Source: Alphaproteobacteria bacterium (GTDB taxonomy: Bacteria; Pseudomonadota; Alphaproteobacteria; Puniceispirillales; UBA1172). Taken from it: a stretch of 60,272 nt of DNA. The notes under the pieces were generated by a model. It saw only the letters and a list, made by a program, of their open reading frames with translations. It ran no database searches and was not told the DNA's origin. This document shows positions 1-60,272 of this stretch, one piece after another. The first letter of the stretch is position 1. Each line of letters begins with the position of its first letter. Both the position numbers and the translations under genes were made by a program. The stretch is taken from the NCBI GenBank assembly GCA_016778985.1, contig JADHOM010000011.1, positions 1 to 60,272 on the forward strand, given 5' to 3'.

Positions 1-1
1 G

Positions 2-1669
2 TGTCAGGTCGCCAAAGTTCATGAATCGCTATCGCCAATTGTCGCCCAGCTTCCTATCGGCTCACGCTATTTTAAGTCAACGGATTTAGTTGTTCGCAAT
101 ATGGAGCAACTTGATTCCATCACGGCAGAGTTTCCAGTCGGCGCATTTTCCGCACAAGAAGAAAGCCAGCTACGCGGAATTATCACTCAGACTAGATCGT
201 TAATTAGCATTTATTCCAATCCTGATAGTATTGATGCGGCAACCCGCGCTAATTTATCACAGATCGTCGGCGATATTGAGGCGTTAACAAGCCGCGTCAA
301 ATCAGGATATGCTGGATTGAGGCCAAGCGATACTGCATTGGCCCAATCGCCTTGGGGGGTCACTCATGAGGAGATTCCATTACTGCCGATGACACCGCGT
401 GGGGTGTTATTTGATGGCATTGCACAGGATTTAACAGGTATTTCTGAAGAGTTTTTGACGTTGCGGAATATGCCAGCAGAAGCTAGTTGGCTGATTGAAA
501 AAACCCGCAACGATATCGCATCTATAAAAGCTAATCTTGAAACCACCTCGGCTGGGGAAGATATTATCAAGGCTCGTAAAGATTATTTGAAATCAGTTGA
601 GCGGGTATTTAAGCGGCTTGATGATGGTACTATTTTTCCTGCTAATACTCTAGATGAAGTGAATACCGCAGTTGCCGTTATGATTGATGAGGTTGACACG
701 GCAAAAGGCAGTTTAGGCATAATAGACGCCATCTTTATGCCAGGTGCGGGAGTTGTGAAAACACGTACGATCTGTATTGAACAAGGATCAAGCCGATGGT
801 TGCCCAAGCCAACCGATGTAGTGTCTAAGTTTTCGCTATTAGCCAATCCTAATCTGGAAGATGGTGGTGGCTTTAAAGGCACCCGACTATTGTGGTTCAA
901 ATGGCTACCTATCGCAGATGTTGTCGGGTTTTTTATTCCAGATGGTGTGGTTGATATCCTTCCCGGAGAGTATGGCCAACACGATAGTAATGGGCAGTTT
1001 ATACCTACCTTCAAAGATAACTTGCTGGCTTTTGCCCAAGGTGAGGTCTATTTAGGCAGTATCCCAATGCTGGATGGTCATATCTGGGATTCACTATTCC
1101 GCGTTATTGTGGCAATGTTCTTTGGAATATTGCTCGGCGTTCCATTAGGCATTTATATGGGTGTGTCGCGTTTCTTCAAATCGTTCTTTGATCCCATGAT
1201 TGAACTTTACAGGCCGGTGCCACCGTTAGCATGGGCGCCACTTATCCTGACCATTTTTGGGATACAGGATGATGGAAAAATCTTTTTGCTGTTTATGGTG
1301 GCCTTCGCGATTATGGTCATCTCTGCACGAACAGGAGCATCGGGAACACAATTATCAAAAATAAGAGCGTCACATTCGCTTGGCGCGTCAAATCGCCAAA
1401 TCCTCCGCCATGTTATCTTGCCAAATGCCTTACCAGAGATTCTGACAGGCATCAGAATTGCCATTGGCGTCTGCTGGGGAACGCTGGTGGCGGCAGAAAT
1501 GTTGGCTGGGACAACCGGCGTCGGCTTTATTGAAAACGTCGCTAGAACCGTTTCTGATTATGAGCTGATCTGGGTAACTATCCTTATCATGGGGTTACTT
1601 GGCTTGATGTTTGATCTGCTGATGCGCAAGCTGATAAGTATTCTTATCCCATGGCGTGGCAAAGGGTGA
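2..1669 (+). CDS. ABC transporter permease, TauC/SsuC-like, with long N-terminal region (partial, 5' end outside window)
   Basis: Inner-membrane permease of a nitrate/sulfonate/taurine-type importer. The last ~200 residues form a normal TauC/SsuC transmembrane domain, with the EAA-loop signature around SLGASNRQILRHVILPNALP, where the ATPase docks. The preceding ~320 residues are unlike ordinary TauC/SsuC proteins, which are about 250-280 aa in total. They are hydrophilic, contain little hydrophobic sequence, and probably form an extracytoplasmic or linker domain between membrane parts. The frame is open from base 2 with no stop, so the true start lies to the left; the ATG at 101 is not needed as a start. 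The family is secure; the substrate cannot be told because binding protein and ATPase are not visible here. Confidence 0.85.
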   Translation, partial: CQVAKVHESLSPIVAQLPIGSRYFKSTDLVVRNMEQLDSITAEFPVGAFSAQEESQLRGIITQTRSLISIYSNPDSIDAATRANLSQIVGDIEALTSRVKSGYAGLRPSDTALAQSPWGVTHEEIPLLPMTPRGVLFDGIAQDLTGISEEFLTLRNMPAEASWLIEKTRNDIASIKANLETTSAGEDIIKARKDYLKSVERVFKRLDDGTIFPANTLDEVNTAVAVMIDEVDTAKGSLGIIDAIFMPGAGVVKTRTICIEQGSSRWLPKPTDVVSKFSLLANPNLEDGGGFKGTRLLWFKWLPIADVVGFFIPDGVVDILPGEYGQHDSNGQFIPTFKDNLLAFAQGEVYLGSIPMLDGHIWDSLFRVIVAMFFGILLGVPLGIYMGVSRFFKSFFDPMIELYRPVPPLAWAPLILTIFGIQDDGKIFLLFMVAFAIMVISARTGASGTQLSKIRASHSLGASNRQILRHVILPNALPEILTGIRIAIGVCWGTLVAAEMLAGTTGVGFIENVARTVSDYELIWVTILIMGLLGLMFDLLMRKLISILIPWRGKG

Positions 1670-1676
1670 TGCCAGA

Positions 1677-2465
1677 TTAAAGCGTGACTTTTTCAGTATG
1701 ACCATCGACCGACATGGCCATTCCCGATACTGATCTGGCCTTTGGTGATGCCAGAAATATCGCCATATCTGCAACATCCGCGGCGGTTACAAAACGCCGC
1801 AGTGACGCGCAATCAGCATAGCCTTTTTGCAATTCTTCCACGCTGATGCCACGAGCGGCGGCTTCTCTTTTGATCACGCCATCCATGCGCTCACCTTCAA
1901 CCGATCCGGGGCAAATGGCATTGACTCTGATGCCAAACGCGCCAAGTTCCATAGCTAGCGTTTTCATCAGTCCAATGATGCCCCATTTTGCCGTTGCGTA
2001 AGGTGACCGAAATGGATATCCCCATTCCCCTGCTGTTGAGGATGTTAGGGTAATGACGCCGCTTCTCTGGGCTTTCATAATAGGGACAGCTAAATTTGCG
2101 GCAAGAAAACTGCCGTCCAGATTGACCGCAAGACAGCGTTTCCAGTCTTCCAGAGTGATATTCTCAATAGACGCGGTAGGGCCAGCAATGCCAGCATTTG
2201 CCATGAGAACATCGAGCCTGCCCCAAAGGTTCATCAAGCTATCAAATACTGCCGTCATCGCCGCCGCATCAGTTACATCAGCCTGAAATATGTGAAGCTC
2301 AGGGTAGATGGATTGTGCCGCCGTCAGGGCATCCATATCAGTATCAGTAACCGCCACTTTAGCATCATTATCAAGAAAGGCTTTTGCCATAGCAAGTCCG
2401 ATCCCTGATCCGCCCGCGGTGATCAAAACATGTGGCTTTTGCGGATGCACTGCTGGTGTTGTCAT
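1677..2465 (-). CDS. SDR family NAD(P)-dependent oxidoreductase
   Basis: Classical short-chain dehydrogenase/reductase of 262 aa. It has the dinucleotide-binding motif TAGGSGIG (about residues 16-23), the NAG motif near 90, a catalytic Ser near 142-143 and the Y156-x3-K160 pair (YATAK). An Asp-Thr pair just after the second strand (residues ~41-42) favours NAD(H) over NADP(H), an inference from the family rule. The start is supported by an AAGGAAG ribosome site 6-7 bases upstream. It lies tail-to-tail with the TauC-like permease (7-base gap) and upstream of an MDR reductase on the same strand, so it may belong to the same catabolic group. The oxidised alcohol is unknown. Confidence 0.88.
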   Translation of the reverse strand: MTTPAVHPQKPHVLITAGGSGIGLAMAKAFLDNDAKVAVTDTDMDALTAAQSIYPELHIFQADVTDAAAMTAVFDSLMNLWGRLDVLMANAGIAGPTASIENITLEDWKRCLAVNLDGSFLAANLAVPIMKAQRSGVITLTSSTAGEWGYPFRSPYATAKWGIIGLMKTLAMELGAFGIRVNAICPGSVEGERMDGVIKREAAARGISVEELQKGYADCASLRRFVTAADVADMAIFLASPKARSVSGMAMSVDGHTEKVTL

Positions 2466-2513
2466 GATAACTTCCTTCTGTTGCTGTAATTGTTAATCTG
2501 AATGTTGATCAGT

Positions 2514-3521
2514 TTATTCATCTGCTATAGTCAAAATAACAGACCCGGCCTTGCCGCCTTGCTCGACAGCTTGATGGGCTTTAGCCGTCGCCGACAGTGG
2601 GTATTCCTGTGCAATCAATTTAGAAATGCTGTTGCTTCTAAGCCAGCTATCTATTGCCGCCGCGGCCCGTTTTCTATCGCTATTATTGAGCAAATAAACG
2701 ACCAGCATGGTTAAGGTGATATTCTTGAACATGAGTGGGTAGAACGGGATCTCTGGCCGCATTGCTAGCGCCGAGCCATAGGTTGCGATACTGCCGCTTT
2801 CGTTCAGCACCGTCGCCAGCATATCGGCATTTACGCCAAACTCAGGTTCAATCGCGTGATCAATACCGCCAGTTAAATCCATAATGGCGGTTGCTAAATC
2901 ATCCATCCGATAATTAAGCACATGATCTGCCCCTGCCTTTGCTGCGGTTTCCATGCTAAGGGGATTTGATGCTGTTGCAATAACGGTCTTGGCACCTGCC
3001 GCTTTTGCCATTTGGATAGCATAGCGGCCGACCACACCGCCGCCGCCACTCACTAAAACCGTGCTGTTTTGCGCCTGTCTTTGACTAAGCACAGCATGCG
3101 CGGCGGTCATGGCAGGAATGCCAAGACAAGCCCCGTGCATGAAGCTGGTTTCCGTTGGCAAGGCAATCACCTGATGCGCTGGCAGGCAGACATATTCAGC
3201 CGCAGTCCCATGGGCGCGGCGCCATCCGGCATTAAACACATAGACCCGATCACCGATTTTATGTGATGTGACATCATTGGCAACCGCATCAATAATACCT
3301 GCACCATCACTATGTGGGGTGACTTCTGGGAAAGGCATCTCTGCCGTATTATTTCCCGCACCAGCGCGCATTTTAACATCTGAAGGATTAACCCCTGACG
3401 TCATCAGCCGAACGCGAACTTCGCCCTTGCTAATTGTCGGGATAGGGCGTTCAACCAATTCCAGCACGCTATTCGCTGCGCCTTTTTGCCGATATATGAT
3501 ACAGCGCATCGGTTTTGACAT
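2514..3521 (-). CDS. Zinc-independent MDR oxidoreductase (quinone reductase / Zn-free alcohol dehydrogenase type)
   Basis: Medium-chain dehydrogenase/reductase of about 335 aa: N-terminal GroES-like domain, then a Rossmann domain with the nucleotide-binding motif GGGGVVG. The structural-zinc cysteine cluster and catalytic zinc ligands of true alcohol dehydrogenases are absent, pointing to the NADPH:quinone oxidoreductase branch. I chose the ATG at 3521 (MSKPMRC) because family members begin there and an AAAGG site precedes it. A GTG at 3554 with its own AAGGA would add 11 residues and cannot be excluded. It sits upstream of the SDR gene on the same strand with a ~50-base gap and diverges from the desaturase-like gene. 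The substrate is unknown. Confidence 0.85.
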   Translation of the reverse strand: MSKPMRCIIYRQKGAANSVLELVERPIPTISKGEVRVRLMTSGVNPSDVKMRAGAGNNTAEMPFPEVTPHSDGAGIIDAVANDVTSHKIGDRVYVFNAGWRRAHGTAAEYVCLPAHQVIALPTETSFMHGACLGIPAMTAAHAVLSQRQAQNSTVLVSGGGGVVGRYAIQMAKAAGAKTVIATASNPLSMETAAKAGADHVLNYRMDDLATAIMDLTGGIDHAIEPEFGVNADMLATVLNESGSIATYGSALAMRPEIPFYPLMFKNITLTMLVVYLLNNSDRKRAAAAIDSWLRSNSISKLIAQEYPLSATAKAHQAVEQGGKAGSVILTIADE

Positions 3522-3647
3522 AATGATCTTGCCTTTCACAACTTTTTTCTTCACAATTTCCTTATATATGTAATCTTATATAGTTTACATAAAATCCTAA
3601 GTTTAATTTAAAAATTAATAGCAAATATAGTGATATGAGGATCGACG

Positions 3648-4628
3648 ATGGAAGAGGTATTTTCAAGAAGTAAAGTTCTTACACCGAAAGAATTGCGCTG
3701 GTTGAATGAACGATCTGATTTAATGGGATGGCTGCAAATGCTTAGTCATTTGGGGCTAATAGCGGCATTATGTCTTGCGCATTACATGGTCATGGGGACA
3801 TGGTGGGTTCTGCTGACGGGATTGGCGCTAGGTATATCTCTCAATTTTCTTTACGCTGCCCAGCATGAATTGTCACATTGGACAGTATTTCGGACAAAGC
3901 GGCTTAATGAGGGTTTTGGTCGTCTGATTGGTTTCTTTATGTTGTTTCCAAGAGATTTTGATCTGATCATGCATTACTCGCATCATCGCTACACCCAAGA
4001 CTGGAGCGGTGATGGTGAACTTGTACGGCAACCATATACCCTCAAAACTTATATTTTGTGGATGCTTGGCATCACCTATTGGCGTAATCGTATTTGGGGG
4101 ATTGTCCGGCGTGCTATCGGGATCATCATTGAACCTTATATTCACGATAACGAAAAAGCTAAAGTTATTCTGGAATCGCGACTTCATATTGTTGGCTATG
4201 TGATCATTGCTGGGGTTTCACTGTGGTTTGCGCGGTGGGAAGCGTTAACATTCTGGATTATTCCGCTGATGTTGACCAAGCCTGTGCATCAGCTTCAAAA
4301 CACCATTGAGCATTTGGGGCTATCGCATGAAAATGACATTATGAATAATACGCGCTCGACTCGGACAAATTTCTTTATGCGCTGGCTCTGCTGGCAGATG
4401 CCGTATCATACCGCGCATCATAGTTTTCCATCTGTGCCGTTTTGGAAGCTCAAACAATTGAATAACAAGCTGGAAACAAATATTGGCCCTGTTCATCGGA
4501 TGGGCTGGATTGAGTTTCAGATTGCTGTTCTCAAAAAACTCTGGGCAAAAGATGAAAGCCAATATCCTACTAATGAAGTCTGGGTAGTACCGAAAAAAAA
4601 TGGTGGCCATATCACATTAGAAGCCTGA
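3648..4628 (+). CDS. Membrane fatty acid desaturase-family diiron oxygenase
   Basis: Integral membrane protein of 326 aa with the three histidine boxes of the FA_desaturase superfamily: H73-ELSH, H109-YSHH and H254-TAHH, plus a QNTIEHLG segment (E221, H222) that commonly supplies a further ligand. Hydrophobic stretches around residues 32-70, 92-100 and 183-210 match the expected membrane helices. The family includes fatty-acyl desaturases and hydroxylases or ketolases acting on other lipophilic or small substrates; the sequence alone does not decide. A GAGG site precedes the ATG. It is followed 35 bases later by a TIM-barrel gene on the same strand, suggesting joint expression and a catabolic rather than membrane-lipid role (inference). 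Confidence 0.85.
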   Translation: MEEVFSRSKVLTPKELRWLNERSDLMGWLQMLSHLGLIAALCLAHYMVMGTWWVLLTGLALGISLNFLYAAQHELSHWTVFRTKRLNEGFGRLIGFFMLFPRDFDLIMHYSHHRYTQDWSGDGELVRQPYTLKTYILWMLGITYWRNRIWGIVRRAIGIIIEPYIHDNEKAKVILESRLHIVGYVIIAGVSLWFARWEALTFWIIPLMLTKPVHQLQNTIEHLGLSHENDIMNNTRSTRTNFFMRWLCWQMPYHTAHHSFPSVPFWKLKQLNNKLETNIGPVHRMGWIEFQIAVLKKLWAKDESQYPTNEVWVVPKKNGGHITLEA

Positions 4629-4663
4629 GCAAAGCATAACTTACTTCAAACTAAGAGGCTAAT

Positions 4664-5509
4664 ATGGCTGTATCACTCAAAACTTATACCTCACTTTGGG
4701 CAATGCAGCCACATGATCAGACTGGCACCATTCTCAGCTATGATGAGGTTTGTTCCAAAGTAGCTGAGGCCGGATATGATGGCATGGCTATTGATCTGGG
4801 GGCAGGTGATGTCGCGCAAGCCCGTGAAGTCGCCCCAATCATGGATAAATATGGACTGACGCCACTTATTGTGGCGTTTCCTAAAACCATCGCCTCACTC
4901 GAAGATACGCTGATCATGGCGAAGGATTTTGGCGCACCTTTTGTTGATGTTATCGGCCAAGTCACGCCGTTATCTGTTGATGGGATGATCCCTGTTATCA
5001 GAACATGGATGGAAATGGCAGACCGCGTCGGCATGCCGGTGCAGTTTGAAACGCACCGCAACTGTATCACCAATGATTTGTTTTCTACCTTGTGTTTAAT
5101 TGATGCCATTCCTGAAATGCGGCTATGTGCAGACCTATCGCATTTTGTTGTTGATCGGGAGTTCAAATTGCCGATGAGCCGTGATGAGATGAATATGATT
5201 AGTCGTATCCTGGAGCGTTCAGACAGCTTTCAGGGACGGGTGGCTAGCCGTCAGCAGATTCAGCTTCAGCTTGATTTTCCCCAACATCAGAAATGGGTGG
5301 AATTGTTCAAAGGCTGGTGGCGTGAAGGCCTGCAAAGCTGGCTTCAACGCAATAGCGACGGGGATTGTCTGTTTCTTTGTGAATTAGGCCCGCCCGAATA
5401 TGCGATGACAGACAGAAATGGCGTTGAAATGTCTAACCGCTGGGAAGAAGCCTTGCTGATTAAAAGCTGGATTGAGATGATGTGGGGTGAGCTGACCACT
5501 ACCAAATGA
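4664..5509 (+). CDS. Sugar phosphate isomerase/epimerase-like TIM barrel protein
   Basis: Protein of 281 aa of the xylose isomerase-like/AP endonuclease 2 superfamily. It shows the alternating strand-helix pattern and likely metal-ligand positions: a Glu in VQFETH, Asp and His in ADLSHF, and a late Glu in LCELGPPEY. Such proteins isomerise or epimerise small sugars or 2-keto acids, or cleave ring products. An AGAGG site lies 5 bases before the ATG. It directly follows the diiron oxygenase gene, so the pair may act on consecutive intermediates. The exact reaction is not known. Confidence 0.78.
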   Translation: MAVSLKTYTSLWAMQPHDQTGTILSYDEVCSKVAEAGYDGMAIDLGAGDVAQAREVAPIMDKYGLTPLIVAFPKTIASLEDTLIMAKDFGAPFVDVIGQVTPLSVDGMIPVIRTWMEMADRVGMPVQFETHRNCITNDLFSTLCLIDAIPEMRLCADLSHFVVDREFKLPMSRDEMNMISRILERSDSFQGRVASRQQIQLQLDFPQHQKWVELFKGWWREGLQSWLQRNSDGDCLFLCELGPPEYAMTDRNGVEMSNRWEEALLIKSWIEMMWGELTTTK

Positions 5510-5536
5510 AGCGCCAAATAAAGATGTGAATAACCG

Positions 5537-7045
5537 CTATTTCCCCCACCGCATACCACCCCGCAGATGCTGATATGGAAGGCGCTCTAACCGACATTCA
5601 AAGAGACCAGGTGCGGCGACATGGATAATCTGGCTGGCCAGTGATTCAAAATCTGCCCGAAAATGAACGGTGCTTTTCAAGGCGATGATGCGTGTTGCGG
5701 TCAAATCAATCCCAAAGCTAGTGAAAAAACATTGATCGAGACATTGGGTACGATATGTGCTAACAACAATTTTTATGTCAGCCGCCCCAACAGGTGACAC
5801 TAAACAGGCGCGCCCAATTTCGGCAATGCCGCCGCCATACATCTCACCAGTATAGGTAAATATGCCATCATGGAGCGCGTGGATGATAAACTCAGCCTCA
5901 AAAGGAGTATCATTGGCAACGCCTGATTTGCCGCCAAGCGCAGTTTTGACTTGCGCCCCGATACCTGCCTGATGCGCTATTTGCGTAAAATCAGGATCGC
6001 ATATGACGCCGTAAACAACGCCATCGGCGTCGGCGCTATATAACGCCTTTAACAATCCAGTTGTATCACCACTGCCACCAGCACCGGGGTTATCCTGAAC
6101 ATCCGCAAGCACCACAGGCCTAGCGCTGGTGTTATTTAGGGCAATCTGAACGGCTGGCTTTGGATCAATAAGCATAGGATCAAAATCAGCCTCAGCGGCC
6201 ATGATCCTATCGCAGATATCTGCCACCATAGCATCGGCGCGTTCTGATGTGGGTGCATATGCGAGAACCGAAGGCCCACAATCCGGAATATCTGATGCGC
6301 TAAATCCCATCGCCCATTCAGCAAATGATCCATGATCAGATGATATTTGTAAGATATGCTGATATATCGTGAGGCAAGGATCAGCACCTGTATATTGTGC
6401 TGGTAATGGGATGAGAAAAGGGATTTGCCGAAAGCCAGACGCTATTTGCGCGCCTGATAGAATATGTAATAATCCATCCATGGCGCGGCCGCCAGTTGCC
6501 GCCATATCAAGATGCGGATAGGTGCGATAAATCGTTATCAAATTGGCATAATTGACCATCTCATGCGTGACATTGGCATGCAGATCAAGGCTAATCGCTA
6601 TCGGAATATTATCGCCAGCAACAGCTCTAATTCGGCGCAACAGCTCTGCCTCACCATCAAAGTGGCTCGCTGTCACCATAGCGCCATGTAAATCCAGATA
6701 GATGCCATCAATCTGCCCTGATGCCGCTATTCCGTCACATATCATTCCAGCAATACGATCAAAGGCGTCATCAGATACATAGCCGCCAGGTTCGGCCGAA
6801 CACCATAACAGAGGGATCAGATCAATGGGCCTTCCTTGATTGCTATCGGTAAAGGCTTCGGCGCTTTTAATTGCGCCGGTGATTGGCAAGTTCATCCCGC
6901 ACGTTTCTGACATGACCATATCGCCACGCAGCAGGCCAGGCCACGAATCTGTCATGACAAAATCTTCATATTTGGTCATTGTTGGGGCAAAGGTATTGGT
7001 TTCATGTTGGAAACCGGCAATGGCTATACGCATCGGCACACTCAA
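5537..7045 (-). CDS. M81 family metallopeptidase (MlrC-like)
   Basis: Protein of about 500 aa of the M81/MlrC family, named after the enzyme that acts on linearised microcystin. It has the family opening IAGFQHETNTF, metal-binding DLHGAMV and DLHANVT segments, YRTYPHLDM, and the Gly-rich DNPGAGGSGDTTG motif that starts the C-terminal domain. Three starts are possible: TTG at 7045 (GAGGG 6 bases upstream), GTG at 7039 and ATG at 7033. The family usually begins at MRIAIAG, i.e. 7033; the first is used here because of its ribosome site. It is the last gene downstream of a peptide-type ABC importer on the same strand (57-base gap), consistent with intracellular processing of an imported peptide or amide. 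The substrate is unknown. Confidence 0.88.
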   Translation of the reverse strand: MSVPMRIAIAGFQHETNTFAPTMTKYEDFVMTDSWPGLLRGDMVMSETCGMNLPITGAIKSAEAFTDSNQGRPIDLIPLLWCSAEPGGYVSDDAFDRIAGMICDGIAASGQIDGIYLDLHGAMVTASHFDGEAELLRRIRAVAGDNIPIAISLDLHANVTHEMVNYANLITIYRTYPHLDMAATGGRAMDGLLHILSGAQIASGFRQIPFLIPLPAQYTGADPCLTIYQHILQISSDHGSFAEWAMGFSASDIPDCGPSVLAYAPTSERADAMVADICDRIMAAEADFDPMLIDPKPAVQIALNNTSARPVVLADVQDNPGAGGSGDTTGLLKALYSADADGVVYGVICDPDFTQIAHQAGIGAQVKTALGGKSGVANDTPFEAEFIIHALHDGIFTYTGEMYGGGIAEIGRACLVSPVGAADIKIVVSTYRTQCLDQCFFTSFGIDLTATRIIALKSTVHFRADFESLASQIIHVAAPGLFECRLERLPYQHLRGGMRWGK

Positions 7046-7102
7046 TAATGACCCTCAAAGGATTGATTAAAAGGAGGGCTATGACGGCATCAGAACCTGG
7101 GT

Positions 7103-8845
7103 TTAGCTAATGCCTTCATCATTCATCTTTGCTATTGCCGCATCCCCAAGATTATCTTTGCCGCGACTATCGAGCAGTTTATCAAGCCATTTTGGATCCA
7201 TTTCAGGAACCGAACCAAGCAGCAATTCTGTATAAGGATGATGCGGCGGCTTAAACATCTTTGATTTAATGCCCTGTTCAACAACTAGCCCATCTTTCAT
7301 CACCACAACCTCATCAGCTATGGCGCGAACAGTAGCAAGATCATGGGTAATAAACATATATGACAAGTCTAATTCAGACTGCAAACGGTCAAGTAATTTC
7401 AAGATACCTTCGGCAACAAGCTGATCAAGTGCGCTGGTGACTTCATCGCAAATAATCATTGTTGGTTCCGCGGCAATTGCGCGGGCAATGCCAATACGTT
7501 GTTTCTGGCCACCAGATAGCTCAGACGGAAGTCGGTCAATAAATTGATCGGGTTCCATTTCTATCATACGCAGTAGATCCCGCACACGATCATCCAAAGC
7601 TTTTCCTGTAAGACCCAAATACATGCGGGCTGGACGGGCAATCAGATCACGAATACGGAGCTTCGGGTTAAGTGCCGTATCTGCCATCTGATAAATCATC
7701 TGAATATGGCGCAATTGCTCTCGGCTTCTTGCCTGATAACTGCTTGGTAAGGCCTCGCCCTGATATTCAACAGTGCCAATGCGTGGCGGCAGCAAGCCTG
7801 TTACCACACGCGCTGTCGTCGATTTGCCGCTTCCCGATTCGCCAACAACTGCAACCGTCCGCCGTTTATGAATATCAAAAGACACATCGCGCAACACATC
7901 AACACTGGAATGATAGCCTGCTGTGACGCCTTTAATAGAGATAATAGGAGTTTCATTTTTGACCGCAGGCTGTTCTTTGCGGGTATATTCACGGACAGCC
8001 CAAAGCGATTTCGTATAGTCTTCGGTTGGTGATTTGAGCATAACTTCTGTTGGAGCTTGCTCAACTTCATCACCTTTCAGCAACACTTTGATACGATCTG
8101 CCATCTGTGCTACCACAGCCAGATCATGGCTAATATAAATGGCGGCGGTGTTAAACTCTTTGACAATATCCTTAATTGCCGCCAACACCTCAATTTGTGT
8201 CGTCACATCTAGCGCTGTTGTCGGCTCATCAAAGATAATCAGATCAGGCCGGCAAGATAATGCCATTGCTGTCATGGCGCGCTGTAATTGGCCACCTGAT
8301 ACTTCATGCGGGTAACGCAAGCCAAAGACATCAGGAAACGGCAGGTTCATCCGATTATAGAGATCAACCGCGTATTTAGAGGCTTTATTACGGCTCATGA
8401 CATTGTGTATGAGCGGCGCTTCGCAAAATTGATCAAGCAATTTATGGGACGGATTAAAACTAGCAGCGGCAGATTGAGCAACATAAGCAATGCGGCGGCC
8501 ACGCAATTCACGCAACGCATTTTTATCAAGTTGCATCAAGTCCATGCCATCAAAGCTAATACTGCCTTCGGTGATTTTACAGCCATCACGGCAGAACCCC
8601 ATAGCTGCAAGTCCTAGTGTCGATTTACCCGCGCCTGATTCACCGATTAGCCCTAAGACTTCACCGCGATGCAACTCTAGATCAACCCCATTGATAATAT
8701 CAATCCATGTTTCATCGCTTTTGCCTTTGATATGGATATTCCGCATCTGGAGCAGGATATCATCTGACTTTGCATCAGCCTTTGCCGTATTTTTTGCCTT
8801 GGTATTGGCTTTAGTTTTGGGTGAGCTCGATTTGGCTGGTTTCAT
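7103..8845 (-). CDS. Peptide-type ABC transporter ATP-binding protein, fused double ATPase
   Basis: One 580-aa chain carrying two complete ATPase domains (DppD-like then DppF-like, as in GsiA). Domain 1 has Walker [10 protein letters not shown] at 68-76, signature VSGGQ near 182 and FDEP Walker B. Domain 2 has Walker [10 protein letters not shown] at 335-343, signature LSGGQ near 443 and a CDEVTS Walker B. An oligopeptide-type HHPYT tail follows. The first ~28 residues are a Lys/Ala-rich low-complexity leader. It would power the two permeases encoded just upstream (10-base gap to the DppC-like gene). Family assignment is firm; ligand specificity is not readable from the ATPase. Confidence 0.93.
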
Positions 8846-8855
8846 CTTAGGCTCC

Positions 8856-9779
8856 TCAATCTTTTAAACCACTGGCACGATGAAGCATCCAGTCAACAAC
8901 AAAGTTAACAGCAATCGTCAATAACGCAATCGCACCGGCTGGAATAAGGGGTGTGATATCACCAAAGCTAATCAAATCAGCATTATCGCGCACCATTGAC
9001 CCCCAATCGGCGAGAGGCGGCTGCAGCCCTAACCCCATGAAGGACAAAGCCGATATCATCAGGAAGACAAAACAGAAGCGTAATCCAAACTCTGCCGCTA
9101 ATGGTGCCATCGCATTGGGCAATATTTCACGAATGATCAGATAAAGCGTATTTTCACCACGAAGTTTTGCCGCCTCAATATAATCTAACTGAACAATGTT
9201 AAGGGCCACAGCACGAGCAATCCTAAAAACACGAGTCGAGTCAATGGTTGCAATAACAATCACTAGAGTAAGCACATTTGTACCAAAGATGGTAAGCATC
9301 AAAAGCGAAAAGATGAGAGAAGGGATAGCCATCAAGACATCAATGAGACGGCTAAGGACTTGATCAATAAAACCGCCTCTTAAGGCCGCATAGATACCAA
9401 TAATCGTGCCAAAGATAAAAGCAAGCGCGGTTGTCAGAAAGGCAATTCCAACGGTGTTACGAGCGCCATAAATCAGTCGTGAGAATACATCACGGCCTAA
9501 ATTATCTGTGCCGAGCCAGAACTCTTGGCTCCACGGCATGAAGCCGCCTGATAGTATCTCAGCCTCACCATAAGGGGCGATTAATGGCGCAAAGATAGCA
9601 CATAATATATAGATGATAATGACCAATAGTCCAAAGCTGGCGGTGAGCGGGGCAGTGCGATATACCTTGGCCATGTTGGGCCCGGAAATTTGGATCAACG
9701 CCGCCCGAAAGCACCAGCCTGCTGCCAAAGACACTAAGACCGCAACAATGATCCAGAATAGGGTAAGAATATAAGCCAT
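8856..9779 (-). CDS. Peptide-type ABC transporter permease, DppC-like
   Basis: Inner-membrane permease of 307 aa with N-terminal membrane anchors, the OppC/DppC-type opening (LGTDNLGRDVFSRLIYGAR) and the EAA loop region around EAAKLRGENTLYLIIREILPN. It pairs with the DppB-like permease encoded 16 bases upstream and the fused ATPase encoded 10 bases downstream, forming the membrane pore of one importer. Confidence 0.93.
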   Translation of the reverse strand: MAYILTLFWIIVAVLVSLAAGWCFRAALIQISGPNMAKVYRTAPLTASFGLLVIIIYILCAIFAPLIAPYGEAEILSGGFMPWSQEFWLGTDNLGRDVFSRLIYGARNTVGIAFLTTALAFIFGTIIGIYAALRGGFIDQVLSRLIDVLMAIPSLIFSLLMLTIFGTNVLTLVIVIATIDSTRVFRIARAVALNIVQLDYIEAAKLRGENTLYLIIREILPNAMAPLAAEFGLRFCFVFLMISALSFMGLGLQPPLADWGSMVRDNADLISFGDITPLIPAGAIALLTIAVNFVVDWMLHRASGLKD

Positions 9780-9795
9780 TTTCTTTTATCCTATC

Positions 9796-10749
9796 CTATC
9801 GTTGCCGCATCAAGCGTGGGTTCGTTATGGTCGAAATAATATCCGCCAGCAGATTAAGCCCGACATAAGCGGTCGCAAAAATTAGAGCGGTTGCTTGGAC
9901 GACAGGCACATCACGGAACTTCACTCCATCAACCATCAACTGACCTAAGCCGGGGAAGACAAACACAATCTCAACAATCACAACACCAGTTACTAAATAG
10001 GCCAGATTAAGCGCCACAACATTAACAATCGGCGCCACCGCATTAGGCAAAGCATGATGAACAATAATCCGTCGAGGTTTGACGCCTTTGAGGTTAGCCA
10101 TTTCAATATAAGGGAGAGCCAAGACATTGATAATTGCCGCGCGGGTCATGCGCATCATATGCGCGGTTACGACAAGCGTCAGGGTCACTGCCGGTAAAAA
10201 GCATAAATAGAGTTTATCAAAAAACGGTGTGTTTGGATTAATATTTGCCATAGATGGAAAATAACCAGACAAGGCAAAGAAATAGATCATCACATAACCG
10301 ACAAAAAACTCTGGCATAGAAATAGCTGAAAGAGCAGTTGTATTTGAAATCCGATCAAAAAAGCTGTTGCGGAAAAGTGAGGCTACCATGCCAAGCATTA
10401 AGGCTAATGGAACAGCAATACAGGCGGTGTATAAAGTCAGGAAAAGCGTGTTTTGCAAGCGCGGCGCAATCAGACCGGATATCGGTTTCTTAAGCGCCAG
10501 CGAATTACCAAAGTCACCCTGCAAAATACCGCCAAGCCAGTTAATATATCGGGTATAGGCCGGTAAATCTAAGCCCAGCTCTTTCCGAATAGCAGCAACA
10601 TTTTCAGGAGTAGCTTGTTGTCCTAAAATAGTTTCAGCTAAATCCCCTGGCAGGGCTTCAACTGAAAGAAAGATCAATAATGATAACAGCAATAAGGTTA
10701 ATATACCTAGCCCCAATCGCTTTATTATCATGGTAATGACTTTTGACAT
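9796..10749 (-). CDS. Peptide-type ABC transporter permease, DppB-like
   Basis: Inner-membrane permease of 317 aa. It shows the DppB/OppB pattern: a first membrane helix, then GDLAETILGQQATPENVAAI with a conserved LGLDLP segment, a large extracytoplasmic loop and several helices, with the EAA region near ANLKGVKPRRIIVHHALPNA. It is the first permease gene after the binding-protein gene. The 160-base gap between them holds a strong hairpin terminator, so it is probably expressed at a lower level than the binding protein. Confidence 0.93.
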   Translation of the reverse strand: MSKVITMIIKRLGLGILTLLLLSLLIFLSVEALPGDLAETILGQQATPENVAAIRKELGLDLPAYTRYINWLGGILQGDFGNSLALKKPISGLIAPRLQNTLFLTLYTACIAVPLALMLGMVASLFRNSFFDRISNTTALSAISMPEFFVGYVMIYFFALSGYFPSMANINPNTPFFDKLYLCFLPAVTLTLVVTAHMMRMTRAAIINVLALPYIEMANLKGVKPRRIIVHHALPNAVAPIVNVVALNLAYLVTGVVIVEIVFVFPGLGQLMVDGVKFRDVPVVQATALIFATAYVGLNLLADIISTITNPRLMRQR

Positions 10750-10850
10750 TAATTATTTACCTCTTTAGCGAAAGCCTATGTTCATACTAACTGGTATAAT
10801 TTAATGATTATATAATTTAATCAGAGGATGTCAGGTTTTTTAATGCTGGT

Positions 10851-10880
10851 AAAAAGGAAAGCCAGATGAACTGGCTTTCC
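10851..10880 (-). terminator. Intra-operon rho-independent terminator after the binding-protein gene
   Basis: Perfect 10-bp inverted repeat (GGAAAGCCAG at 10856-10865, CTGGCTTTCC at 10871-10880) with a 5-base loop. On the minus strand it is followed by five T residues (10855-10851). It lies 30 bases after the stop of the solute-binding protein gene and about 100 bases before the DppB-like gene. It therefore probably causes partial termination and a high binding-protein to permease ratio, a common design in ABC importer operons (inference). Confidence 0.8.
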
Positions 10881-10909
10881 ATATTGGTATGTATTGCACA
10901 GGCTTAAAC

Positions 10910-12568
10910 CTATGCGCGCCACCATCGGCGAGAACAAAGGTGACCATCAAGCTCCCAGTTATTAGCGATCTTACCTGGAACACTAATATTAGTCCGGTAT
11001 CCCATGATCTCACTAAGGAAGGCAGGAAGGATCAGGCCGCCATCTGTATGGACAATACGCTGCATTTCAACATACATATCACGACGCTTAGCTTCATCTG
11101 TTTCAGCACGGGCTTCAACCAGCAGTTTATCAAAGCCTGAGTTGTTCCAGTGGGTATCGTTCCAATCAGCTTTTGAATAATAAATCTGAGAGAAAATCCA
11201 GTCTTCCGTAGGACGGCCGCTCCAGTAACAAGCTGACCAAGGCTTCACCATCCAAACGTTTGACCAATAGCCATCGTTAGGTTCACGCACAACCTCGATA
11301 TCAATGCCAGCAGCTTTAGCTGATTCGCGCATCAATGCACCAGCATCAACAGCACCTGTAAAGCCAGTGTCAGCGGCATGGAACTTAACGGAAAGGCTGC
11401 TCATACCGGCCTGCTTGAGGTAGTATTTTGCTTTTTCAGGATCATATTGACGCTGTGGTAGCTCATCAGTGGTTGCCCTGAAATAGTTGGCCGGACCAAC
11501 AGGACTATCGTTACCAAGCTCACCATAACCGAAGAAAATCTTATCGAGCAATTCTTCACGATCGACAATATGCTTCATCGCGTTACGAACATTTTGATCT
11601 GTGTAAGGATCAATATCGCAAAGCATTGGCATAGTGGCTTGCTTATTACCTGTTGAGATCAGTGTTTTCACGTTAGCCATTGACTTAAGACGAGACGCTG
11701 TTTTCTGTGGAACGTTATTGATAGCATCAACGGCTCCAGTAGAAAGCGCTGCCAGACGTGCTGTCGGGTCAGAAATACCAAGCGTTTCAATCTCATCGAA
11801 ATATCCTTCGTTGCCAGTGTTGTAGTAGTTGGCAAACTTTTTAGTCAATGTCCGAACGCCTGGCTCATGCTCTTCAAGTGTATATGCGCCAGCACCAATT
11901 CCAGATTCCCAATCAATATTGCCATCGCCTTTTGAAGGGCAGATGTTTAGGTGGTAATCTGACAACAGGATAGGCAAGTCACCATTGCCTTCGTTCAGCT
12001 CAATGATAACTGCATCTTTACCATCTTCTTTGATGGAAGCGATGCCTGAGACAACACCACTACCGCCGGAGCCGTTGGCTTCAATGGTATGATAACGAAT
12101 AGAATCAGCAACATCTGTTGAATCCATGGTCTTGCCATTATGGAACTCAACCCCTTTACGCAGGTTAAACTTCCATGTTTTGGCACCATTTGAAGGCTCC
12201 CAGCTTTCTGCAAGGTCACCGCCAGCGGATCCATCAACATTAATCTTGGTCATGTTAGGACGTACCTGACCCATAGACACGTTGATCATGTAGGCATCCA
12301 AAATCTTGCCAGGATCGAGAACGTCACTTGTCGCGCCGCCTGTGATACCAATCCGCAGACGTCCGCCCTGCTTTGGGGTTGCGGCCTCAACTTCACTGAC
12401 AACCGCGGTTGCGCCTGCTAATGAAACGCCAAGAGCCATTGAAGTGGCAACAAAGTCGCGGCGATTAATTTTGCCGGACATAAAGCTGGCCTGTAAGGAC
12501 TTCGCTTTTTGTTGGGTTTCTTTATCTGATACTTCAGTAGAAATATCGTGCTTGTCTGAATTACTCAT
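10910..12568 (-). CDS. ABC transporter substrate-binding protein, family 5 (peptide/opine type)
   Basis: Periplasmic binding protein of 552 aa (SBP_bac_5 family). It starts with a hydrophilic stretch, then a twin-arginine-like signal (NRRDFVAT, Arg 36-37) and a hydrophobic segment ending near VEAA, so export by Tat is likely. The body has typical family features, e.g. ESWEPSNGAKTWKFNLRKGV and GAGAYTLEEHEPG. A near-ideal ribosome site (TTGGAGGAAC) precedes the ATG, and a TATAAT-like box sits at 12588-12593 on the minus strand. It is the first gene of the importer operon that continues into dppB-, dppC- and fused dppDF-like genes and the M81 metallopeptidase gene. The ligand is probably a peptide or peptide-like amide, not proven. 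Confidence 0.92.
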   Translation of the reverse strand: MSNSDKHDISTEVSDKETQQKAKSLQASFMSGKINRRDFVATSMALGVSLAGATAVVSEVEAATPKQGGRLRIGITGGATSDVLDPGKILDAYMINVSMGQVRPNMTKINVDGSAGGDLAESWEPSNGAKTWKFNLRKGVEFHNGKTMDSTDVADSIRYHTIEANGSGGSGVVSGIASIKEDGKDAVIIELNEGNGDLPILLSDYHLNICPSKGDGNIDWESGIGAGAYTLEEHEPGVRTLTKKFANYYNTGNEGYFDEIETLGISDPTARLAALSTGAVDAINNVPQKTASRLKSMANVKTLISTGNKQATMPMLCDIDPYTDQNVRNAMKHIVDREELLDKIFFGYGELGNDSPVGPANYFRATTDELPQRQYDPEKAKYYLKQAGMSSLSVKFHAADTGFTGAVDAGALMRESAKAAGIDIEVVREPNDGYWSNVWMVKPWSACYWSGRPTEDWIFSQIYYSKADWNDTHWNNSGFDKLLVEARAETDEAKRRDMYVEMQRIVHTDGGLILPAFLSEIMGYRTNISVPGKIANNWELDGHLCSRRWWRA

Positions 12569-12626
12569 GGTTCCTCCAATAAGAAAAATTATATGTTTTT
12601 TTTAATTCATTAAAATTATTAAACAA

Positions 12627-12640
12627 TGAGATAGTTCTCA
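12627..12640. promoter_or_regulatory. Short dyad in the divergent promoter region
   Basis: TGAGA-TAGT-TCTCA, a 5-bp inverted repeat with a 4-base spacer. It lies in the AT-rich 168-base space between the peptide-binding protein gene (minus strand) and the tungstate-type permease gene (plus strand). It could be an operator for either side; five base pairs alone is weak evidence. Confidence 0.25.
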
Positions 12641-12736
12641 CGTAAACATTTTTTTTCAAAAAATTGATAGTATTTTAATTTTAACCTTAACGATTATTCG
12701 TTTTAAACTGCTTCATATTTATTTACACTACTCATC

Positions 12737-13423
12737 ATGGAAATCATTTATGCGATTATTGATGCCCTTGGTTTGTTAATTAGTGGTGACAAGGCGCTTT
12801 ATGAAATTATTATTCTCTCGCTTAAGGTTAATCTCGTCGCGGTTGCGTTAGCGGCTTCAATTGGCTTTCCTCTTGGCGCTCTCCTCGCAACAACTCGGTT
12901 TAGGGGGCGCGGGGCTATCATAACCATTATCAATACCTTGATGGGCTTGCCGCCGGTTGTTGTTGGTCTTGTCGTATATTTGATGATATCACGCTCAGGG
13001 CCTTTGGGGGTTCTTGATCTTTTATACACGCCGACAGCTATGATCATTGCACAGCTTATCTTGGTCACACCAATTATTACCGCCCTGACACGGCAGTCAT
13101 TGTCGCGGTTAAATGATGACTACCATTCGATGTTTTTCATGCTTGGCAAATCACCTTGGGGGCGGATGCGAACCTTGATTCATGATGGGGGGATAGATTT
13201 AGTCACAGCGTTGCTGGCAGGTCTAGGCCGCGCTATGGCTGAAGTCGGGGCGGTGATGATCGTTGGCGGCAATATCAATCATTTCACCCGCGTCATGACC
13301 ACCACAATTACCCTTGAAACGTCACGAGGAAATTTGTCTGCGGCACTGGCGCTAGGTGTAGTTCTTTTAATGTTGACATTAATTATAAATGCCCTCGTTG
13401 CAGTGATGAGCAGGGAGGCGTAA
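12737..13423 (+). CDS. tupB: Tungstate-type ABC transporter permease (TupB-like)
   Basis: Inner-membrane permease of 228 aa with about five to six helices, resembling TupB/WtpB/ModB oxyanion permeases. The features are the NTLMGLPPVVVGLVVYL segment and the loop region GLGRAMAEVGAVMIVGGN, which is characteristic of TupB. Its stop overlaps the start of the ATPase gene by one base (TAATG), so translation is coupled. No periplasmic binding protein gene (tupA) is adjacent; the upstream gene is the divergent peptide-binding protein. Tungstate is the most likely substrate, with molybdate or another oxyanion possible. Confidence 0.82.
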   Translation: MEIIYAIIDALGLLISGDKALYEIIILSLKVNLVAVALAASIGFPLGALLATTRFRGRGAIITIINTLMGLPPVVVGLVVYLMISRSGPLGVLDLLYTPTAMIIAQLILVTPIITALTRQSLSRLNDDYHSMFFMLGKSPWGRMRTLIHDGGIDLVTALLAGLGRAMAEVGAVMIVGGNINHFTRVMTTTITLETSRGNLSAALALGVVLLMLTLIINALVAVMSREA

Positions 13424-14148
13424 TGCAAGCAAATACACCATATTTGACTCTTACGGGCGATGGGCTGGTCCTAATCCGTGATGGTAAGGCGGTTGTCTCA
13501 GGAGCAGATATTACCGTGTCCTCTGGCGCAATTACCGGACTGATTGGAGCTAATGGTTCTGGCAAAACCTCGCTAGTTATGATGCTTGCCGGACTTGCTC
13601 GACCATATCAAGGGGGCGTTTATCTAACCGATTACAATGGTCATGCGGCAAGCCGCAAGTATATCGGGCTGATGATGCAGAAACCTGTTATTATGCGGCG
13701 CAGTGTCTACCGTAATTGTGAGTACATTCTGTCGGCATTAGACGTGCCAGCGGCGGCAAGAGAAGATCGTATCATGACAGGGTTAACCATGATGGAGCTG
13801 GATCAATATGCCAAGCAAGATGCCAGAACATTGTCATCAGGTGAACAGCAAAGACTGGCTTTGGCGCGAGTATTGATGGCTGAGCCGGGGGTGCTGTTAT
13901 GTGATGAAGCCACCAGTAACCTCGATCCAAAATCAACACGTATGATTGAGAATATGATCATGGAGAAGGCGGCGTCTGGCTTGCCAGTATTATGGGTTAC
14001 GCACAATCTAGCGCAGCTGCGCCGTATGGCCGGGAAAGTGGTGTTTATGCATCAAGGGGCTATCCTAGCCAATCAAGACATTGATCAATTTTTCCATGCC
14101 CCATCATGTCATGAAGCGTCAGAATATCTGGATTATGAAAGAGTATAA
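13423..14148 (+). CDS. tupC: Tungstate-type ABC transporter ATP-binding protein (TupC-like)
   Basis: ATPase subunit of 241 aa: Walker A GANGSGKTS (42-50), signature LSSGEQQR, Walker B VLLCDEATSNLD and an H-loop WVTHN. The signature has SSGE rather than the usual SGGQ, which is common in this subfamily. There is no C-terminal oxyanion-sensing (TOBE) domain, unlike ModC, fitting TupC. GGGAGG four bases before the ATG is a good ribosome site. It forms a two-gene unit with the TupB-like permease. Confidence 0.82.
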   Translation: MQANTPYLTLTGDGLVLIRDGKAVVSGADITVSSGAITGLIGANGSGKTSLVMMLAGLARPYQGGVYLTDYNGHAASRKYIGLMMQKPVIMRRSVYRNCEYILSALDVPAAAREDRIMTGLTMMELDQYAKQDARTLSSGEQQRLALARVLMAEPGVLLCDEATSNLDPKSTRMIENMIMEKAASGLPVLWVTHNLAQLRRMAGKVVFMHQGAILANQDIDQFFHAPSCHEASEYLDYERV

Positions 14149-14179
14149 TCAGACCGCTTATCAGTTAACTGACGATAGG

Positions 14180-14698
14180 TTAGCTGACGTTATCAATATC
14201 TTCGTCGCTAAGATGGCCGGGAACAATCGTGATAGGAACCCGACATTGTGAGACACCACGCGATGTCAGATAAGAGATTAAGGGGCCTGTATTTTCATCA
14301 CGCGTATTGGCACCAAGCACCAGAATAGAAATTTCGGGCTCACTATTAATGAGATCAATGACTTCTGTTTTTGGGTCGCCCTCGCGCAAATGAACAATGG
14401 GATATTCGCCAGTTAGCTCATGCACCCATTCGCTATTGGCGCGCAACAGTTTTTCGGCCTCTTCACGGGCCTCTTCCACCATTAATTCACCAACACCAAT
14501 CCAATGTTGAAACTCGGCTTGTCCGATACAGCGCAGTAATGCGACACGGCCATTGACGGAATTAGCGCGCTTACAAGCAAAGAAGAGCGCTTGATGAAGC
14601 TCCTCACTATCATCGACAACAACCAAAAAAACACGTCTCTTATCAGCCGGGTTTTTAGCAGATTTTGGGTTAGCAGTAGGTTTTTTGCTTGCTGTCAT
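14180..14698 (-). CDS. Universal stress protein family protein
   Basis: Protein of 172 aa with a UspA fold: an initial VVVDDSEELHQALFFACKRA segment after a basic ~24-residue leader, and a C-terminal VLGANTRDENTG region corresponding to the nucleotide-binding loop. The usual G-x2-G-x9-G-S/T ATP motif is altered, so ATP binding is uncertain. It lies 2 bases downstream of the TIGR02186 gene and is the last gene of the ArsR/TauE group on the minus strand. A palindrome, TCAGTTAACTGA (14161-14172), lies between its stop and the convergent tupC stop and may help end transcription. Confidence 0.82.
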   Translation of the reverse strand: MTASKKPTANPKSAKNPADKRRVFLVVVDDSEELHQALFFACKRANSVNGRVALLRCIGQAEFQHWIGVGELMVEEAREEAEKLLRANSEWVHELTGEYPIVHLREGDPKTEVIDLINSEPEISILVLGANTRDENTGPLISYLTSRGVSQCRVPITIVPGHLSDEDIDNVS

Positions 14699-14700
14699 GA

Positions 14701-15468
14701 TTACCTTCTAAAGACTCTAGCGGCACCCCATCCCATAAATACTGCAAATAGAATAGCAAATATTCCATAAGCGGGGGAATATTTATGTGCAAACTCAAAA
14801 ATATCAGCGCTTAAGCCAGATTTGCGGACGACTATGATGGAATTTGTCTCACCGATTAATTCGCCTGACCGAAAATGCAGGATTCGCACTTGATAATTTC
14901 CCGGCAAAACATTGGCTGGTAAACTAATATTTGATCGAAATAGAACACCCTTGCGAATCGAAACATCGCTATTTTGATTCCATAATTTGGACTTTTCCAT
15001 ATTGCGGATGAGCGCTGCTTGCCAATCCTCAAAAACACCTTCAGAAATGGCGCTGCCCTTGGCTAAAGTGAAGGGAACATGGTTCAAGCCTAATTGCAAT
15101 TCTTCTAACGACTTGCTTGAGGTAATGACATTTAGCGGTCGTGTCGAAGATATTTGATAAAAGCTAGGGATGTTCGTCAGCGTGGCGGATTCGGTATTAA
15201 TCCAGATACCGCCAACGCGCGATTTTAGGCGTATAGCAACATCTCTAGGCGGGCCTTCAACAATAATCACAACATCATCGCTAATTTCTCTATCTATGGT
15301 GCCGAATAGAAGCAGATTAGCACCATTAAAATCAGTCGATATCTGAACTTCCTTTTCATTCAGATCAGCAACAAGAACGCTTGTTGCCATTGCAGGATGC
15401 GATAAGCTACTGGCAAAACACAACCCCATGACAAAAGCTGTTAGTTTTGCGATTGACGACCTGATCAC
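14701..15468 (-). CDS. TIGR02186 family membrane-anchored protein
   Basis: Conserved alphaproteobacterial protein of 255 aa of unknown function, matching the TIGR02186 family. It has an N-terminal signal peptide (about residues 1-28), a periplasmic domain with the family segment LLLFGTIDREISDDVVIIVEG and GGIWINTESATLTNIPSFY, and one C-terminal membrane helix (about 228-250) with a short basic tail. Its start overlaps the stop of the TauE-type exporter gene by 4 bases (ATGA). Family members are known as regular partners of TauE/SafE exporters, so a role in sulfite or related sulfur-anion export is likely but unproven. Confidence 0.85.
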   Translation of the reverse strand: MIRSSIAKLTAFVMGLCFASSLSHPAMATSVLVADLNEKEVQISTDFNGANLLLFGTIDREISDDVVIIVEGPPRDVAIRLKSRVGGIWINTESATLTNIPSFYQISSTRPLNVITSSKSLEELQLGLNHVPFTLAKGSAISEGVFEDWQAALIRNMEKSKLWNQNSDVSIRKGVLFRSNISLPANVLPGNYQVRILHFRSGELIGETNSIIVVRKSGLSADIFEFAHKYSPAYGIFAILFAVFMGWGAARVFRR

Positions 15469-16379
15469 CGTAATATCTCCAATGAGAAGAAGTCTTCTGG
15501 TGTGATAATAACATCAGTGACCAGTTTTAAACATACCGCAAGAACGATTAAGGCGAGCAATCCGCGTAACTGTTCACCACGCAGAAGGGCGCCGATACGT
15601 GTCCCGAACTGAGCGCCAATAACGCCTCCGATGAGTAATAATCCAGCCAGCACAACATCAACTGTCTGGGTTTGAACTGACTGTAAGAAAGTCACGTTGG
15701 CGGTAACAAATATGATCTGAAAAAGTGATGTGCCAACAACCACCGATGTCGGCATTCCAAGCAGATAAATCATGGCAGGAACCATGATAAACCCGCCGCC
15801 AACACCCATAATAGCAGATAAAACCCCAACAAATGCGCCAATCATAAAGGGTAATAAGGCGCTAATGTAGAGCTTCGATTTGCGGAAACGTGTTTTAAAT
15901 GGCAGCCCATGAAGCCATGTATGCTGATGCAGGCGCCGGCGTTTCGCATTTGGCCGCCGCGACCGTAATATTGTTCGCATGCTCTCAAACAGCATCAAGG
16001 TACCAATAATTCCAAGAAATATAATAAAACTGAGCTTAATGGCGAGGTCAATCTGACCAAGTTCGCGCAAGACTGCAAAAATGGAGACGCCTATGGTTGA
16101 GCCTAAGATGCCGCCGGCTAACAGGATTAACCCCATTTTGATGTCAACATTGCCGCGCCGCCAATGGGCAAGAACGCCTGAAACAGATGCAGCAACGATC
16201 TGATTAGCTTCCGTGCCGACAGCAACCGCCGCAGGAACACCAAGAAAGATCAGTAATGGGGTCATCAGGAAGCCGCCGCCAACACCAAATATGCCGGATA
16301 GCAAACCAACCACTCCACCTAACCCAAGAATGAGAAAGATGTTAATCGATATTTCAGCGATAGGGAGATATATATACAT
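15465..16379 (-). CDS. Sulfite exporter TauE/SafE (TSUP) family protein
   Basis: Polytopic membrane protein of 304 aa with about eight helices in two repeats. Each repeat starts with the TSUP glycine motif: GIFGVGGGFLMTPLL near residue 30 and AIMGVGGGFIMVPAM near residue 190. A basic cytoplasmic loop rich in Arg (around 140-165) separates the halves. The family exports sulfite, sulfonates or thiosulfate-type anions. It is followed by a TIGR02186 gene with a 4-base overlap and preceded by an arsR-like gene 189 bases upstream, a layout that suggests regulated sulfur-anion efflux. Confidence 0.88.
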   Translation of the reverse strand: MYIYLPIAEISINIFLILGLGGVVGLLSGIFGVGGGFLMTPLLIFLGVPAAVAVGTEANQIVAASVSGVLAHWRRGNVDIKMGLILLAGGILGSTIGVSIFAVLRELGQIDLAIKLSFIIFLGIIGTLMLFESMRTILRSRRPNAKRRRLHQHTWLHGLPFKTRFRKSKLYISALLPFMIGAFVGVLSAIMGVGGGFIMVPAMIYLLGMPTSVVVGTSLFQIIFVTANVTFLQSVQTQTVDVVLAGLLLIGGVIGAQFGTRIGALLRGEQLRGLLALIVLAVCLKLVTDVIITPEDFFSLEILR

Positions 16380-16405
16380 GAACAGTCTTTAATATTAATA
16401 GTATG

Positions 16406-16433
16406 ACAATACCAAAATATTATGAATTTTCAA
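16406..16433 (-). promoter_or_regulatory. Candidate sigma-70 promoter for the TauE-type exporter gene
   Basis: On the minus strand TTGAAA (16433-16428) and TATTGT (16411-16406) are separated by 16 bases, placing transcription start about 20 bases before the exporter ATG. The region is rich in AATATT repeats, as is common for ArsR-type operators. Confidence 0.4.
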
Positions 16434-16489
16434 TATTAAAATTGATCATTTATTGACGCCTATGCCTCATCTCACATCAATATGATGAT

Positions 16490-16504
16490 CACATTACAAA
16501 TGTG
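16490..16504. promoter_or_regulatory. Inverted repeat upstream of the exporter gene, candidate operator
   Basis: CACATT-ACA-AATGTG, perfect 6-bp arms with a 3-base spacer, about 65 bases past the arsR-like stop and 110 bases before the exporter start. No T-run follows on either side, so a terminator is unlikely and a protein-binding site more probable. Confidence 0.35.
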
Positions 16505-16568
16505 TTTAAGGGACGATATGGCGTTCAATATATCTATTCGCGTAGTTTCGATCCATGAAGATATATTT

Positions 16569-16967
16569 TTACTTATTCTGGTTCGATTTTAACATAGGGT
16601 CATTTTTGAATTTATCTGATAAGATCAAAATGATGTCACGAACAGTATCATCATGAATAGAGTAATAGACCATTTGTGAATCACGTCGGGTTTTGACTAT
16701 TTTTGCTCGGCGTAATCGCCCAAGATGCTGTGAAAGCGACGACTGGCTTAGCGATTTAACAAATTGTTCAAGTTCTTTGACGGTGCGTTCTTCGCCATCC
16801 ATAAGATGGCTAAGGATTTTCAATCGCTGACTATTACTCATCGCTTTAAGGATCGTCGTCGCACGGCTACGGGTATGAGAAGACGACTTGTTTGAACGCG
16901 ATGTGCTAGTGCGGTTAACCGTTTTATCACCAGGAGTGGATTTACTCTTTGAAGATTTTGCCCACAT
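16569..16967 (-). CDS. ArsR family transcriptional regulator without cysteines
   Basis: Regulator of 132 aa: a Ser/Thr/Lys-rich N-terminal tail (~35 residues), then an ArsR winged helix with LKAMSNSQRLKILSHLMDGE, recognition helix SLSQSSLSQHLGRLRRA and the wing DSQMVYYSI. Overall it resembles the BigR/SqrR sulfide/persulfide-sensing branch, which also neighbours TSUP exporters. However, the protein has no cysteine at all; the positions near the first sensor Cys carry Ser. A GGAG site 8 bases upstream supports the start. It probably controls the exporter-TIGR02186-stress protein genes downstream (inference). Confidence 0.82.
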   Translation of the reverse strand: MWAKSSKSKSTPGDKTVNRTSTSRSNKSSSHTRSRATTILKAMSNSQRLKILSHLMDGEERTVKELEQFVKSLSQSSLSQHLGRLRRAKIVKTRRDSQMVYYSIHDDTVRDIILILSDKFKNDPMLKSNQNK

Positions 16968-17026
16968 TTGATTTGCTCCAATTCCATGTATATTTTAGTT
17001 GTTATCATTTGGTTGCGGTTAAAGAA

Positions 17027-17055
17027 TTGGCGTTATGGTTTTCTGATAATGCCAA
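17027..17055. promoter_or_regulatory. Inverted repeat between arsR-like and DUF1285 genes
   Basis: TTGGCGTTAT (17027-17036) and ATAATGCCAA (17046-17055) are complementary at 9 of 10 positions with a 9-base spacer, 60 bases upstream of the arsR-like start. This is a fitting place for an autoregulatory operator, or for control of the divergent DUF1285 gene. Confidence 0.4.
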
Positions 17056-17183
17056 AACCCATGGAACTGCATTTTAATAGACAGTTATTAACAAACCCTT
17101 AATGAGAAGCATTTTATGAAAAAAAAAATTAAACAAGCTGGCATCAATGTATTCTAAAGGCTCTTTTAGATGGAAATGATGTC

Positions 17184-17786
17184 ATGATTGATAAAGCACC
17201 AACGGTTGATGTGATGCGCGGCTGGGTGACGAAACACCGCGACAACCAGACGCCTATTCAGCAATTTGATATCAGCATTGATGCCAATGGTCAGTGGTTT
17301 CACGAAGGTAGTCCCATTCGCCGTGAAAAAATGGTAGCACTATTTGCCTCTATACTCACACGGCTTGATGACGGCCAGTTCGCGCTGGTAACGCCCGGCG
17401 AGATAGGGATCATCTCGGTTGCCGATGCGCCCTTTATCATCACCAAAATGGTGATTGTTGATTCTGATGACAATTCGGGAAATAATTCGAATGGGAATAA
17501 GGGCAAAGACCGCGTTATTCAGCTCATGACATTGCATGGTGACATGGTGACATTGGATGCTGATCACCGCATTACCTTGCGCCAAAAAAATGGCGGTGAA
17601 AAACCCTATATCATAATCCGAAGTGGACTTGAGGCATTAATTAATCGGACCGTGTTCTATGAGCTTGTCGAGGCTAGCGTTGAACATGATGGGCAAATTG
17701 GGGTCTGGTCAGCTGGCGTCTTTCATCCCTTATCTGATGAGCGATTATCTGAACCCTTATCGCCAGCTTCAACAGATGACCTATGA
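17184..17786 (+). CDS. DUF1285 domain-containing protein
   Basis: Protein of 200 aa recognised as DUF1285, a widespread alphaproteobacterial family of unknown function. Typical segments are FDISIDANGQWFHEGSPIRREKMVALFASIL near the start and the central VTLDADHRITL. An Asn/Gly/Asp-rich stretch around residues 95-108 looks like a flexible loop. Its stop overlaps the start of the NUDIX gene by four bases (ATGA), so the two are translationally coupled, as in many alphaproteobacteria where DUF1285, NUDIX and CCA genes travel together. Confidence 0.85.
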   Translation: MIDKAPTVDVMRGWVTKHRDNQTPIQQFDISIDANGQWFHEGSPIRREKMVALFASILTRLDDGQFALVTPGEIGIISVADAPFIITKMVIVDSDDNSGNNSNGNKGKDRVIQLMTLHGDMVTLDADHRITLRQKNGGEKPYIIIRSGLEALINRTVFYELVEASVEHDGQIGVWSAGVFHPLSDERLSEPLSPASTDDL

Positions 17787-18409
17787 TCATGCCAGCTAAC
17801 CCTCAAAACCCTCAAAACCACAACGCCTCCCAAGCGCTTGTAACGCCAGCAGCATGGCGCGAGTTGCTCGTTGACAGGGTAATCCCTAGCCCTGAAAGAG
17901 CTCCGGATGGGTTAAGGGCATCATCGGTGCTTGTGCCAGTGATTATTGATCATGAGCGGCCCTATTTGATCCTGACAAAACGCACCGCCCATTTGCCGTC
18001 ACATGCGGGTCAAATCTGTTTTCCGGGCGGTAAGATTGAGCGGGGAGAATCAGTGCTGGACGCGGCCTTGCGGGAGAGTCATGAGGAGATTAGCCTAAGC
18101 CCTGAATTGGTTGAGCCTTTGGGCTTCTTGCCGAGTGTTGTGGCGGCAGGAAGGTTTCATATTGCCCCTGTCTTGGGGCTAGTAAATCCCAATGTTAATT
18201 TGGTTGCTAATCCAGCTGAGGTTGAACGGATACTGCCTCTTCCCCTTGATATAGCGCTTGATCATCGCCATTTCCGTGAAGAGACCATAAGTAATCATGG
18301 CCAGTATTATAAAACATGGGTAATTGATCATCACGAAGAATATATCTGGGGGGCAACCGCCAGAATTATTGTTCAGTGGCATGCCGCACTAAACGGGGTG
18401 ACGACTTAA
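17783..18409 (+). CDS. NUDIX hydrolase, CoA pyrophosphatase type
   Basis: Protein of 208 aa. The NUDIX box is complete (GGKIERGE, then LRESHEEI), with the upstream LTKRTAHLPSHAGQICFPGG signature of the CoA pyrophosphatase (NudL) group, which cleaves CoA to 3',5'-ADP and phosphopantetheine. The N-terminus contains a 9-bp tandem duplication read as NPQNPQN. The start overlaps the DUF1285 stop by ATGA. Assignment to CoA rather than another nucleoside diphosphate derivative rests on the PGG signature. Confidence 0.85.
   Translation: MIMPANPQNPQNHNASQALVTPAAWRELLVDRVIPSPERAPDGLRASSVLVPVIIDHERPYLILTKRTAHLPSHAGQICFPGGKIERGESVLDAALRESHEEISLSPELVEPLGFLPSVVAAGRFHIAPVLGLVNPNVNLVANPAEVERILPLPLDIALDHRHFREETISNHGQYYKTWVIDHHEEYIWGATARIIVQWHAALNGVTT
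17798..17815 (+). repeat. Two 9-bp tandem copies inside the NUDIX gene
   Basis: AACCCTCAA occurs twice back to back and a third, degenerate copy follows. The repeat keeps the reading frame and adds Asn-Pro-Gln triplets to the non-conserved N-terminus. Confidence 0.8.
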
Positions 18410-18475
18410 TACTGACCAATTCGTGTTGTGATTATGGGCAGTTTGATAAGCGAAAAAAATGAGAAAGGATAAGCC

Positions 18476-18784
18476 ATGCTTCGCCTTGCAATAATATTAG
18501 TTGCTATCGCTCTTGGTATTACCATTGGTATTGCCATAGCCAGCCGCTATCAGCGCAATAAGGCAGAACAAATGATTGACGTCGATGCGGAATATGAGCG
18601 CGATAGCTCGGTTAAGGCTACGATCAAATCTTTACTGCCGTGGGTCATTGGATTTGCTGTGATTTTTGGCGGCTTGATGCTGCTGGTCAATCCAGAAAAG
18701 GCAGAAATAGATCAGCCGTATTTTCCGGCAACGCTTGAAGATGGTAAACTTAAACCCCATCATTTCGGCGAAGATAATGAGTGA
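18476..18784 (+). CDS. Small two-helix membrane protein between NUDIX and CCA genes
   Basis: Protein of 102 aa with two hydrophobic helices (about residues 3-23 and 54-72) separated by a charged segment (RYQRNKAEQMIDVDAEYERD) and a polar tail. No family is firmly recognised. Its position between a NUDIX hydrolase and the CCA-adding enzyme is where many alphaproteobacteria have a small membrane protein of the DUF6111 kind, which is my tentative reading. AAAGGATAAGCC before the ATG is a good ribosome site. Its stop overlaps the next start by one base (TGATG). Confidence 0.7.
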   Translation: MLRLAIILVAIALGITIGIAIASRYQRNKAEQMIDVDAEYERDSSVKATIKSLLPWVIGFAVIFGGLMLLVNPEKAEIDQPYFPATLEDGKLKPHHFGEDNE

Positions 18785-20148
18785 TGACAAAAGACCACTC
18801 CCATTCTGGCATTGGTGCTTCTATCGGCTCATCTCATCTTGAGCAAGACAAAGCCCGATTGCTAGACCTCGAATTACCGCGGCAGATCATTGATGCTCTT
18901 GCTTTATATGATGTCGATATACGGTTTTGTGGGGGTGTTGTCAGAGACCTCATGACAGGGCAATTATGCTGGCCACATCTAGATATAGATATGGCATCGC
19001 CAATGCCCCCAGATCAGGCAAGCGCAATTCTCAAAAAAGCGGGATTAAAAGTCATCCCAACAGGTATTGCGCACGGCACGATTACGGTAATTGAGGCATC
19101 TGACCCTGGCTTAAAAGTTGAGCTAACGACCTTGCGCGCCGAATATGAACCCGATGGTCGTCATGCTAAGGTCAGTTTTATTGATGATTGGTTGGCCGAT
19201 GCCGAGCGCCGAGATTTCACATTTAATAGTCTTTATATGACAGCATCAGGTGATATTTTTGACCCTTTTGATGGCATGTCTGATCTTAAAGCTGGGATTG
19301 TTCGGTTTATTGGTGATCCGAAAGACCGACTGGCCGAAGATTATCTGCGAATATTTCGCTATTTTCGGTTCTATGCCCGATTTGGCAAAACGGCGATTGA
19401 TCCTCTAACCGCAACAGCCTTATCCAATGCGCTCACTTATATTGACACCCTATCAGTGGAACGTATCGCATCCGAGCTTAAGAAAATCATGGAATATCAA
19501 TCGCTTGCTACGATCACCATGATGGATAATCTAGGCGTATGGCAGGCGCTGACAGGGGGGCAGGTATGGGCTGACCATTATGCTGATCTGCTTGATCTGA
19601 CACGCGGTCATGAGGGCGCTAATGAGGGGGGGCAGAATGCGCAGGCTCTGCTTGGCTTAGCAGTGCTTTTATCAGCGACTTTAGGTGAGGGGCTAGCCAA
19701 ACGGGTAAAGCTATCGCGGAAAGAGACGCAATCGTTAATACGGATGGCAACGCCGTTACTGCCGCAGCAGCTGGATATTTTGTTATCACCCAATTATCGG
19801 CAAGAATGTTGGCGGTTATGTCATCGCCATAACTGGTCATTAGCCGATATTATGGGCGCTTTTATCAACTCTGTGATTTTAAGGCAGACCAATTTACCCT
19901 CAACCAAGCGACTGCCAAGTGATGATCTGCGGCAACAGATCAGCCGCATAGGACGAGCAGAATGGCCAGATATGCCGATTAATGGCAATGATATCCGTGA
20001 TGCATTAGACGCTGAGAGCGCCCCATACACAGGAAAACAGGTGGGGGAGATATTAACCGCGCTTGAAGATATCTGGGTTGAGCAAGGGTTTGTTCCAAAT
20101 CGCCGCACCCTGTTAACGCGGCTTGATGCCATCCGTGCAAAAGATTAG
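18784..20148 (+). CDS. CCA tRNA nucleotidyltransferase
   Basis: Protein of 454 aa of the class II polymerase beta superfamily that adds or repairs the 3' CCA of tRNA. Visible motifs are RFCGGVVRDLM (GG...R-D), the DIDMA metal-binding pair, RRDFTFNSLYM (motif B) and DRLAEDYLRIFRYFRF. The C-terminal half is helical, as in family members. The ATG at 18784 is preferred over the GTG one codon earlier because of one-base coupling with the upstream stop. It also carries an unusually Gly/Glu-rich loop near residue 280 (HEGANEGGQN). Confidence 0.93.
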   Translation: MTKDHSHSGIGASIGSSHLEQDKARLLDLELPRQIIDALALYDVDIRFCGGVVRDLMTGQLCWPHLDIDMASPMPPDQASAILKKAGLKVIPTGIAHGTITVIEASDPGLKVELTTLRAEYEPDGRHAKVSFIDDWLADAERRDFTFNSLYMTASGDIFDPFDGMSDLKAGIVRFIGDPKDRLAEDYLRIFRYFRFYARFGKTAIDPLTATALSNALTYIDTLSVERIASELKKIMEYQSLATITMMDNLGVWQALTGGQVWADHYADLLDLTRGHEGANEGGQNAQALLGLAVLLSATLGEGLAKRVKLSRKETQSLIRMATPLLPQQLDILLSPNYRQECWRLCHRHNWSLADIMGAFINSVILRQTNLPSTKRLPSDDLRQQISRIGRAEWPDMPINGNDIRDALDAESAPYTGKQVGEILTALEDIWVEQGFVPNRRTLLTRLDAIRAKD

Positions 20149-20202
20149 CCTATGAGATCACCTATAAGCACTTTAAATGCCTGACATAGAAAGCGCAGAA
20201 AC

Positions 20203-21111
20203 ATGAGCGAGCGCAAGCCATCCTCAACGCCATCAGAAGCCATTGATAAAGCCACCTTTATAAGCAGGCAAGGGTTGGCATCGGCATGGTTCAAAGAATT
20301 GCGTGACCGCATCAGAGCTGCCTTTGAGACAATCGAAGATGACTATGTGGCAGCCCATCCAGAGGTTGGCGAGGCTGGCCGGTTTGAAGAAACGCCTTGG
20401 CAGAGAGAAGGCGGCGGCGGTGGTGTCATGTCTGTCATGAAGGGGCAGGTTTTTGAAAAGGTGGGGGTTAATATTTCAACCGTTAATGGTGAGTTTAGTG
20501 AAGCCTTTCGCGGGCAAATTCCGGGGGCAGCGGATAACCCCATCTTTTGGGCAAGCGGCATATCGCTGGTTGCCCATATGCGTAATCCCTATGTGCCAGC
20601 GGTCCATATGAATACCCGATATATCAATACGGGCGGTAATCCGGGCAAACGCTGGTTTGGTGGTGGTGCCGATTTAACGCCAATTATCTGGAATGATACG
20701 GATGTTGCGGATTTCCATGCCAGTCTCAAAACATGTTGTGATGCGCATCAGCCAAATTATTATGCTGATTATAGCGCCTGGTGTGATGATTACTTCACCT
20801 TAAAACACCGTAATGAAAAACGTGGTGCTGGCGGGATTTTTTATGACTACCTTGATAAGGGTGATTTTAATGCTGAGTTTGCGTTCACCCGTGATGTTGG
20901 GTTGGCGTTTCTTGATATCTATCCGCGATTGGTGCAGCGGCGGATGGAAGACGCATTTTCCGAAGCTGACAGAGAATACCAGCTGGTTCGCCGTGGCCGT
21001 TATGTTGAGTTTAATTTGCTCTATGATAGAGGAACAGTGTTTGGCTTAAATACGGGCGGTAATGTTGAGGCGATATTGATGTCTTTGCCGCCAGAAGCGC
21101 GCTGGCCCTAA
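20203..21111 (+). CDS. hemF: Oxygen-dependent coproporphyrinogen III oxidase
   Basis: Protein of 302 aa catalysing oxidative decarboxylation of coproporphyrinogen III to protoporphyrinogen IX in haem synthesis, in the cytosol. Landmarks are [42 protein letters not shown] and [18 protein letters not shown]. The protein ends shortly after LPPEARW, without the longer tail of the E. coli enzyme; no displaced reading frame continues it, so this looks natural. Its presence indicates aerobic metabolism, fitting the bc1 genes that follow. Confidence 0.96.
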
Positions 21112-21225
21112 ATCCCATAAATCTGCCCTATCCGGCCTTGTGATAAGACATTATGAATTGGGGCAGTAATTAGGGCAATTGGTCGCAGATACCCCATATC
21201 AGGCATAGCACTAGCCATTATTTGC

Positions 21226-21254
21226 TTGGTCAGGATTATGCGTGTCGGTATAGT
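21226..21254 (+). promoter_or_regulatory. Candidate sigma-70 promoter of petABC
   Basis: TTGGTC (21226-21231) and TATAGT (21249-21254) with an ideal 17-base spacer, about 70 bases before the petA ATG. The 212-base space after hemF holds nothing else recognisable. Confidence 0.45.
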
Positions 21255-21323
21255 ATCTATGAAAATAAAGTGTTATCGCACTATGGATGGTTTGAGACCA
21301 TAAGTATGCTTTAAGGGGGACAC

Positions 21324-21854
21324 ATGAGCGATACCGTGGAAAATCAGGGACGGCGGGATTTTATTGTCGTTGCCACCAACACTATGCTGGCAGTTGGTGC
21401 CGCTGCTGTTGCCTATCCTTTTATCAACCAGATGAATCCAGCGGCTGATACATTGGCGCTTTCCTCAATTGAGGTGGATGTTTCTGGTATTGAAGAAGGT
21501 CAGGCGATTACGGTTAAATGGCGCGGTAAGCCAGTTTTTATTCGTCATCGTACGGCTGCTGAGATTGAACTAGCTGGCCAAGTCAATTTGGATGATCTGC
21601 GTGATCCCGAAGGAGATATGGATCGTGTTGAAAAGCCAGAATATCTGGTCATTCAGGGCATATGCACGCATTTAGGCTGTGTTCCACTAGGACAAAAAAT
21701 TGGTGAAGTCAAAGGTGATTACAATGGCTGGTTCTGCCCATGCCATGGCTCACATTACGATACATCAGGCCGTATTCGTAAAGGTCCCGCACCAACAAAT
21801 CTTGAGGTGCCTCCTTATGCATTTCTTTCAGATAACGTCATTAAGATTGGCTAA
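21324..21854 (+). CDS. petA: Ubiquinol-cytochrome c reductase iron-sulfur (Rieske) subunit
   Basis: Rieske subunit (176 aa) of the bc1 complex. It has an N-terminal twin-arginine signal/anchor ([10 protein letters not shown] then a hydrophobic helix) and the 2Fe-2S ligands C114-T-H116 (CTHLGC) and C138-P-C-H141 (CPCHGSHYD). It takes electrons from ubiquinol at the Qo site and passes them to cytochrome c1. AAGGGGG before the ATG is a strong ribosome site. It is the first gene of petABC. Confidence 0.97.
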
Positions 21855-21868
21855 CCGGAGTTTATAAT

Positions 21869-23125
21869 ATGTCATCTCCTGAGTTTAAGAATCCCGTAGT
21901 TAAATGGATTGATCACCGGCTTCCGGTGTTTAGCTTCATGCATCATGAATTGCATGAATATCCTACTCCTAGAAACTTATCCTATTTGTGGAATTTAGGG
22001 TCACTAGCTGGTTTAGCGCTAGTCACCATGATAGTTACTGGCATTATTCTGGCCATGCACTACACGCCACATGTTGATCACGCCTTTGAATCGGTGGAAC
22101 GCATTATGCGTGATGTTAATCATGGATGGTTAATCCGCTATATTCATATGAATGGCGCCAGTTTCTTTTTTATTGTTGTGTATATTCATATATTCCGTGG
22201 GCTCTATTATGGCTCCTATAAAGCCCCGCGAGAATTATTGTGGATACTTGGTGTGCTGATCTTATTGCTGATGATGGCAACCGCTTTCATGGGTTATGTT
22301 CTGCCTTGGGGACAGATGAGTTTTTGGGGCGCCACAGTAATTACTAACCTGTTTTCTGCTATCCCTTGGGTTGGCGACAGTATTGTTGTCTGGCTATGGG
22401 GTGGATTTTCGGTTGATAATCCTACATTGAGCCGGTTTTTTGCGCTCCATTATCTGATGCCATTTATGATTGTTGGTGTTGTTATTCTGCATATTATTGC
22501 TTTGCATCGCTTTGGATCTAATAACCCATTAGGGATTGATGTTAGCGGTAAGCAAGATACCATTCCTTTTCATCCTTATTACACCAGTAAGGATTTGTTT
22601 GGGGCGATGGTCTTTCTGACAATCTTTGCATCAGCTATTTTCTTCTATCCGAACTTCCTTGGGCATCCCGATAACTATATCCCGGCAAACCCATTGCAGA
22701 CACCAGCGCATATCGTGCCGGAATGGTACTTCCTGCCATTCTATGCAATCTTGCGGGCTATTCCTGATAAATTAGGTGGTGTGTTGTTTATGTTTGGGGC
22801 GATTGCCGTGCTCTTCATCTTGCCGTGGCTTGATCGGTCACCGGTAAGAAGCGGCCGCTTCCGTCCACTGTTCAAGCTGTTTTTCTGGGTCTTGTTAGCG
22901 GACTGTGTTCTGCTTGGCTATCTCGGTGGTAAACCTGCTGAGGGTATTTATGTGACGCTGTCACGTCTGGCCACGGCTTATTACTTCATTCACTTCCTCG
23001 TGATATTGCCACTGTTATCCGTTGTTGAAAAAACGCGACCATTGCCACAATCGATCTCAATGCCAGTTACAGGTGCCGGGATGAGCGCGGCGCCAGCGGC
23101 TAAAAGGGGGAAGGCCGATGTTTAA
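21869..23125 (+). CDS. petB: Cytochrome b of the bc1 complex
   Basis: Polytopic membrane protein of 418 aa carrying both b-type haems. Typical segments are [64 protein letters not shown] and the Qo-site [13 protein letters not shown]. The length is the full-length (fused b6/IV) form of proteobacteria. A short Ala/Gly/Lys tail follows the last helix. Its stop overlaps the petC start by 8 bases. Confidence 0.97.
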
Positions 23126-23903
23126 GCGCGTCAGTCAAATTATCTGTGCTGGGGGGATTGCTGTTCTTGCTAGTATGGGGGGCATGGCACCAGCTATGGC
23201 AGCTGGCGCCGGTGGTGATATTGTCGAACATGATTGGACATTTGATGGCCCGTTCGGGTTCTTTGACAAAGCCTCACTTCAGCGTGGATTTCAAGTCTAT
23301 CGTGAAGTCTGTGCATCTTGCCACGGGCTTGAATATATTGCCTTTCGTAACTTTTCTGATCTCGGCTATTCAGAGGCTGAGATTAAGGCGATTGCGGCTG
23401 AATACGACGTGACTGATGGCCCGAATGAAGAAGGCGAGATGTTCACGCGGGCGGCAATTCCTGCGGATCGTGTGCCGTCTCCATATGCAAATGAAAACGC
23501 TGCCCGGGCATTTAATGGTGGTGCTTACCCACCTGATTTGTCATTGATCACTAAGGCAAGGCCAAACGGGGCTAATTACCTTTACAGCCTGCTCGTTGGC
23601 TATAAGGATGCGCCACAGGGCAAAGAGGTTCCCGATGGCATGTATTATAATACGGCTTATAGTGGTAATTTGATTGCCATGCCTCAACCGCTTTATGGCG
23701 ATGATATTGAGCTTGCCGGCGACGGTGATACCTCCATTGAAGCCTTGGCTGAGGATCTTGTTGCCTTCCTAGCTTGGGCGGCAGAGCCTGAAATGGAATC
23801 GCGTAAACGGACAGGTATTGCCGTTATGCTATTCCTGTTTGTGATGTGTTTCGTATCCTATGGTTCTATGCGCTATATCTGGGCAGATATCAAAAAGAAG
23901 TAA
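23118..23903 (+). CDS. petC: Cytochrome c1 of the bc1 complex
   Basis: Protein of 261 aa with a signal peptide cleaved around AMAAG (residue ~28), a covalent haem site C65-ASC-H69, a likely axial Met in LIAMPQPL, and one C-terminal membrane helix ([19 protein letters not shown]) that anchors it in the inner membrane. It passes electrons from the Rieske centre to soluble or membrane cytochrome c. GGGGGAAGG upstream is the ribosome site inside petB. A strong terminator follows. Confidence 0.97.
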
Positions 23904-23948
23904 CCCCAGAAGGATATAGTCTTAGGCATCTTGAATCCTATTTTGAAA

Positions 23949-23975
23949 GCGCCAGCCATTGAGCTGGCGTTTTTT
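23949..23975 (+). terminator. Rho-independent terminator of petABC
   Basis: CGCCAGC (23950-23956), a 6-base loop and GCTGGCG (23963-23969), followed by six T residues. It lies 46 bases past the petC stop. Confidence 0.88.
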
Positions 23976-24070
23976 ATGATGGGGAATTCATTTGACAGTA
24001 AAGAAGCTTTCAGTCCAGTCTGAAATAATAGTCATCTTAATCTGAAACTCTTGTGGATATGGAGGTGAAA

Positions 24071-24307
24071 ATGCCGGACGTAGCAGTTGTACAAAAACTG
24101 ATCTGTGAAGAATGTGGTACCCAGTTTAATTGTGGCTCGACCAAAGAGCATAGTTGCTGGTGTATGAATCTGCCCAATATGCGCGGTCAATTTGATCTTG
24201 CCGGCTCTTGTCTTTGCCCTGATTGTCTGACATTAGGCCAAGCCAAAGCGATTACCAAACAGCGCAAATCACGCCAAGCTGTGCGCCAAAAAAACGCCAT
24301 TAGATAG
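24071..24307 (+). CDS. Cysteine-rich CWC family protein
   Basis: Small protein of 78 aa recognised as the cysteine-rich CWC family: CEECGTQFNC, then CWC and a final CLCPDC. The paired cysteines suggest one or two zinc-binding sites. Function is unknown. The ATG at 24071 is chosen because GGAGG lies five bases before it; an in-frame ATG 18 bases earlier has no such site. It stands alone after petABC and is convergent with ychF (16-base gap). Confidence 0.83.
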   Translation: MPDVAVVQKLICEECGTQFNCGSTKEHSCWCMNLPNMRGQFDLAGSCLCPDCLTLGQAKAITKQRKSRQAVRQKNAIR

Positions 24308-24323
24308 TCAGATCAAAGCCAGA

Positions 24324-25424
24324 TTAAACATTAAAGCGGAAATGAAATACGTCGCCATCTTTGACCAGATAGTCGCTGCCCTCAATACGTAATTTGCCAG
24401 CATCTTTAGCGCCAGCCTCGCCTTGATTGTTGATATAATCATCAAAAGAAATTGTCTCAGCACGAATAAAACCTCGCTGAAAATCACTATGAATAACCCC
24501 TGCTGCCTCAGGTGCTTTTGCGCCATCCCGCACTGTCCAAGCGCGCGCTTCTTTTGGTCCCGCAGTGAAAAAGGTAATGAGGTTGAGCAATTTATATCCG
24601 GCCTTAATCATGCGGGCTAGACCCGCTTCTTCAAGCCCTAGATCATTGAGAAACTCTTTTTTCTCATCAGCTTCAAGGGAAATAATCTCCGATTCAATGG
24701 CTGCTGAGACAACAACCATATCAGCGCCTTCAGCAGCCGCTTTCTCGGCGACTTTTTGGGTCAGTGAATTACCCGAAACGGCATCATCTTCGGAAACATT
24801 ACAGACATACAGCACAGGCTTTCCAGTTAGCAGTTGCAAGCCGGGTAAGGCTTTCCTCTCATCTTCATCAAGGGTTGGGATAGCTCGTGCCGGAATACCT
24901 TCAGCAAGGCCATCTCTTAATTTTTCCATAGTACCCATCAAGGCTTTGGCGTCTTTATCTTGTCCGCGTGCCTTTTTGATCAGATTGGCGAGGCGCTTTT
25001 CTACCGAATCTAAATCAGCAAGCATCAATTCTGTTTCCACTGTTTCAGCATCACGGATAGGATCAATGCTATCATCAACATGGGTAATATTACTATCTTC
25101 AAAGCAGCGCAGAACATGGGCAATGGCATCAACTTCTCTGATATTGGCAAGAAACTGATTACCCAACCCTTCGCCTTTGCTAGCGCCTCTGACAAGACCG
25201 GCGATATCAACAAACTCAAGCTGAGTTGGCAGGATTTGGGCGGATTTTGCAATGGCAGCTAATTGATCCAGCCGCCCATCAGGCACCGCAACACGACCAG
25301 TATTTGGCTCAATCGTACAGAAAGGATAGTTCGCCGCATCGGCTGCCGCGCTCTCTGTCAGGGCATTAAACAGGGTGGATTTACCGACATTTGGCAATCC
25401 AACAATTCCGCAATTAAAGCCCAT
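24324..25424 (-). CDS. ychF: Redox-regulated ATPase YchF (Obg-like GTPase family)
   Basis: Protein of 366 aa. It has the P-loop [15 protein letters not shown], a switch region [22 protein letters not shown], a coiled-coil insertion in the middle and a C-terminal TGS domain ([14 protein letters not shown] onward). The family prefers ATP and binds ribosomes in stress and redox responses. AAGGAG upstream of the ATG is clear. It is the last gene of the prs-rplY-pth-ychF run. Confidence 0.97.
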
Positions 25425-25455
25425 TTCATGTCTCCTTCAATCTTTGGGATGATGA

Positions 25456-26049
25456 TTAAGAATTATCTTCGGTTGGCTTTGGAGCAGGGGCTTTATGGGC
25501 AACTGCCGTCATGAAGGCTTCGTGACCGCTCTTATCCCATAGAGGCCAAAGATCGGTCATCACATCGAGCAATGGCGATAACCACAGCAAATCAGCTTTA
25601 TCAAAATCAGATAAGACATGGCGATCAAGATCAGCCCCAAAGCGCGGCCTGCCAACACCAATCCGCAGCCGCCAGTAATCTTGACCAAGATGACGATCAA
25701 TATCCCGAAGGCCATTATGACCGCCGTGACCACCAGCTTGTTTTACCCGTATCTTACCTGCCGCTAGATCAATCTCATCATGGATAACAATCAAGTTGTC
25801 AGAAGTCTCTTTATAGAATGTCATTAGTTCGGCAACAGGCAGACCAGACCTGTTCATAAAAGAGAGAGGCTTGAACAACAGCGTCTTATTGCCATCAATC
25901 AAGCCTTCGGCTAATTTGCCGCCAAACTTATTTTTCCAGCTGGAAAATCCATAGTGATCAGCAAGATGATCGACCATCATGAAGCCGACATTGTGGCGAT
26001 GCGATGCATAGCGCGTTCCAGGATTACCAAGACCTGTAACGATACGCAT
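25456..26049 (-). CDS. pth: Peptidyl-tRNA hydrolase
   Basis: Protein of 197 aa that releases tRNA from peptidyl-tRNA dropped off ribosomes. Conserved features are GLGNPG with Asn 9, the catalytic His in HRHNVGF (His 19), FMNRSG, HDEIDL with the catalytic Asp, and GGHGGHNGLR. ATG 26049 with GGGAG five bases upstream is preferred over GTG one codon earlier. It lies between rplY and ychF, the usual order. Confidence 0.96.
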   Translation of the reverse strand: MRIVTGLGNPGTRYASHRHNVGFMMVDHLADHYGFSSWKNKFGGKLAEGLIDGNKTLLFKPLSFMNRSGLPVAELMTFYKETSDNLIVIHDEIDLAAGKIRVKQAGGHGGHNGLRDIDRHLGQDYWRLRIGVGRPRFGADLDRHVLSDFDKADLLWLSPLLDVMTDLWPLWDKSGHEAFMTAVAHKAPAPKPTEDNS

Positions 26050-26082
26050 CACATCTCCCTCAAGTGAAGGTCAGCAAAAAGC

Positions 26083-26727
26083 CTATTCTTCTGATGTCTC
26101 TGCTTCGCCCTCACCATCACCTGCACCTTCTTCTGTCTCGGTTTCATCTTTTTCAACTTCGACGGTTGGTGCGGCAATTGTTGCGATAGTGAAATCTCTA
26201 TCGGTGATTGTTGGCTCAGCATGTTCAGGTAGTTCAATGGCACTGATATGGATCGAATCGCCAATCTCAGTTCCAGCCAAATCCACCGTTAAGTTTTCAG
26301 GAATATGAGTAGCTGCACAGTTCATTTCAATCTCATACCGAACAACGTTCAATACACCACCGCTTTTCAAACCGGGCGAGGTATCTTCGTTCAAAAACAC
26401 AACGGGGATCATGACAGTAACGGTTGATGATGCTGTAATGCGAAGAAAATCAATATGCAGTGGCCGATCATTGACCGGATGAAACTGAATATCTCGTGTC
26501 AGCACATTTGAGGATTTGCCCTCAACATCTATATTGATCAAGCTACTCATGATACCCGGTTGGCTGATTATTTTACTAAAAGTGTTGGCATCAATATTGA
26601 TAGTTTCAGGGGCTTCTTTACCACCATAAATGACGGCAGGAATGAGACCAGATCGACGAGCCGCCCGGGCGGACCCCTTACCAGCCCGGTCACGCTTAGT
26701 CGCGCTCAAATTAATATTGTTTGACAT
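26083..26727 (-). CDS. rplY: 50S ribosomal protein L25, Ctc form
   Basis: Protein of 214 aa with the N-terminal L25 5S-rRNA-binding domain (RDRAGKGSARAARRSGLIPAVIYG), the C-terminal TL5/Ctc domain, and a very acidic Glu-rich tail (last ~25 residues), typical of alphaproteobacterial L25/Ctc. GGAG lies seven bases upstream of the ATG. It sits between prs and pth. Confidence 0.95.
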   Translation of the reverse strand: MSNNINLSATKRDRAGKGSARAARRSGLIPAVIYGGKEAPETINIDANTFSKIISQPGIMSSLINIDVEGKSSNVLTRDIQFHPVNDRPLHIDFLRITASSTVTVMIPVVFLNEDTSPGLKSGGVLNVVRYEIEMNCAATHIPENLTVDLAGTEIGDSIHISAIELPEHAEPTITDRDFTIATIAAPTVEVEKDETETEEGAGDGEGEAETSEE

Positions 26728-26754
26728 GTTAAAACTCCATAATCTGTCAAAACT

Positions 26755-26778
26755 GCCATACCTCCAGGGGTGTATGGC
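26755..26778 (-). promoter_or_regulatory. Leader hairpin between prs and rplY
   Basis: GCCATAC (26755-26761) and GTATGGC (26772-26778) form a perfect 7-bp stem with a 10-base loop, about 30 bases before the rplY ATG. On the minus strand only AGTTTT follows, so it is a poor terminator. A 5'-leader structure or an inefficient terminator of prs are both possible. Confidence 0.4.
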
Positions 26779-26845
26779 TGGATTAGATGCGCATGTTTAG
26801 CCTGAAAATCGCTGATCAGCAAGCGGAATATGCTGTTATTCGGGT

Positions 26846-27778
26846 TTAGTTAAAAAGTGACGAAACAGAGCGTTCTTCATTAATGCGAAGAATAGCCTCA
26901 CCCAAGAGCGGCGCAATAGAAAGCTGACGCACATTATGGGCAACACGCATCGCTTCTGTTGCCAGGATAGTGTCTGTTGTCACCAAGGCTTTCAGCGGTG
27001 ATGACGCAATTCGTGATACCGCCCCACCAGACAACACGCCATGCGTCACATATGCCTCAACCGATAGCGCTCCGCTTTCCATCAAAGCGCTGGCGGCGTT
27101 GCAAAGCGTGCCGCCCGAATCAACAATGTCATCAACCATGATGCAATGCCGGCCCGATACATCACCAATAATATTCATAACCTCAGAGACACCAGCCTTC
27201 TCACGGCGTTTATCAATAATTGCTAGCGCCGCATCAAGCCGCCGGGCCAAGGCACGGGCGCGCACCACACCGCCAACATCAGGCGACACAATCATCAGAT
27301 CACCACTGGAAAAGCGGTCTTTAATATCAGATATCAGAACCGGCGCAGCAAACAGATTATCCGTCGGAATATCAAAGAAGCCTTGAATCTGATCAGCGTG
27401 GAGATCAACGGTAAGAACACGGTCAGCCCCTGCGGAAGTAATTAGGTTAGCAACTAATTTAGCCGATATCGGCGTTCTAGGCCCCGATTTGCGATCTTGT
27501 CTGGCATAACCATAATAAGGGATGACAGCCGTAATACGTCTGGCCGAACCACGTTGAAGCGCATCTAGCGTCACTAGCAATTCCATCAAATTATCGTTGG
27601 CTGGATATGAGGTAGATTGGATGACAAAAACATCCTCACCACGCACATTTTCCTGAATTTCTGCAAAGACTTCCATATCTGCAAACCGCCGAATATCGGC
27701 TTTGGTCATAGGTACATTGAGATAAGTTGCTATGGCTTCAGCAAGCGGTCGATTCGAATTGCAGGCCAGAATTTTCAT
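26846..27778 (-). CDS. prs: Ribose-phosphate pyrophosphokinase
   Basis: Protein of 310 aa making PRPP from ribose 5-phosphate and ATP for nucleotide, His and Trp synthesis. Motifs are [20 protein letters not shown], metal-binding [14 protein letters not shown], the flexible loop DKRREKAGV, and the PRPP-binding [10 protein letters not shown]. It heads the rplY-pth-ychF run. No clear ribosome site is visible before the ATG. The 230-base AT-rich space upstream (27779-28008) shows no recognisable RNA or gene. Confidence 0.97.
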
Positions 27779-28008
27779 TGATAAAAACCAAATCTATTAC
27801 AAAATTGTGATAGCAATTGTAAGACTAGCAATCAAGTTAAAACACCATAAGAAAGTCGGTTTTTTTCTCTATGTAATGATGCATGATGCCAGTAATCCTA
27901 AAAAACATAACATGAAAAAAATAATGAGATGCGGCATTTTAGCTTAGCGTCCTATACAATGAGATAATAATAATGTGTTGTCCATTTTCGCGCTAGTTTA
28001 TGTCAATA

Positions 28009-28794
28009 CTAGTGTATTCCAATAATAGTCATCAGGCGACCGGTATCTGGCTCCCCTTTATGGGTGGCTCTGCGATGGCTAAAGAAATGATCTTCCTCGC
28101 TATATGTATCTCTTTGGATAGTATGATAGGCGATATCTTCTTGAGCAAGGCATCGGCCAACAAAACCGGTGAGATCAAAGCGATATTTACCCGGCTCATC
28201 ATCTATGGTGAAACATGCCGCCGCCTCATCATCATAGGTAAGGGCGGCATCACGAAGATCGGCACTAACCTGATAAGATTGCTGTTGAATGGCTGGCCCT
28301 ATAATAGCGGTGATATATTCTCGCTCAGCACCAAGGCCACACATAGCCGCCACGGTTTCTGCCAAGATGCCTGACGTGGCGCCGCGCCATCCCGCATGGG
28401 CGGCACCAATAACCCCATTGCGCTCATCAGCGAAAACCACAGGCACACAATCAGCGGTAAGAATCAATAGCGCAAGGCCAGCCGTTTTTGTCACCAAAGC
28501 ATCGGCCTCAACAGGCTTACTATCTGGCTTATTATCTGGCTTGGTCACATGATGAGCGCGTGCCGAATGGGTTTGATAAAGCCCGCAAATCTGGTCAGAA
28601 GTAAAGCCAAGGGCAGCGGCGGCAAGGCCTCGGTTTTGAGCAATTTTTGCGTTATCATCAGATGAGCCAAAGCCGCCATTTAAGCTATCATAAAGCCCTT
28701 GGCTGACACCGCCCTGACGAGTGAAAAACCCATATCTAATACGCTCAGGTTGAAACGCATCATGGATCAAATATGGCGGCAGGGATGTCATCAT
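28009..28794 (-). CDS. pgeF: Peptidoglycan editing factor PgeF / multicopper polyphenol oxidase family
   Basis: Protein of about 261 aa of the YfiH/laccase-domain family. Conserved metal-site segments are YQTHSARAH, LTADCVPVVF and GAAHAGWRG. In E. coli the homologue removes misincorporated Ser from peptidoglycan precursors. ATG 28794 is chosen; ATG 28791 and TTG 28803 are alternatives. A tandem duplication of 12 bp adds KPDNKPDSKP in a loop. It forms a minus-strand run with midA and lgt. Confidence 0.9.
   Translation of the reverse strand: MMTSLPPYLIHDAFQPERIRYGFFTRQGGVSQGLYDSLNGGFGSSDDNAKIAQNRGLAAAALGFTSDQICGLYQTHSARAHHVTKPDNKPDSKPVEADALVTKTAGLALLILTADCVPVVFADERNGVIGAAHAGWRGATSGILAETVAAMCGLGAEREYITAIIGPAIQQQSYQVSADLRDAALTYDDEAAACFTIDDEPGKYRFDLTGFVGRCLAQEDIAYHTIQRDTYSEEDHFFSHRRATHKGEPDTGRLMTIIGIH
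28514..28542 (-). repeat. 12-bp tandem repeat inside pgeF
   Basis: GGCTTACTATCT (28514-28525) and GGCTTATTATCT (28526-28537) are 11/12 identical and are followed by a third partial copy, GGCTT. The frame is kept; the product is a Lys-Pro-Asp-rich loop. Confidence 0.75.
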
Positions 28795-28868
28795 GTTTTT
28801 CAATCCGTCACTATTATTTTGTCACTGTTATTCTGATATTGGCATTCTGTTTAAGCGGTCAGTATCTT

Positions 28869-30008
28869 TTAGTCATGTGAAAGGAGCTGAGTCCATCCGG
28901 GTAGTGATGATAGGTCTAAGATATCTGTGTTAGTCGTCTGTGACGGTAAAATTGCCATAACTTTGAAAGCCTGCCCCATCTGCGCGGGATTGACAAGCCT
29001 ATCGAGCTCCGCCAGTAGCCGCCTTTTTAATTCTGGGCTAGCGCCGTCAGATAGCTGTTCGGTGCGTTCCTTGATGCCAATCGATTTTAGAAACTGGCCT
29101 TGCGGTTGAAGCGGTGTAGCTGCTAGCCCATTTGCCCTAGCTATTTTGGCAAGATGAGAGAAATCGACCCATGCCGTCAGGTCTGCTGTCCCCGGCTCAA
29201 ATAAAAGATCAACAGGCTGATGATTATGAACAGCTTGCACTGTGTCGCCATAGCAATCGGCTTTACCATAATCAATCACCAGCATTGCGCCGCCATGCGT
29301 CTTTATGCGGGCGCTTAGGCTAGCCATGATAGCTGGCAGATGTGGGGCATATGCGATGATAGATGTATCAGCGTCAGTGCTAGCAGCAGGCCTGGTTGTT
29401 GCCAGCTCAAAGATGCTATCTGGAACGTCATTAGCAGTGACTGGCCGCCATACCATCTGCCAAGCTGAGGGTCCATTCATGATCCCACGTTCTTGCCATT
29501 CCGTATCGGTGTAGCGGAATTGCCGGACAGGCAGAGCATCAAAAAACTCATTCGCGATAATAAGCAGCGGCTGGTTTGGGAGTTGATCAACAGCTTGATG
29601 CCAGTGCGTTGGCGCTTCTGTAATATGGCTAATTGTCTTGGCTTGTGTGGCTTGCAGCGAAGGGCTGGTTTCGACTAAATGGATGGGCGGCAGGGTTAAT
29701 GCGGTTTGACGCCATGCCCTGATCAGATCAGCCATTAATGTACCACGTCCAGGGCCCAGCTCAACAAGCGCTGCTTTGCTTTCAAGATGCTGTGTCTGGC
29801 ATTGATGTGCCAGCCATAAGCCCGTTAATTCACCAAACATTTGGGAAATCTCAGGAGCTGTAATAAAGCCGCCAGCTTCACCAATCACAGCCTCTTTACG
29901 ATAATATCCAAAGCGGGGATGATAAAGTACTAAGTCCATATAATCATGAAGGCTGATAAAACCGTCAGCCTTGATACGGTCATTAATAATCTGACGGAGC
30001 GAAGTCAT
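28869..30008 (-). CDS. SAM-dependent methyltransferase, MidA/NDUFAF7 family
   Basis: Protein of 379 aa. It has the family opening (GYYRKEAVIGEAGGFITAPEISQMFGE), SAM-binding ELGPGRGTLMADLI and NEFFDALPVRQF. In mitochondria the homologue methylates an Arg of complex I subunit NDUFS2; bacterial targets are less sure. It starts 5 bases after the lgt stop and precedes pgeF, the typical alphaproteobacterial order lgt-midA-pgeF. Confidence 0.93.
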   Translation of the reverse strand: MTSLRQIINDRIKADGFISLHDYMDLVLYHPRFGYYRKEAVIGEAGGFITAPEISQMFGELTGLWLAHQCQTQHLESKAALVELGPGRGTLMADLIRAWRQTALTLPPIHLVETSPSLQATQAKTISHITEAPTHWHQAVDQLPNQPLLIIANEFFDALPVRQFRYTDTEWQERGIMNGPSAWQMVWRPVTANDVPDSIFELATTRPAASTDADTSIIAYAPHLPAIMASLSARIKTHGGAMLVIDYGKADCYGDTVQAVHNHQPVDLLFEPGTADLTAWVDFSHLAKIARANGLAATPLQPQGQFLKSIGIKERTEQLSDGASPELKRRLLAELDRLVNPAQMGQAFKVMAILPSQTTNTDILDLSSLPGWTQLLSHD

Positions 30009-30013
30009 TGCCG

Positions 30014-30934
30014 TTATCGCACCTTATGCTGATGATCAGATGATGATGCCCGAAATAGTAAATAGAGTCCTGCGATTATCATTGGCAGGCTTAGCCATTG
30101 CCCCATTGTAGTACCATTAATGAGAAAGCCTATTTGGCTATCAGGTTGGCGGAAGAACTCAACAAAGGTGCGGGCTAACCCATAGCCTGTTAAAAAAACG
30201 CCAGACAAGCATCCGATTCGCTGACGGAGACCTAGCCGCAACAGCACTAGCATGATGATAAATAATACCAACCCTTCCAACAGCGCCTCATAAATCTGGC
30301 TTGGGTGACGCGGCAGATCGCCAGCAAGGCTGATGCCATTATTATTAAGACAGGTACCCTGATTAAATATCACCCCCCAAGGCATATCGGTGACGCGACC
30401 GTAAAGCTCACAATTAATGAAATTGGCAATCCGGCCAAGGAACAATCCAATTGGGGCAACAATAGCCACGAGATCAGCCAATTGAAAAAAGCCTTTATTG
30501 TGGTGGCGGCACACCAGATAAATGGCAAGTAAGATGCCGATCAGACCGCCATGAAAAGACATGCCGCCTTTCCATACCGCTAAGGCTTCCAAAGGCTGGC
30601 TTAGATAATATGAAGGATTATAAAAGACAACATATGCTAGTCTGCCGCCAAGGATAATCCCTATAATACTAGCATTAAGTAACGATTCGAGAGGTGCATT
30701 ACCAACCGGATCATTGGCATGGCGTGTGATACGCCGCAATATAAGCCAGCCGATGAGTATCCCCGCAATGTAAGACAGCGCATACCATCTAAGTGCGACC
30801 GGCCCTATCTGAAACAACACCTCATCGGCGAAGGGAAAGGCGATTGCTGCCATGGCTGGAGCGTCAGTGAGTGACCATATTTCCAGATTTAGGGTTTCCA
30901 GATTTAGGGTTTCCGGATTTAGTGGTGGCGTCAT
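30014..30934 (-). CDS. lgt: Prolipoprotein diacylglyceryl transferase
   Basis: Inner-membrane enzyme (306 aa) transferring diacylglycerol from phosphatidylglycerol to the lipobox Cys of prolipoproteins. Landmarks are FHGGLIGILL, GRIANFINCELYGR (the Lgt signature) and HPSQIYEALLEG, with about seven helices. The N-terminus carries an unusual ~28-residue extension with a LNLET repeat; the ATG at 30934 has a good AAGGAAG site, whereas the more conventional Met 28 (30853) has none. First gene of lgt-midA-pgeF. Confidence 0.95.
   Translation of the reverse strand: MTPPLNPETLNLETLNLEIWSLTDAPAMAAIAFPFADEVLFQIGPVALRWYALSYIAGILIGWLILRRITRHANDPVGNAPLESLLNASIIGIILGGRLAYVVFYNPSYYLSQPLEALAVWKGGMSFHGGLIGILLAIYLVCRHHNKGFFQLADLVAIVAPIGLFLGRIANFINCELYGRVTDMPWGVIFNQGTCLNNNGISLAGDLPRHPSQIYEALLEGLVLFIIMLVLLRLGLRQRIGCLSGVFLTGYGLARTFVEFFRQPDSQIGFLINGTTMGQWLSLPMIIAGLYLLFRASSSDHQHKVR
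30881..30922 (-). repeat. 15-bp tandem repeat in the 5' end of lgt
   Basis: TTCCAGATTTAGGGT occurs at 30881-30895 and 30896-30910 without mismatch, then a third copy cut at 12 bases with one change. It is a multiple of three and adds repeated Leu-Asn-Leu-Glu-Thr to the N-terminus. Confidence 0.88.
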
Positions 30935-31099
30935 CTATGGATGCTTCCTTTCATATGATAAGGGTATAGCATGACAAATGCTTCTGCTAAACCACAATAA
31001 AATGTAGTTTTTATAATTTCTGCTACTACATCTTGTTTTTTCCCTGAAAGTTATTTATGGTTAATTACTTCGCCGAACTATATAAGGCCAAAGCGCATC

Positions 31100-31603
31100 A
31101 TGCTTATTCGTTCTTCACATTCAAATGCTGTTCTTGATCATCCTATCGCCATTATGCAGGGGCTGGTCGAAGCTAATGACTGGCAAATGCATCATCATTC
31201 CAGTGATGAGATTGCCATTGAAATCTCAGGCTATTGGTCAGACTATTATATCAGCGTCAAGTGGCATGAAGACCATTCATCTGTGCATATTTCAGCAGTG
31301 CTGGATATTTTTGTTATTGATCAGCAAAAGACAGAAATGATGGAACTCATCTCACGTCTTAATGAGCGGACATGGCTTGGTCATTTTATTTTGACGCAAG
31401 AGGATGGCTGTCTGCTGTTTCGCCACACAACGCCAATGCGCGGTACTGGCGGGGCAACGCAAGAGCAGATTATTGATATGATCGAAGCCACTGTTGCCGA
31501 ATGTGAAAAATATTATCCGGCCCTTTTCCAGCTCGCCATTGGTAGCGCCTCTGCAGATAGCGCAACAGAAACCGTTTTGATGGAAACTGTGGGTCACGCC
31601 TGA
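31100..31603 (+). CDS. YbjN domain-containing protein
   Basis: Protein of 167 aa recognised as a YbjN-domain protein (WSDYYISVKW, LNERTWLGHFIL, FRHTTPMRG), related to type III secretion chaperone folds, of poorly defined function. It is followed by proC 33 bases downstream on the same strand; the YbjN-proC pair recurs in alphaproteobacteria. No ribosome site stronger than AAGG at -12 is visible. Confidence 0.87.
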   Translation: MLIRSSHSNAVLDHPIAIMQGLVEANDWQMHHHSSDEIAIEISGYWSDYYISVKWHEDHSSVHISAVLDIFVIDQQKTEMMELISRLNERTWLGHFILTQEDGCLLFRHTTPMRGTGGATQEQIIDMIEATVAECEKYYPALFQLAIGSASADSATETVLMETVGHA

Positions 31604-31636
31604 TATAACAGGTCTAAACAGTTACGGTTTGGAATA

Positions 31637-32461
31637 ATGACACATATTTTACTTTGTGGTTGCGGCAAGATGGGGCAGGCCTTGCTTCATGGTTGGCTCA
31701 ATAACGTATCATCTATTGGCATTAGCCAAGTGACTATTATTGACCCGCATCTGGATCAGTTAGGGCAATTGCCTGAGCATCCCGTTGCCACCTATTCTGA
31801 TAGTCTGGCAAAAGTCCCAAAACAGCATGTGCATGTTATTGTCCTCGCCTGTAAGCCACAAGATATGGCAGATGCTATCGCTGATATGGTGGCGCTGGCG
31901 AGCGCTGATACGATCTGGCTGTCTATCGCTGCTGGCATATCAATCAATTGGATGGCCGAACAGATCGGCACCCATATTGGGCAAAGCCAACAGATAATTC
32001 GTGTTATGCCAAATACACCGGCGGCACTGGGGATGGGTATTACGGCTTTATCAGGACATGCCGAATTAACCGCAGAAAATCGTGCGCTCGGCCTAGCTAT
32101 GTTATCTTCGGTCGGTCAGGTGATTGAGCTTGAAGAACATTTGATGGATGCGGTTACTGCTGTTTCTGGCAGTGGCCCTGCATATATCTTTCACCTGCAA
32201 GAAGCGATGGAAGCCAAGGCCATTGCCATGGGCATAGATGCGGCAGCCGCGCGTCTGATGACGATTGCGACAATCAGAGGTGCCGCAGAGCTGATGGTGC
32301 AAAGTGATGAGCCGCCGCCAAAACTGCGCCAAAATGTGAGCAGTCCGGGGGGGACAACATTAGCTGCGCTTGACCATCTCATGCATGATGATGCATTAGT
32401 AACATTGATGGACAAGGCCATGGAAGCCGCGCGTAAGCGTTCAGAAGAACTTGGAAAATAG
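31637..32461 (+). CDS. proC: Pyrroline-5-carboxylate reductase
   Basis: Protein of 274 aa for the last step of proline synthesis, NAD(P)H-dependent reduction of pyrroline-5-carboxylate. It has a Rossmann motif GCGKMGQALL near the start, RVMPNTPAALGMG, and the signature AVSGSGPAYIF with later SPGGTT. It follows ybjN and precedes a TetR-like gene. Confidence 0.96.
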   Translation: MTHILLCGCGKMGQALLHGWLNNVSSIGISQVTIIDPHLDQLGQLPEHPVATYSDSLAKVPKQHVHVIVLACKPQDMADAIADMVALASADTIWLSIAAGISINWMAEQIGTHIGQSQQIIRVMPNTPAALGMGITALSGHAELTAENRALGLAMLSSVGQVIELEEHLMDAVTAVSGSGPAYIFHLQEAMEAKAIAMGIDAAAARLMTIATIRGAAELMVQSDEPPPKLRQNVSSPGGTTLAALDHLMHDDALVTLMDKAMEAARKRSEELGK

Positions 32462-32512
32462 GGGGGCGCACCCTAAATCAATTAGGGTGAAGCAAAATCA
32501 GATGGTTCAGGC

Positions 32513-33166
32513 ATGGTAAAAAATAAACAAGACTCTCAGCATCCCGTTGATCATGTGCGCCGTGCTATTGGTTCGGCGGCGCTGTCATTACTGTCGGAAA
32601 TGCCGTTTTCAGACCTAACGATTGAAGGCGTTATTGACGCCGCCGATGTTGATGCCGATCTTGCCCATTGTCTTTATCATGAGACTTTAGATATGGTCGA
32701 AACTGGGCTAGCTAACATTGATGCTGATCTGGCGACTAGCTTAGCTGAAGATGTTGCTAATGATGATGTTTCGACCGTCAGGGAAAAGATTTTCGAAGGT
32801 CTGATCCAGCGATTTGAAGCCTACCAGCCATATAAACCAGTGATAAAGGCGATGAATAGCGCGTCACTTAAAAACCCTAAAATTGGTCTTGTTATGGTCA
32901 ATCGCTTGACGCATGCTATGGCGCAATTGCTCACGGTAACAGGCGGCGGCGGTGAGGGCATTGCCGGTCGTATCAGAGCTAAAGGTCTGGCTGGAATATG
33001 TCTGTCTATCCTGAAAGACTGGCTTAAGGATGAAACACCAGATATGGCAGAAACTATCCGCCTGTTGGATAAGCGGTTACAACAAGGTGAGAATCTTGGC
33101 GTAACCTTAGGGCTTATTCGCAATAAGCCAGGGAATGATGAAAAGGCAGAAGCCAATGACGATTGA
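32513..33166 (+). CDS. TetR-like protein of unknown role
   Basis: All-helical protein of 217 aa. Residues ~14-65 look like a TetR-type helix-turn-helix (IGSAALSLLSEMPFSDLTIEGVIDAADVDADLAHCLYH), but the recognition helix is acidic and lacks the usual aromatic/basic pattern. DNA binding is therefore doubtful. The C-terminal part is amphipathic helices, as in TetR ligand domains. It lies between proC and the CsaA-like gene and overlaps the latter by 11 bases, suggesting coupled translation. Confidence 0.7.
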   Translation: MVKNKQDSQHPVDHVRRAIGSAALSLLSEMPFSDLTIEGVIDAADVDADLAHCLYHETLDMVETGLANIDADLATSLAEDVANDDVSTVREKIFEGLIQRFEAYQPYKPVIKAMNSASLKNPKIGLVMVNRLTHAMAQLLTVTGGGGEGIAGRIRAKGLAGICLSILKDWLKDETPDMAETIRLLDKRLQQGENLGVTLGLIRNKPGNDEKAEANDD

Positions 33167-33491
33167 TTTTGATGATTTTATGAAAGTTGATATCCGGATT
33201 GGCACGATTGAAGCTGTTAATGATTTCCCCGAAGCCAGAAAGCCAGCTTGGAAGCTGACTATCAATTTTGGTGATGAGATTGGGGTCAAAAAATCCTCAG
33301 CTCAGATTACCGCTCATTATGGCAAAGATGACCTGATCGGCAGGCAAGTTATTGCCGTTGTTAATTTTCCGCCTCGGCAAATCGGCCCCTTCATGTCTGA
33401 GGTATTGACGCTTGGTCTGCCTGATGCTGATGGCGAAGTCGTGTTGTTAGAGCCTAGCAAAGCTGTGCCTAATGGCGGCAGGATGCATTAA
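33156..33491 (+). CDS. csaA: CsaA-like tRNA-binding domain protein
   Basis: Protein of 111 aa with the OB-fold EMAP/tRNA-binding domain: FMKVDIRIGTI, then KLTINFGDEIG, SSAQIT and IGPFMSEVLTLG. Length and sequence match CsaA, an export-related chaperone that also binds tRNA. The ATG at 33156 (MTIDFDDF) is preferred because AAAGG precedes it and the family starts here. Its stop overlaps the convergent histidine kinase stop by four bases. Confidence 0.9.
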   Translation: MTIDFDDFMKVDIRIGTIEAVNDFPEARKPAWKLTINFGDEIGVKKSSAQITAHYGKDDLIGRQVIAVVNFPPRQIGPFMSEVLTLGLPDADGEVVLLEPSKAVPNGGRMH

Positions 33492-34795
33492 ACCGGAAGC
33501 TGCAACCGAACCCGCAGACCGCCGCTTGGAGCATCCCCTAGCAAAAGCTCACCGCCATGAGTTGTTGCAAACTCTTTCGCAATAGAAAGCCCTAAGCCGA
33601 CACCTGTGCTGCTGGTACCAGCTAAATTACGGCTGAACGGTTTCACCGCCGCACGCCGCATTTCCTTTGGAATACCTTCACCATCATCATCTACCAAGAT
33701 GGTGATAAGACCGTCTTGATGAGTGATTGATATATAACATTGCCCAGCATGAGTGATCGCATTGTTAATCAGATTACTAATGGCGCGGCGAAACGCCATT
33801 TGCCGCAATGGAATATCGGGAAGCGGTTGATCTGGTATTGTAAAATGGATAGCAGGATTATTGCCAATATCGCGGGTAATGGCATTCTGAATATGGTCAA
33901 TGATATTTGTAATCTCGACATCTTCGGAAATGGTTCCGCTAGCATAATTCAGATATCCATTGATCATATTTTCCATCTCAGCGATATCTTTTTCCAGCTC
34001 TACCCTTGCGTGGTCATCGGCTATCATGGCGAGGGCTAGTTTCATTCGCGTCAAAGGCGTGCGCAGATCATGTGAGACGCCAGCCAGCATTTCTGTACGT
34101 TCTGAAATTTGCCGCTGAATACGGTTATACATGGCTTGAAACGCCTGACCTGCCTGCCTGACTTCGGTGGCGCCTTCGAGCCGATAATTGATAGCGGGGC
34201 GTCCTAATCCAATTTGCCGTGCAGCTTTAGCTAATCGGCGGATGGGACGGATTTGGCCGCGTAAGAACATAATAGCAATCAAGGCCATGACGATAGTGGT
34301 GCTCATTGTCCAGAGAATGAACAGCCATGATGTTGAGCTGAAAATCCGTTTTCGTCCTGCCTCAATTTGCAAAACACCCTCAGGATATTGAACAAAGATC
34401 GTGATCAGATCAGGGTCACTGTCCAAATCCATGCGAAACGGCCAATCCAGCTTATCAGTCAAGGCGAGATTGAGCTGTCGACCTGCATAGGTCGATGTCA
34501 CTTGTGCTGAATTAGACTGAATAATGCCTCCAGCCTGCCACGTCGTTGTGAAAATAAAATAGCTTCTGGCAAAATAATCAGCCTGACGCAACATCTCAGG
34601 CGATGGCGACGTTGGTACCTGATCAACAACAACCGCAATATCTGCAGCCAGATTTGCCGCCATATAGCGCGTAATATTATCCCAATGCCGCCCATAGAAA
34701 ACAACAACGGTGATGACCTGCACCAGAATCAGTGGGATCAAGATAATCGCCAGCATACGGCCAAACAGCGTTTTTGGTTTTAGATAAGCCAGCAT
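33488..34795 (-). CDS. Sensor histidine kinase, EnvZ-like
   Basis: Membrane kinase of 435 aa: first helix ~13-33, a periplasmic sensor loop to about residue 160, second helix ~165-180, a HAMP segment (RGQIRPIRRLAKAARQIG), an H-box GVSHDLRTPLTRMKLAL, and an HATPase with N-box NLINNAITHA, DDDGEGIP and GVGLGLSIAKEF. It is downstream of an OmpR-type regulator with a one-base stop/start overlap (TGATG). The combination resembles the osmolarity/envelope EnvZ-OmpR pair, known in alphaproteobacteria as FeuQP/ChvGI-like or EnvZ-like; the stimulus is not readable. Confidence 0.92.
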   Translation of the reverse strand: MLAYLKPKTLFGRMLAIILIPLILVQVITVVVFYGRHWDNITRYMAANLAADIAVVVDQVPTSPSPEMLRQADYFARSYFIFTTTWQAGGIIQSNSAQVTSTYAGRQLNLALTDKLDWPFRMDLDSDPDLITIFVQYPEGVLQIEAGRKRIFSSTSWLFILWTMSTTIVMALIAIMFLRGQIRPIRRLAKAARQIGLGRPAINYRLEGATEVRQAGQAFQAMYNRIQRQISERTEMLAGVSHDLRTPLTRMKLALAMIADDHARVELEKDIAEMENMINGYLNYASGTISEDVEITNIIDHIQNAITRDIGNNPAIHFTIPDQPLPDIPLRQMAFRRAISNLINNAITHAGQCYISITHQDGLITILVDDDGEGIPKEMRRAAVKPFSRNLAGTSSTGVGLGLSIAKEFATTHGGELLLGDAPSGGLRVRLQLPV

Positions 34796-35529
34796 CAGTT
34801 TTCCTGTGACCCGATAATATCAACCTGAAGCATCCACCCTTGTCCTCTTGCCGTCAATAAATAGATAGGTTTTCGGGGGTTTGGTTCTAATTTTCGGCGA
34901 AGTCTAGCCACCGCAACATCAAGGCTACGGCCTTCCATATGGCTGACCAGCATATCGGCCAATTGGTCGCGTGATAATACTTCATTCGGCCGCAGGGTAA
35001 AACATGATAGTAAATCACGCTCTGCCGAGGTAAGCGCATTACGCTGATTGCCGGTGCGAAGCTGTGCGGTATTTGTATCAAACTCATGTGGGCCAAAGCG
35101 AATAACAGATGCGCGGTTGGCAACTGCTATCGACTTTGGTTCTGATACAGCGCCATCTGAGCGGCGTAATAAATTGCGAATTCGCAAGACCAATTCTTCG
35201 GGTTCAAACGGTTTCGTCATATAATCATCGGCACCTGTTTCAAGCCCTAATAGCCGTTCACCCGGCTCCCCCATTGCGGTCAGAACAATGCACGGAGTCG
35301 TCAAGCCAGTGGCTTTCAGCGAACGGACAAAATCTAAGCCGCTTTCTTGCGGCAACATAACATCAACAACATAAGCGTCAAAACATGTGCCTATGATGCG
35401 CTCGCGTGCTTCCTCGATTGAACCAGCACCAGTCGCCCGATAGCCTTTGCTGCTGAGGAATTGCAGAAGCAAATGAGATAGCCGTTCATCATCCTCAATG
35501 ACTAGAATATGATGTTTATAATCTTGCAC
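34795..35529 (-). CDS. Response regulator, OmpR family
   Basis: Protein of 244 aa with a receiver domain (EDDERL acid pair, phospho-acceptor Asp in YVVDVMLP, TKPFE Lys) and a C-terminal OmpR winged helix (ALTSAERDLL, LSRDQLADML, GRSLDVAVARLRRKLE, RGQGWML). It would be phosphorylated by the kinase encoded just downstream. The 177 bases upstream contain a 14-bp tandem repeat, which may affect its expression. Confidence 0.94.
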   Translation of the reverse strand: MQDYKHHILVIEDDERLSHLLLQFLSSKGYRATGAGSIEEARERIIGTCFDAYVVDVMLPQESGLDFVRSLKATGLTTPCIVLTAMGEPGERLLGLETGADDYMTKPFEPEELVLRIRNLLRRSDGAVSEPKSIAVANRASVIRFGPHEFDTNTAQLRTGNQRNALTSAERDLLSCFTLRPNEVLSRDQLADMLVSHMEGRSLDVAVARLRRKLEPNPRKPIYLLTARGQGWMLQVDIIGSQEN

Positions 35530-35580
35530 AAATCACCCAATTGATCTTATCCATATCAGACCTAATATGCGTTTCCCCAA

Positions 35581-35658
35581 AGATAACACCCCGAAGATAA
35601 CACCCCGAAGATAACACCCCGAAGATAACACCCCGAAGATAACACCCCGAAGATAACA
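35581..35658. repeat. 14-bp direct tandem repeat, about 5.6 copies
   Basis: The unit AGATAACACCCCGA is repeated five times without a mismatch (35581-35650) and once more in its first eight bases. It fills the space between the OmpR-type regulator start (35529, minus strand) and the MarR stop (35707). Unit spacing is not helical (10.5) and there is no inverted symmetry. Perfect identity implies recent expansion. Confidence 0.95.
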
Positions 35659-35706
35659 TATGTTCATTATTATTATGACGTAGGGCAATCTTAAGTGCAA
35701 ATTATG

Positions 35707-36210
35707 TCAGGATTTTATCCTAGTAATAGGTTCGCGGCGAAGCAATGGTAGGGTCTTATCATCAAGCAGAGCTTCCATTACTGCCATAAAGCCCTTCACA
35801 TCCTCAATACTGACAGACTTAAAGGCATTGGCAAATCGCCGCCTTTGTATCATGGTGACATCATGTTCGAGCGCTTTGCCAGTTTCGGTCAGATAAAGTA
35901 GGCGTTGGCGTTTATCCGTCGTCCCCTGATCTTGGCGGATATAGTTATCCTCAATCAGCCGCGATAGGACACGCGAGAGCGACTGTTTCGTAATATTCAG
36001 AATGGCCAGAAGCTCACTAACATTGATGCCGGGAGCGCGCCCAACAAAATAAATGACACGGTGATGGGCACGTCCTAATTCTCGACTTTCAAGCATGGTA
36101 TCAGCTTCTGCTGTAAAGTCGCGATAGGCAAAGAACATCAGCTCGATGCTATACCGCAGTTCTTCTTCACGCAGAAAGAGGGGATGATGTGATGTTTTTA
36201 AGTCAGCCAT
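35707..36210 (-). CDS. MarR family transcriptional regulator
   Basis: Winged-helix regulator of 167 aa: INVSELLAILNITKQSLSRVLSRLIEDNYI (helix-turn-helix), then the wing DQGTTDKRQRLLYLTETG. It is divergent from the branched-chain-type aminotransferase gene, whose promoter lies directly in front of its own start, so it may control both. Its effector is unknown. Confidence 0.92.
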   Translation of the reverse strand: MADLKTSHHPLFLREEELRYSIELMFFAYRDFTAEADTMLESRELGRAHHRVIYFVGRAPGINVSELLAILNITKQSLSRVLSRLIEDNYIRQDQGTTDKRQRLLYLTETGKALEHDVTMIQRRRFANAFKSVSIEDVKGFMAVMEALLDDKTLPLLRREPITRIKS

Positions 36211-36211
36211 G

Positions 36212-36241
36212 TTGACATATTTTTCAGGATGTCGTTACTAT
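36212..36241 (+). promoter_or_regulatory. Candidate sigma-70 promoter of the class IV aminotransferase gene
   Basis: A consensus TTGACA (36212-36217) and TACTAT (36236-36241) with an 18-base spacer, beginning two bases past the MarR start codon. Binding of the MarR protein here would control both directions. Confidence 0.6.
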
Positions 36242-36305
36242 GCAGTATGGTTATCGTCAATCGCGGCGAAGATCAAGCATGAACAAGCTTTTAAGGTGGA
36301 ACAAA

Positions 36306-37181
36306 ATGACTATCGTACCTTTTGACGATCGTGATGGATATATCTGGTTTAATGGTGAAATGGTGAACTGGCGTGATGCTAAATCTCACGTCTTGTCCCA
36401 TGGGCTACATTATGCAAGCCTAGTATTTGAGGGTGAGCGTGCCTATGATGGCAAGATATTTGAGAGCCGTAAACATACAGAACGGCTCCGTATGTCGGCG
36501 CAATTGCTCGATTTTGATTTGCCATATAGTGATGATGAGATTGTCGAGGCGAAACAAGCGCTGCTCACCAAAAGCGGCTTGAAAGATGCCTATATTCGGC
36601 CATTTGCATGGCGCGGCAGCGAAATGATGGCGGTTTCTGCACAAAACACAACCATTCATGTGGCGATTGCCTGCTGGGAATGGCCGAGCATGTTTGATCT
36701 GGATGCTAAAATGAAAGGCATTACACTTGATATCTCAAAGTGGAGTCGTCCAAGCCCTGAAAGCGCGCCTGTTCACTCAAAAGCAGCTGGGCTATATATG
36801 ATTTGCACTCTGTCCAAACATTCAGCTGAGCGCAAAGGGTTTCAAGATGCGCTGATGCTCGATTATCGCGGTTATGTTGCTGAGGCAACAGGGGCAAATA
36901 TCTTCTTTTTGATGGAAGATGGAAAAATACATACCCCTATCGCCGATTGTTTTCTTAACGGTATCACCCGCAAAGCTGTCATTGAAATGGTCAAGGACAT
37001 GGGATATGAGGTGGTTGAACGCCATATTATGCCAGATGAGCTAGCCCAGGCGAAAGAATGTTTCCTAACCGGAACTGCAGCCGAAGTTACGCCAGTCTCA
37101 CAAATCGGTGATCACCATATGAATCCAGGTTCACATTGCCGGAATATTGTTGAGCATTACGCGAAACTTGTTCGCCAATAA
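36306..37181 (+). CDS. ilvE: Branched-chain amino acid aminotransferase (class IV)
   Basis: PLP enzyme of 291 aa. It opens with YIWFNGEMVNWRDAKSHVLSHGLHY and has the PLP-lysine region HSKAAGLYMICTLSK, then EATGANIFFL and FLTGTAAEVTPV, as in BCAT. It transfers amino groups to or from Leu, Ile and Val keto acids; a relative such as a D-amino acid or aminodeoxychorismate enzyme is less likely. The ATG at 36306 is chosen because AAGGTGG lies six bases upstream; earlier ATGs at 36240 and 36279 lack sites. Confidence 0.9.
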   Translation: MTIVPFDDRDGYIWFNGEMVNWRDAKSHVLSHGLHYASLVFEGERAYDGKIFESRKHTERLRMSAQLLDFDLPYSDDEIVEAKQALLTKSGLKDAYIRPFAWRGSEMMAVSAQNTTIHVAIACWEWPSMFDLDAKMKGITLDISKWSRPSPESAPVHSKAAGLYMICTLSKHSAERKGFQDALMLDYRGYVAEATGANIFFLMEDGKIHTPIADCFLNGITRKAVIEMVKDMGYEVVERHIMPDELAQAKECFLTGTAAEVTPVSQIGDHHMNPGSHCRNIVEHYAKLVRQ

Positions 37182-37210
37182 TATTTGCATGGATTAAATT
37201 ATCGGAGATA

Positions 37211-37720
37211 TCAGGTTTTCTGCCAGCGCGAGCGCGCTGTCATATCACTATCGCGAGAGGCAACCCATTTAGTGTTGCCATCGGTGGTTTGCTCTGATTT
37301 CCAGAACGGTGCTTCGGTTTTGAGGTAATCCATCATAAAGGCGGTGGCATCACAAGCGGCATGGCGATGCGGTGACGTTGCCCCAACCAAGACAATCTGA
37401 TCATTAGGATATAGCTTGCCAACACGGTGGATAATAATCGCTTTGCCGAGTTGCCAGCGGCGCATCGCCTGATCACGAATAGCGGTTAATTTCGCCTCCG
37501 TCATGCCGGGGTAATGCTCAAGTGTCATGGCATCAATTCTCTGATCGTCATTGATGTCGCGGACAAGGCCAATAAAGAGCGAGATTGCTCCTGCTGATAG
37601 CGTTCCTACAGATAGCGTTCCTTCCTGAGCCGTCGATGCCGCTGGCGGCGATAGCGGCGCACGCAATTCGGCATAGATGCTGGCCAGATCAAAATCGTCT
37701 TCTTGGATGCGAATTGTCAA
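37211..37720 (-). CDS. moaE: Molybdopterin synthase catalytic subunit
   Basis: Protein of 169 aa converting precursor Z to molybdopterin with sulfur from MoaD. It shows FIGLVRDIND, LEHYPGMTE, HRVGKLYPND, SPHRHAACDA and the catalytic-Lys region FMMDYLKTEAPFWKSE. No ATG lies near the start: the most likely start is TTG at 37720, two bases past the moaD stop, with a G-rich site in the end of moaD. A 15-bp tandem duplication near residues 33-42 lengthens the N-terminal loop. Confidence 0.93.
   Translation of the reverse strand: MTIRIQEDDFDLASIYAELRAPLSPPAASTAQEGTLSVGTLSAGAISLFIGLVRDINDDQRIDAMTLEHYPGMTEAKLTAIRDQAMRRWQLGKAIIIHRVGKLYPNDQIVLVGATSPHRHAACDATAFMMDYLKTEAPFWKSEQTTDGNTKWVASRDSDMTARSRWQKT
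37596..37625 (-). repeat. 15-bp tandem duplication inside moaE
   Basis: GATAGCGTTCCTACA (37596-37610) and GATAGCGTTCCTTCC (37611-37625), 13 of 15 identical. Frame-preserving; it encodes the LSVGTLSAG stretch ahead of the conserved domain. Confidence 0.7.
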
Positions 37721-37722
37721 AG

Positions 37723-37974
37723 CTAGCCCCCTGTCACCGGTGGGAAAAAGGCAACCTCATCACCTGCTGTGATGGGGTGATCAATATCAACATAAACATG
37801 ATTAACCGCCACGCGCACCAATGTCATATCTGATAAAGCGTGTCGATGACCAACAGAGCGAGCGGATAGAAACGCCACCAGATCAGACACTGTGCGGCAA
37901 GTCTGATCTAGGGGGATGTCTTCACTTGACGTGCCGATATGTTCTCTTAGCCATGCGAAGTAGCGAATTTTCAT
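37723..37974 (-). CDS. moaD: Molybdopterin synthase sulfur carrier subunit
   Basis: Ubiquitin-like protein of 83 aa (MKIRYFAWLREHIG start, C-terminal PPVTGG). The terminal Gly-Gly is the thiocarboxylate site. ATG 37974 with AGAGG four bases upstream is preferred over the upstream in-frame start. It lies between moeA (8-base gap) and moaE (2-base gap). Confidence 0.93.
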   Translation of the reverse strand: MKIRYFAWLREHIGTSSEDIPLDQTCRTVSDLVAFLSARSVGHRHALSDMTLVRVAVNHVYVDIDHPITAGDEVAFFPPVTGG

Positions 37975-37982
37975 ATTACCTC

Positions 37983-39323
37983 TCAAAAAGCAATGAATTG
38001 ACAGATATCACCTGTTTTAACATCACCATGATTGTCCGAAATTTCAAGTAGCCCGTCAGCGCCAGTCACTGATGTTAGCACGCCAGCACCAAATCGGCCA
38101 TGTGGTATGGCGACTGGTAAGTCTTGGTTTTTGGCTGGTGGCGTTGGTCTGGCCAGTGTCACACGAATAAAATCTGTCCGTCCTAATTTATGTTTTGCAT
38201 CAAAGCCGCAAGTTACAGGAAAGCGCAGAGGCGGCTTAGGCTTGCCGCCACCAAGACGCCGCAAAGCAGGTGCAACGAGCAGCCGATAGGTCACAAAAAC
38301 CGCTACCGGATTGCCCGGAATACAAAAGATAGGCGTCTGGTCAATCATGCCAGCGGCAAATGGCCGACCGGGCTTGATATTAATACCGGCAAAATCAATG
38401 CGCCCGCCAGCGGCGGTAATAGCGGTGCGGGCAAAATCTTCACTACCGCCAGAGCTGCCGCCGGTGACAATAACAGCATCACAGGCTTCGGTTAGCGCCA
38501 GCATGGCGGCGGTTAACTGATCAGGGTGGTCAGCAATAATACCGCCATCATGGACAATATAGCCATCATTCTTAACAAGGCTGTTGAGCATGGGGCGGTT
38601 CGAATCATATATATGACCTGCGGCGCCAGGCTGTTCTCTGGCTTCTTTAGCCTCTAAGGCTTTATGGGGATTGCTTAAAGCGCTGCTGATATCGTGTAAT
38701 TCTTCACCATTGGACAGAATACCAATGCGCAATGTTTTCATGCAAGAAAGCGTGTGCTGACCAATAGCGGCGGCCAAACCAATCTCCGCTGAGCCAAGAT
38801 ACGTGCCTTTGGTTAGCGCGGTCTCGCCTGATCTAATATTCTCCCCTGCTGGCCGAAAGTTTATGTTGGGCTTTATCTGTTTTGGCAAAGTTACCCATGT
38901 TTTGCCATGACGTTCAGTAATCTCACAATGTTCCTGCATGGCGATTGTATCAGGGTTATGGTCAGGGTTAGCAGCGACCGGCATAGGGGTTCCGGTGGTG
39001 ATATATATAGCAGTCTCAGGGATGAAGGCATGAGTTAGGGGATGCCCAGCATGCGCCTTGCCAGAAATAGGTAATGCGTGTTCAGAAATGTGATCAAGCT
39101 TGGCCATCAGATCAGCATGACGAAACGCATAGCCATCAACGGCGGCTGTATCTGATGGCGGCATATTGATCGGTGATACCATATCCTGACTAAGGATCGC
39201 CCCATGACAAAGATGAAGCGGCCGGTCTTCGGCTTGATTGATTGGCGTGATGAGATTAATGAGCCGCGCTTGCGCCGCATCAAGAGCCAGTTCTGTTGCC
39301 AATGTTTCTTGGTGATCTGTCAT
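37983..39323 (-). CDS. moeA: Molybdopterin molybdenumtransferase
   Basis: Protein of 446 aa that inserts molybdenum (or tungsten) into adenylated molybdopterin. Landmarks are MPPSDTAAVDGYAFR, NFRPAGENIRSGE, ILSNGEEL, VTGGSSGGSEDF, NIKPGRPFAAGMI and FCIPGNPVAVFVTY. It overlaps the mobB stop by 4 bases (ATGA), so translation is coupled. Confidence 0.95.
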   Translation of the reverse strand: MTDHQETLATELALDAAQARLINLITPINQAEDRPLHLCHGAILSQDMVSPINMPPSDTAAVDGYAFRHADLMAKLDHISEHALPISGKAHAGHPLTHAFIPETAIYITTGTPMPVAANPDHNPDTIAMQEHCEITERHGKTWVTLPKQIKPNINFRPAGENIRSGETALTKGTYLGSAEIGLAAAIGQHTLSCMKTLRIGILSNGEELHDISSALSNPHKALEAKEAREQPGAAGHIYDSNRPMLNSLVKNDGYIVHDGGIIADHPDQLTAAMLALTEACDAVIVTGGSSGGSEDFARTAITAAGGRIDFAGINIKPGRPFAAGMIDQTPIFCIPGNPVAVFVTYRLLVAPALRRLGGGKPKPPLRFPVTCGFDAKHKLGRTDFIRVTLARPTPPAKNQDLPVAIPHGRFGAGVLTSVTGADGLLEISDNHGDVKTGDICQFIAF

Positions 39324-39850
39324 GATGGTAGTTGGGCTATGATGAAATCAGCGATAGAATCAGCATGATTTAAATCAAGAACAGGTAGCGGGCAATCAGC
39401 GATTGCAATATCACTCGCCACAGCAATAATTTCTGGCATGGATGGATAAAGCGCAGGGTGTTGCATCTGATCGCGAAAAATTTCAATCTTTGGGATAGGC
39501 TGTGTTTTATATCCCTCAACCAAAACAATATCTGATGGCAATAACTCACCTAGAAGGGTGTTCAGATCAGCCTCATTTCCATCAGGAGTTTCCGTAAACA
39601 CTACCCGCCGCATAGCTGATGATACGAGAACTTGACTAGCTCCAGCTTTACGATGACGCCAGCTATCTTTACCCGGAACATCAGCATCAAAGGAATGATG
39701 CGCATGTTTGATCGTCGCAAGATTAAATCCGCGTTGCGTGATATTAGTGATGAGTTTTTCGGCTAATGTTGTTTTACCTGAACCTGAATATCCGGCTAAA
39801 CCTATGACAAATCGATGCCGCGCCAGATGCGGGAGAAGCGCATCAGACAT
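39320..39850 (-). CDS. mobB: Molybdopterin-guanine dinucleotide biosynthesis protein B
   Basis: P-loop GTPase of 176 aa: GYSGSGKTTLAEKLI near the start, KHAHHSFDADVPGKDSWRHRKAG and VEGYKTQPIPKIEIF. It assists guanylation of the cofactor (the bis-MGD form) with MobA, which is not in this window. It overlaps the end of pgsA by 8 bases and precedes moeA. Confidence 0.94.
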   Translation of the reverse strand: MSDALLPHLARHRFVIGLAGYSGSGKTTLAEKLITNITQRGFNLATIKHAHHSFDADVPGKDSWRHRKAGASQVLVSSAMRRVVFTETPDGNEADLNTLLGELLPSDIVLVEGYKTQPIPKIEIFRDQMQHPALYPSMPEIIAVASDIAIADCPLPVLDLNHADSIADFIIAQLPS

Positions 39851-40439
39851 GGCGATACACCTTAATAAAGTAATCTAGTCCTGTATAAAATGTCAAAATT
39901 GCCGCCAGATAAAACGTCACAATAGTCACCTCAACGGCATAAGGCCAATGGCTAAAATGCGGATACAGCATGGCTAGACCAATGGCGATAAATTGCAGGG
40001 TGGTTTTATATTTTGCCAGTGTAGTGACATGTAGCGTAACGCCTTGATCAGCCATATATTCGCGCATTCCAGAAACAAAAATCTCCCGAAAAAGGATAAT
40101 CAAAGACGGGTATAGGATTGGCAGGGTGTTTTTATCAACCGCAACTAAGGCAAGCAGGCATCCGACTATCAGCAATTTATCAGCAATAGGGTCTAGCATA
40201 CGGCCAAATCCGCTCAACACATTCCAGCGCCTTGCCAGATAGCCATCAAGCCAGTCGGTGATAGCGGCGAGGGCAAAAAGCATAAAAGCGGTTGTCCGCA
40301 ACGCGATGCGACCATCAAAGATCAAGAGTGGAATAATAACCGCTATTCCAACTCGCAAAATCGTAATCGCATTTGGCAATTGTTTCATTATTTGTTTCCG
40401 CTGTCTGGCTATACTCTGATCTGGATTGTCTTTGGTCAT
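39843..40439 (-). CDS. pgsA: CDP-diacylglycerol-glycerol-3-phosphate 3-phosphatidyltransferase
   Basis: Inner-membrane enzyme of up to 198 aa making phosphatidylglycerol phosphate. The CDP-alcohol phosphotransferase motif is complete: DWLDGYLARRW, then GRMLDPIADKLL. Two starts are possible: ATG 40439 and the more family-like MKQLPNAIT at 40388, each with weak ribosome sites. It follows uvrC on the minus strand, the common alphaproteobacterial order uvrC-pgsA-moaD/E-type genes. Confidence 0.94.
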   Translation of the reverse strand: MTKDNPDQSIARQRKQIMKQLPNAITILRVGIAVIIPLLIFDGRIALRTTAFMLFALAAITDWLDGYLARRWNVLSGFGRMLDPIADKLLIVGCLLALVAVDKNTLPILYPSLIILFREIFVSGMREYMADQGVTLHVTTLAKYKTTLQFIAIGLAMLYPHFSHWPYAVEVTIVTFYLAAILTFYTGLDYFIKVYRHV

Positions 40440-40454
40440 TCCATTGCCATCATA

Positions 40455-42377
40455 TTAGCTTTTATCATGAAACCAATGATAAATGATATCTGCAACATGC
40501 TGTGAAATGCCATTAACTTTCATTAAATCAGGAATATCGGCATTAGCGACAGCGCGCGCTGAACCAAAATGCGTCAATAGAGCCTTTTTGCGGGTCGCGC
40601 CAATCCCCGGGATATCATCAAGCGGATTGCTTTTCTGTGCCGCTGATCGGCGGCTACGGTGTGCGCCAATAGCAAAGCGGTGCGCTTCATCTCTGAGCCG
40701 TTGCAAGAAATGCAAAACAGGGGTATTTTTCGGTAATTGAAAACTGTCTTTATCAGGCTGATGAAACTCCTCGCGGCCGGCGTTTCTGTCAACCCCTTTT
40801 GATATGGCGACTAGCGGCATATCCGTGATGCCCAGCTTTTCCATCACTTCCAATGCCGCCGATAACTGCCCTTTACCGCCATCAAGCAGCACCAAATCTG
40901 GCCAGATACCTGTTTCTCTGTCAGGATCATCGCGGATAGCTCGAGCAAAGCGGCGCGTTAAAACCTCACGCATCATGGCAAAATCATCACCGCCTATCCC
41001 GGCTTTTTCAGAGCTTGCTTTATCTGTATCAATATTAAACTTACGGTAAAAGGATTTCATAAAGCCGTCTTCGCCAGCAACGATCATAGCGCCGACAGCG
41101 TGACTGCCTTGAATATGTGAGTTATCGTAGACTTCTATGCGGCCGGGGCGCTCATCTAATTCAAACAGCTCCTGAACTGCATCCAGCATTTTCTTCTGGG
41201 TCGAGCTTGCTGTTAATTCACGCGCCAATGCTTCACGTGAATTACGTTCTGCCATAGCCATTAATTTGCGACGCTGGCCACGCGCTGGCACCGATATATT
41301 GACCTTACGTGTTGCCTTATTGCTCAACGCCTCAGCAATGAGTTTAGCCTCTAGCATAGTCTGATTGACAAGGATTTCTGGTGGTGGCGGTTTATCGTCA
41401 TAAAACTGGCCAATAAAAGCCGCCAAAATAGCTGCCGGATCATCATCTTTATCATGACGCGGAAAATAGGCGCGATTACCAAAATTAGAGCCATTGCGCA
41501 TGAAAAAGACTTGCACACAGCTTCTGCCGCTATCACTGGTAAAGGCAATAATATCGGCATTAAGCTCGCCTGGTAAATTGATGTCTTGATGGGCTTGGAT
41601 CATGGTCAGGGCGCGGATACGGTTTCGCCATAACGCCGCATCTTCAAACTTTAATGTTTCGGCAGCCTCATGCATGTAGGTTGCGAACTCATCCTGAACA
41701 GAACGCGATTCCCCATTGAGGAAACGGACAGCCTGGTCAACCTGTTTTTGATAATCCTGATGACTAATTTTACCAACACATGGGGCGGTACAGCGTTTGA
41801 TCTGATATTGAAGACATGGTCGTGTCCGTGCTGAGAAAACACTATCCGAACAATTTCGTAACAAAAAGGCGCGGGTTAATTCTGTCACCGTGCGGTTAAC
41901 TGCGCTTGCTGAGGCAAAGGGGCCAAACCACCATGCCTTGCGTTTGCGAGCGCCGCGATGTTTGGCGATCTGTGCCCATTCATGGTCGCGCGTGATCATG
42001 ATATAGGGAAAACTTTTATCATCTCTGAGCAGAATATTAAAACGCGGTTTGAGGGTTTTAATCAGATTGGATTCAAGCAATAAAGCTTCTACCTCCGTGC
42101 GCGTTGTAATGATCTCCATGCTTCGGGTTTCGGCAACCATGCGCGTTAAGCGATGGCTGAGAGCATTGGCGCGGGTATAGCTGAGAACACGATTTTTAAG
42201 CCCTTTAGCCTTGCCGACATAAAGCACCTGACCATCATGACCAAGCATCCGATAGACCCCGGGGCTGGCATCAAGTCGTTTTGCCATATCACGGATGATC
42301 TTTAACCCATGATTGAGATCAGGGGCATCAGGCGTGTTTGGGGTAATGCTGTTTTGATTATTCTTAGTCATAGTCAT
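40455..42377 (-). CDS. uvrC: Excinuclease ABC subunit C
   Basis: Protein of about 640 aa, the dual-incision nuclease of nucleotide excision repair. Domains are an N-terminal GIY-YIG (SPGVYRMLG, VLYVGKAKGLKNRV), a Cys region (CLQYQIKRCTAPCVG), a UvrB-binding UVR motif near residue 230, an RNase H-like C-terminal nuclease (EVYDNSHIQGSHAVGAMIV, LVLLDGGKGQL) and helix-hairpin-helix motifs at the end (DDIPGIGATRKKALL). ATG 42377 is preferred to TTG 42389. Two DnaA boxes lie about 90 bases upstream. Confidence 0.96.
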   Translation of the reverse strand: MTMTKNNQNSITPNTPDAPDLNHGLKIIRDMAKRLDASPGVYRMLGHDGQVLYVGKAKGLKNRVLSYTRANALSHRLTRMVAETRSMEIITTRTEVEALLLESNLIKTLKPRFNILLRDDKSFPYIMITRDHEWAQIAKHRGARKRKAWWFGPFASASAVNRTVTELTRAFLLRNCSDSVFSARTRPCLQYQIKRCTAPCVGKISHQDYQKQVDQAVRFLNGESRSVQDEFATYMHEAAETLKFEDAALWRNRIRALTMIQAHQDINLPGELNADIIAFTSDSGRSCVQVFFMRNGSNFGNRAYFPRHDKDDDPAAILAAFIGQFYDDKPPPPEILVNQTMLEAKLIAEALSNKATRKVNISVPARGQRRKLMAMAERNSREALARELTASSTQKKMLDAVQELFELDERPGRIEVYDNSHIQGSHAVGAMIVAGEDGFMKSFYRKFNIDTDKASSEKAGIGGDDFAMMREVLTRRFARAIRDDPDRETGIWPDLVLLDGGKGQLSAALEVMEKLGITDMPLVAISKGVDRNAGREEFHQPDKDSFQLPKNTPVLHFLQRLRDEAHRFAIGAHRSRRSAAQKSNPLDDIPGIGATRKKALLTHFGSARAVANADIPDLMKVNGISQHVADIIYHWFHDKS

Positions 42378-42463
42378 AATGTGTGCCAATTTCGATCTAT
42401 TGCCAAGGCTGTAGAGCGGTTTTTATATTGCGAATCGACGCCTTAAGTGTCATCCCCTAAATT

Positions 42464-42484
42464 TGTGGATAAGTTTGTGGATAA
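42464..42484 (-). promoter_or_regulatory. Pair of perfect DnaA boxes
   Basis: TGTGGATAA at 42464-42472 and again at 42476-42484, i.e. two TTATCCACA boxes on the minus strand, same orientation, 12 bases apart. They lie 87 bases upstream of uvrC and next to an AT-rich block. A possible role is control of uvrC by DnaA, or part of a replication or DnaA-titration site. Confidence 0.65.
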
Positions 42485-42560
42485 TATCTTGCCATTAGAG
42501 TGCTAATGGGATGTTTCTGGGAAAAACGTTAAATTGCACAAAAATTAGGCATATATATGT

Positions 42561-42589
42561 AAATGTAATAATTTCAATGAGTTACATTT
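42561..42589. repeat. Inverted repeat 1 of the uvrC-uvrB space
   Basis: AAATGTAA (42561-42568) and TTACATTT (42582-42589), perfect 8-bp arms, 13-base spacer. Confidence 0.7.
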
Positions 42590-42600
42590 GGTCAAGCTTA

Positions 42601-42648
42601 AAAATGGTAATTATATTTAAGGATCAGTACGAGATTTATTACCATTTT
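42601..42648. repeat. Inverted repeat 2 of the uvrC-uvrB space
   Basis: AAAATGGTAAT (42601-42611) and ATTACCATTTT (42638-42648), perfect 11-bp arms, 26-base spacer. No T-run follows in either direction beyond the arm itself, so it is not an ordinary terminator. Confidence 0.75.
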
Positions 42649-42731
42649 GTTTCAATTATTTAACGTTGTTAACAAGTTACGGTAAATTACCATCATTGAA
42701 GTGAATTTCATCAATTTGTGAAGCCACGGAT

Positions 42732-44825
42732 TTATTTGAATTTTTTTCTTTGCTGGCGTTTGAAAGCAAGTTGTGGCGCCGAGCCAATTTCCAATTCTGA
42801 GGCTTCAAGTCGTCTAATCTCATCCCTGATCCGTGCGGCTTCTTCAAACTCCAGATTAGCGGCAGCGTTTTGCATTTTCTGTTCAAGACTAGCGACGGTA
42901 TCACGCATAGATTTGCCAACCATAGGGCCGGTTTCTGTTGATACTTCGACACGATCGCCGCGCTCATGAACGGAGCTAAGAATATCCTTAATCTGAGAGC
43001 TTACGGTTGCTGGGGTAATGTTGTTAGCGGTGTTATAGGCGAGCTGTTTCGTGCGGCGGCGATCGGTTTCTGATATAGCATAGTCGATGCTTCCCGTTAT
43101 GCTGTCAGCATATAGGATAACGCGCCCATCAATATTTCTAGCGGCACGACCAATGGTCTGAACCAGTGATGTTCGTGATCGCAAATATCCTTCTTTATCG
43201 GCATCCAAGATGGCAACGAGCGCACATTCAGGGATATCAAGCCCCTCACGCAACAGGTTAATGCCGATCAATACGTCAAACACGCCTAAGCGCAAGTCAC
43301 GGATAATTTCTATCCGTTCAAGTGTCTCAACATCCGAATGCATATAGCGCACTTTGATCCCGGCTTCATGCATATATTCGGTTAAATCTTCTGCCATTTT
43401 CTTGGTCAGGGTGGTGATCAGAACACGCTGATTCTTGGTACTAGCATCGCGACATTCAGCAATCACATCATCAACCTGATGTTCGGTTGGTCGGATAATA
43501 CATTCGGGTTCAACGAGCCCTGTTGGTCGAACAATCTGTTCGATAAATACACCGCCTGTTTGTTCCAGTTCCCACTTGCCGGGGGTTGCTGATACATAAA
43601 TGGTTTGTGGCCGGAACGCATCCCATTCTTCGAATTTAAGCGGCCTGTTATCAAGGCAAGATGGCAGCCGAAAGCCATATTCAGACAAGGTTGTTTTGCG
43701 CGCTCTATCACCTTTATACATAGCCCCGATTTGCGGCACGGTGACATGACTTTCATCAATAAATAACAGCGCATCCTGAGGCAGATATTCAAATAGTGTC
43801 GGTGGCGGTTCACCTTGCCCACGACCAGATAAATAGCGCGAATAATTTTCAATACCGTTGCAGACGCCCGTCGCTTCAATCATCTCAAGGTCAAAATTGG
43901 TGCGTTGTTCTAGCCGCTGCGCTTCCAGCAGGCGGCCGCCTTGCTCTAGCTCATTGAGGCGCGATTTCAGCTCAACGCGGATACTCTTTGTGGCTTGCTG
44001 AAGCGTTGGTTTCGGTGTCACATAATGTGAGTTGGCAAAGATCCGAACTGAGTCTAAATCCTTATCACGTTGACCAGTCAAAGGGTCAAAGCTGGTAATC
44101 GCTTCAATCTCATCGCCAAAGAGAGAGATGCGCCAAGCGCTGACTTCGAGGTGGGCAGGAAAGATTTCAACAACATCACCGCGAACCCGATAACAGCCAC
44201 GCTGAAAAGCCATATCATTTCGCTCATATTGCAATTCGGTTAATTGCCGAAGCAACTGCTGGCGTTCTATGCGCTGACCTTTGAGCAGCCTGATAACCAT
44301 GCTGGAATAGGTTTCAACTGAACCAATGCCATAAATACATGACACCGAAGCGACAATAACAACATCACGGCGTTCTAAAAGCGCGCGGGTTGCGCTATGC
44401 CGCATGCGGTCAATTTGCTCATTAATTGTGGCTTCTTTTTCAATATAAGTATCAGAGCGCGGAACATAGGCTTCGGGTTGATAATAATCATAATAGGAAA
44501 CAAAATATTCTACCGCATTATCTGGAAATAGTGTCTTCATCTCACCATAAAGCTGTGCCGCTAGCGTTTTATTTGGTGCTAAAATCAGCGATGGTTTCTG
44601 CATGGCGTAAATAATATGCGCCATAGTGAATGTTTTGCCTGATCCAGTGACCCCGAGTAACACCTGATCACGGTCAGCTTGCTTAACGCCGTTAACAAGA
44701 TCATGAATAGCCGCAGGCTGATCACCAGCAGGTTTATAATCGGTTTCAAGCCGAAGCGGGATATGCTTATCATGCTCATCAGCGAAAAGAGGCTGTATAG
44801 ATTTTGTAAGACTGTTATCATCCAT
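42732..44825 (-). CDS. uvrB: Excinuclease ABC subunit B
   Basis: Protein of about 697 aa, the damage-verifying helicase-like subunit. It has Walker [15 protein letters not shown], the beta-hairpin region [20 protein letters not shown], helicase motif [41 protein letters not shown] and a C-terminal UVR motif ([15 protein letters not shown]). ATG 44825 (MDDNSL) is preferred to TTG 44834; neither has a good ribosome site. uvrB and uvrC are adjacent and in one direction, but separated by the regulatory-looking space. Confidence 0.96.
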
Positions 44826-44869
44826 AAAAAACAATATAGGGCATTGTCACCGTATCGTGAATAGCCTGA

Positions 44870-46144
<1,275 letters not shown>

Positions 46145-46157
46145 AATATACGTGGTG

Positions 46158-46188
46158 GTGATCTTTATCACGATAATGTGATCACATT
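46158..46188. promoter_or_regulatory. Two adjacent dyads upstream of msrP
   Basis: GTGAT-CTTT-ATCAC (46158-46171) and the perfect 14-bp palindrome AATGTGATCACATT (46175-46188), between the aminotransferase stop and msrP, about 80 bases before its ATG. The second resembles a CRP/FNR-type half-site pair without spacer. No T-run follows. Confidence 0.45.
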
Positions 46189-46266
46189 CTCATGATGTTA
46201 GTCTTATGTTTGCCGTAATTTGCGCTATGATGAAGACTTGATATAACGGATGTTGTGGAGTCATAT

Positions 46267-47232
46267 ATGCTGATCCAAAAAAAGCCAAGCTGGTTTATCC
46301 CTGAACATGAGGCAACACCTGAAAGCGTTTATGTTAACCGAAGGCAGATTTTAGCGGCAATGGGGTTCGGCCTAGCAGGAGGCCTAGGTATCCTTCCTTC
46401 CATGCTGCCGACAATGGCAGCGGCGGCAATATCCGGATTTCCGGCACAGCGCAATCCAGCCTACACTCTTGATCGCGATATCAGCCCTGAGGAAGAGGCC
46501 ACGACCTATACCAATTTTTATGAGTTTGGTTCATCAAAAAATATCTTTCGCAAGGCTAAGCGCCTTAGAACTGACCCTTGGAAAGTTAAGATTAGAGGTA
46601 TGGTTGAGGAAAAGATCACCATAGATGCTGACGAGCTTATTGCCAAATTGGGTGATCAAGAGGAACGGCTTTATCGCCATCGCTGTGTCGAAACATGGGC
46701 TATGGCGGTGCCGTGGACTGGCGTTCCTTTAGCCAGGCTAGTGCAATTAGCGAAGCCCTTGCCAGAGGCTAAATATCTGCGTTTTGAGACATTTCTTGAT
46801 CCTGATATTGCGCCTGGCCAACGCCAGAGCTGGTATCCGTGGCCATATGTTGAGGGGATCACAATAGAAGAAGCGCAAAATGAATTGCCGTTTTTGGCAA
46901 CAGGGATTTATGGCAAGCCAATGCCAAATCAAAATGGTGCGCCATTGCGTCTGGTTCTGCCTTGGAAATATGGCTTTAAATCGATTAAGTCCATCACACG
47001 GATTAGCTTTACGGACAAACGTCCTGTTAGTTTCTGGGAAGAACTGCAAGCCCGTGAATATGGTTTCTGGGCAAATGTTAATCCGGACTTTGACCACCCG
47101 CGATGGAGCCAGAAAACCGAACGTATGCTGGGAAGTAATGAACGTATTCCGACCCTGCTTTATAATGGATATGCTGAACAAGTGGCGCATTTATACGCTG
47201 ATATGCCACAAACCCGTGAACTCTTTTTCTAG
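46267..47232 (+). CDS. msrP: Protein-methionine-sulfoxide reductase catalytic subunit MsrP
   Basis: Periplasmic molybdoenzyme of 321 aa that repairs oxidised methionine in envelope proteins. It has a Tat signal (VNRRQILAAMGFGLAGG), the family region NFYEFGSSK, the molybdopterin Cys in RHRCVETWAM, and GAPLRLVLPWKYGFKSIKSI. Length is close to E. coli YedY (MsrP). ATG 46267 has GGAG seven bases upstream. The usual partner msrQ (haem membrane subunit) is not adjacent: the next gene is convergent. Confidence 0.94.
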   Translation: MLIQKKPSWFIPEHEATPESVYVNRRQILAAMGFGLAGGLGILPSMLPTMAAAAISGFPAQRNPAYTLDRDISPEEEATTYTNFYEFGSSKNIFRKAKRLRTDPWKVKIRGMVEEKITIDADELIAKLGDQEERLYRHRCVETWAMAVPWTGVPLARLVQLAKPLPEAKYLRFETFLDPDIAPGQRQSWYPWPYVEGITIEEAQNELPFLATGIYGKPMPNQNGAPLRLVLPWKYGFKSIKSITRISFTDKRPVSFWEELQAREYGFWANVNPDFDHPRWSQKTERMLGSNERIPTLLYNGYAEQVAHLYADMPQTRELFF

Positions 47233-47241
47233 GCATTAATG

Positions 47242-48222
47242 CTAGCTATCCAACCCCATCCGCTGTGCAAGAATAGTGGCGATGCGGGTGGTTTCATCTA
47301 GCCGTTTATCATTATGCAGAAAGAAATGATAAAATGAGATCTGATCAATGGATTCGGTATAACCGCCTTCTTGCAGGGTTTTATGGAACACCTTAACACG
47401 GCCAGATTCAGGCTTTAATTCTGCGACATAGACAGGTTTTCCCATTGATGCCGCCTCTGACGTCATGTTGACGCTATCTGCTGTCACCACAATGGCATCC
47501 GCTGCCGTCAATATCCACGGATAAGGATTGGTTGTTGTCCCATCCCACCACCAATGATTAGTCTCTGCCAAAGCAGAGGCCATAGCGCTGCGGGCGGTAA
47601 CAAGACTGCGCCGTGATGGTATCAAAATGAGAGAGGCTTCGGTCATGGCAGCAAGATCAGCTAGGGTCTGGCCAAAGCGAGCATAATCTTGATCATGAAC
47701 TTGATAACGTCGATTTGAGCCGCCAATGAGAGCAACGATTTTGCGGCCTTCCATATTTGTTACTGCATCGGGCAGGTCTTGTTTGTTACTCATTAAGGTG
47801 GTCATACGGTTAAGTGAGCCTAAAGTGACCAAAACATTGTCGCCGCGCAAGCGATCATGCGATGGAACAACCAGCCAATCAAACCAGTCGGCAGGCATCC
47901 GAGGGTCTTGAATATGAATAGTTTTGATATGGCCCTTACCATAGCGGCGCATGAGCATGGATAGCGGCGCATGACGGCGGCCAGTGGTAATGACAATATC
48001 AGGCATGCCGTGGCTTTTGATAGCATCTTTCAAGGGGCTTGGCATAGGGCATGCCCCCATTTTGGCGAGGCGCGGAAAGGCCCGCATGAGTGACCCGGGC
48101 TTGACATGAATTAAACGCACATCCTTTGATAGGCTTTCGGCAAGGCCAAGCGATTGTACCTCCATGCCCTTAGTGCCATCACTGATAACCCAGACTGAAG
48201 GTAATGTTGTTTTATTAGTCAT
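47242..48222 (-). CDS. Mitochondrial fission ELM1 family protein (putative glycosyltransferase-like)
   Basis: Protein of 326 aa of the ELM1/GtrOC family, common in alphaproteobacteria. It has the start WVISDGTKGMEVQSLGLAES, DIVITTGRRHAPLS, HIQDPRMPADWFDWLVVPSHD, GGSNRRY and the C-terminal VTADSVNMTSEAASMGKPVYV. The two-domain, GT-B-like pattern suggests a nucleotide-sugar binding fold; the plant homologue acts in mitochondrial fission. The bacterial function is unknown. Convergent with msrP. Confidence 0.87.
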   Translation of the reverse strand: MTNKTTLPSVWVISDGTKGMEVQSLGLAESLSKDVRLIHVKPGSLMRAFPRLAKMGACPMPSPLKDAIKSHGMPDIVITTGRRHAPLSMLMRRYGKGHIKTIHIQDPRMPADWFDWLVVPSHDRLRGDNVLVTLGSLNRMTTLMSNKQDLPDAVTNMEGRKIVALIGGSNRRYQVHDQDYARFGQTLADLAAMTEASLILIPSRRSLVTARSAMASALAETNHWWWDGTTTNPYPWILTAADAIVVTADSVNMTSEAASMGKPVYVAELKPESGRVKVFHKTLQEGGYTESIDQISFYHFFLHNDKRLDETTRIATILAQRMGLDS

Positions 48223-48388
48223 TATCGAAACCCTGCTTCATATTTAGGTTATCTGTTAGCGATGTATTTATGGTTTAAAATTATAATATAGAAAATTAAA
48301 CCCAATTTTGTGTAATAATATTGCTCTTTTTCCCAGATTAGAATAGTAGTTATATATTAAAGCCTCAGTCAGGCTAAAGGAAGAATAT

Positions 48389-48862
48389 ATGTCCAACCGT
48401 GCAAAATTAGATGACGTTGACCGCCGTATTCTGCGGGATCTTCAAAACGATGGGCGAATGACAAATGTAGAACTAGCCAAGCGTATTGGGATTTCTGCAC
48501 CGCCATGTTTGCGCCGTGTTCGCTCATTAGAAGAAAGTAACGTGATCAGAGGATATCACGCTGATATCAATCCAGATGCGATAGGGTATTCGGTAACGGT
48601 TTTTGCCTTTGTTGGCTTGTCTAGTCAGGCTGAACATGATTTGAAAGAGTTTGAAAAAACTGTCGCTGAATGGCCAGAGGTTCTTGAATGTCACATGCTG
48701 GTCGGCGAAACTGATTTCTTGCTCAAAATTATGGCGCATGACTGGGATGATTTTCAGATTTTCCTAACATCAAAATTAACGCCAGCGCCCAATGTTAGTC
48801 ACGTTAAGACGGCGTTAGTTATCCGTTCAGGTAAAACAGGGTTTGGCGTTCCTATCGAATAA
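48389..48862 (+). CDS. Lrp/AsnC family transcriptional regulator
   Basis: Regulator of 157 aa with the AsnC helix-turn-helix (DDVDRRILRDLQNDGRMTNVELAKRIGISAPPCLRRVRSLEE) and a C-terminal RAM ligand domain (HMLVGETDFLLKIM). Likely senses an amino acid. AAAGGAAG upstream of the ATG is clear. It stands alone, convergent with greA. Confidence 0.93.
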   Translation: MSNRAKLDDVDRRILRDLQNDGRMTNVELAKRIGISAPPCLRRVRSLEESNVIRGYHADINPDAIGYSVTVFAFVGLSSQAEHDLKEFEKTVAEWPEVLECHMLVGETDFLLKIMAHDWDDFQIFLTSKLTPAPNVSHVKTALVIRSGKTGFGVPIE

Positions 48863-48894
48863 CCTACCCTATTGCATTAAAGCACACTGCCACT

Positions 48895-49374
48895 TCATAC
48901 TGATAACAGCTTGACGTCAACCACTTCAAACATTTTGGTGCCGCGTGGTGTCCGCACCTCAACGCTGTCGCCAACGCGTTTTCCAATGAGGGCTTTAGCG
49001 ATGGGCGATGATGTTGATATCAGCCCTTTCGATAAATCGGCTTCATAAGGTCCAACGATTGAATAGACGGATTCTTCGTCTGTATCCTCATCTGCTACTG
49101 TTACAATAGTGCCAAAGGTAATGGTTTCGCCTGTCAGCTGGCTCATATTAATGACTTCAGCTCGGCTAACCACATCTTCGAGTTCAGCAACGCGCCCTTC
49201 AATAAAAGACTGGCGTTCACGAGCAGCATGATATTCCGCATTTTCTGATAAATCGCCATGCTCACGAGCAGCGGCAATAGCCTTAATAACAGCGGGCCGT
49301 TCTTCGGTTTTCAATTTCATCAACTCAGTCTTGATTGTTTCAAGTCCAGGTGCGGTAAATGGAACTTTTTCCAT
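48895..49374 (-). CDS. greA: Transcription elongation factor GreA
   Basis: Protein of 159 aa that rescues backtracked RNA polymerase by stimulating transcript cleavage. It has the coiled coil with the acidic tip AAAREHGDLSENAEYHAARERQ and the C-terminal globular domain (ISTSSPIAKALIGKRVGDSVEV). ATG 49374 (MEKVPFT) has AAGGA seven bases upstream; an in-frame start at 49407 is less likely. It is downstream of carB in the standard carA-carB-greA order, with a small hairpin (TACTGTT/AACAGTA, 49415-49443) between. Confidence 0.96.
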   Translation of the reverse strand: MEKVPFTAPGLETIKTELMKLKTEERPAVIKAIAAAREHGDLSENAEYHAARERQSFIEGRVAELEDVVSRAEVINMSQLTGETITFGTIVTVADEDTDEESVYSIVGPYEADLSKGLISTSSPIAKALIGKRVGDSVEVRTPRGTKMFEVVDVKLLSV

Positions 49375-49448
49375 GGCTATATCCTTGTCTTTTCCTAAAC
49401 CTAGCAAGCGCTGATACTGTTTTGCCAGTAAAAAATAACAGTAAGAAA

Positions 49449-52400
49449 TTAATTATTGTTTAGATAGGATTGAATAGACCTAACCGCAAGAGTGTCTTTC
49501 TTAATTGTCTGGATAGCGGTAACCGCTGCTCTTGCCTCTGGAATGGTCGTATAATATGGAATATTATTCATCAAAGCCGTCTGCCGAAGGGAGAAGCTAT
49601 CCTTAATGGAAGCCTCGCCCTGTGCCGTATTGAAGACCAGATCAATTTTACCATCAAGCATATAGTCAACCGCATGTGGGCGACCTTGCATGACTTTATT
49701 GACAGGTTCTGCAGGTACACCAGCCTTGGTCAGGGCTTTTGCGGTGCCAGATGTTGCAATGATCGCAAAGCCTAATTCATGGAGATCACGGCAAATATCA
49801 ATAATTGGCGGTTTATCATCATCCTTGACCGAAATAAACACCGCCCCTTGATCAGGAAGGAAAACACTGGCACCAAGCTGGCTTTTGGTAAAGGCATGGG
49901 CAAAATCAGGGCCGATTCCCATCACCTCACCTGTAGATTTCATTTCAGGCCCTAAAAACACATCAACTCCCGGGAAGCGTTGGAACGGAAACACCGCTTC
50001 TTTAACGGCAACATGTTGCATTACTTTGTTCTCAAGGGCAAAATTAGCAAGCTTTTCCCCTGCCATAATACGCGCAGCGAGTTTCGCCATAGCAACACCA
50101 GTGGCTTTTGCGACAAAAGGTACGGTTCGACTGGCTCTAGGATTGACCTCAAGCAGATAGACCACATCGTCCTTGATCGCAAATTGCACATTCATTAAGC
50201 CAACAACGCCTAAAGCCATGGCTAAATCAACCGTCTGGCGTTTAATTTCGACCAGCCATTCATCTGAAAGAGTTTGGGGAGGTAATGAACAGGCACTATC
50301 GCCAGAATGGATACCAGCCTCCTCAATATGTTCCATGATGCCGCCAATATACACATCTTTGCCATCACAAAGCGCATCAACATCAATCTCAGTCGCTTGA
50401 TTGAGAAAGCCATCAATCAGCACCGGATTTTTGCCAGAAACAATCACCGCTTTCGACATATAATGTTTTAACTGATCTAGGTTATGGACGACTTCCATAG
50501 CACGCCCGCCAAGCACATAGGAGGGGCGGATAACCACAGGAAAACCGATCCGTTCGACCACCGCGCAAGCATCATCAAGTGACGTTGCTATGCCATTGGC
50601 GGGCTGATGCATTTTCAAATCTTCGATAAGATGCTGAAAGCGTTCTCTGTCTTCTGCCAAATCAATGGCGTTTGGACTTGTTCCAAGAATAGGAATGTTT
50701 TCGGCTTCTAAGGCGGCGGCAATTTTAAGCGGCGTTTGGCCGCCAAGTTGCACAACAACGCCTTTCAAGGTGCCGTTTTGCTGTTCATTTTTGAGAATGG
50801 CCAAGACATCTTCGGCGGTCAAGGGTTCAAAATAAAGCCGATCAGAGGTATCGTAATCTGTTGAAACTGTTTCCGGATTGCAGTTGATCATGATGGTCTC
50901 ATAACCCTGATCACGCAGGGCATAGGCAGCATGAACACAGCAATAATCAAACTCAATCCCTTGCCCGATGCGGTTAGGCCCGCCACCTAGGATGACGATT
51001 TTCTCACGCTCCGATGGCCTCGCTTCACATTGCCGACCAGCAGTCGCTTCATAGGTAGAATACATATAAGCCGTATCGGATGAGAACTCCGCCGCGCAAG
51101 TGTCAATACGCTTGAACACAGGGCGAACACCCATAGCCTCGCGCTTGTTGCGGATATCTATCTCATCATGATTAGTCAGCGTCGCTAGCCTGCTATCGCT
51201 AAAGCCCATGGCTTTCAAGGCGAGCATATCATTGGCATTTTGGGGGATACCATTTGCCTGAACCGCTTTCTCAGCATGGATAATAGCCTCAATTTCGCGC
51301 AGAAACCACATATCCCAACTTGTCGCCTCAGCAATCACATCTATGCTAATATCATGACGGAATGCGGTGGCAATTCGCATCAGACGTTCAGGAATACGCT
51401 CACCTAGCCAGCCCTTGATTATATCATCCGATAAATCACCGCTGGCAGAGGCAGGCATATCATCGCTGCCTAGACCATCAAGACCAATTTCAAGAGAGCG
51501 CAACGCTTTTTGGAATGATTCGCGAAAGCTCCGGCCAATTGCCATAGTCTCGCCAACAGATTTCATGGATGTGCTGAGGTGATGATCAGCACCTGGAAAC
51601 TTCTCAAAGGTAAAGCGTGGGATTTTTGTGACGATATAATCAATCGTCGGCTCAAAACTGGCTGGTGTGACGCCGGTAATATCATTATCTAGCTCATCCA
51701 ATGTGTAACCGACCGCCAGTTTTGCAGCAATCCGAGCGATTGGGAAGCCAGTAGCTTTCGAGGCTAGTGCAGATGATCGGCTGACCCGTGGGTTCATTTC
51801 AATGACCAGCTGACGACCAGTATTTGGGCAGACAGCAAATTGAACATTAGAGCCGCCGGTATCGACGCCAATTTCCCGTAGCACAGCCAGCGATGCGTCA
51901 CGCATATCTTGATATTCTTTATCTGTCAGGGTGAGTGCCGGCGCCACCGTAATACTATCGCCTGTATGGACGCCCATAGGGTCGATATTTTCAATCGAAC
52001 AGATAATGATAGCGTTATCGGCTTTGTCGCGGACAACCTCCATCTCAAACTCTTTCCAACCAAGCACAGATTCTTCAATGAGAACTTCGCTGACTGGCGA
52101 TTTTTTTAATCCATTTTTGACAATATTTTCAAACTCAATTCGGTTATAGGCTATGCCGCCACCCTCACCACCAAGCGTGAAAGACGGCCGGATAATCGCT
52201 GGCAAACCGATATCATCAAGACACTCTAGGGCTTGATCAAAGTTATTTACGACTTGCGAACGCGGGCTTTCAAGACCGATTTTATCCATCGCTTTTCGGA
52301 AAAGCTCTCTGTCCTCGGCTTTTTCAATAGCATTGATTGTCGCCCCAATTAGCTCAACGCCTTGTTTAGCAAGAAAGCCATTGCGCGCCAGATTGAGTGC

Positions 52401-52694
52401 AGTGTTGAGTGCGGTTTGCCCGCCCATAGTTGGCAGTAAGGCATCGGGCTTTTCAATCTCAATGATCTTGCTCACCATTTCAGGGGTAATAGGCTCAATA
52501 TAAGTAGCATCAGCCATTTCCGGATCAGTCATGATAGTGGCTGGATTTGAATTGACTAGTATCACGCGATAGCCTTCTTCGCGGAGAGCTTTACAGGCCT
52601 GCGCCCCGGAATAATCAAACTCACAAGCTTGCCCAATAATGATAGGGCCAGCACCAATAATCATAATAGATTGAATATCGCTACGTCTTGGCAT
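49449..52694 (-). CDS. carB: Carbamoyl-phosphate synthase large subunit
   Basis: Protein of 1081 aa making carbamoyl phosphate for arginine and pyrimidines from bicarbonate, ATP and ammonia handed over by CarA. It shows two homologous ATP-grasp halves: the first with [18 protein letters not shown], the second with [18 protein letters not shown], each with a GGxG loop (LGGEGGGIA and LGGRAMEV). A C-terminal allosteric MGS domain follows ([16 protein letters not shown]). Its start overlaps the carA stop by 14 bases. Confidence 0.97.
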
Positions 52695-53886
52695 GTTGTG
52701 ACCTGTCAGATTGGACTTTGCTGATCATCTCTACAAATCGCTTGAACAAATGATGCGCGTCATGTGGCCCTGGCGATGCCTCGGGGTGGTATTGGACACA
52801 AAAAACAGGCAGCGATTTATGCTTTAATCCTTCGATACTTTGATCAAAGAGCGAGATATGGGTGACTTCTAATGTGTCGGGCAGACTGTCTGGATCAACG
52901 GCAAAGCCATGGTTTTGGCTGGTAATCTCAATCTTACCAGTAGCATTTTCTTTGACCGGATGATTGGCGCCGCGATGCCCCCGATGCATCTTGAAGGTTT
53001 TGGCGCCAAAGGCTTCGGCAATCAGTTGATGGCCGATACAAATCCCAAAGATCGGAACGCCTTGCTCAGCTATGCTGCGAATATGTGAGGCGGTATAACG
53101 CGCTGTTTCAGCAGGGTCACCGGGCCCATTTGAAAGGAACACCCCGTCAGGACGCATGGCCATCACCGTATCAGCATCAGTATCAGCAGGAACAACGGTA
53201 ACTTTGCCAGCAACGTCACCTAAGCAGCGCAAGATATTCAGCTTGCAGCCATAATCAAAAGAAACGATATGAAGCCCGTCTGGGTTAACTTTTTGATAAC
53301 TATCATTTTCTTTGATCCAGCCTGCTTCGTCCCAGTTATGGGTGTTCTCAGATGTCACTTTTCCAGCTAGTTCCATGCCAGCAAGACCATGCCAGTCCTG
53401 AGCCATAGCTTTGAGGGCAGGGATATCAAACTCACCATTATAATTGACGGCAAGCACACCTTTGGGCGCGCCATTATCACGGATACGGTGAGTTAACGCT
53501 CTGGTATCTATGCCGGCAATGCCGGGCATGGATATCGACTTCAGCCATCTATCAAGAGAAGCATTAGCCCGATAATTTGAGGCATCAGTAGGCAGATGCG
53601 CTAAAACAACTCCAAGGGCAGCCGGCGTGATGGATTCCATATCAATGGCGTTGGTGCCTGTGTTGCCAATATGGGGAAAGGTAAAGGTAATAATCTGGCC
53701 AGCATAAGATAAATCGGTAATAATTTCCTGATAGCCGGTCATTGACGTGTTGAAACAGACTTCACCAACGCGAATAGTTTCCGCACCAAATCCTTGTCCT
53801 GCAAAGATGCTGTTGTCGTCTAGAATCAGTAATGCTGTTGGTTTTTCTGGGGAGGGTTGAAATATGTCAAATGATTTCGGTTTCAT
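52681..53886 (-). CDS. carA: Carbamoyl-phosphate synthase small subunit
   Basis: Glutaminase subunit of 401 aa. It has the N-terminal CPSase domain ([21 protein letters not shown]) and a class I GATase with the nucleophile Cys in [15 protein letters not shown] and the His-Glu pair in [14 protein letters not shown] 53886 has AGGG close upstream; a GTG at 53913 sits too near its possible site to be used well. It diverges from yqeY and couples to carB. Confidence 0.96.
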
Positions 53887-53943
53887 TCGCCCTATCAATC
53901 CTGTCTTTATCACCTTCGAATTAGGTAAGACACTTGGTCAGGG

Positions 53944-53972
53944 GTAATATCTGTATGGGTGGCGTTCGTCAA
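53944..53972 (-). promoter_or_regulatory. Candidate sigma-70 promoter of carAB-greA
   Basis: On the minus strand TTGACG (53972-53967) and TATTAC (53949-53944) with a 17-base spacer, about 60 bases before the carA start. Confidence 0.45.
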
Positions 53973-54021
53973 GCAAATAAGACAAATTTATTTTCTATTT
54001 TCAGTAATCATGAATGATGAC

Positions 54022-54051
54022 TTGATAGAACAGACGCAGATGGTCTAGATA
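54022..54051 (+). promoter_or_regulatory. Candidate sigma-70 promoter of yqeY-dnaG-rpoD
   Basis: TTGATA (54022-54027) and TAGATA (54046-54051) with an 18-base spacer, about 37 bases before the yqeY ATG. Confidence 0.45.
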
Positions 54052-54087
54052 TACATTAAGGCTATTAGCTTTAGTGGGGATATAATT

Positions 54088-54549
54088 ATGTTGAGAGAAG
54101 CCATTCAAACAGCTTTGAATGAGGCTCTGAAGTCTGGTCAGACTAAACGGCTGAGTACGTTGCGATTAATATCGGCAGCATTGAAAGACAAAGATATTGC
54201 GGCGCGAACAAAAGGTAGCGGTGATGCCATTACTGATGATCAGATTCTATCCATGCTTCAGACAATGATTAAGCAACGCCAAGAATCGACGCGTATGTAT
54301 CGTGAGGCAGGTCGCGATCAACTCGCAGAAGATGAAGATAATGAGATACAAATTATCAGAGAGTTCATGCCAAAGCAGATGGATCATGATGCTGTAATCA
54401 GCGCCATTAATACTATTATTTCAGAAGTCGGTGCCGCATCAGTCAAAGATATGGGTAAGGTTATGGGGCTTTTGAAACAGCGTTATACTGGCCAGATGGA
54501 CTTTGCCTCAGCCAGCTCGACGGTCAAGGACATGCTGCTTAATCAATAG
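54088..54549 (+). CDS. GatB/YqeY domain-containing protein
   Basis: Helical protein of 153 aa of the YqeY family: LNEALKSGQTKRLSTLRLISAALKDKDIAAR, MIKQRQESTRMYREAGRDQLAEDEDNEIQIIREFMPKQM. It is similar to the tail domain of the GatB amidotransferase subunit that binds tRNA; a possible role in misacylated tRNA handling is inferred from that. It sits in front of dnaG-rpoD, the normal alphaproteobacterial order. Confidence 0.92.
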   Translation: MLREAIQTALNEALKSGQTKRLSTLRLISAALKDKDIAARTKGSGDAITDDQILSMLQTMIKQRQESTRMYREAGRDQLAEDEDNEIQIIREFMPKQMDHDAVISAINTIISEVGAASVKDMGKVMGLLKQRYTGQMDFASASSTVKDMLLNQ

Positions 54550-54656
54550 ATCGAAAGCATGTTATCTGTTTCCTCAAGATGATTATAGGGGTCTGATCTT
54601 AAGAGGTCGATGACTGACCAGGGGGTTACGCATTTATCCGGCAGGAGGTTGAAGCC

Positions 54657-56348
54657 ATGGCTTTGCCACAGCAATTTATGGATGAGTTACGGCGGCGTGT
54701 GTCCCTGTCATCAATCATTGGCAAAAAGGTCAAATTGATTAATCGGGGTAATCGCATGGTCGGGCTATGCCCTTTCCATCAGGAAAAAACCCCCTCATTT
54801 CATGTTCGTGATGATGAAGGCTATTATCATTGCTTTGGCTGCGGTGCTAGTGGTGATGCGATTACCTTTCTGCGTGAGCAAGACAGTCTTAGCTTCATGG
54901 ATGCTATTCACCATCTCGCCGGGCTTGCGAATATTGCTGTTCCTGAACAAAAAGACATTAGCCCAGAAGAAAAAGCCCAGCGCAATAACATGGCAATGAT
55001 TAACGAAGAAGCGGCTAATTTTTATCAAAATCAGCTGGAAACCGAGGCAGGCAAACAGGCAAAACGATATTTGAATGACCGGCAGGTCAGCCTGAATAGC
55101 ATTGCCCGATATCGTATTGGCTATGCTCCAGCGAGTGGGCTCTATTCATTCTTGCAAGCCAAGGGATTTAAGCTGGATGATATGCTGGCGGCTGGATTAG
55201 TGCGAAAATCAACGCGGGATGATGATCTTTATGATAATTTCCGGCATCGCCTGATGTTTCCCATTGCCAACCCCAGAGGCGATGTCATTGCCTTTGGTGG
55301 TCGTGCTCTGGATGTGGATCAAGAGCCTAAATATCTAAACTCTGCTGACAGCCCCATGTTCCATAAAAAACAGGTTCTCTATGGCTTAAAACAAGCTCGT
55401 GAGCAGAGCAAAGACAAGCTTCCGATTATTGTTGCCGAAGGCTATATGGATGTTATTGCGATTGACCAATTTAAGGTGGCTGGTGCTGTCGCGCCATTGG
55501 GAACGGCGCTGACTGAAGACCAGATGATGCTGCTCTGGAAGAGCATTGACACGCCTTATCTGTGTTTTGACGGGGATAGCGCTGGCCAGCGCGCGGCAAC
55601 AAAAACATTAACCCGGCTTTTGCCGATCTTGGAACCGGGAAAAACGGTTCGTGTCATGCGATTAGAAAAGGGTTTAGACCCTGATGATTTGCTCAAATCA
55701 GGCGGCGCTGATGCGTTACGAGGAGTAATGGATGCCTCAGAAAGTCTGGTGGAGGCTTTATGGAGCTCAACGTCAGCAGATTATGATCTTAATCAAGCCG
55801 AGCAACGCGCCAAGTTCTGGCAAGTCATGCGTGAGTATATCCGCCAAGTCAGTAATCCTGCCATGCGCGACTCGCTGAGTGATGATATCAATGCGCGTAT
55901 TCAAGCCATGCGGCAACGGCCAGCTCAAACCACCTATGGAAAAACGCCTGTTCGGACACCATATATAGGACGTCAACATGCAAGTCCTGTTCAAAATATC
56001 CGTCCACGAGTGATTATGGCTATTCTTCTAAAGCATCCAGAATTAATAAATGATTGGCATGAAGAGCTGGTAAAATTAAATATTAAGGATGGATTAGTAA
56101 AAAAAATGCTAAACATCATTTTAGACAGTGTTACAATAAATGATTATCTTGACGAAACAACATTTCGGCATCATTTAGAGTCATCAGGAGTGGGTGAAAA
56201 AGACCAGATCAGTCTCTGGGACAGTATCAAGTCACGGATCAGATTTGATCCGGCATCGCTATCTAAAGAGGACGCAGAAATAAAGCTGAAAGAGTTTATA
56301 ACGCTTGAAAACCGTGGGACTAGAACCCGCTCCACAAATCAATTTTAA
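54657..56348 (+). CDS. dnaG: DNA primase
   Basis: Protein of 563 aa that makes RNA primers. It has an N-terminal CHC2 zinc finger (C38-x2-H41, C59-x2-C62 in CPFHQEKTPSF...CFGC), the RNA polymerase core (GYAPASGLYSFL, RLMFPIANPRGDVIAFGGRAL), and a TOPRIM domain (VVAEGYMDVIA, DGDSAGQRAA). The C-terminal ~130 residues would bind DnaB helicase and are AT-richer and less conserved. GGCAGGAGG eight bases upstream is the ribosome site. It is followed by rpoD after 28 bases. Confidence 0.97.
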   Translation: MALPQQFMDELRRRVSLSSIIGKKVKLINRGNRMVGLCPFHQEKTPSFHVRDDEGYYHCFGCGASGDAITFLREQDSLSFMDAIHHLAGLANIAVPEQKDISPEEKAQRNNMAMINEEAANFYQNQLETEAGKQAKRYLNDRQVSLNSIARYRIGYAPASGLYSFLQAKGFKLDDMLAAGLVRKSTRDDDLYDNFRHRLMFPIANPRGDVIAFGGRALDVDQEPKYLNSADSPMFHKKQVLYGLKQAREQSKDKLPIIVAEGYMDVIAIDQFKVAGAVAPLGTALTEDQMMLLWKSIDTPYLCFDGDSAGQRAATKTLTRLLPILEPGKTVRVMRLEKGLDPDDLLKSGGADALRGVMDASESLVEALWSSTSADYDLNQAEQRAKFWQVMREYIRQVSNPAMRDSLSDDINARIQAMRQRPAQTTYGKTPVRTPYIGRQHASPVQNIRPRVIMAILLKHPELINDWHEELVKLNIKDGLVKKMLNIILDSVTINDYLDETTFRHHLESSGVGEKDQISLWDSIKSRIRFDPASLSKEDAEIKLKEFITLENRGTRTRSTNQF

Positions 56349-56376
56349 CCTTACCTATTAGCTGATGGGATGATCC

Positions 56377-58434
56377 ATGGCACAAAGCAAAAAGAAGAAG
56401 ACACAAAACGAAGAACAATTGCCTGAGAACGAATCGCTACTGAAGTCAGCAAGCAACGATTCGGGCGAATCGGTCAATATGAGCGAAGAAGCGATCAAGG
56501 CATTGATAAAATCAGGTCGTGAGCGCGGATTTGTCACACATGATGAATTGAATAAGGCATTGCCGCAAGGCGAGCTTACCTCAGAGCAGATCGAAGATGT
56601 TATGGCTGAGCTTAACTCTATGGGGGTTAACGTCGTCGATAATGCTGATCAAGAGGATGTTGTTGAGGATAGCGAGGATAGTGAAGAAACCAGTGCGTCT
56701 TCGTCAGGCAATATCAGTGATGAAAGCCGTGGGTCTGATGATCCTGTCCGCATGTATTTGCGTGAAATGGGTACGGTTGAGCTGTTAACGCGCGAAGGTG
56801 AGATTGCCATTGCAAAACGCATTGAAGCTGGCCGTGAGCTTATGCTTGGCGGGGTATATGAATCGCCTCTGACCATTCGTGCGCTCATTCAATGGCGTGA
56901 TGAGATTGAGCAGGGTAAGGTTTTAATGCGCGATGTCATTGATCTGGAAACAACATTTTCGCGGATTAATGGTGAAGACAGCGATGCCTTAGCTATTGCT
57001 ACAGATGATGATGACAGTATGCTTATCAATCGTTCTGGATTGGCAATCAAATCAGTTGATGATGATGATAACGATAGCGAAGATGAGGACGAAGAGTCTA
57101 ATACCGACAATGCCGAAGGTGATGAAGACGATAGCGAAAAAGACACAAGTGATGGTGACGGTAACGATCTAAACATGTCGCTGGCGGCAATGGAAGATGC
57201 GATTCGTGAAGATGTCATGGTCATGATGGAAGACGTGTTCGTTACCTACAAAGAGTTAAGCCAGCTGCGTGATAAACGCATCACGCAGTTCAAAAAGGGT
57301 GCAACGGTTAATGCCAAAACAGAGGAGCGGTATATATCGCTTCGGCTTAAGCTGATTGAGCAGATGGAACATATTCTGCTTAATACCGGCCGAATTGAAG
57401 CGCTGATGGTTCAGCTTTATGGATTAAACAAACATCTTTCCTCGCTTGAGGGGCAAATGTTGCGCATTTCCATGAAGTGCAATATTAAGCGCCCGCAATT
57501 CCTTGGCTTCTGGTCTGGACATGAGCTTGATAAAGACTGGCCACCTGAAGAGGCTGATTCGGCAGGGTGGAAAAAACTGCGTCAAAACCATGCTGATGAA
57601 ATTGATGAGATTCGTAAATCTATTATTCAGATGATGACAGAAATTGGCATGTCAGTATCTGAGTTCAAAGAGCAGATCCAAGTTATTCAGCGTGGCGAAC
57701 GTGAAGCAGCACGCGCGAAAAAAGAAATGGTTGAGGCTAATCTCCGGCTTGTGATCTCCATCGCCAAAAAATATACAAATCGCGGTTTGCAATTCCTTGA
57801 TTTGATTCAAGAAGGTAATATTGGTCTGATGAAAGCTGTGGATAAGTTTGAATATCGCCGCGGCTATAAGTTTTCCACTTATGCGACGTGGTGGATAAGG
57901 CAGGCCATCACGCGTTCTATTGCTGATCAGGCGCGAACGATTCGTATTCCTGTTCACATGATTGAAACGATCAATAAATTGGTGCGGACATCGCGGCAAA
58001 TGCTTCATGAAATTGGTCGTGAGCCAACACCTGAAGAATTAGCAGAAAAGCTTTCCATGCCCATTCATAAGGTGCGAAATGTTCTAAAAATTGCCAAAGA
58101 GCCGATTAGTCTAGAAACCCCGGTCGGTGATGAAGATGATAGTCATCTAGGTGACTTTATCGAAGATAAGAACGCGGTACAGCCACTTGATTCGGCCATT
58201 TATGTGAGCTTGCGGGCCAAGACAACCCTTGTTCTGGCAGAGCTAACTCCAAGAGAAGAGAGGGTCTTGCGGATGCGTTTTGGCATTGGCATGAACTCGG
58301 ATCATACACTTGAAGAGGTTGGTCAGCAGTTTAGCGTCACCCGTGAACGTATTCGTCAAATTGAGGCAAAAGCGTTACGCAAGCTAAAACATCCATCACG
58401 GTCAAAGAAACTGAGAAGTTTCCTTGATAATTAA
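56377..58434 (+). CDS. rpoD: RNA polymerase primary sigma factor (sigma-70)
   Basis: Protein of 685 aa. Region 1.1 near the start ([20 protein letters not shown]), region 1.2 with [11 protein letters not shown], a long non-conserved region with a very acidic stretch (~228-264, mainly Asp, Glu, Ser, Asn), regions 2.1-2.4 ([57 protein letters not shown]) and region 4.2 ([27 protein letters not shown]). The acidic insertion is typical in kind for alphaproteobacterial sigma-70 but is strongly biased. End of yqeY-dnaG-rpoD. Confidence 0.97.
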
Positions 58435-58461
58435 TAGGTTTTCGGCTATCCAAAAGATGCT

Positions 58462-58538
58462 GGGCCTGTAGTTCAACTGGTTAGAACGCACCGCTCATAA
58501 CGGTGTTGTTGGGGGTTCGAGTCCCTCCGGGCCCACCA
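58462..58538 (+). tRNA. tRNA with CAU anticodon, probably tRNA-Ile2 (lysidine type); tRNA-Met less likely
   Basis: 77 bases with all four stems: acceptor GGGCCTG/CGGGCCC (one G-T pair), D-arm GTTC/GAAC, anticodon stem CACCG/CGGTG with loop CTCATAA, T-arm with TTCGAGT, and an encoded 3' CCA. The acceptor starts G1:C72, so it is not an initiator. The GGGCC acceptor resembles alphaproteobacterial tRNA-Ile rather than elongator tRNA-Met, so C34 would be changed to lysidine by TilS (family knowledge). It lies 27 bases after rpoD. Confidence 0.9.
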
Positions 58539-58551
58539 GCTTATCCTTGCC

Positions 58552-58605
58552 GTTATCGGCGTTGCTATTATTATCAGCGTTGTAATTATTATCGGGGTTG
58601 TAATT
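58552..58605. repeat. 18-bp imperfect tandem repeat, three copies
   Basis: GTTATCGGCGTTGCTATT (58552-58569), ATTATCAGCGTTGTAATT (58570-58587) and ATTATCGGGGTTGTAATT (58588-58605). Copies 2 and 3 agree at 16 of 18 positions. It fills nearly all the space between the tRNA and the hydantoinase stop. A small dyad, GCCG-TTAT-CGGC (58549-58560), starts it. Confidence 0.85.
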
Positions 58606-58614
58606 ATATTCCGC

Positions 58615-60272
58615 TTACTGCACTTGTGCTGACGCAGTGGCGCTGACTACTGCCTCAAGGAACATGGTTTTATCGCCACCAAGGTCTATGCGATCTATTT
58701 TCCGTTTTGAAATGACCTCAATGCTATGACCGCCAGCGACTTCAGCCTTGGTCTTGGCATCTTCTCGCACCATATGTTCTGCATGATCAAGAGCTAATTC
58801 AAGATCAGTAAAATCAGCTGGCCCTTTGATGAGATGGACACGAAATGTGCCATCAGATGGCTGTGTGATGGTGACACGAACACTTTGCCGAATACTGCCA
58901 ACAGCAGCGCCAATAGCGCCAGCAACATCAGCATCTTCAGGCACAATTAATTCAGCATCAAGAACCTTAGCAATGGCGGGATAGTAGCAGGCGGCAGAGG
59001 CACCCAAGGCGATGAGCGGGCGATGAAAACGGATACGGGTCGTTATCATTGTCGCGCTTGATGGCTGTAATGCGCCTTCGATCATATGCACAAGAACGGG
59101 GTTTTTGTCTGACATAGCATGGCTGTTATGGTCATGCGCATTAACCGCGTCAATCAAGGCGAGGCTAGATTGAATGGCCAGTCTATCCAGTACCATCTGG
59201 GCAAATAGTTGGATATTTTCCGCTTGCGGTTTGCCTGAGCCTGAGCGTTGTCTAGCCATTAACTTGCCCGCTTTTTCTGCAGCGGATTTATCAAAGGCAT
59301 TAAACTGATCGAGGATATGTACAGCATCGGTTGGAGTGAAAGCGGATATGAGCACCAAACCGCGCGAGACGAGGCGGTCGATTGCCCCCATTGCTAACCG
59401 TGTTTCTGCCAATTCTGCAATGCTGGCGACACCTGCTTTTTGACATTCTAGCGCCATTCGATATTCAGACCGTGTCAGCCATTCAGGCGGTTCACCAGAA
59501 AAGACAGGAACAACAAAGCGGGCATCAGTCGCGCTCGGAATGGGGTTATCCAATTGCTCATCAAGCAATTTATGAATATGCGGATATTGTTGTGCCAAGG
59601 ATGAAATGGGGATAGCACGGCGAGGCCCTAATGTGACGCCGCCCTTTATGCCGCGATCCATTAAATTGACTTCACTATCGCCGCCAAGCCCGCCTGTTCT
59701 GATATCAGCCGCCTCAACCATGGTTGACCATCCGCCAATTGTTGCGCCTTTTGGTGACAATCGCGGTGTGCCATTAGACATGATCGTGATATCGGTTGTG
59801 GTGCCGCCAATATCGCTGATGATGGCATCGGCTACGCCTGCTAGGTGGGCGGCGCCTGAAATGCTGGCTGCGGGCCCTGATAAGATTGTCTCGACAGGAC
59901 GGATACGGGCAAGATGCTGATTAATCAGAGAACCATCACCTTTGACAACCATTAATTCGGCATTGATACCTGATGATTTTATAATGTCGTTAGTGGCATT
60001 AATCTGCCGATCAAGTAAGTCGATTAGCCGCGCATTTAGTAAAGCGGTCAAGGCGCGTTTGGGGCCGCCTAATTCGGATGATAGTTCATGACTGCAGGTG
60101 ATCGGGCAACCTGTTTTTTCACGCAACAGGTCACGGGCGGCAATTTCATGTTCAGGGTTACGAGTAGCAAAATGGCCAGCAATAGCAATCGCGCTGATAT
60201 CTTTGCCATACTGATTAGCAAATGCCTCAAGCGCAGCCATATCCAAAGGTGCTTGCGGTTTGCCATCGGTTA
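58615..60272 (-). CDS. Hydantoinase/oxoprolinase family protein (HyuA-like), partial, 5' end outside window
   Basis: At least 552 aa of an ATP-dependent hydantoinase/5-oxoprolinase-type protein. Visible are AIAGHFATRNPEHEIAARDLL, VETILSGPAASISGAAHLAG and the actin-like phosphate motif SDIGGTTTDITIMSNG, with a C-terminal domain ending near VRITITQPSD-type segments. Typical family members are ~680-700 aa and begin with a Gly-rich phosphate-binding motif, so about 130 residues lie off the right edge; the frame is open to base 60272. The family opens cyclic amides (hydantoins, 5-oxoproline) or carboxylates ketones. The partner B subunit is not seen here. Confidence 0.88.
   Translation of the reverse strand, partial: TDGKPQAPLDMAALEAFANQYGKDISAIAIAGHFATRNPEHEIAARDLLREKTGCPITCSHELSSELGGPKRALTALLNARLIDLLDRQINATNDIIKSSGINAELMVVKGDGSLINQHLARIRPVETILSGPAASISGAAHLAGVADAIISDIGGTTTDITIMSNGTPRLSPKGATIGGWSTMVEAADIRTGGLGGDSEVNLMDRGIKGGVTLGPRRAIPISSLAQQYPHIHKLLDEQLDNPIPSATDARFVVPVFSGEPPEWLTRSEYRMALECQKAGVASIAELAETRLAMGAIDRLVSRGLVLISAFTPTDAVHILDQFNAFDKSAAEKAGKLMARQRSGSGKPQAENIQLFAQMVLDRLAIQSSLALIDAVNAHDHNSHAMSDKNPVLVHMIEGALQPSSATMITTRIRFHRPLIALGASAACYYPAIAKVLDAELIVPEDADVAGAIGAAVGSIRQSVRVTITQPSDGTFRVHLIKGPADFTDLELALDHAEHMVREDAKTKAEVAGGHSIEVISKRKIDRIDLGGDKTMFLEAVVSATASAQVQ

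What the first reader, a model, noticed from the sequence alone, without database searches (positions are those of the whole stretch)
42464..42484. Two perfect DnaA boxes in tandem between uvrB and uvrC
Perfect 9-mers twice within 21 bases is very unlikely by chance. They face the uvrC gene and adjoin an AT-rich block. Possible meanings are DnaA control of excision repair, a DnaA-titration site, or part of a replication origin.
Basis: partly seen in the sequence, partly recalled or inferred. Interest (0 to 1): 0.55.

Follow-up and report, generated by a model that had tools for sequence, protein, structure and literature searches.

The report
DARS-like DnaA control locus beside uvrC
The two DnaA boxes are part of a conserved control element next to a DNA-repair gene in many alphaproteobacteria; its layout matches the E. 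coli sites that recharge the replication-starter protein DnaA, so it may be how these bacteria reactivate DnaA.

Summary
The tandem is real: TTATCCACA-AAC-TTATCCACA, minus strand, 42464-42484, the only such pair in this 2.1-Mb SAR116-type genome. It is not an origin: in two complete relatives, sampled in stretches, GC skew changes sign at hemE, not at uvrC. The boxes belong to a larger module upstream of uvrC, kept in all 10 family relatives whose upstream region I could read. A strict pattern for its core hit 136 of 387 alphaproteobacterial genomes; 68 of 90 inspected hits have uvrC directly downstream. The core (two direct boxes, 12-bp period, then an inverted box) has the geometry of E. coli DARS1 and DARS2. 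A matrix trained only on alphaproteobacterial cores ranks DARS1 (39.0) and DARS2 (21.5) first in their 50-kb stretches; window 33.9, datA region 14.0, oriC -0.3. Fixed upstream positions carry a Fis-consensus palindrome (73 of 112 modules), an IHF consensus (39 of 112; 0 of 8 SAR116) and a distal box (83 of 112). In the window itself the inverted box is weak. Best reading: an alphaproteobacterial DARS-type DnaA-reactivating locus; activity untested.

The parts
42476..42484 (-). DnaA box III (TTATCCACA)
   Evidence: exact match; position -12 of the module, 0-2 mismatches in the 11 SAR116 rows
42464..42472 (-). DnaA box II (TTATCCACA), the anchor of the core
   Evidence: exact match; 0-1 mismatch in the 11 SAR116 rows
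42450..42458 (+). degenerate inverted DnaA box I (TCATCCCCT, 3 mismatches to TTATCCACA)
   Evidence: same place and orientation as box I in relatives (TCATCCACG, 2 mismatches, in G008, G010, G011). Weaker than in E. coli DARS1 (1 mismatch) and DARS2 (2)
42536..42550 (-). palindrome GCCTAATTTTTGTGC, fits the Fis consensus GNNYAWWWWWTRNNC (consensus recalled)
   Evidence: at -78 in all 8 nonredundant SAR116 modules; 72 hits at -79..-77 over 112 modules
42559..42573 (-). AT-rich place where 36 of 112 modules carry the IHF consensus WATCAANNNNTTR; no consensus match here in the window
   Evidence: 36 hits at -101..-97; 0 of 8 SAR116 modules
42591..42595 (-). TTGAC element at -123 (promoter-like with AATTAT ending at 42568)
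   Evidence: TTGAC at -123..-121 in 42 of 112 modules
42667..42675 (-). degenerate distal DnaA box (TTGTTAACA) at -203
   Evidence: TTNTNCACA has 61 hits at -203..-197 over 112 modules, and is TTATGCACA at -202 in 4 SAR116 relatives
40455..42389 (-). uvrC, the gene downstream of the module
   Evidence: Pfam UvrC_RNaseH_dom
42732..44834 (-). uvrB, the gene upstream of the module
   Evidence: Pfam UvrB_inter and UvrB

Best explanation
It is a DARS-type locus of alphaproteobacteria: a non-coding DnaA-binding element that recharges the initiator. ADP-DnaA would bind boxes II and III side by side and box I head-to-head, lose ADP, leave as apo-DnaA and reload with ATP, which raises initiation capacity at the hemE-linked origin. 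A protein bending the AT-rich IHF position, a factor on the Fis-type palindrome and DnaA on the distal box would switch it on and off. Shown here: the sequence, its conservation, the core geometry equal to DARS1 and DARS2, the accessory sites at nearly fixed places, and that it is not the origin in two relatives. Inferred: DnaA binding, nucleotide exchange, the bound accessory proteins, and the effect on initiation.
For: (1) Same three-box order, orientation and spacing as E. coli DARS1 and DARS2. The two E. coli sites lie inside the DARS1 and DARS2 box I-III stretches bounded by the deletion primers printed in PMC4585315 (compared by eye); PMC5742627 states that box I opposes II and III and that the spacing is the same at both. 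(2) A matrix from 91 alphaproteobacterial uvrC-linked cores ranks DARS1 first in 50 kb (39.0; next other site -3.5), DARS2 first in 50 kb (21.5), and the window site first in 60 kb (33.9; next -1.3); datA region 14.0, oriC -0.3. (3) 49 perfect boxes in 53,667 bp upstream of 79 uvrC genes, all facing uvrC, against 2 in the other 641,073 bp of the same loci. (4) Accessory sites at nearly fixed offsets, while box II to the start of the UvrC match varies from 39 to 619 bp. (5) 12 of 13 core-bearing loci without uvrC downstream, picked by eye, still have a palindrome at -80..-77, beside eno, a histidyl-tRNA-synthetase-like gene, an SbmA-like transporter gene and others; in L241 and L243 the nearest Pfam-supported gene converges on the core. 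(6) The genome has dnaA, ihfA over cut-off and an Hda-like protein.
Against: In the window itself box I has 3 mismatches and the IHF consensus is missing, as in all 8 nonredundant SAR116 modules for IHF. The strict core pattern misses the window's own module. The datA region site also ranks first in its 50 kb with the matrix (14.0). Fis is described as gamma-specific (PMC4245941), so the palindrome's binder is unknown. An IHF-like site between DnaA boxes also resembles datA. In 68 of 90 inspected hits the module lies before uvrC, and a promoter-like TTGAC lies in it, so a role in uvrC transcription stays possible. No binding or exchange was measured.
Confidence: 0.55

Rival explanations
1. A DnaA-responsive promoter region of uvrC: DnaA, with other factors, couples excision-repair gene expression to replication.
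For: In 68 of 90 inspected core hits uvrC lies directly downstream on the same strand; TTGAC at -123..-121 in 42 of 112 modules; promoter-like matches in the window gap, 6 against 1.8 expected; E. coli DARS1 lies in the bioD-uvrB gap.
Against: Distance to uvrC varies 39-619 bp; cores with palindrome beside unrelated genes, in L241 and L243 with the nearest Pfam-supported gene converging; three-box geometry equal to DARS.
Confidence: 0.2
2. A datA-like or titration locus: it binds DnaA to hydrolyse its ATP or to hold it away from the origin.
For: The IHF consensus at about -99 lies between the distal box and the core in many modules, as the IBS lies between boxes in datA (PMC5742627); box I is weak in the window; a datA region site ranks first in its 50 kb with the core matrix (14.0).
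Against: The inverted box I is kept with 0-3 mismatches in 108 of 112 modules (much of that set was picked with a pattern that includes it), while the datA site has 5 mismatches there; DARS1 and DARS2 score higher than datA; few boxes per locus, weak for titration.
Confidence: 0.2
3. Part of a replication origin.
For: DnaA boxes plus an AT-rich block. The hemE stretches of G011 and G001 are themselves poor in consensus boxes (1 and 0 in 12 kb).
Against: Skew changes sign at hemE (G011 between 834 and 930 kb, hemE 867 kb; G001 between 2454 and 2569 kb, hemE 2490 kb) and not at uvrC (642 and 400 kb); own genome has two perfect boxes between hemE and the next ORF; no cumulative-skew minimum at 42.4 kb of the window, whose lowest point is near 12 kb.
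Confidence: 0.02
4. Chance pair of boxes.
For: Single boxes of this kind are not enriched in the window.
Against: Conserved in position and layout in 10 of 10 readable relatives and beyond.
Confidence: 0.01

Closest known systems
DARS1 of E. coli (bioD-uvrB gap)
   Same: Three DnaA boxes, same order, orientation and spacing; non-coding; the one strong site in the 50 kb tested; next to a uvr gene; its core matches the alphaproteobacterial pattern exactly.
   Different: Lies before uvrB and not uvrC, with box III nearest the gene; a regulatory part of about 50 bp is described for DARS1 (PMC5742627), whereas the alphaproteobacterial module spans about 230 bp with palindrome, IHF position and distal box.
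DARS2 of E. coli (between rppH and mutH)
   Same: Same core spacing; top matrix hit in its 50 kb (21.5); IHF and Fis sites are described on DARS2 (PMC4245941), and consensus matches for both recur at nearly fixed places here.
   Different: Order and distances of the accessory sites were not compared; classical Fis is described as gamma-specific; the window lacks the IHF consensus.
datA of E. coli (place recalled)
   Same: DnaA boxes around an IHF site; two direct boxes resemble boxes II and III (14.0).
   Different: The place of box I has 5 mismatches in the matched site.
hemE-linked origin as in Caulobacter (recalled)
   Same: Also holds DnaA boxes and AT-rich DNA.
   Different: On another contig (C10) in this genome; at the skew sign change in two relatives; no match to the core (best -9.5).

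Membership tests
DARS | core of three DnaA boxes, box I opposed to II and III, with the DARS spacing | tested here: met
   Across modules: matrix; (box I 0-3 mismatches in 108 of 112, box III 0-3 in 108 of 112, in a set partly selected for boxes II and I). In the window itself box I has 3 mismatches, more than DARS1 (1) or DARS2 (2).
DARS | non-coding chromosomal site apart from oriC | tested here: met
DARS | IHF site needed for activity (DARS2) | tested here: inconclusive
   IHF consensus at -101..-97 in 36 of 112 modules, but in 0 of 8 nonredundant SAR116 modules, the window included.
DARS | Fis site needed for activity (DARS2) | tested here: inconclusive
   Consensus-type palindrome in 73 of 112 modules, the window included; whether any Fis-like protein binds it is unknown.
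DARS | preferential ADP-DnaA binding and ADP release | not testable with these tools
   Needs purified DnaA.
datA | IHF site flanked by DnaA boxes, no DARS core | tested here: inconclusive
   IHF position lies between distal box and core in many modules, but a DARS-type core is present.
datA | stimulates DnaA-ATP hydrolysis | not testable with these tools
   Needs a biochemical assay.
replication origin | lies at the GC-skew minimum | tested here: not met
   two complete relatives sampled in 20 stretches each; for the window.

The most novel reading that the evidence does not exclude
A DnaA-recharging locus is older than the gamma-proteobacteria and exists in alphaproteobacteria as different as SAR116 and Azospirillum, with another factor on the palindrome in place of Fis. 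Its repeated placement next to uvr genes ties recharging of the replication initiator to nucleotide excision repair.
Probability: 0.4. Interest if true: 0.85.

Novelty: new variant of a known kind. Interest (0 to 1): 0.7.

Why it matters
In the passages I read, DARS sites are described for gamma-proteobacteria and E. coli-proximal beta-proteobacteria and linked to fast growth (PMC4451416, PMC4245941, PMC5742627). In the passages I looked at I met no statement on how DnaA-ADP is recharged in alphaproteobacteria. This gives a concrete 40-bp core plus accessory sites to test in culturable hosts such as Azospirillum, Magnetospirillum or Thalassospira, and the palindrome can be used as bait for an unknown regulator. 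It would extend the DnaA reactivation cycle to another class and ask why it sits beside excision-repair genes.

Tried and rejected
Origin: rejected on skew and hemE position. RNA element: no Rfam match up to E=1 in 42300-42900. Chance: rejected on conservation. A plain uvrC promoter was kept as a rival. The distance of the locus from hemE was looked at only in two relatives (about 225 kb of 2.33 Mb in G011; about 614 kb of 2.70 Mb in G001) and is not constant. Fujimitsu 2009, the original DARS paper, is not held; PMC10380432 cites it for DARS-like sequences in many proteobacteria, so alphaproteobacterial examples may already be listed there.

Limits of the counts. The 112-module set was selected for having box II, and many of its members for the pattern TTNTCCACAGN5GTGGA, so conservation of boxes II and I in it is partly by construction. 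The distal box, palindrome and IHF were not selected for, except in the 13 loci without a UvrC match downstream, which I picked by eye, partly on the palindrome; of these 6 match the Fis consensus, 3 the IHF consensus at -100/-99 and 5 the distal box; L187 ends too soon to judge uvrC and L225 has uvrB upstream. Of the 80 loci, 79 were used (L021 has no upstream DNA). From these I left out, before the 112 count, the 11 Reyranella-type loci (single box in another context), the loci without a box, and three SAR116 loci already present as G genomes. 131 modules were reduced to 112 at 85% identity. One or more of the 91 training cores is an outlier (lowest score -3.4, median 46.8). Of the hits 90 were inspected (30 given by the tool, 60 chosen by me over families); the rest were not. 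uvrC linkage was scored with the window UvrC by tblastn, so diverged uvrC could be missed.

Full report
The observation. The window holds two perfect TTATCCACA boxes on the minus strand at 42464-42472 and 42476-42484, 12 bp apart start to start, in the gap between uvrB and uvrC, both on the minus strand. The window is contig C14 of a 2.096-Mb genome in 43 contigs. Its relatives by UvrC include a SAR116 cluster bacterium, record NZIT01000116.1, 97% identical over residues 138-644. The pair occurs once in the genome, which has 17 perfect boxes in all, against 7 for the reversed control; about 0.0014 such close same-strand pairs are expected by chance.

Not an origin. In two complete relatives, sampled as 20 stretches of 20 kb each, GC skew changes sign from -0.167 to +0.199 between 834 and 930 kb in G011 (hemE at 867 kb, uvrC at 642 kb), and from -0.059 to +0.060 between 2454 and 2569 kb in G001 (hemE at 2490 kb, uvrC at 400 kb). 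In the own genome hemE lies on contig C10, with two perfect boxes in the gap between hemE and the next ORF, which I take by recall, without a family search, for the DUF299 gene that also flanks the Caulobacter origin. Against this, only one consensus box was found in the 12-kb hemE stretch of G011 and none in that of G001. The window's cumulative skew is flat at 42.4 kb and lowest near 12 kb.

Conserved in relatives. Of 12 genomes in the family, 11 have a detectable uvrC. All 11, the own one included, carry a tandem at a 12-bp period upstream of uvrC, with 0-2 mismatches in box III and 0-1 in box II. The doubly perfect pair is in 2 of 12. The alignment shows more: a TGCC...GGCA-type palindrome about 78 bp before box II, and an inverted third box after it.

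Conserved beyond the family. Of 79 uvrC loci examined (of 80 returned), 52 have a consensus box TTWTNCACA within 500 bp upstream. Perfect boxes: 49 in 53,667 bp upstream, all facing uvrC, against 2 in the other 641,073 bp. The loci with a perfect box include Azospirillum, Magnetospirillum, Nitrospirillum, Thalassospira, Eilatimonas, Curvivirga and Acidocella; the Sphingomonas and Sphingopyxis loci have none. The pattern TTNTCCACAGNNNNNGTGGA, taken from this core, matched 136 of 387 alphaproteobacterial genomes, against 4 matches of the reversed control by my reading of the table; it misses the window's own module, whose box I is weak. I inspected 90 of these hits: 68 have uvrC directly downstream on the same strand. 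In a second draw over the phylum the longer pattern ending GTGGATA matched 128 of 397 genomes: by my count 7 of about 160 of the same class and the rest in other classes. Many complete alphaproteobacterial genomes therefore lack this strict core.

Beside other genes. Of the 22 hits without a UvrC match downstream I picked 13 by eye as module-like. 12 of the 13 have a palindrome at -80..-77, 6 by the strict Fis consensus. Neighbours with Pfam support are an enolase gene (L246), a histidyl-tRNA-synthetase-like gene (L257), an SbmA-like ABC transporter gene (L172), and, converging on the core, a DNA polymerase III delta subunit gene (L243) and a pyridoxal-dependent decarboxylase gene (L241). The other nine hits look to me like coding or unrelated matches; I did not test them further.

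Anatomy. With box II at 0 (112 nonredundant modules; Markov-1 controls over 100 rounds): box III at -12; inverted box I at +14..+22; a palindrome that fits the Fis consensus in 73 modules, 72 hits at -79..-77 (control mean 1.7, maximum 6); the IHF consensus in 39, 36 hits at -101..-97 (control 1.1, maximum 4); a distal box TTNTNCACA in 83, 61 hits at -203..-197 (control 2.8, maximum 8); TTGAC in 60 (control 22.7, maximum 34), 42 at -123..-121. The window has box III, box II, the palindrome, TTGAC, a degenerate box I (TCATCCCCT) and a degenerate distal box (TTGTTAACA). It has no IHF consensus, and neither has any of the 8 nonredundant SAR116 modules. TTGAC plus the AT-rich stretch could also be a promoter.

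Identity. Read on its reverse strand, the site in the E. coli bioD-uvrB gap is TAATACACA-TGG-TTATCCACA-GGAAT-AGTGGATAA: box III, box II, inverted box I, with the spacing of the alphaproteobacterial core. The DARS2 core is TTCTTCACA-ACT-CTATCCACA-GAAAA-GGTGAATAA. Deletion primers for DARS1 and for the DARS2 stretch with boxes I-III, printed in PMC4585315 (passage), bracket these two sites when compared by eye. PMC5742627 (passages and section 21 read) says that DARS1 and DARS2 share three boxes with the same spacing, box I opposed to II and III, and head-to-head contact between DnaA on boxes I and II. A matrix from 91 uvrC-linked cores without SAR116 gave: DARS1 39.0, first in 50 kb (next other site -3.5); DARS2 21.5, first in 50 kb, with a second site at 2969448 scoring 16.6; datA region 14.0, first in its 50 kb; oriC -0.3; window 33.9 (next -1.3); own hemE region at most -9.5. 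By mismatches the inverted box I is 1 in DARS1, 2 in DARS2, 3 in the window and 5 in the datA site. One hit of another class, L297, has the core divergent from uvrB, as in E. coli; of the 30 loci of that search five had uvrC downstream, all five in alphaproteobacterial genomes.

Partners. The own genome has dnaA, an IHF alpha gene over the curated cut-off and a second DnaA-like frame of 243 residues that covers the Hda model below its cut-off. Fis is stated to be specific to gamma-proteobacteria related to E. coli (PMC4245941, passage), so the palindrome must have another binder or none.

What is in print. Searches gave no paper on a uvrC-linked or alphaproteobacterial DARS that I could recognise from the listings. 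PMC4451416 (passage) speaks of DARS in a number of gammaproteobacteria, PMC5742627 of beta and gamma, and PMC10380432 (passage) of many proteobacterial species, citing a paper that is not held. The main text of PMC3193534, on DnaA in Caulobacter, does not contain the word DARS. PMC11853086, PMC7566177, PMC5010248 and PMC12371093 were searched for terms only.

Verdict. A conserved DnaA-binding control locus is well supported (my estimate 0.93). That it acts as a DARS rests on geometry (0.55). Rivals are a uvrC promoter function and a datA-like or titration function. The origin and chance readings are rejected.

Noticed in passing
modules upstream of uvrC, +10..+14 from box II: A GANTC site, the CcrM methylation motif, fills the spacer between boxes II and I in 17 of 112 modules, against a column-shuffle mean of 5.9 and maximum of 13. 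Methylation might modulate the core.
   Followed up: partly
window 42492-42509: Hairpin CCATTAG-AGTG-CTAATGG between palindrome and box III. Inverted repeats seem to recur in this part of other modules; not counted.
   Followed up: no
L268, NC_000913.3 2969448-2969487 (-): A second core-like site about 316 bp from the E. coli DARS2 core scores 16.6 with the alphaproteobacterial matrix.
   Followed up: no
L064, L068, L069, L075, L082, L085, L086, L091, L092, L094, L098: Reyranella-type loci carry a TTATCCACA just after what looks like the stop of an upstream gene and before uvrC, in a context unlike the module.
   Followed up: no
window 57837-57845 (-): A third perfect DnaA box lies inside an ORF (56377-58434) that looks like a sigma factor, by eye.
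   Followed up: no
G052 (6.5 Mb): Five matches of the core pattern in one genome, two of them overlapping on opposite strands, where most matching genomes have one.
   Followed up: no
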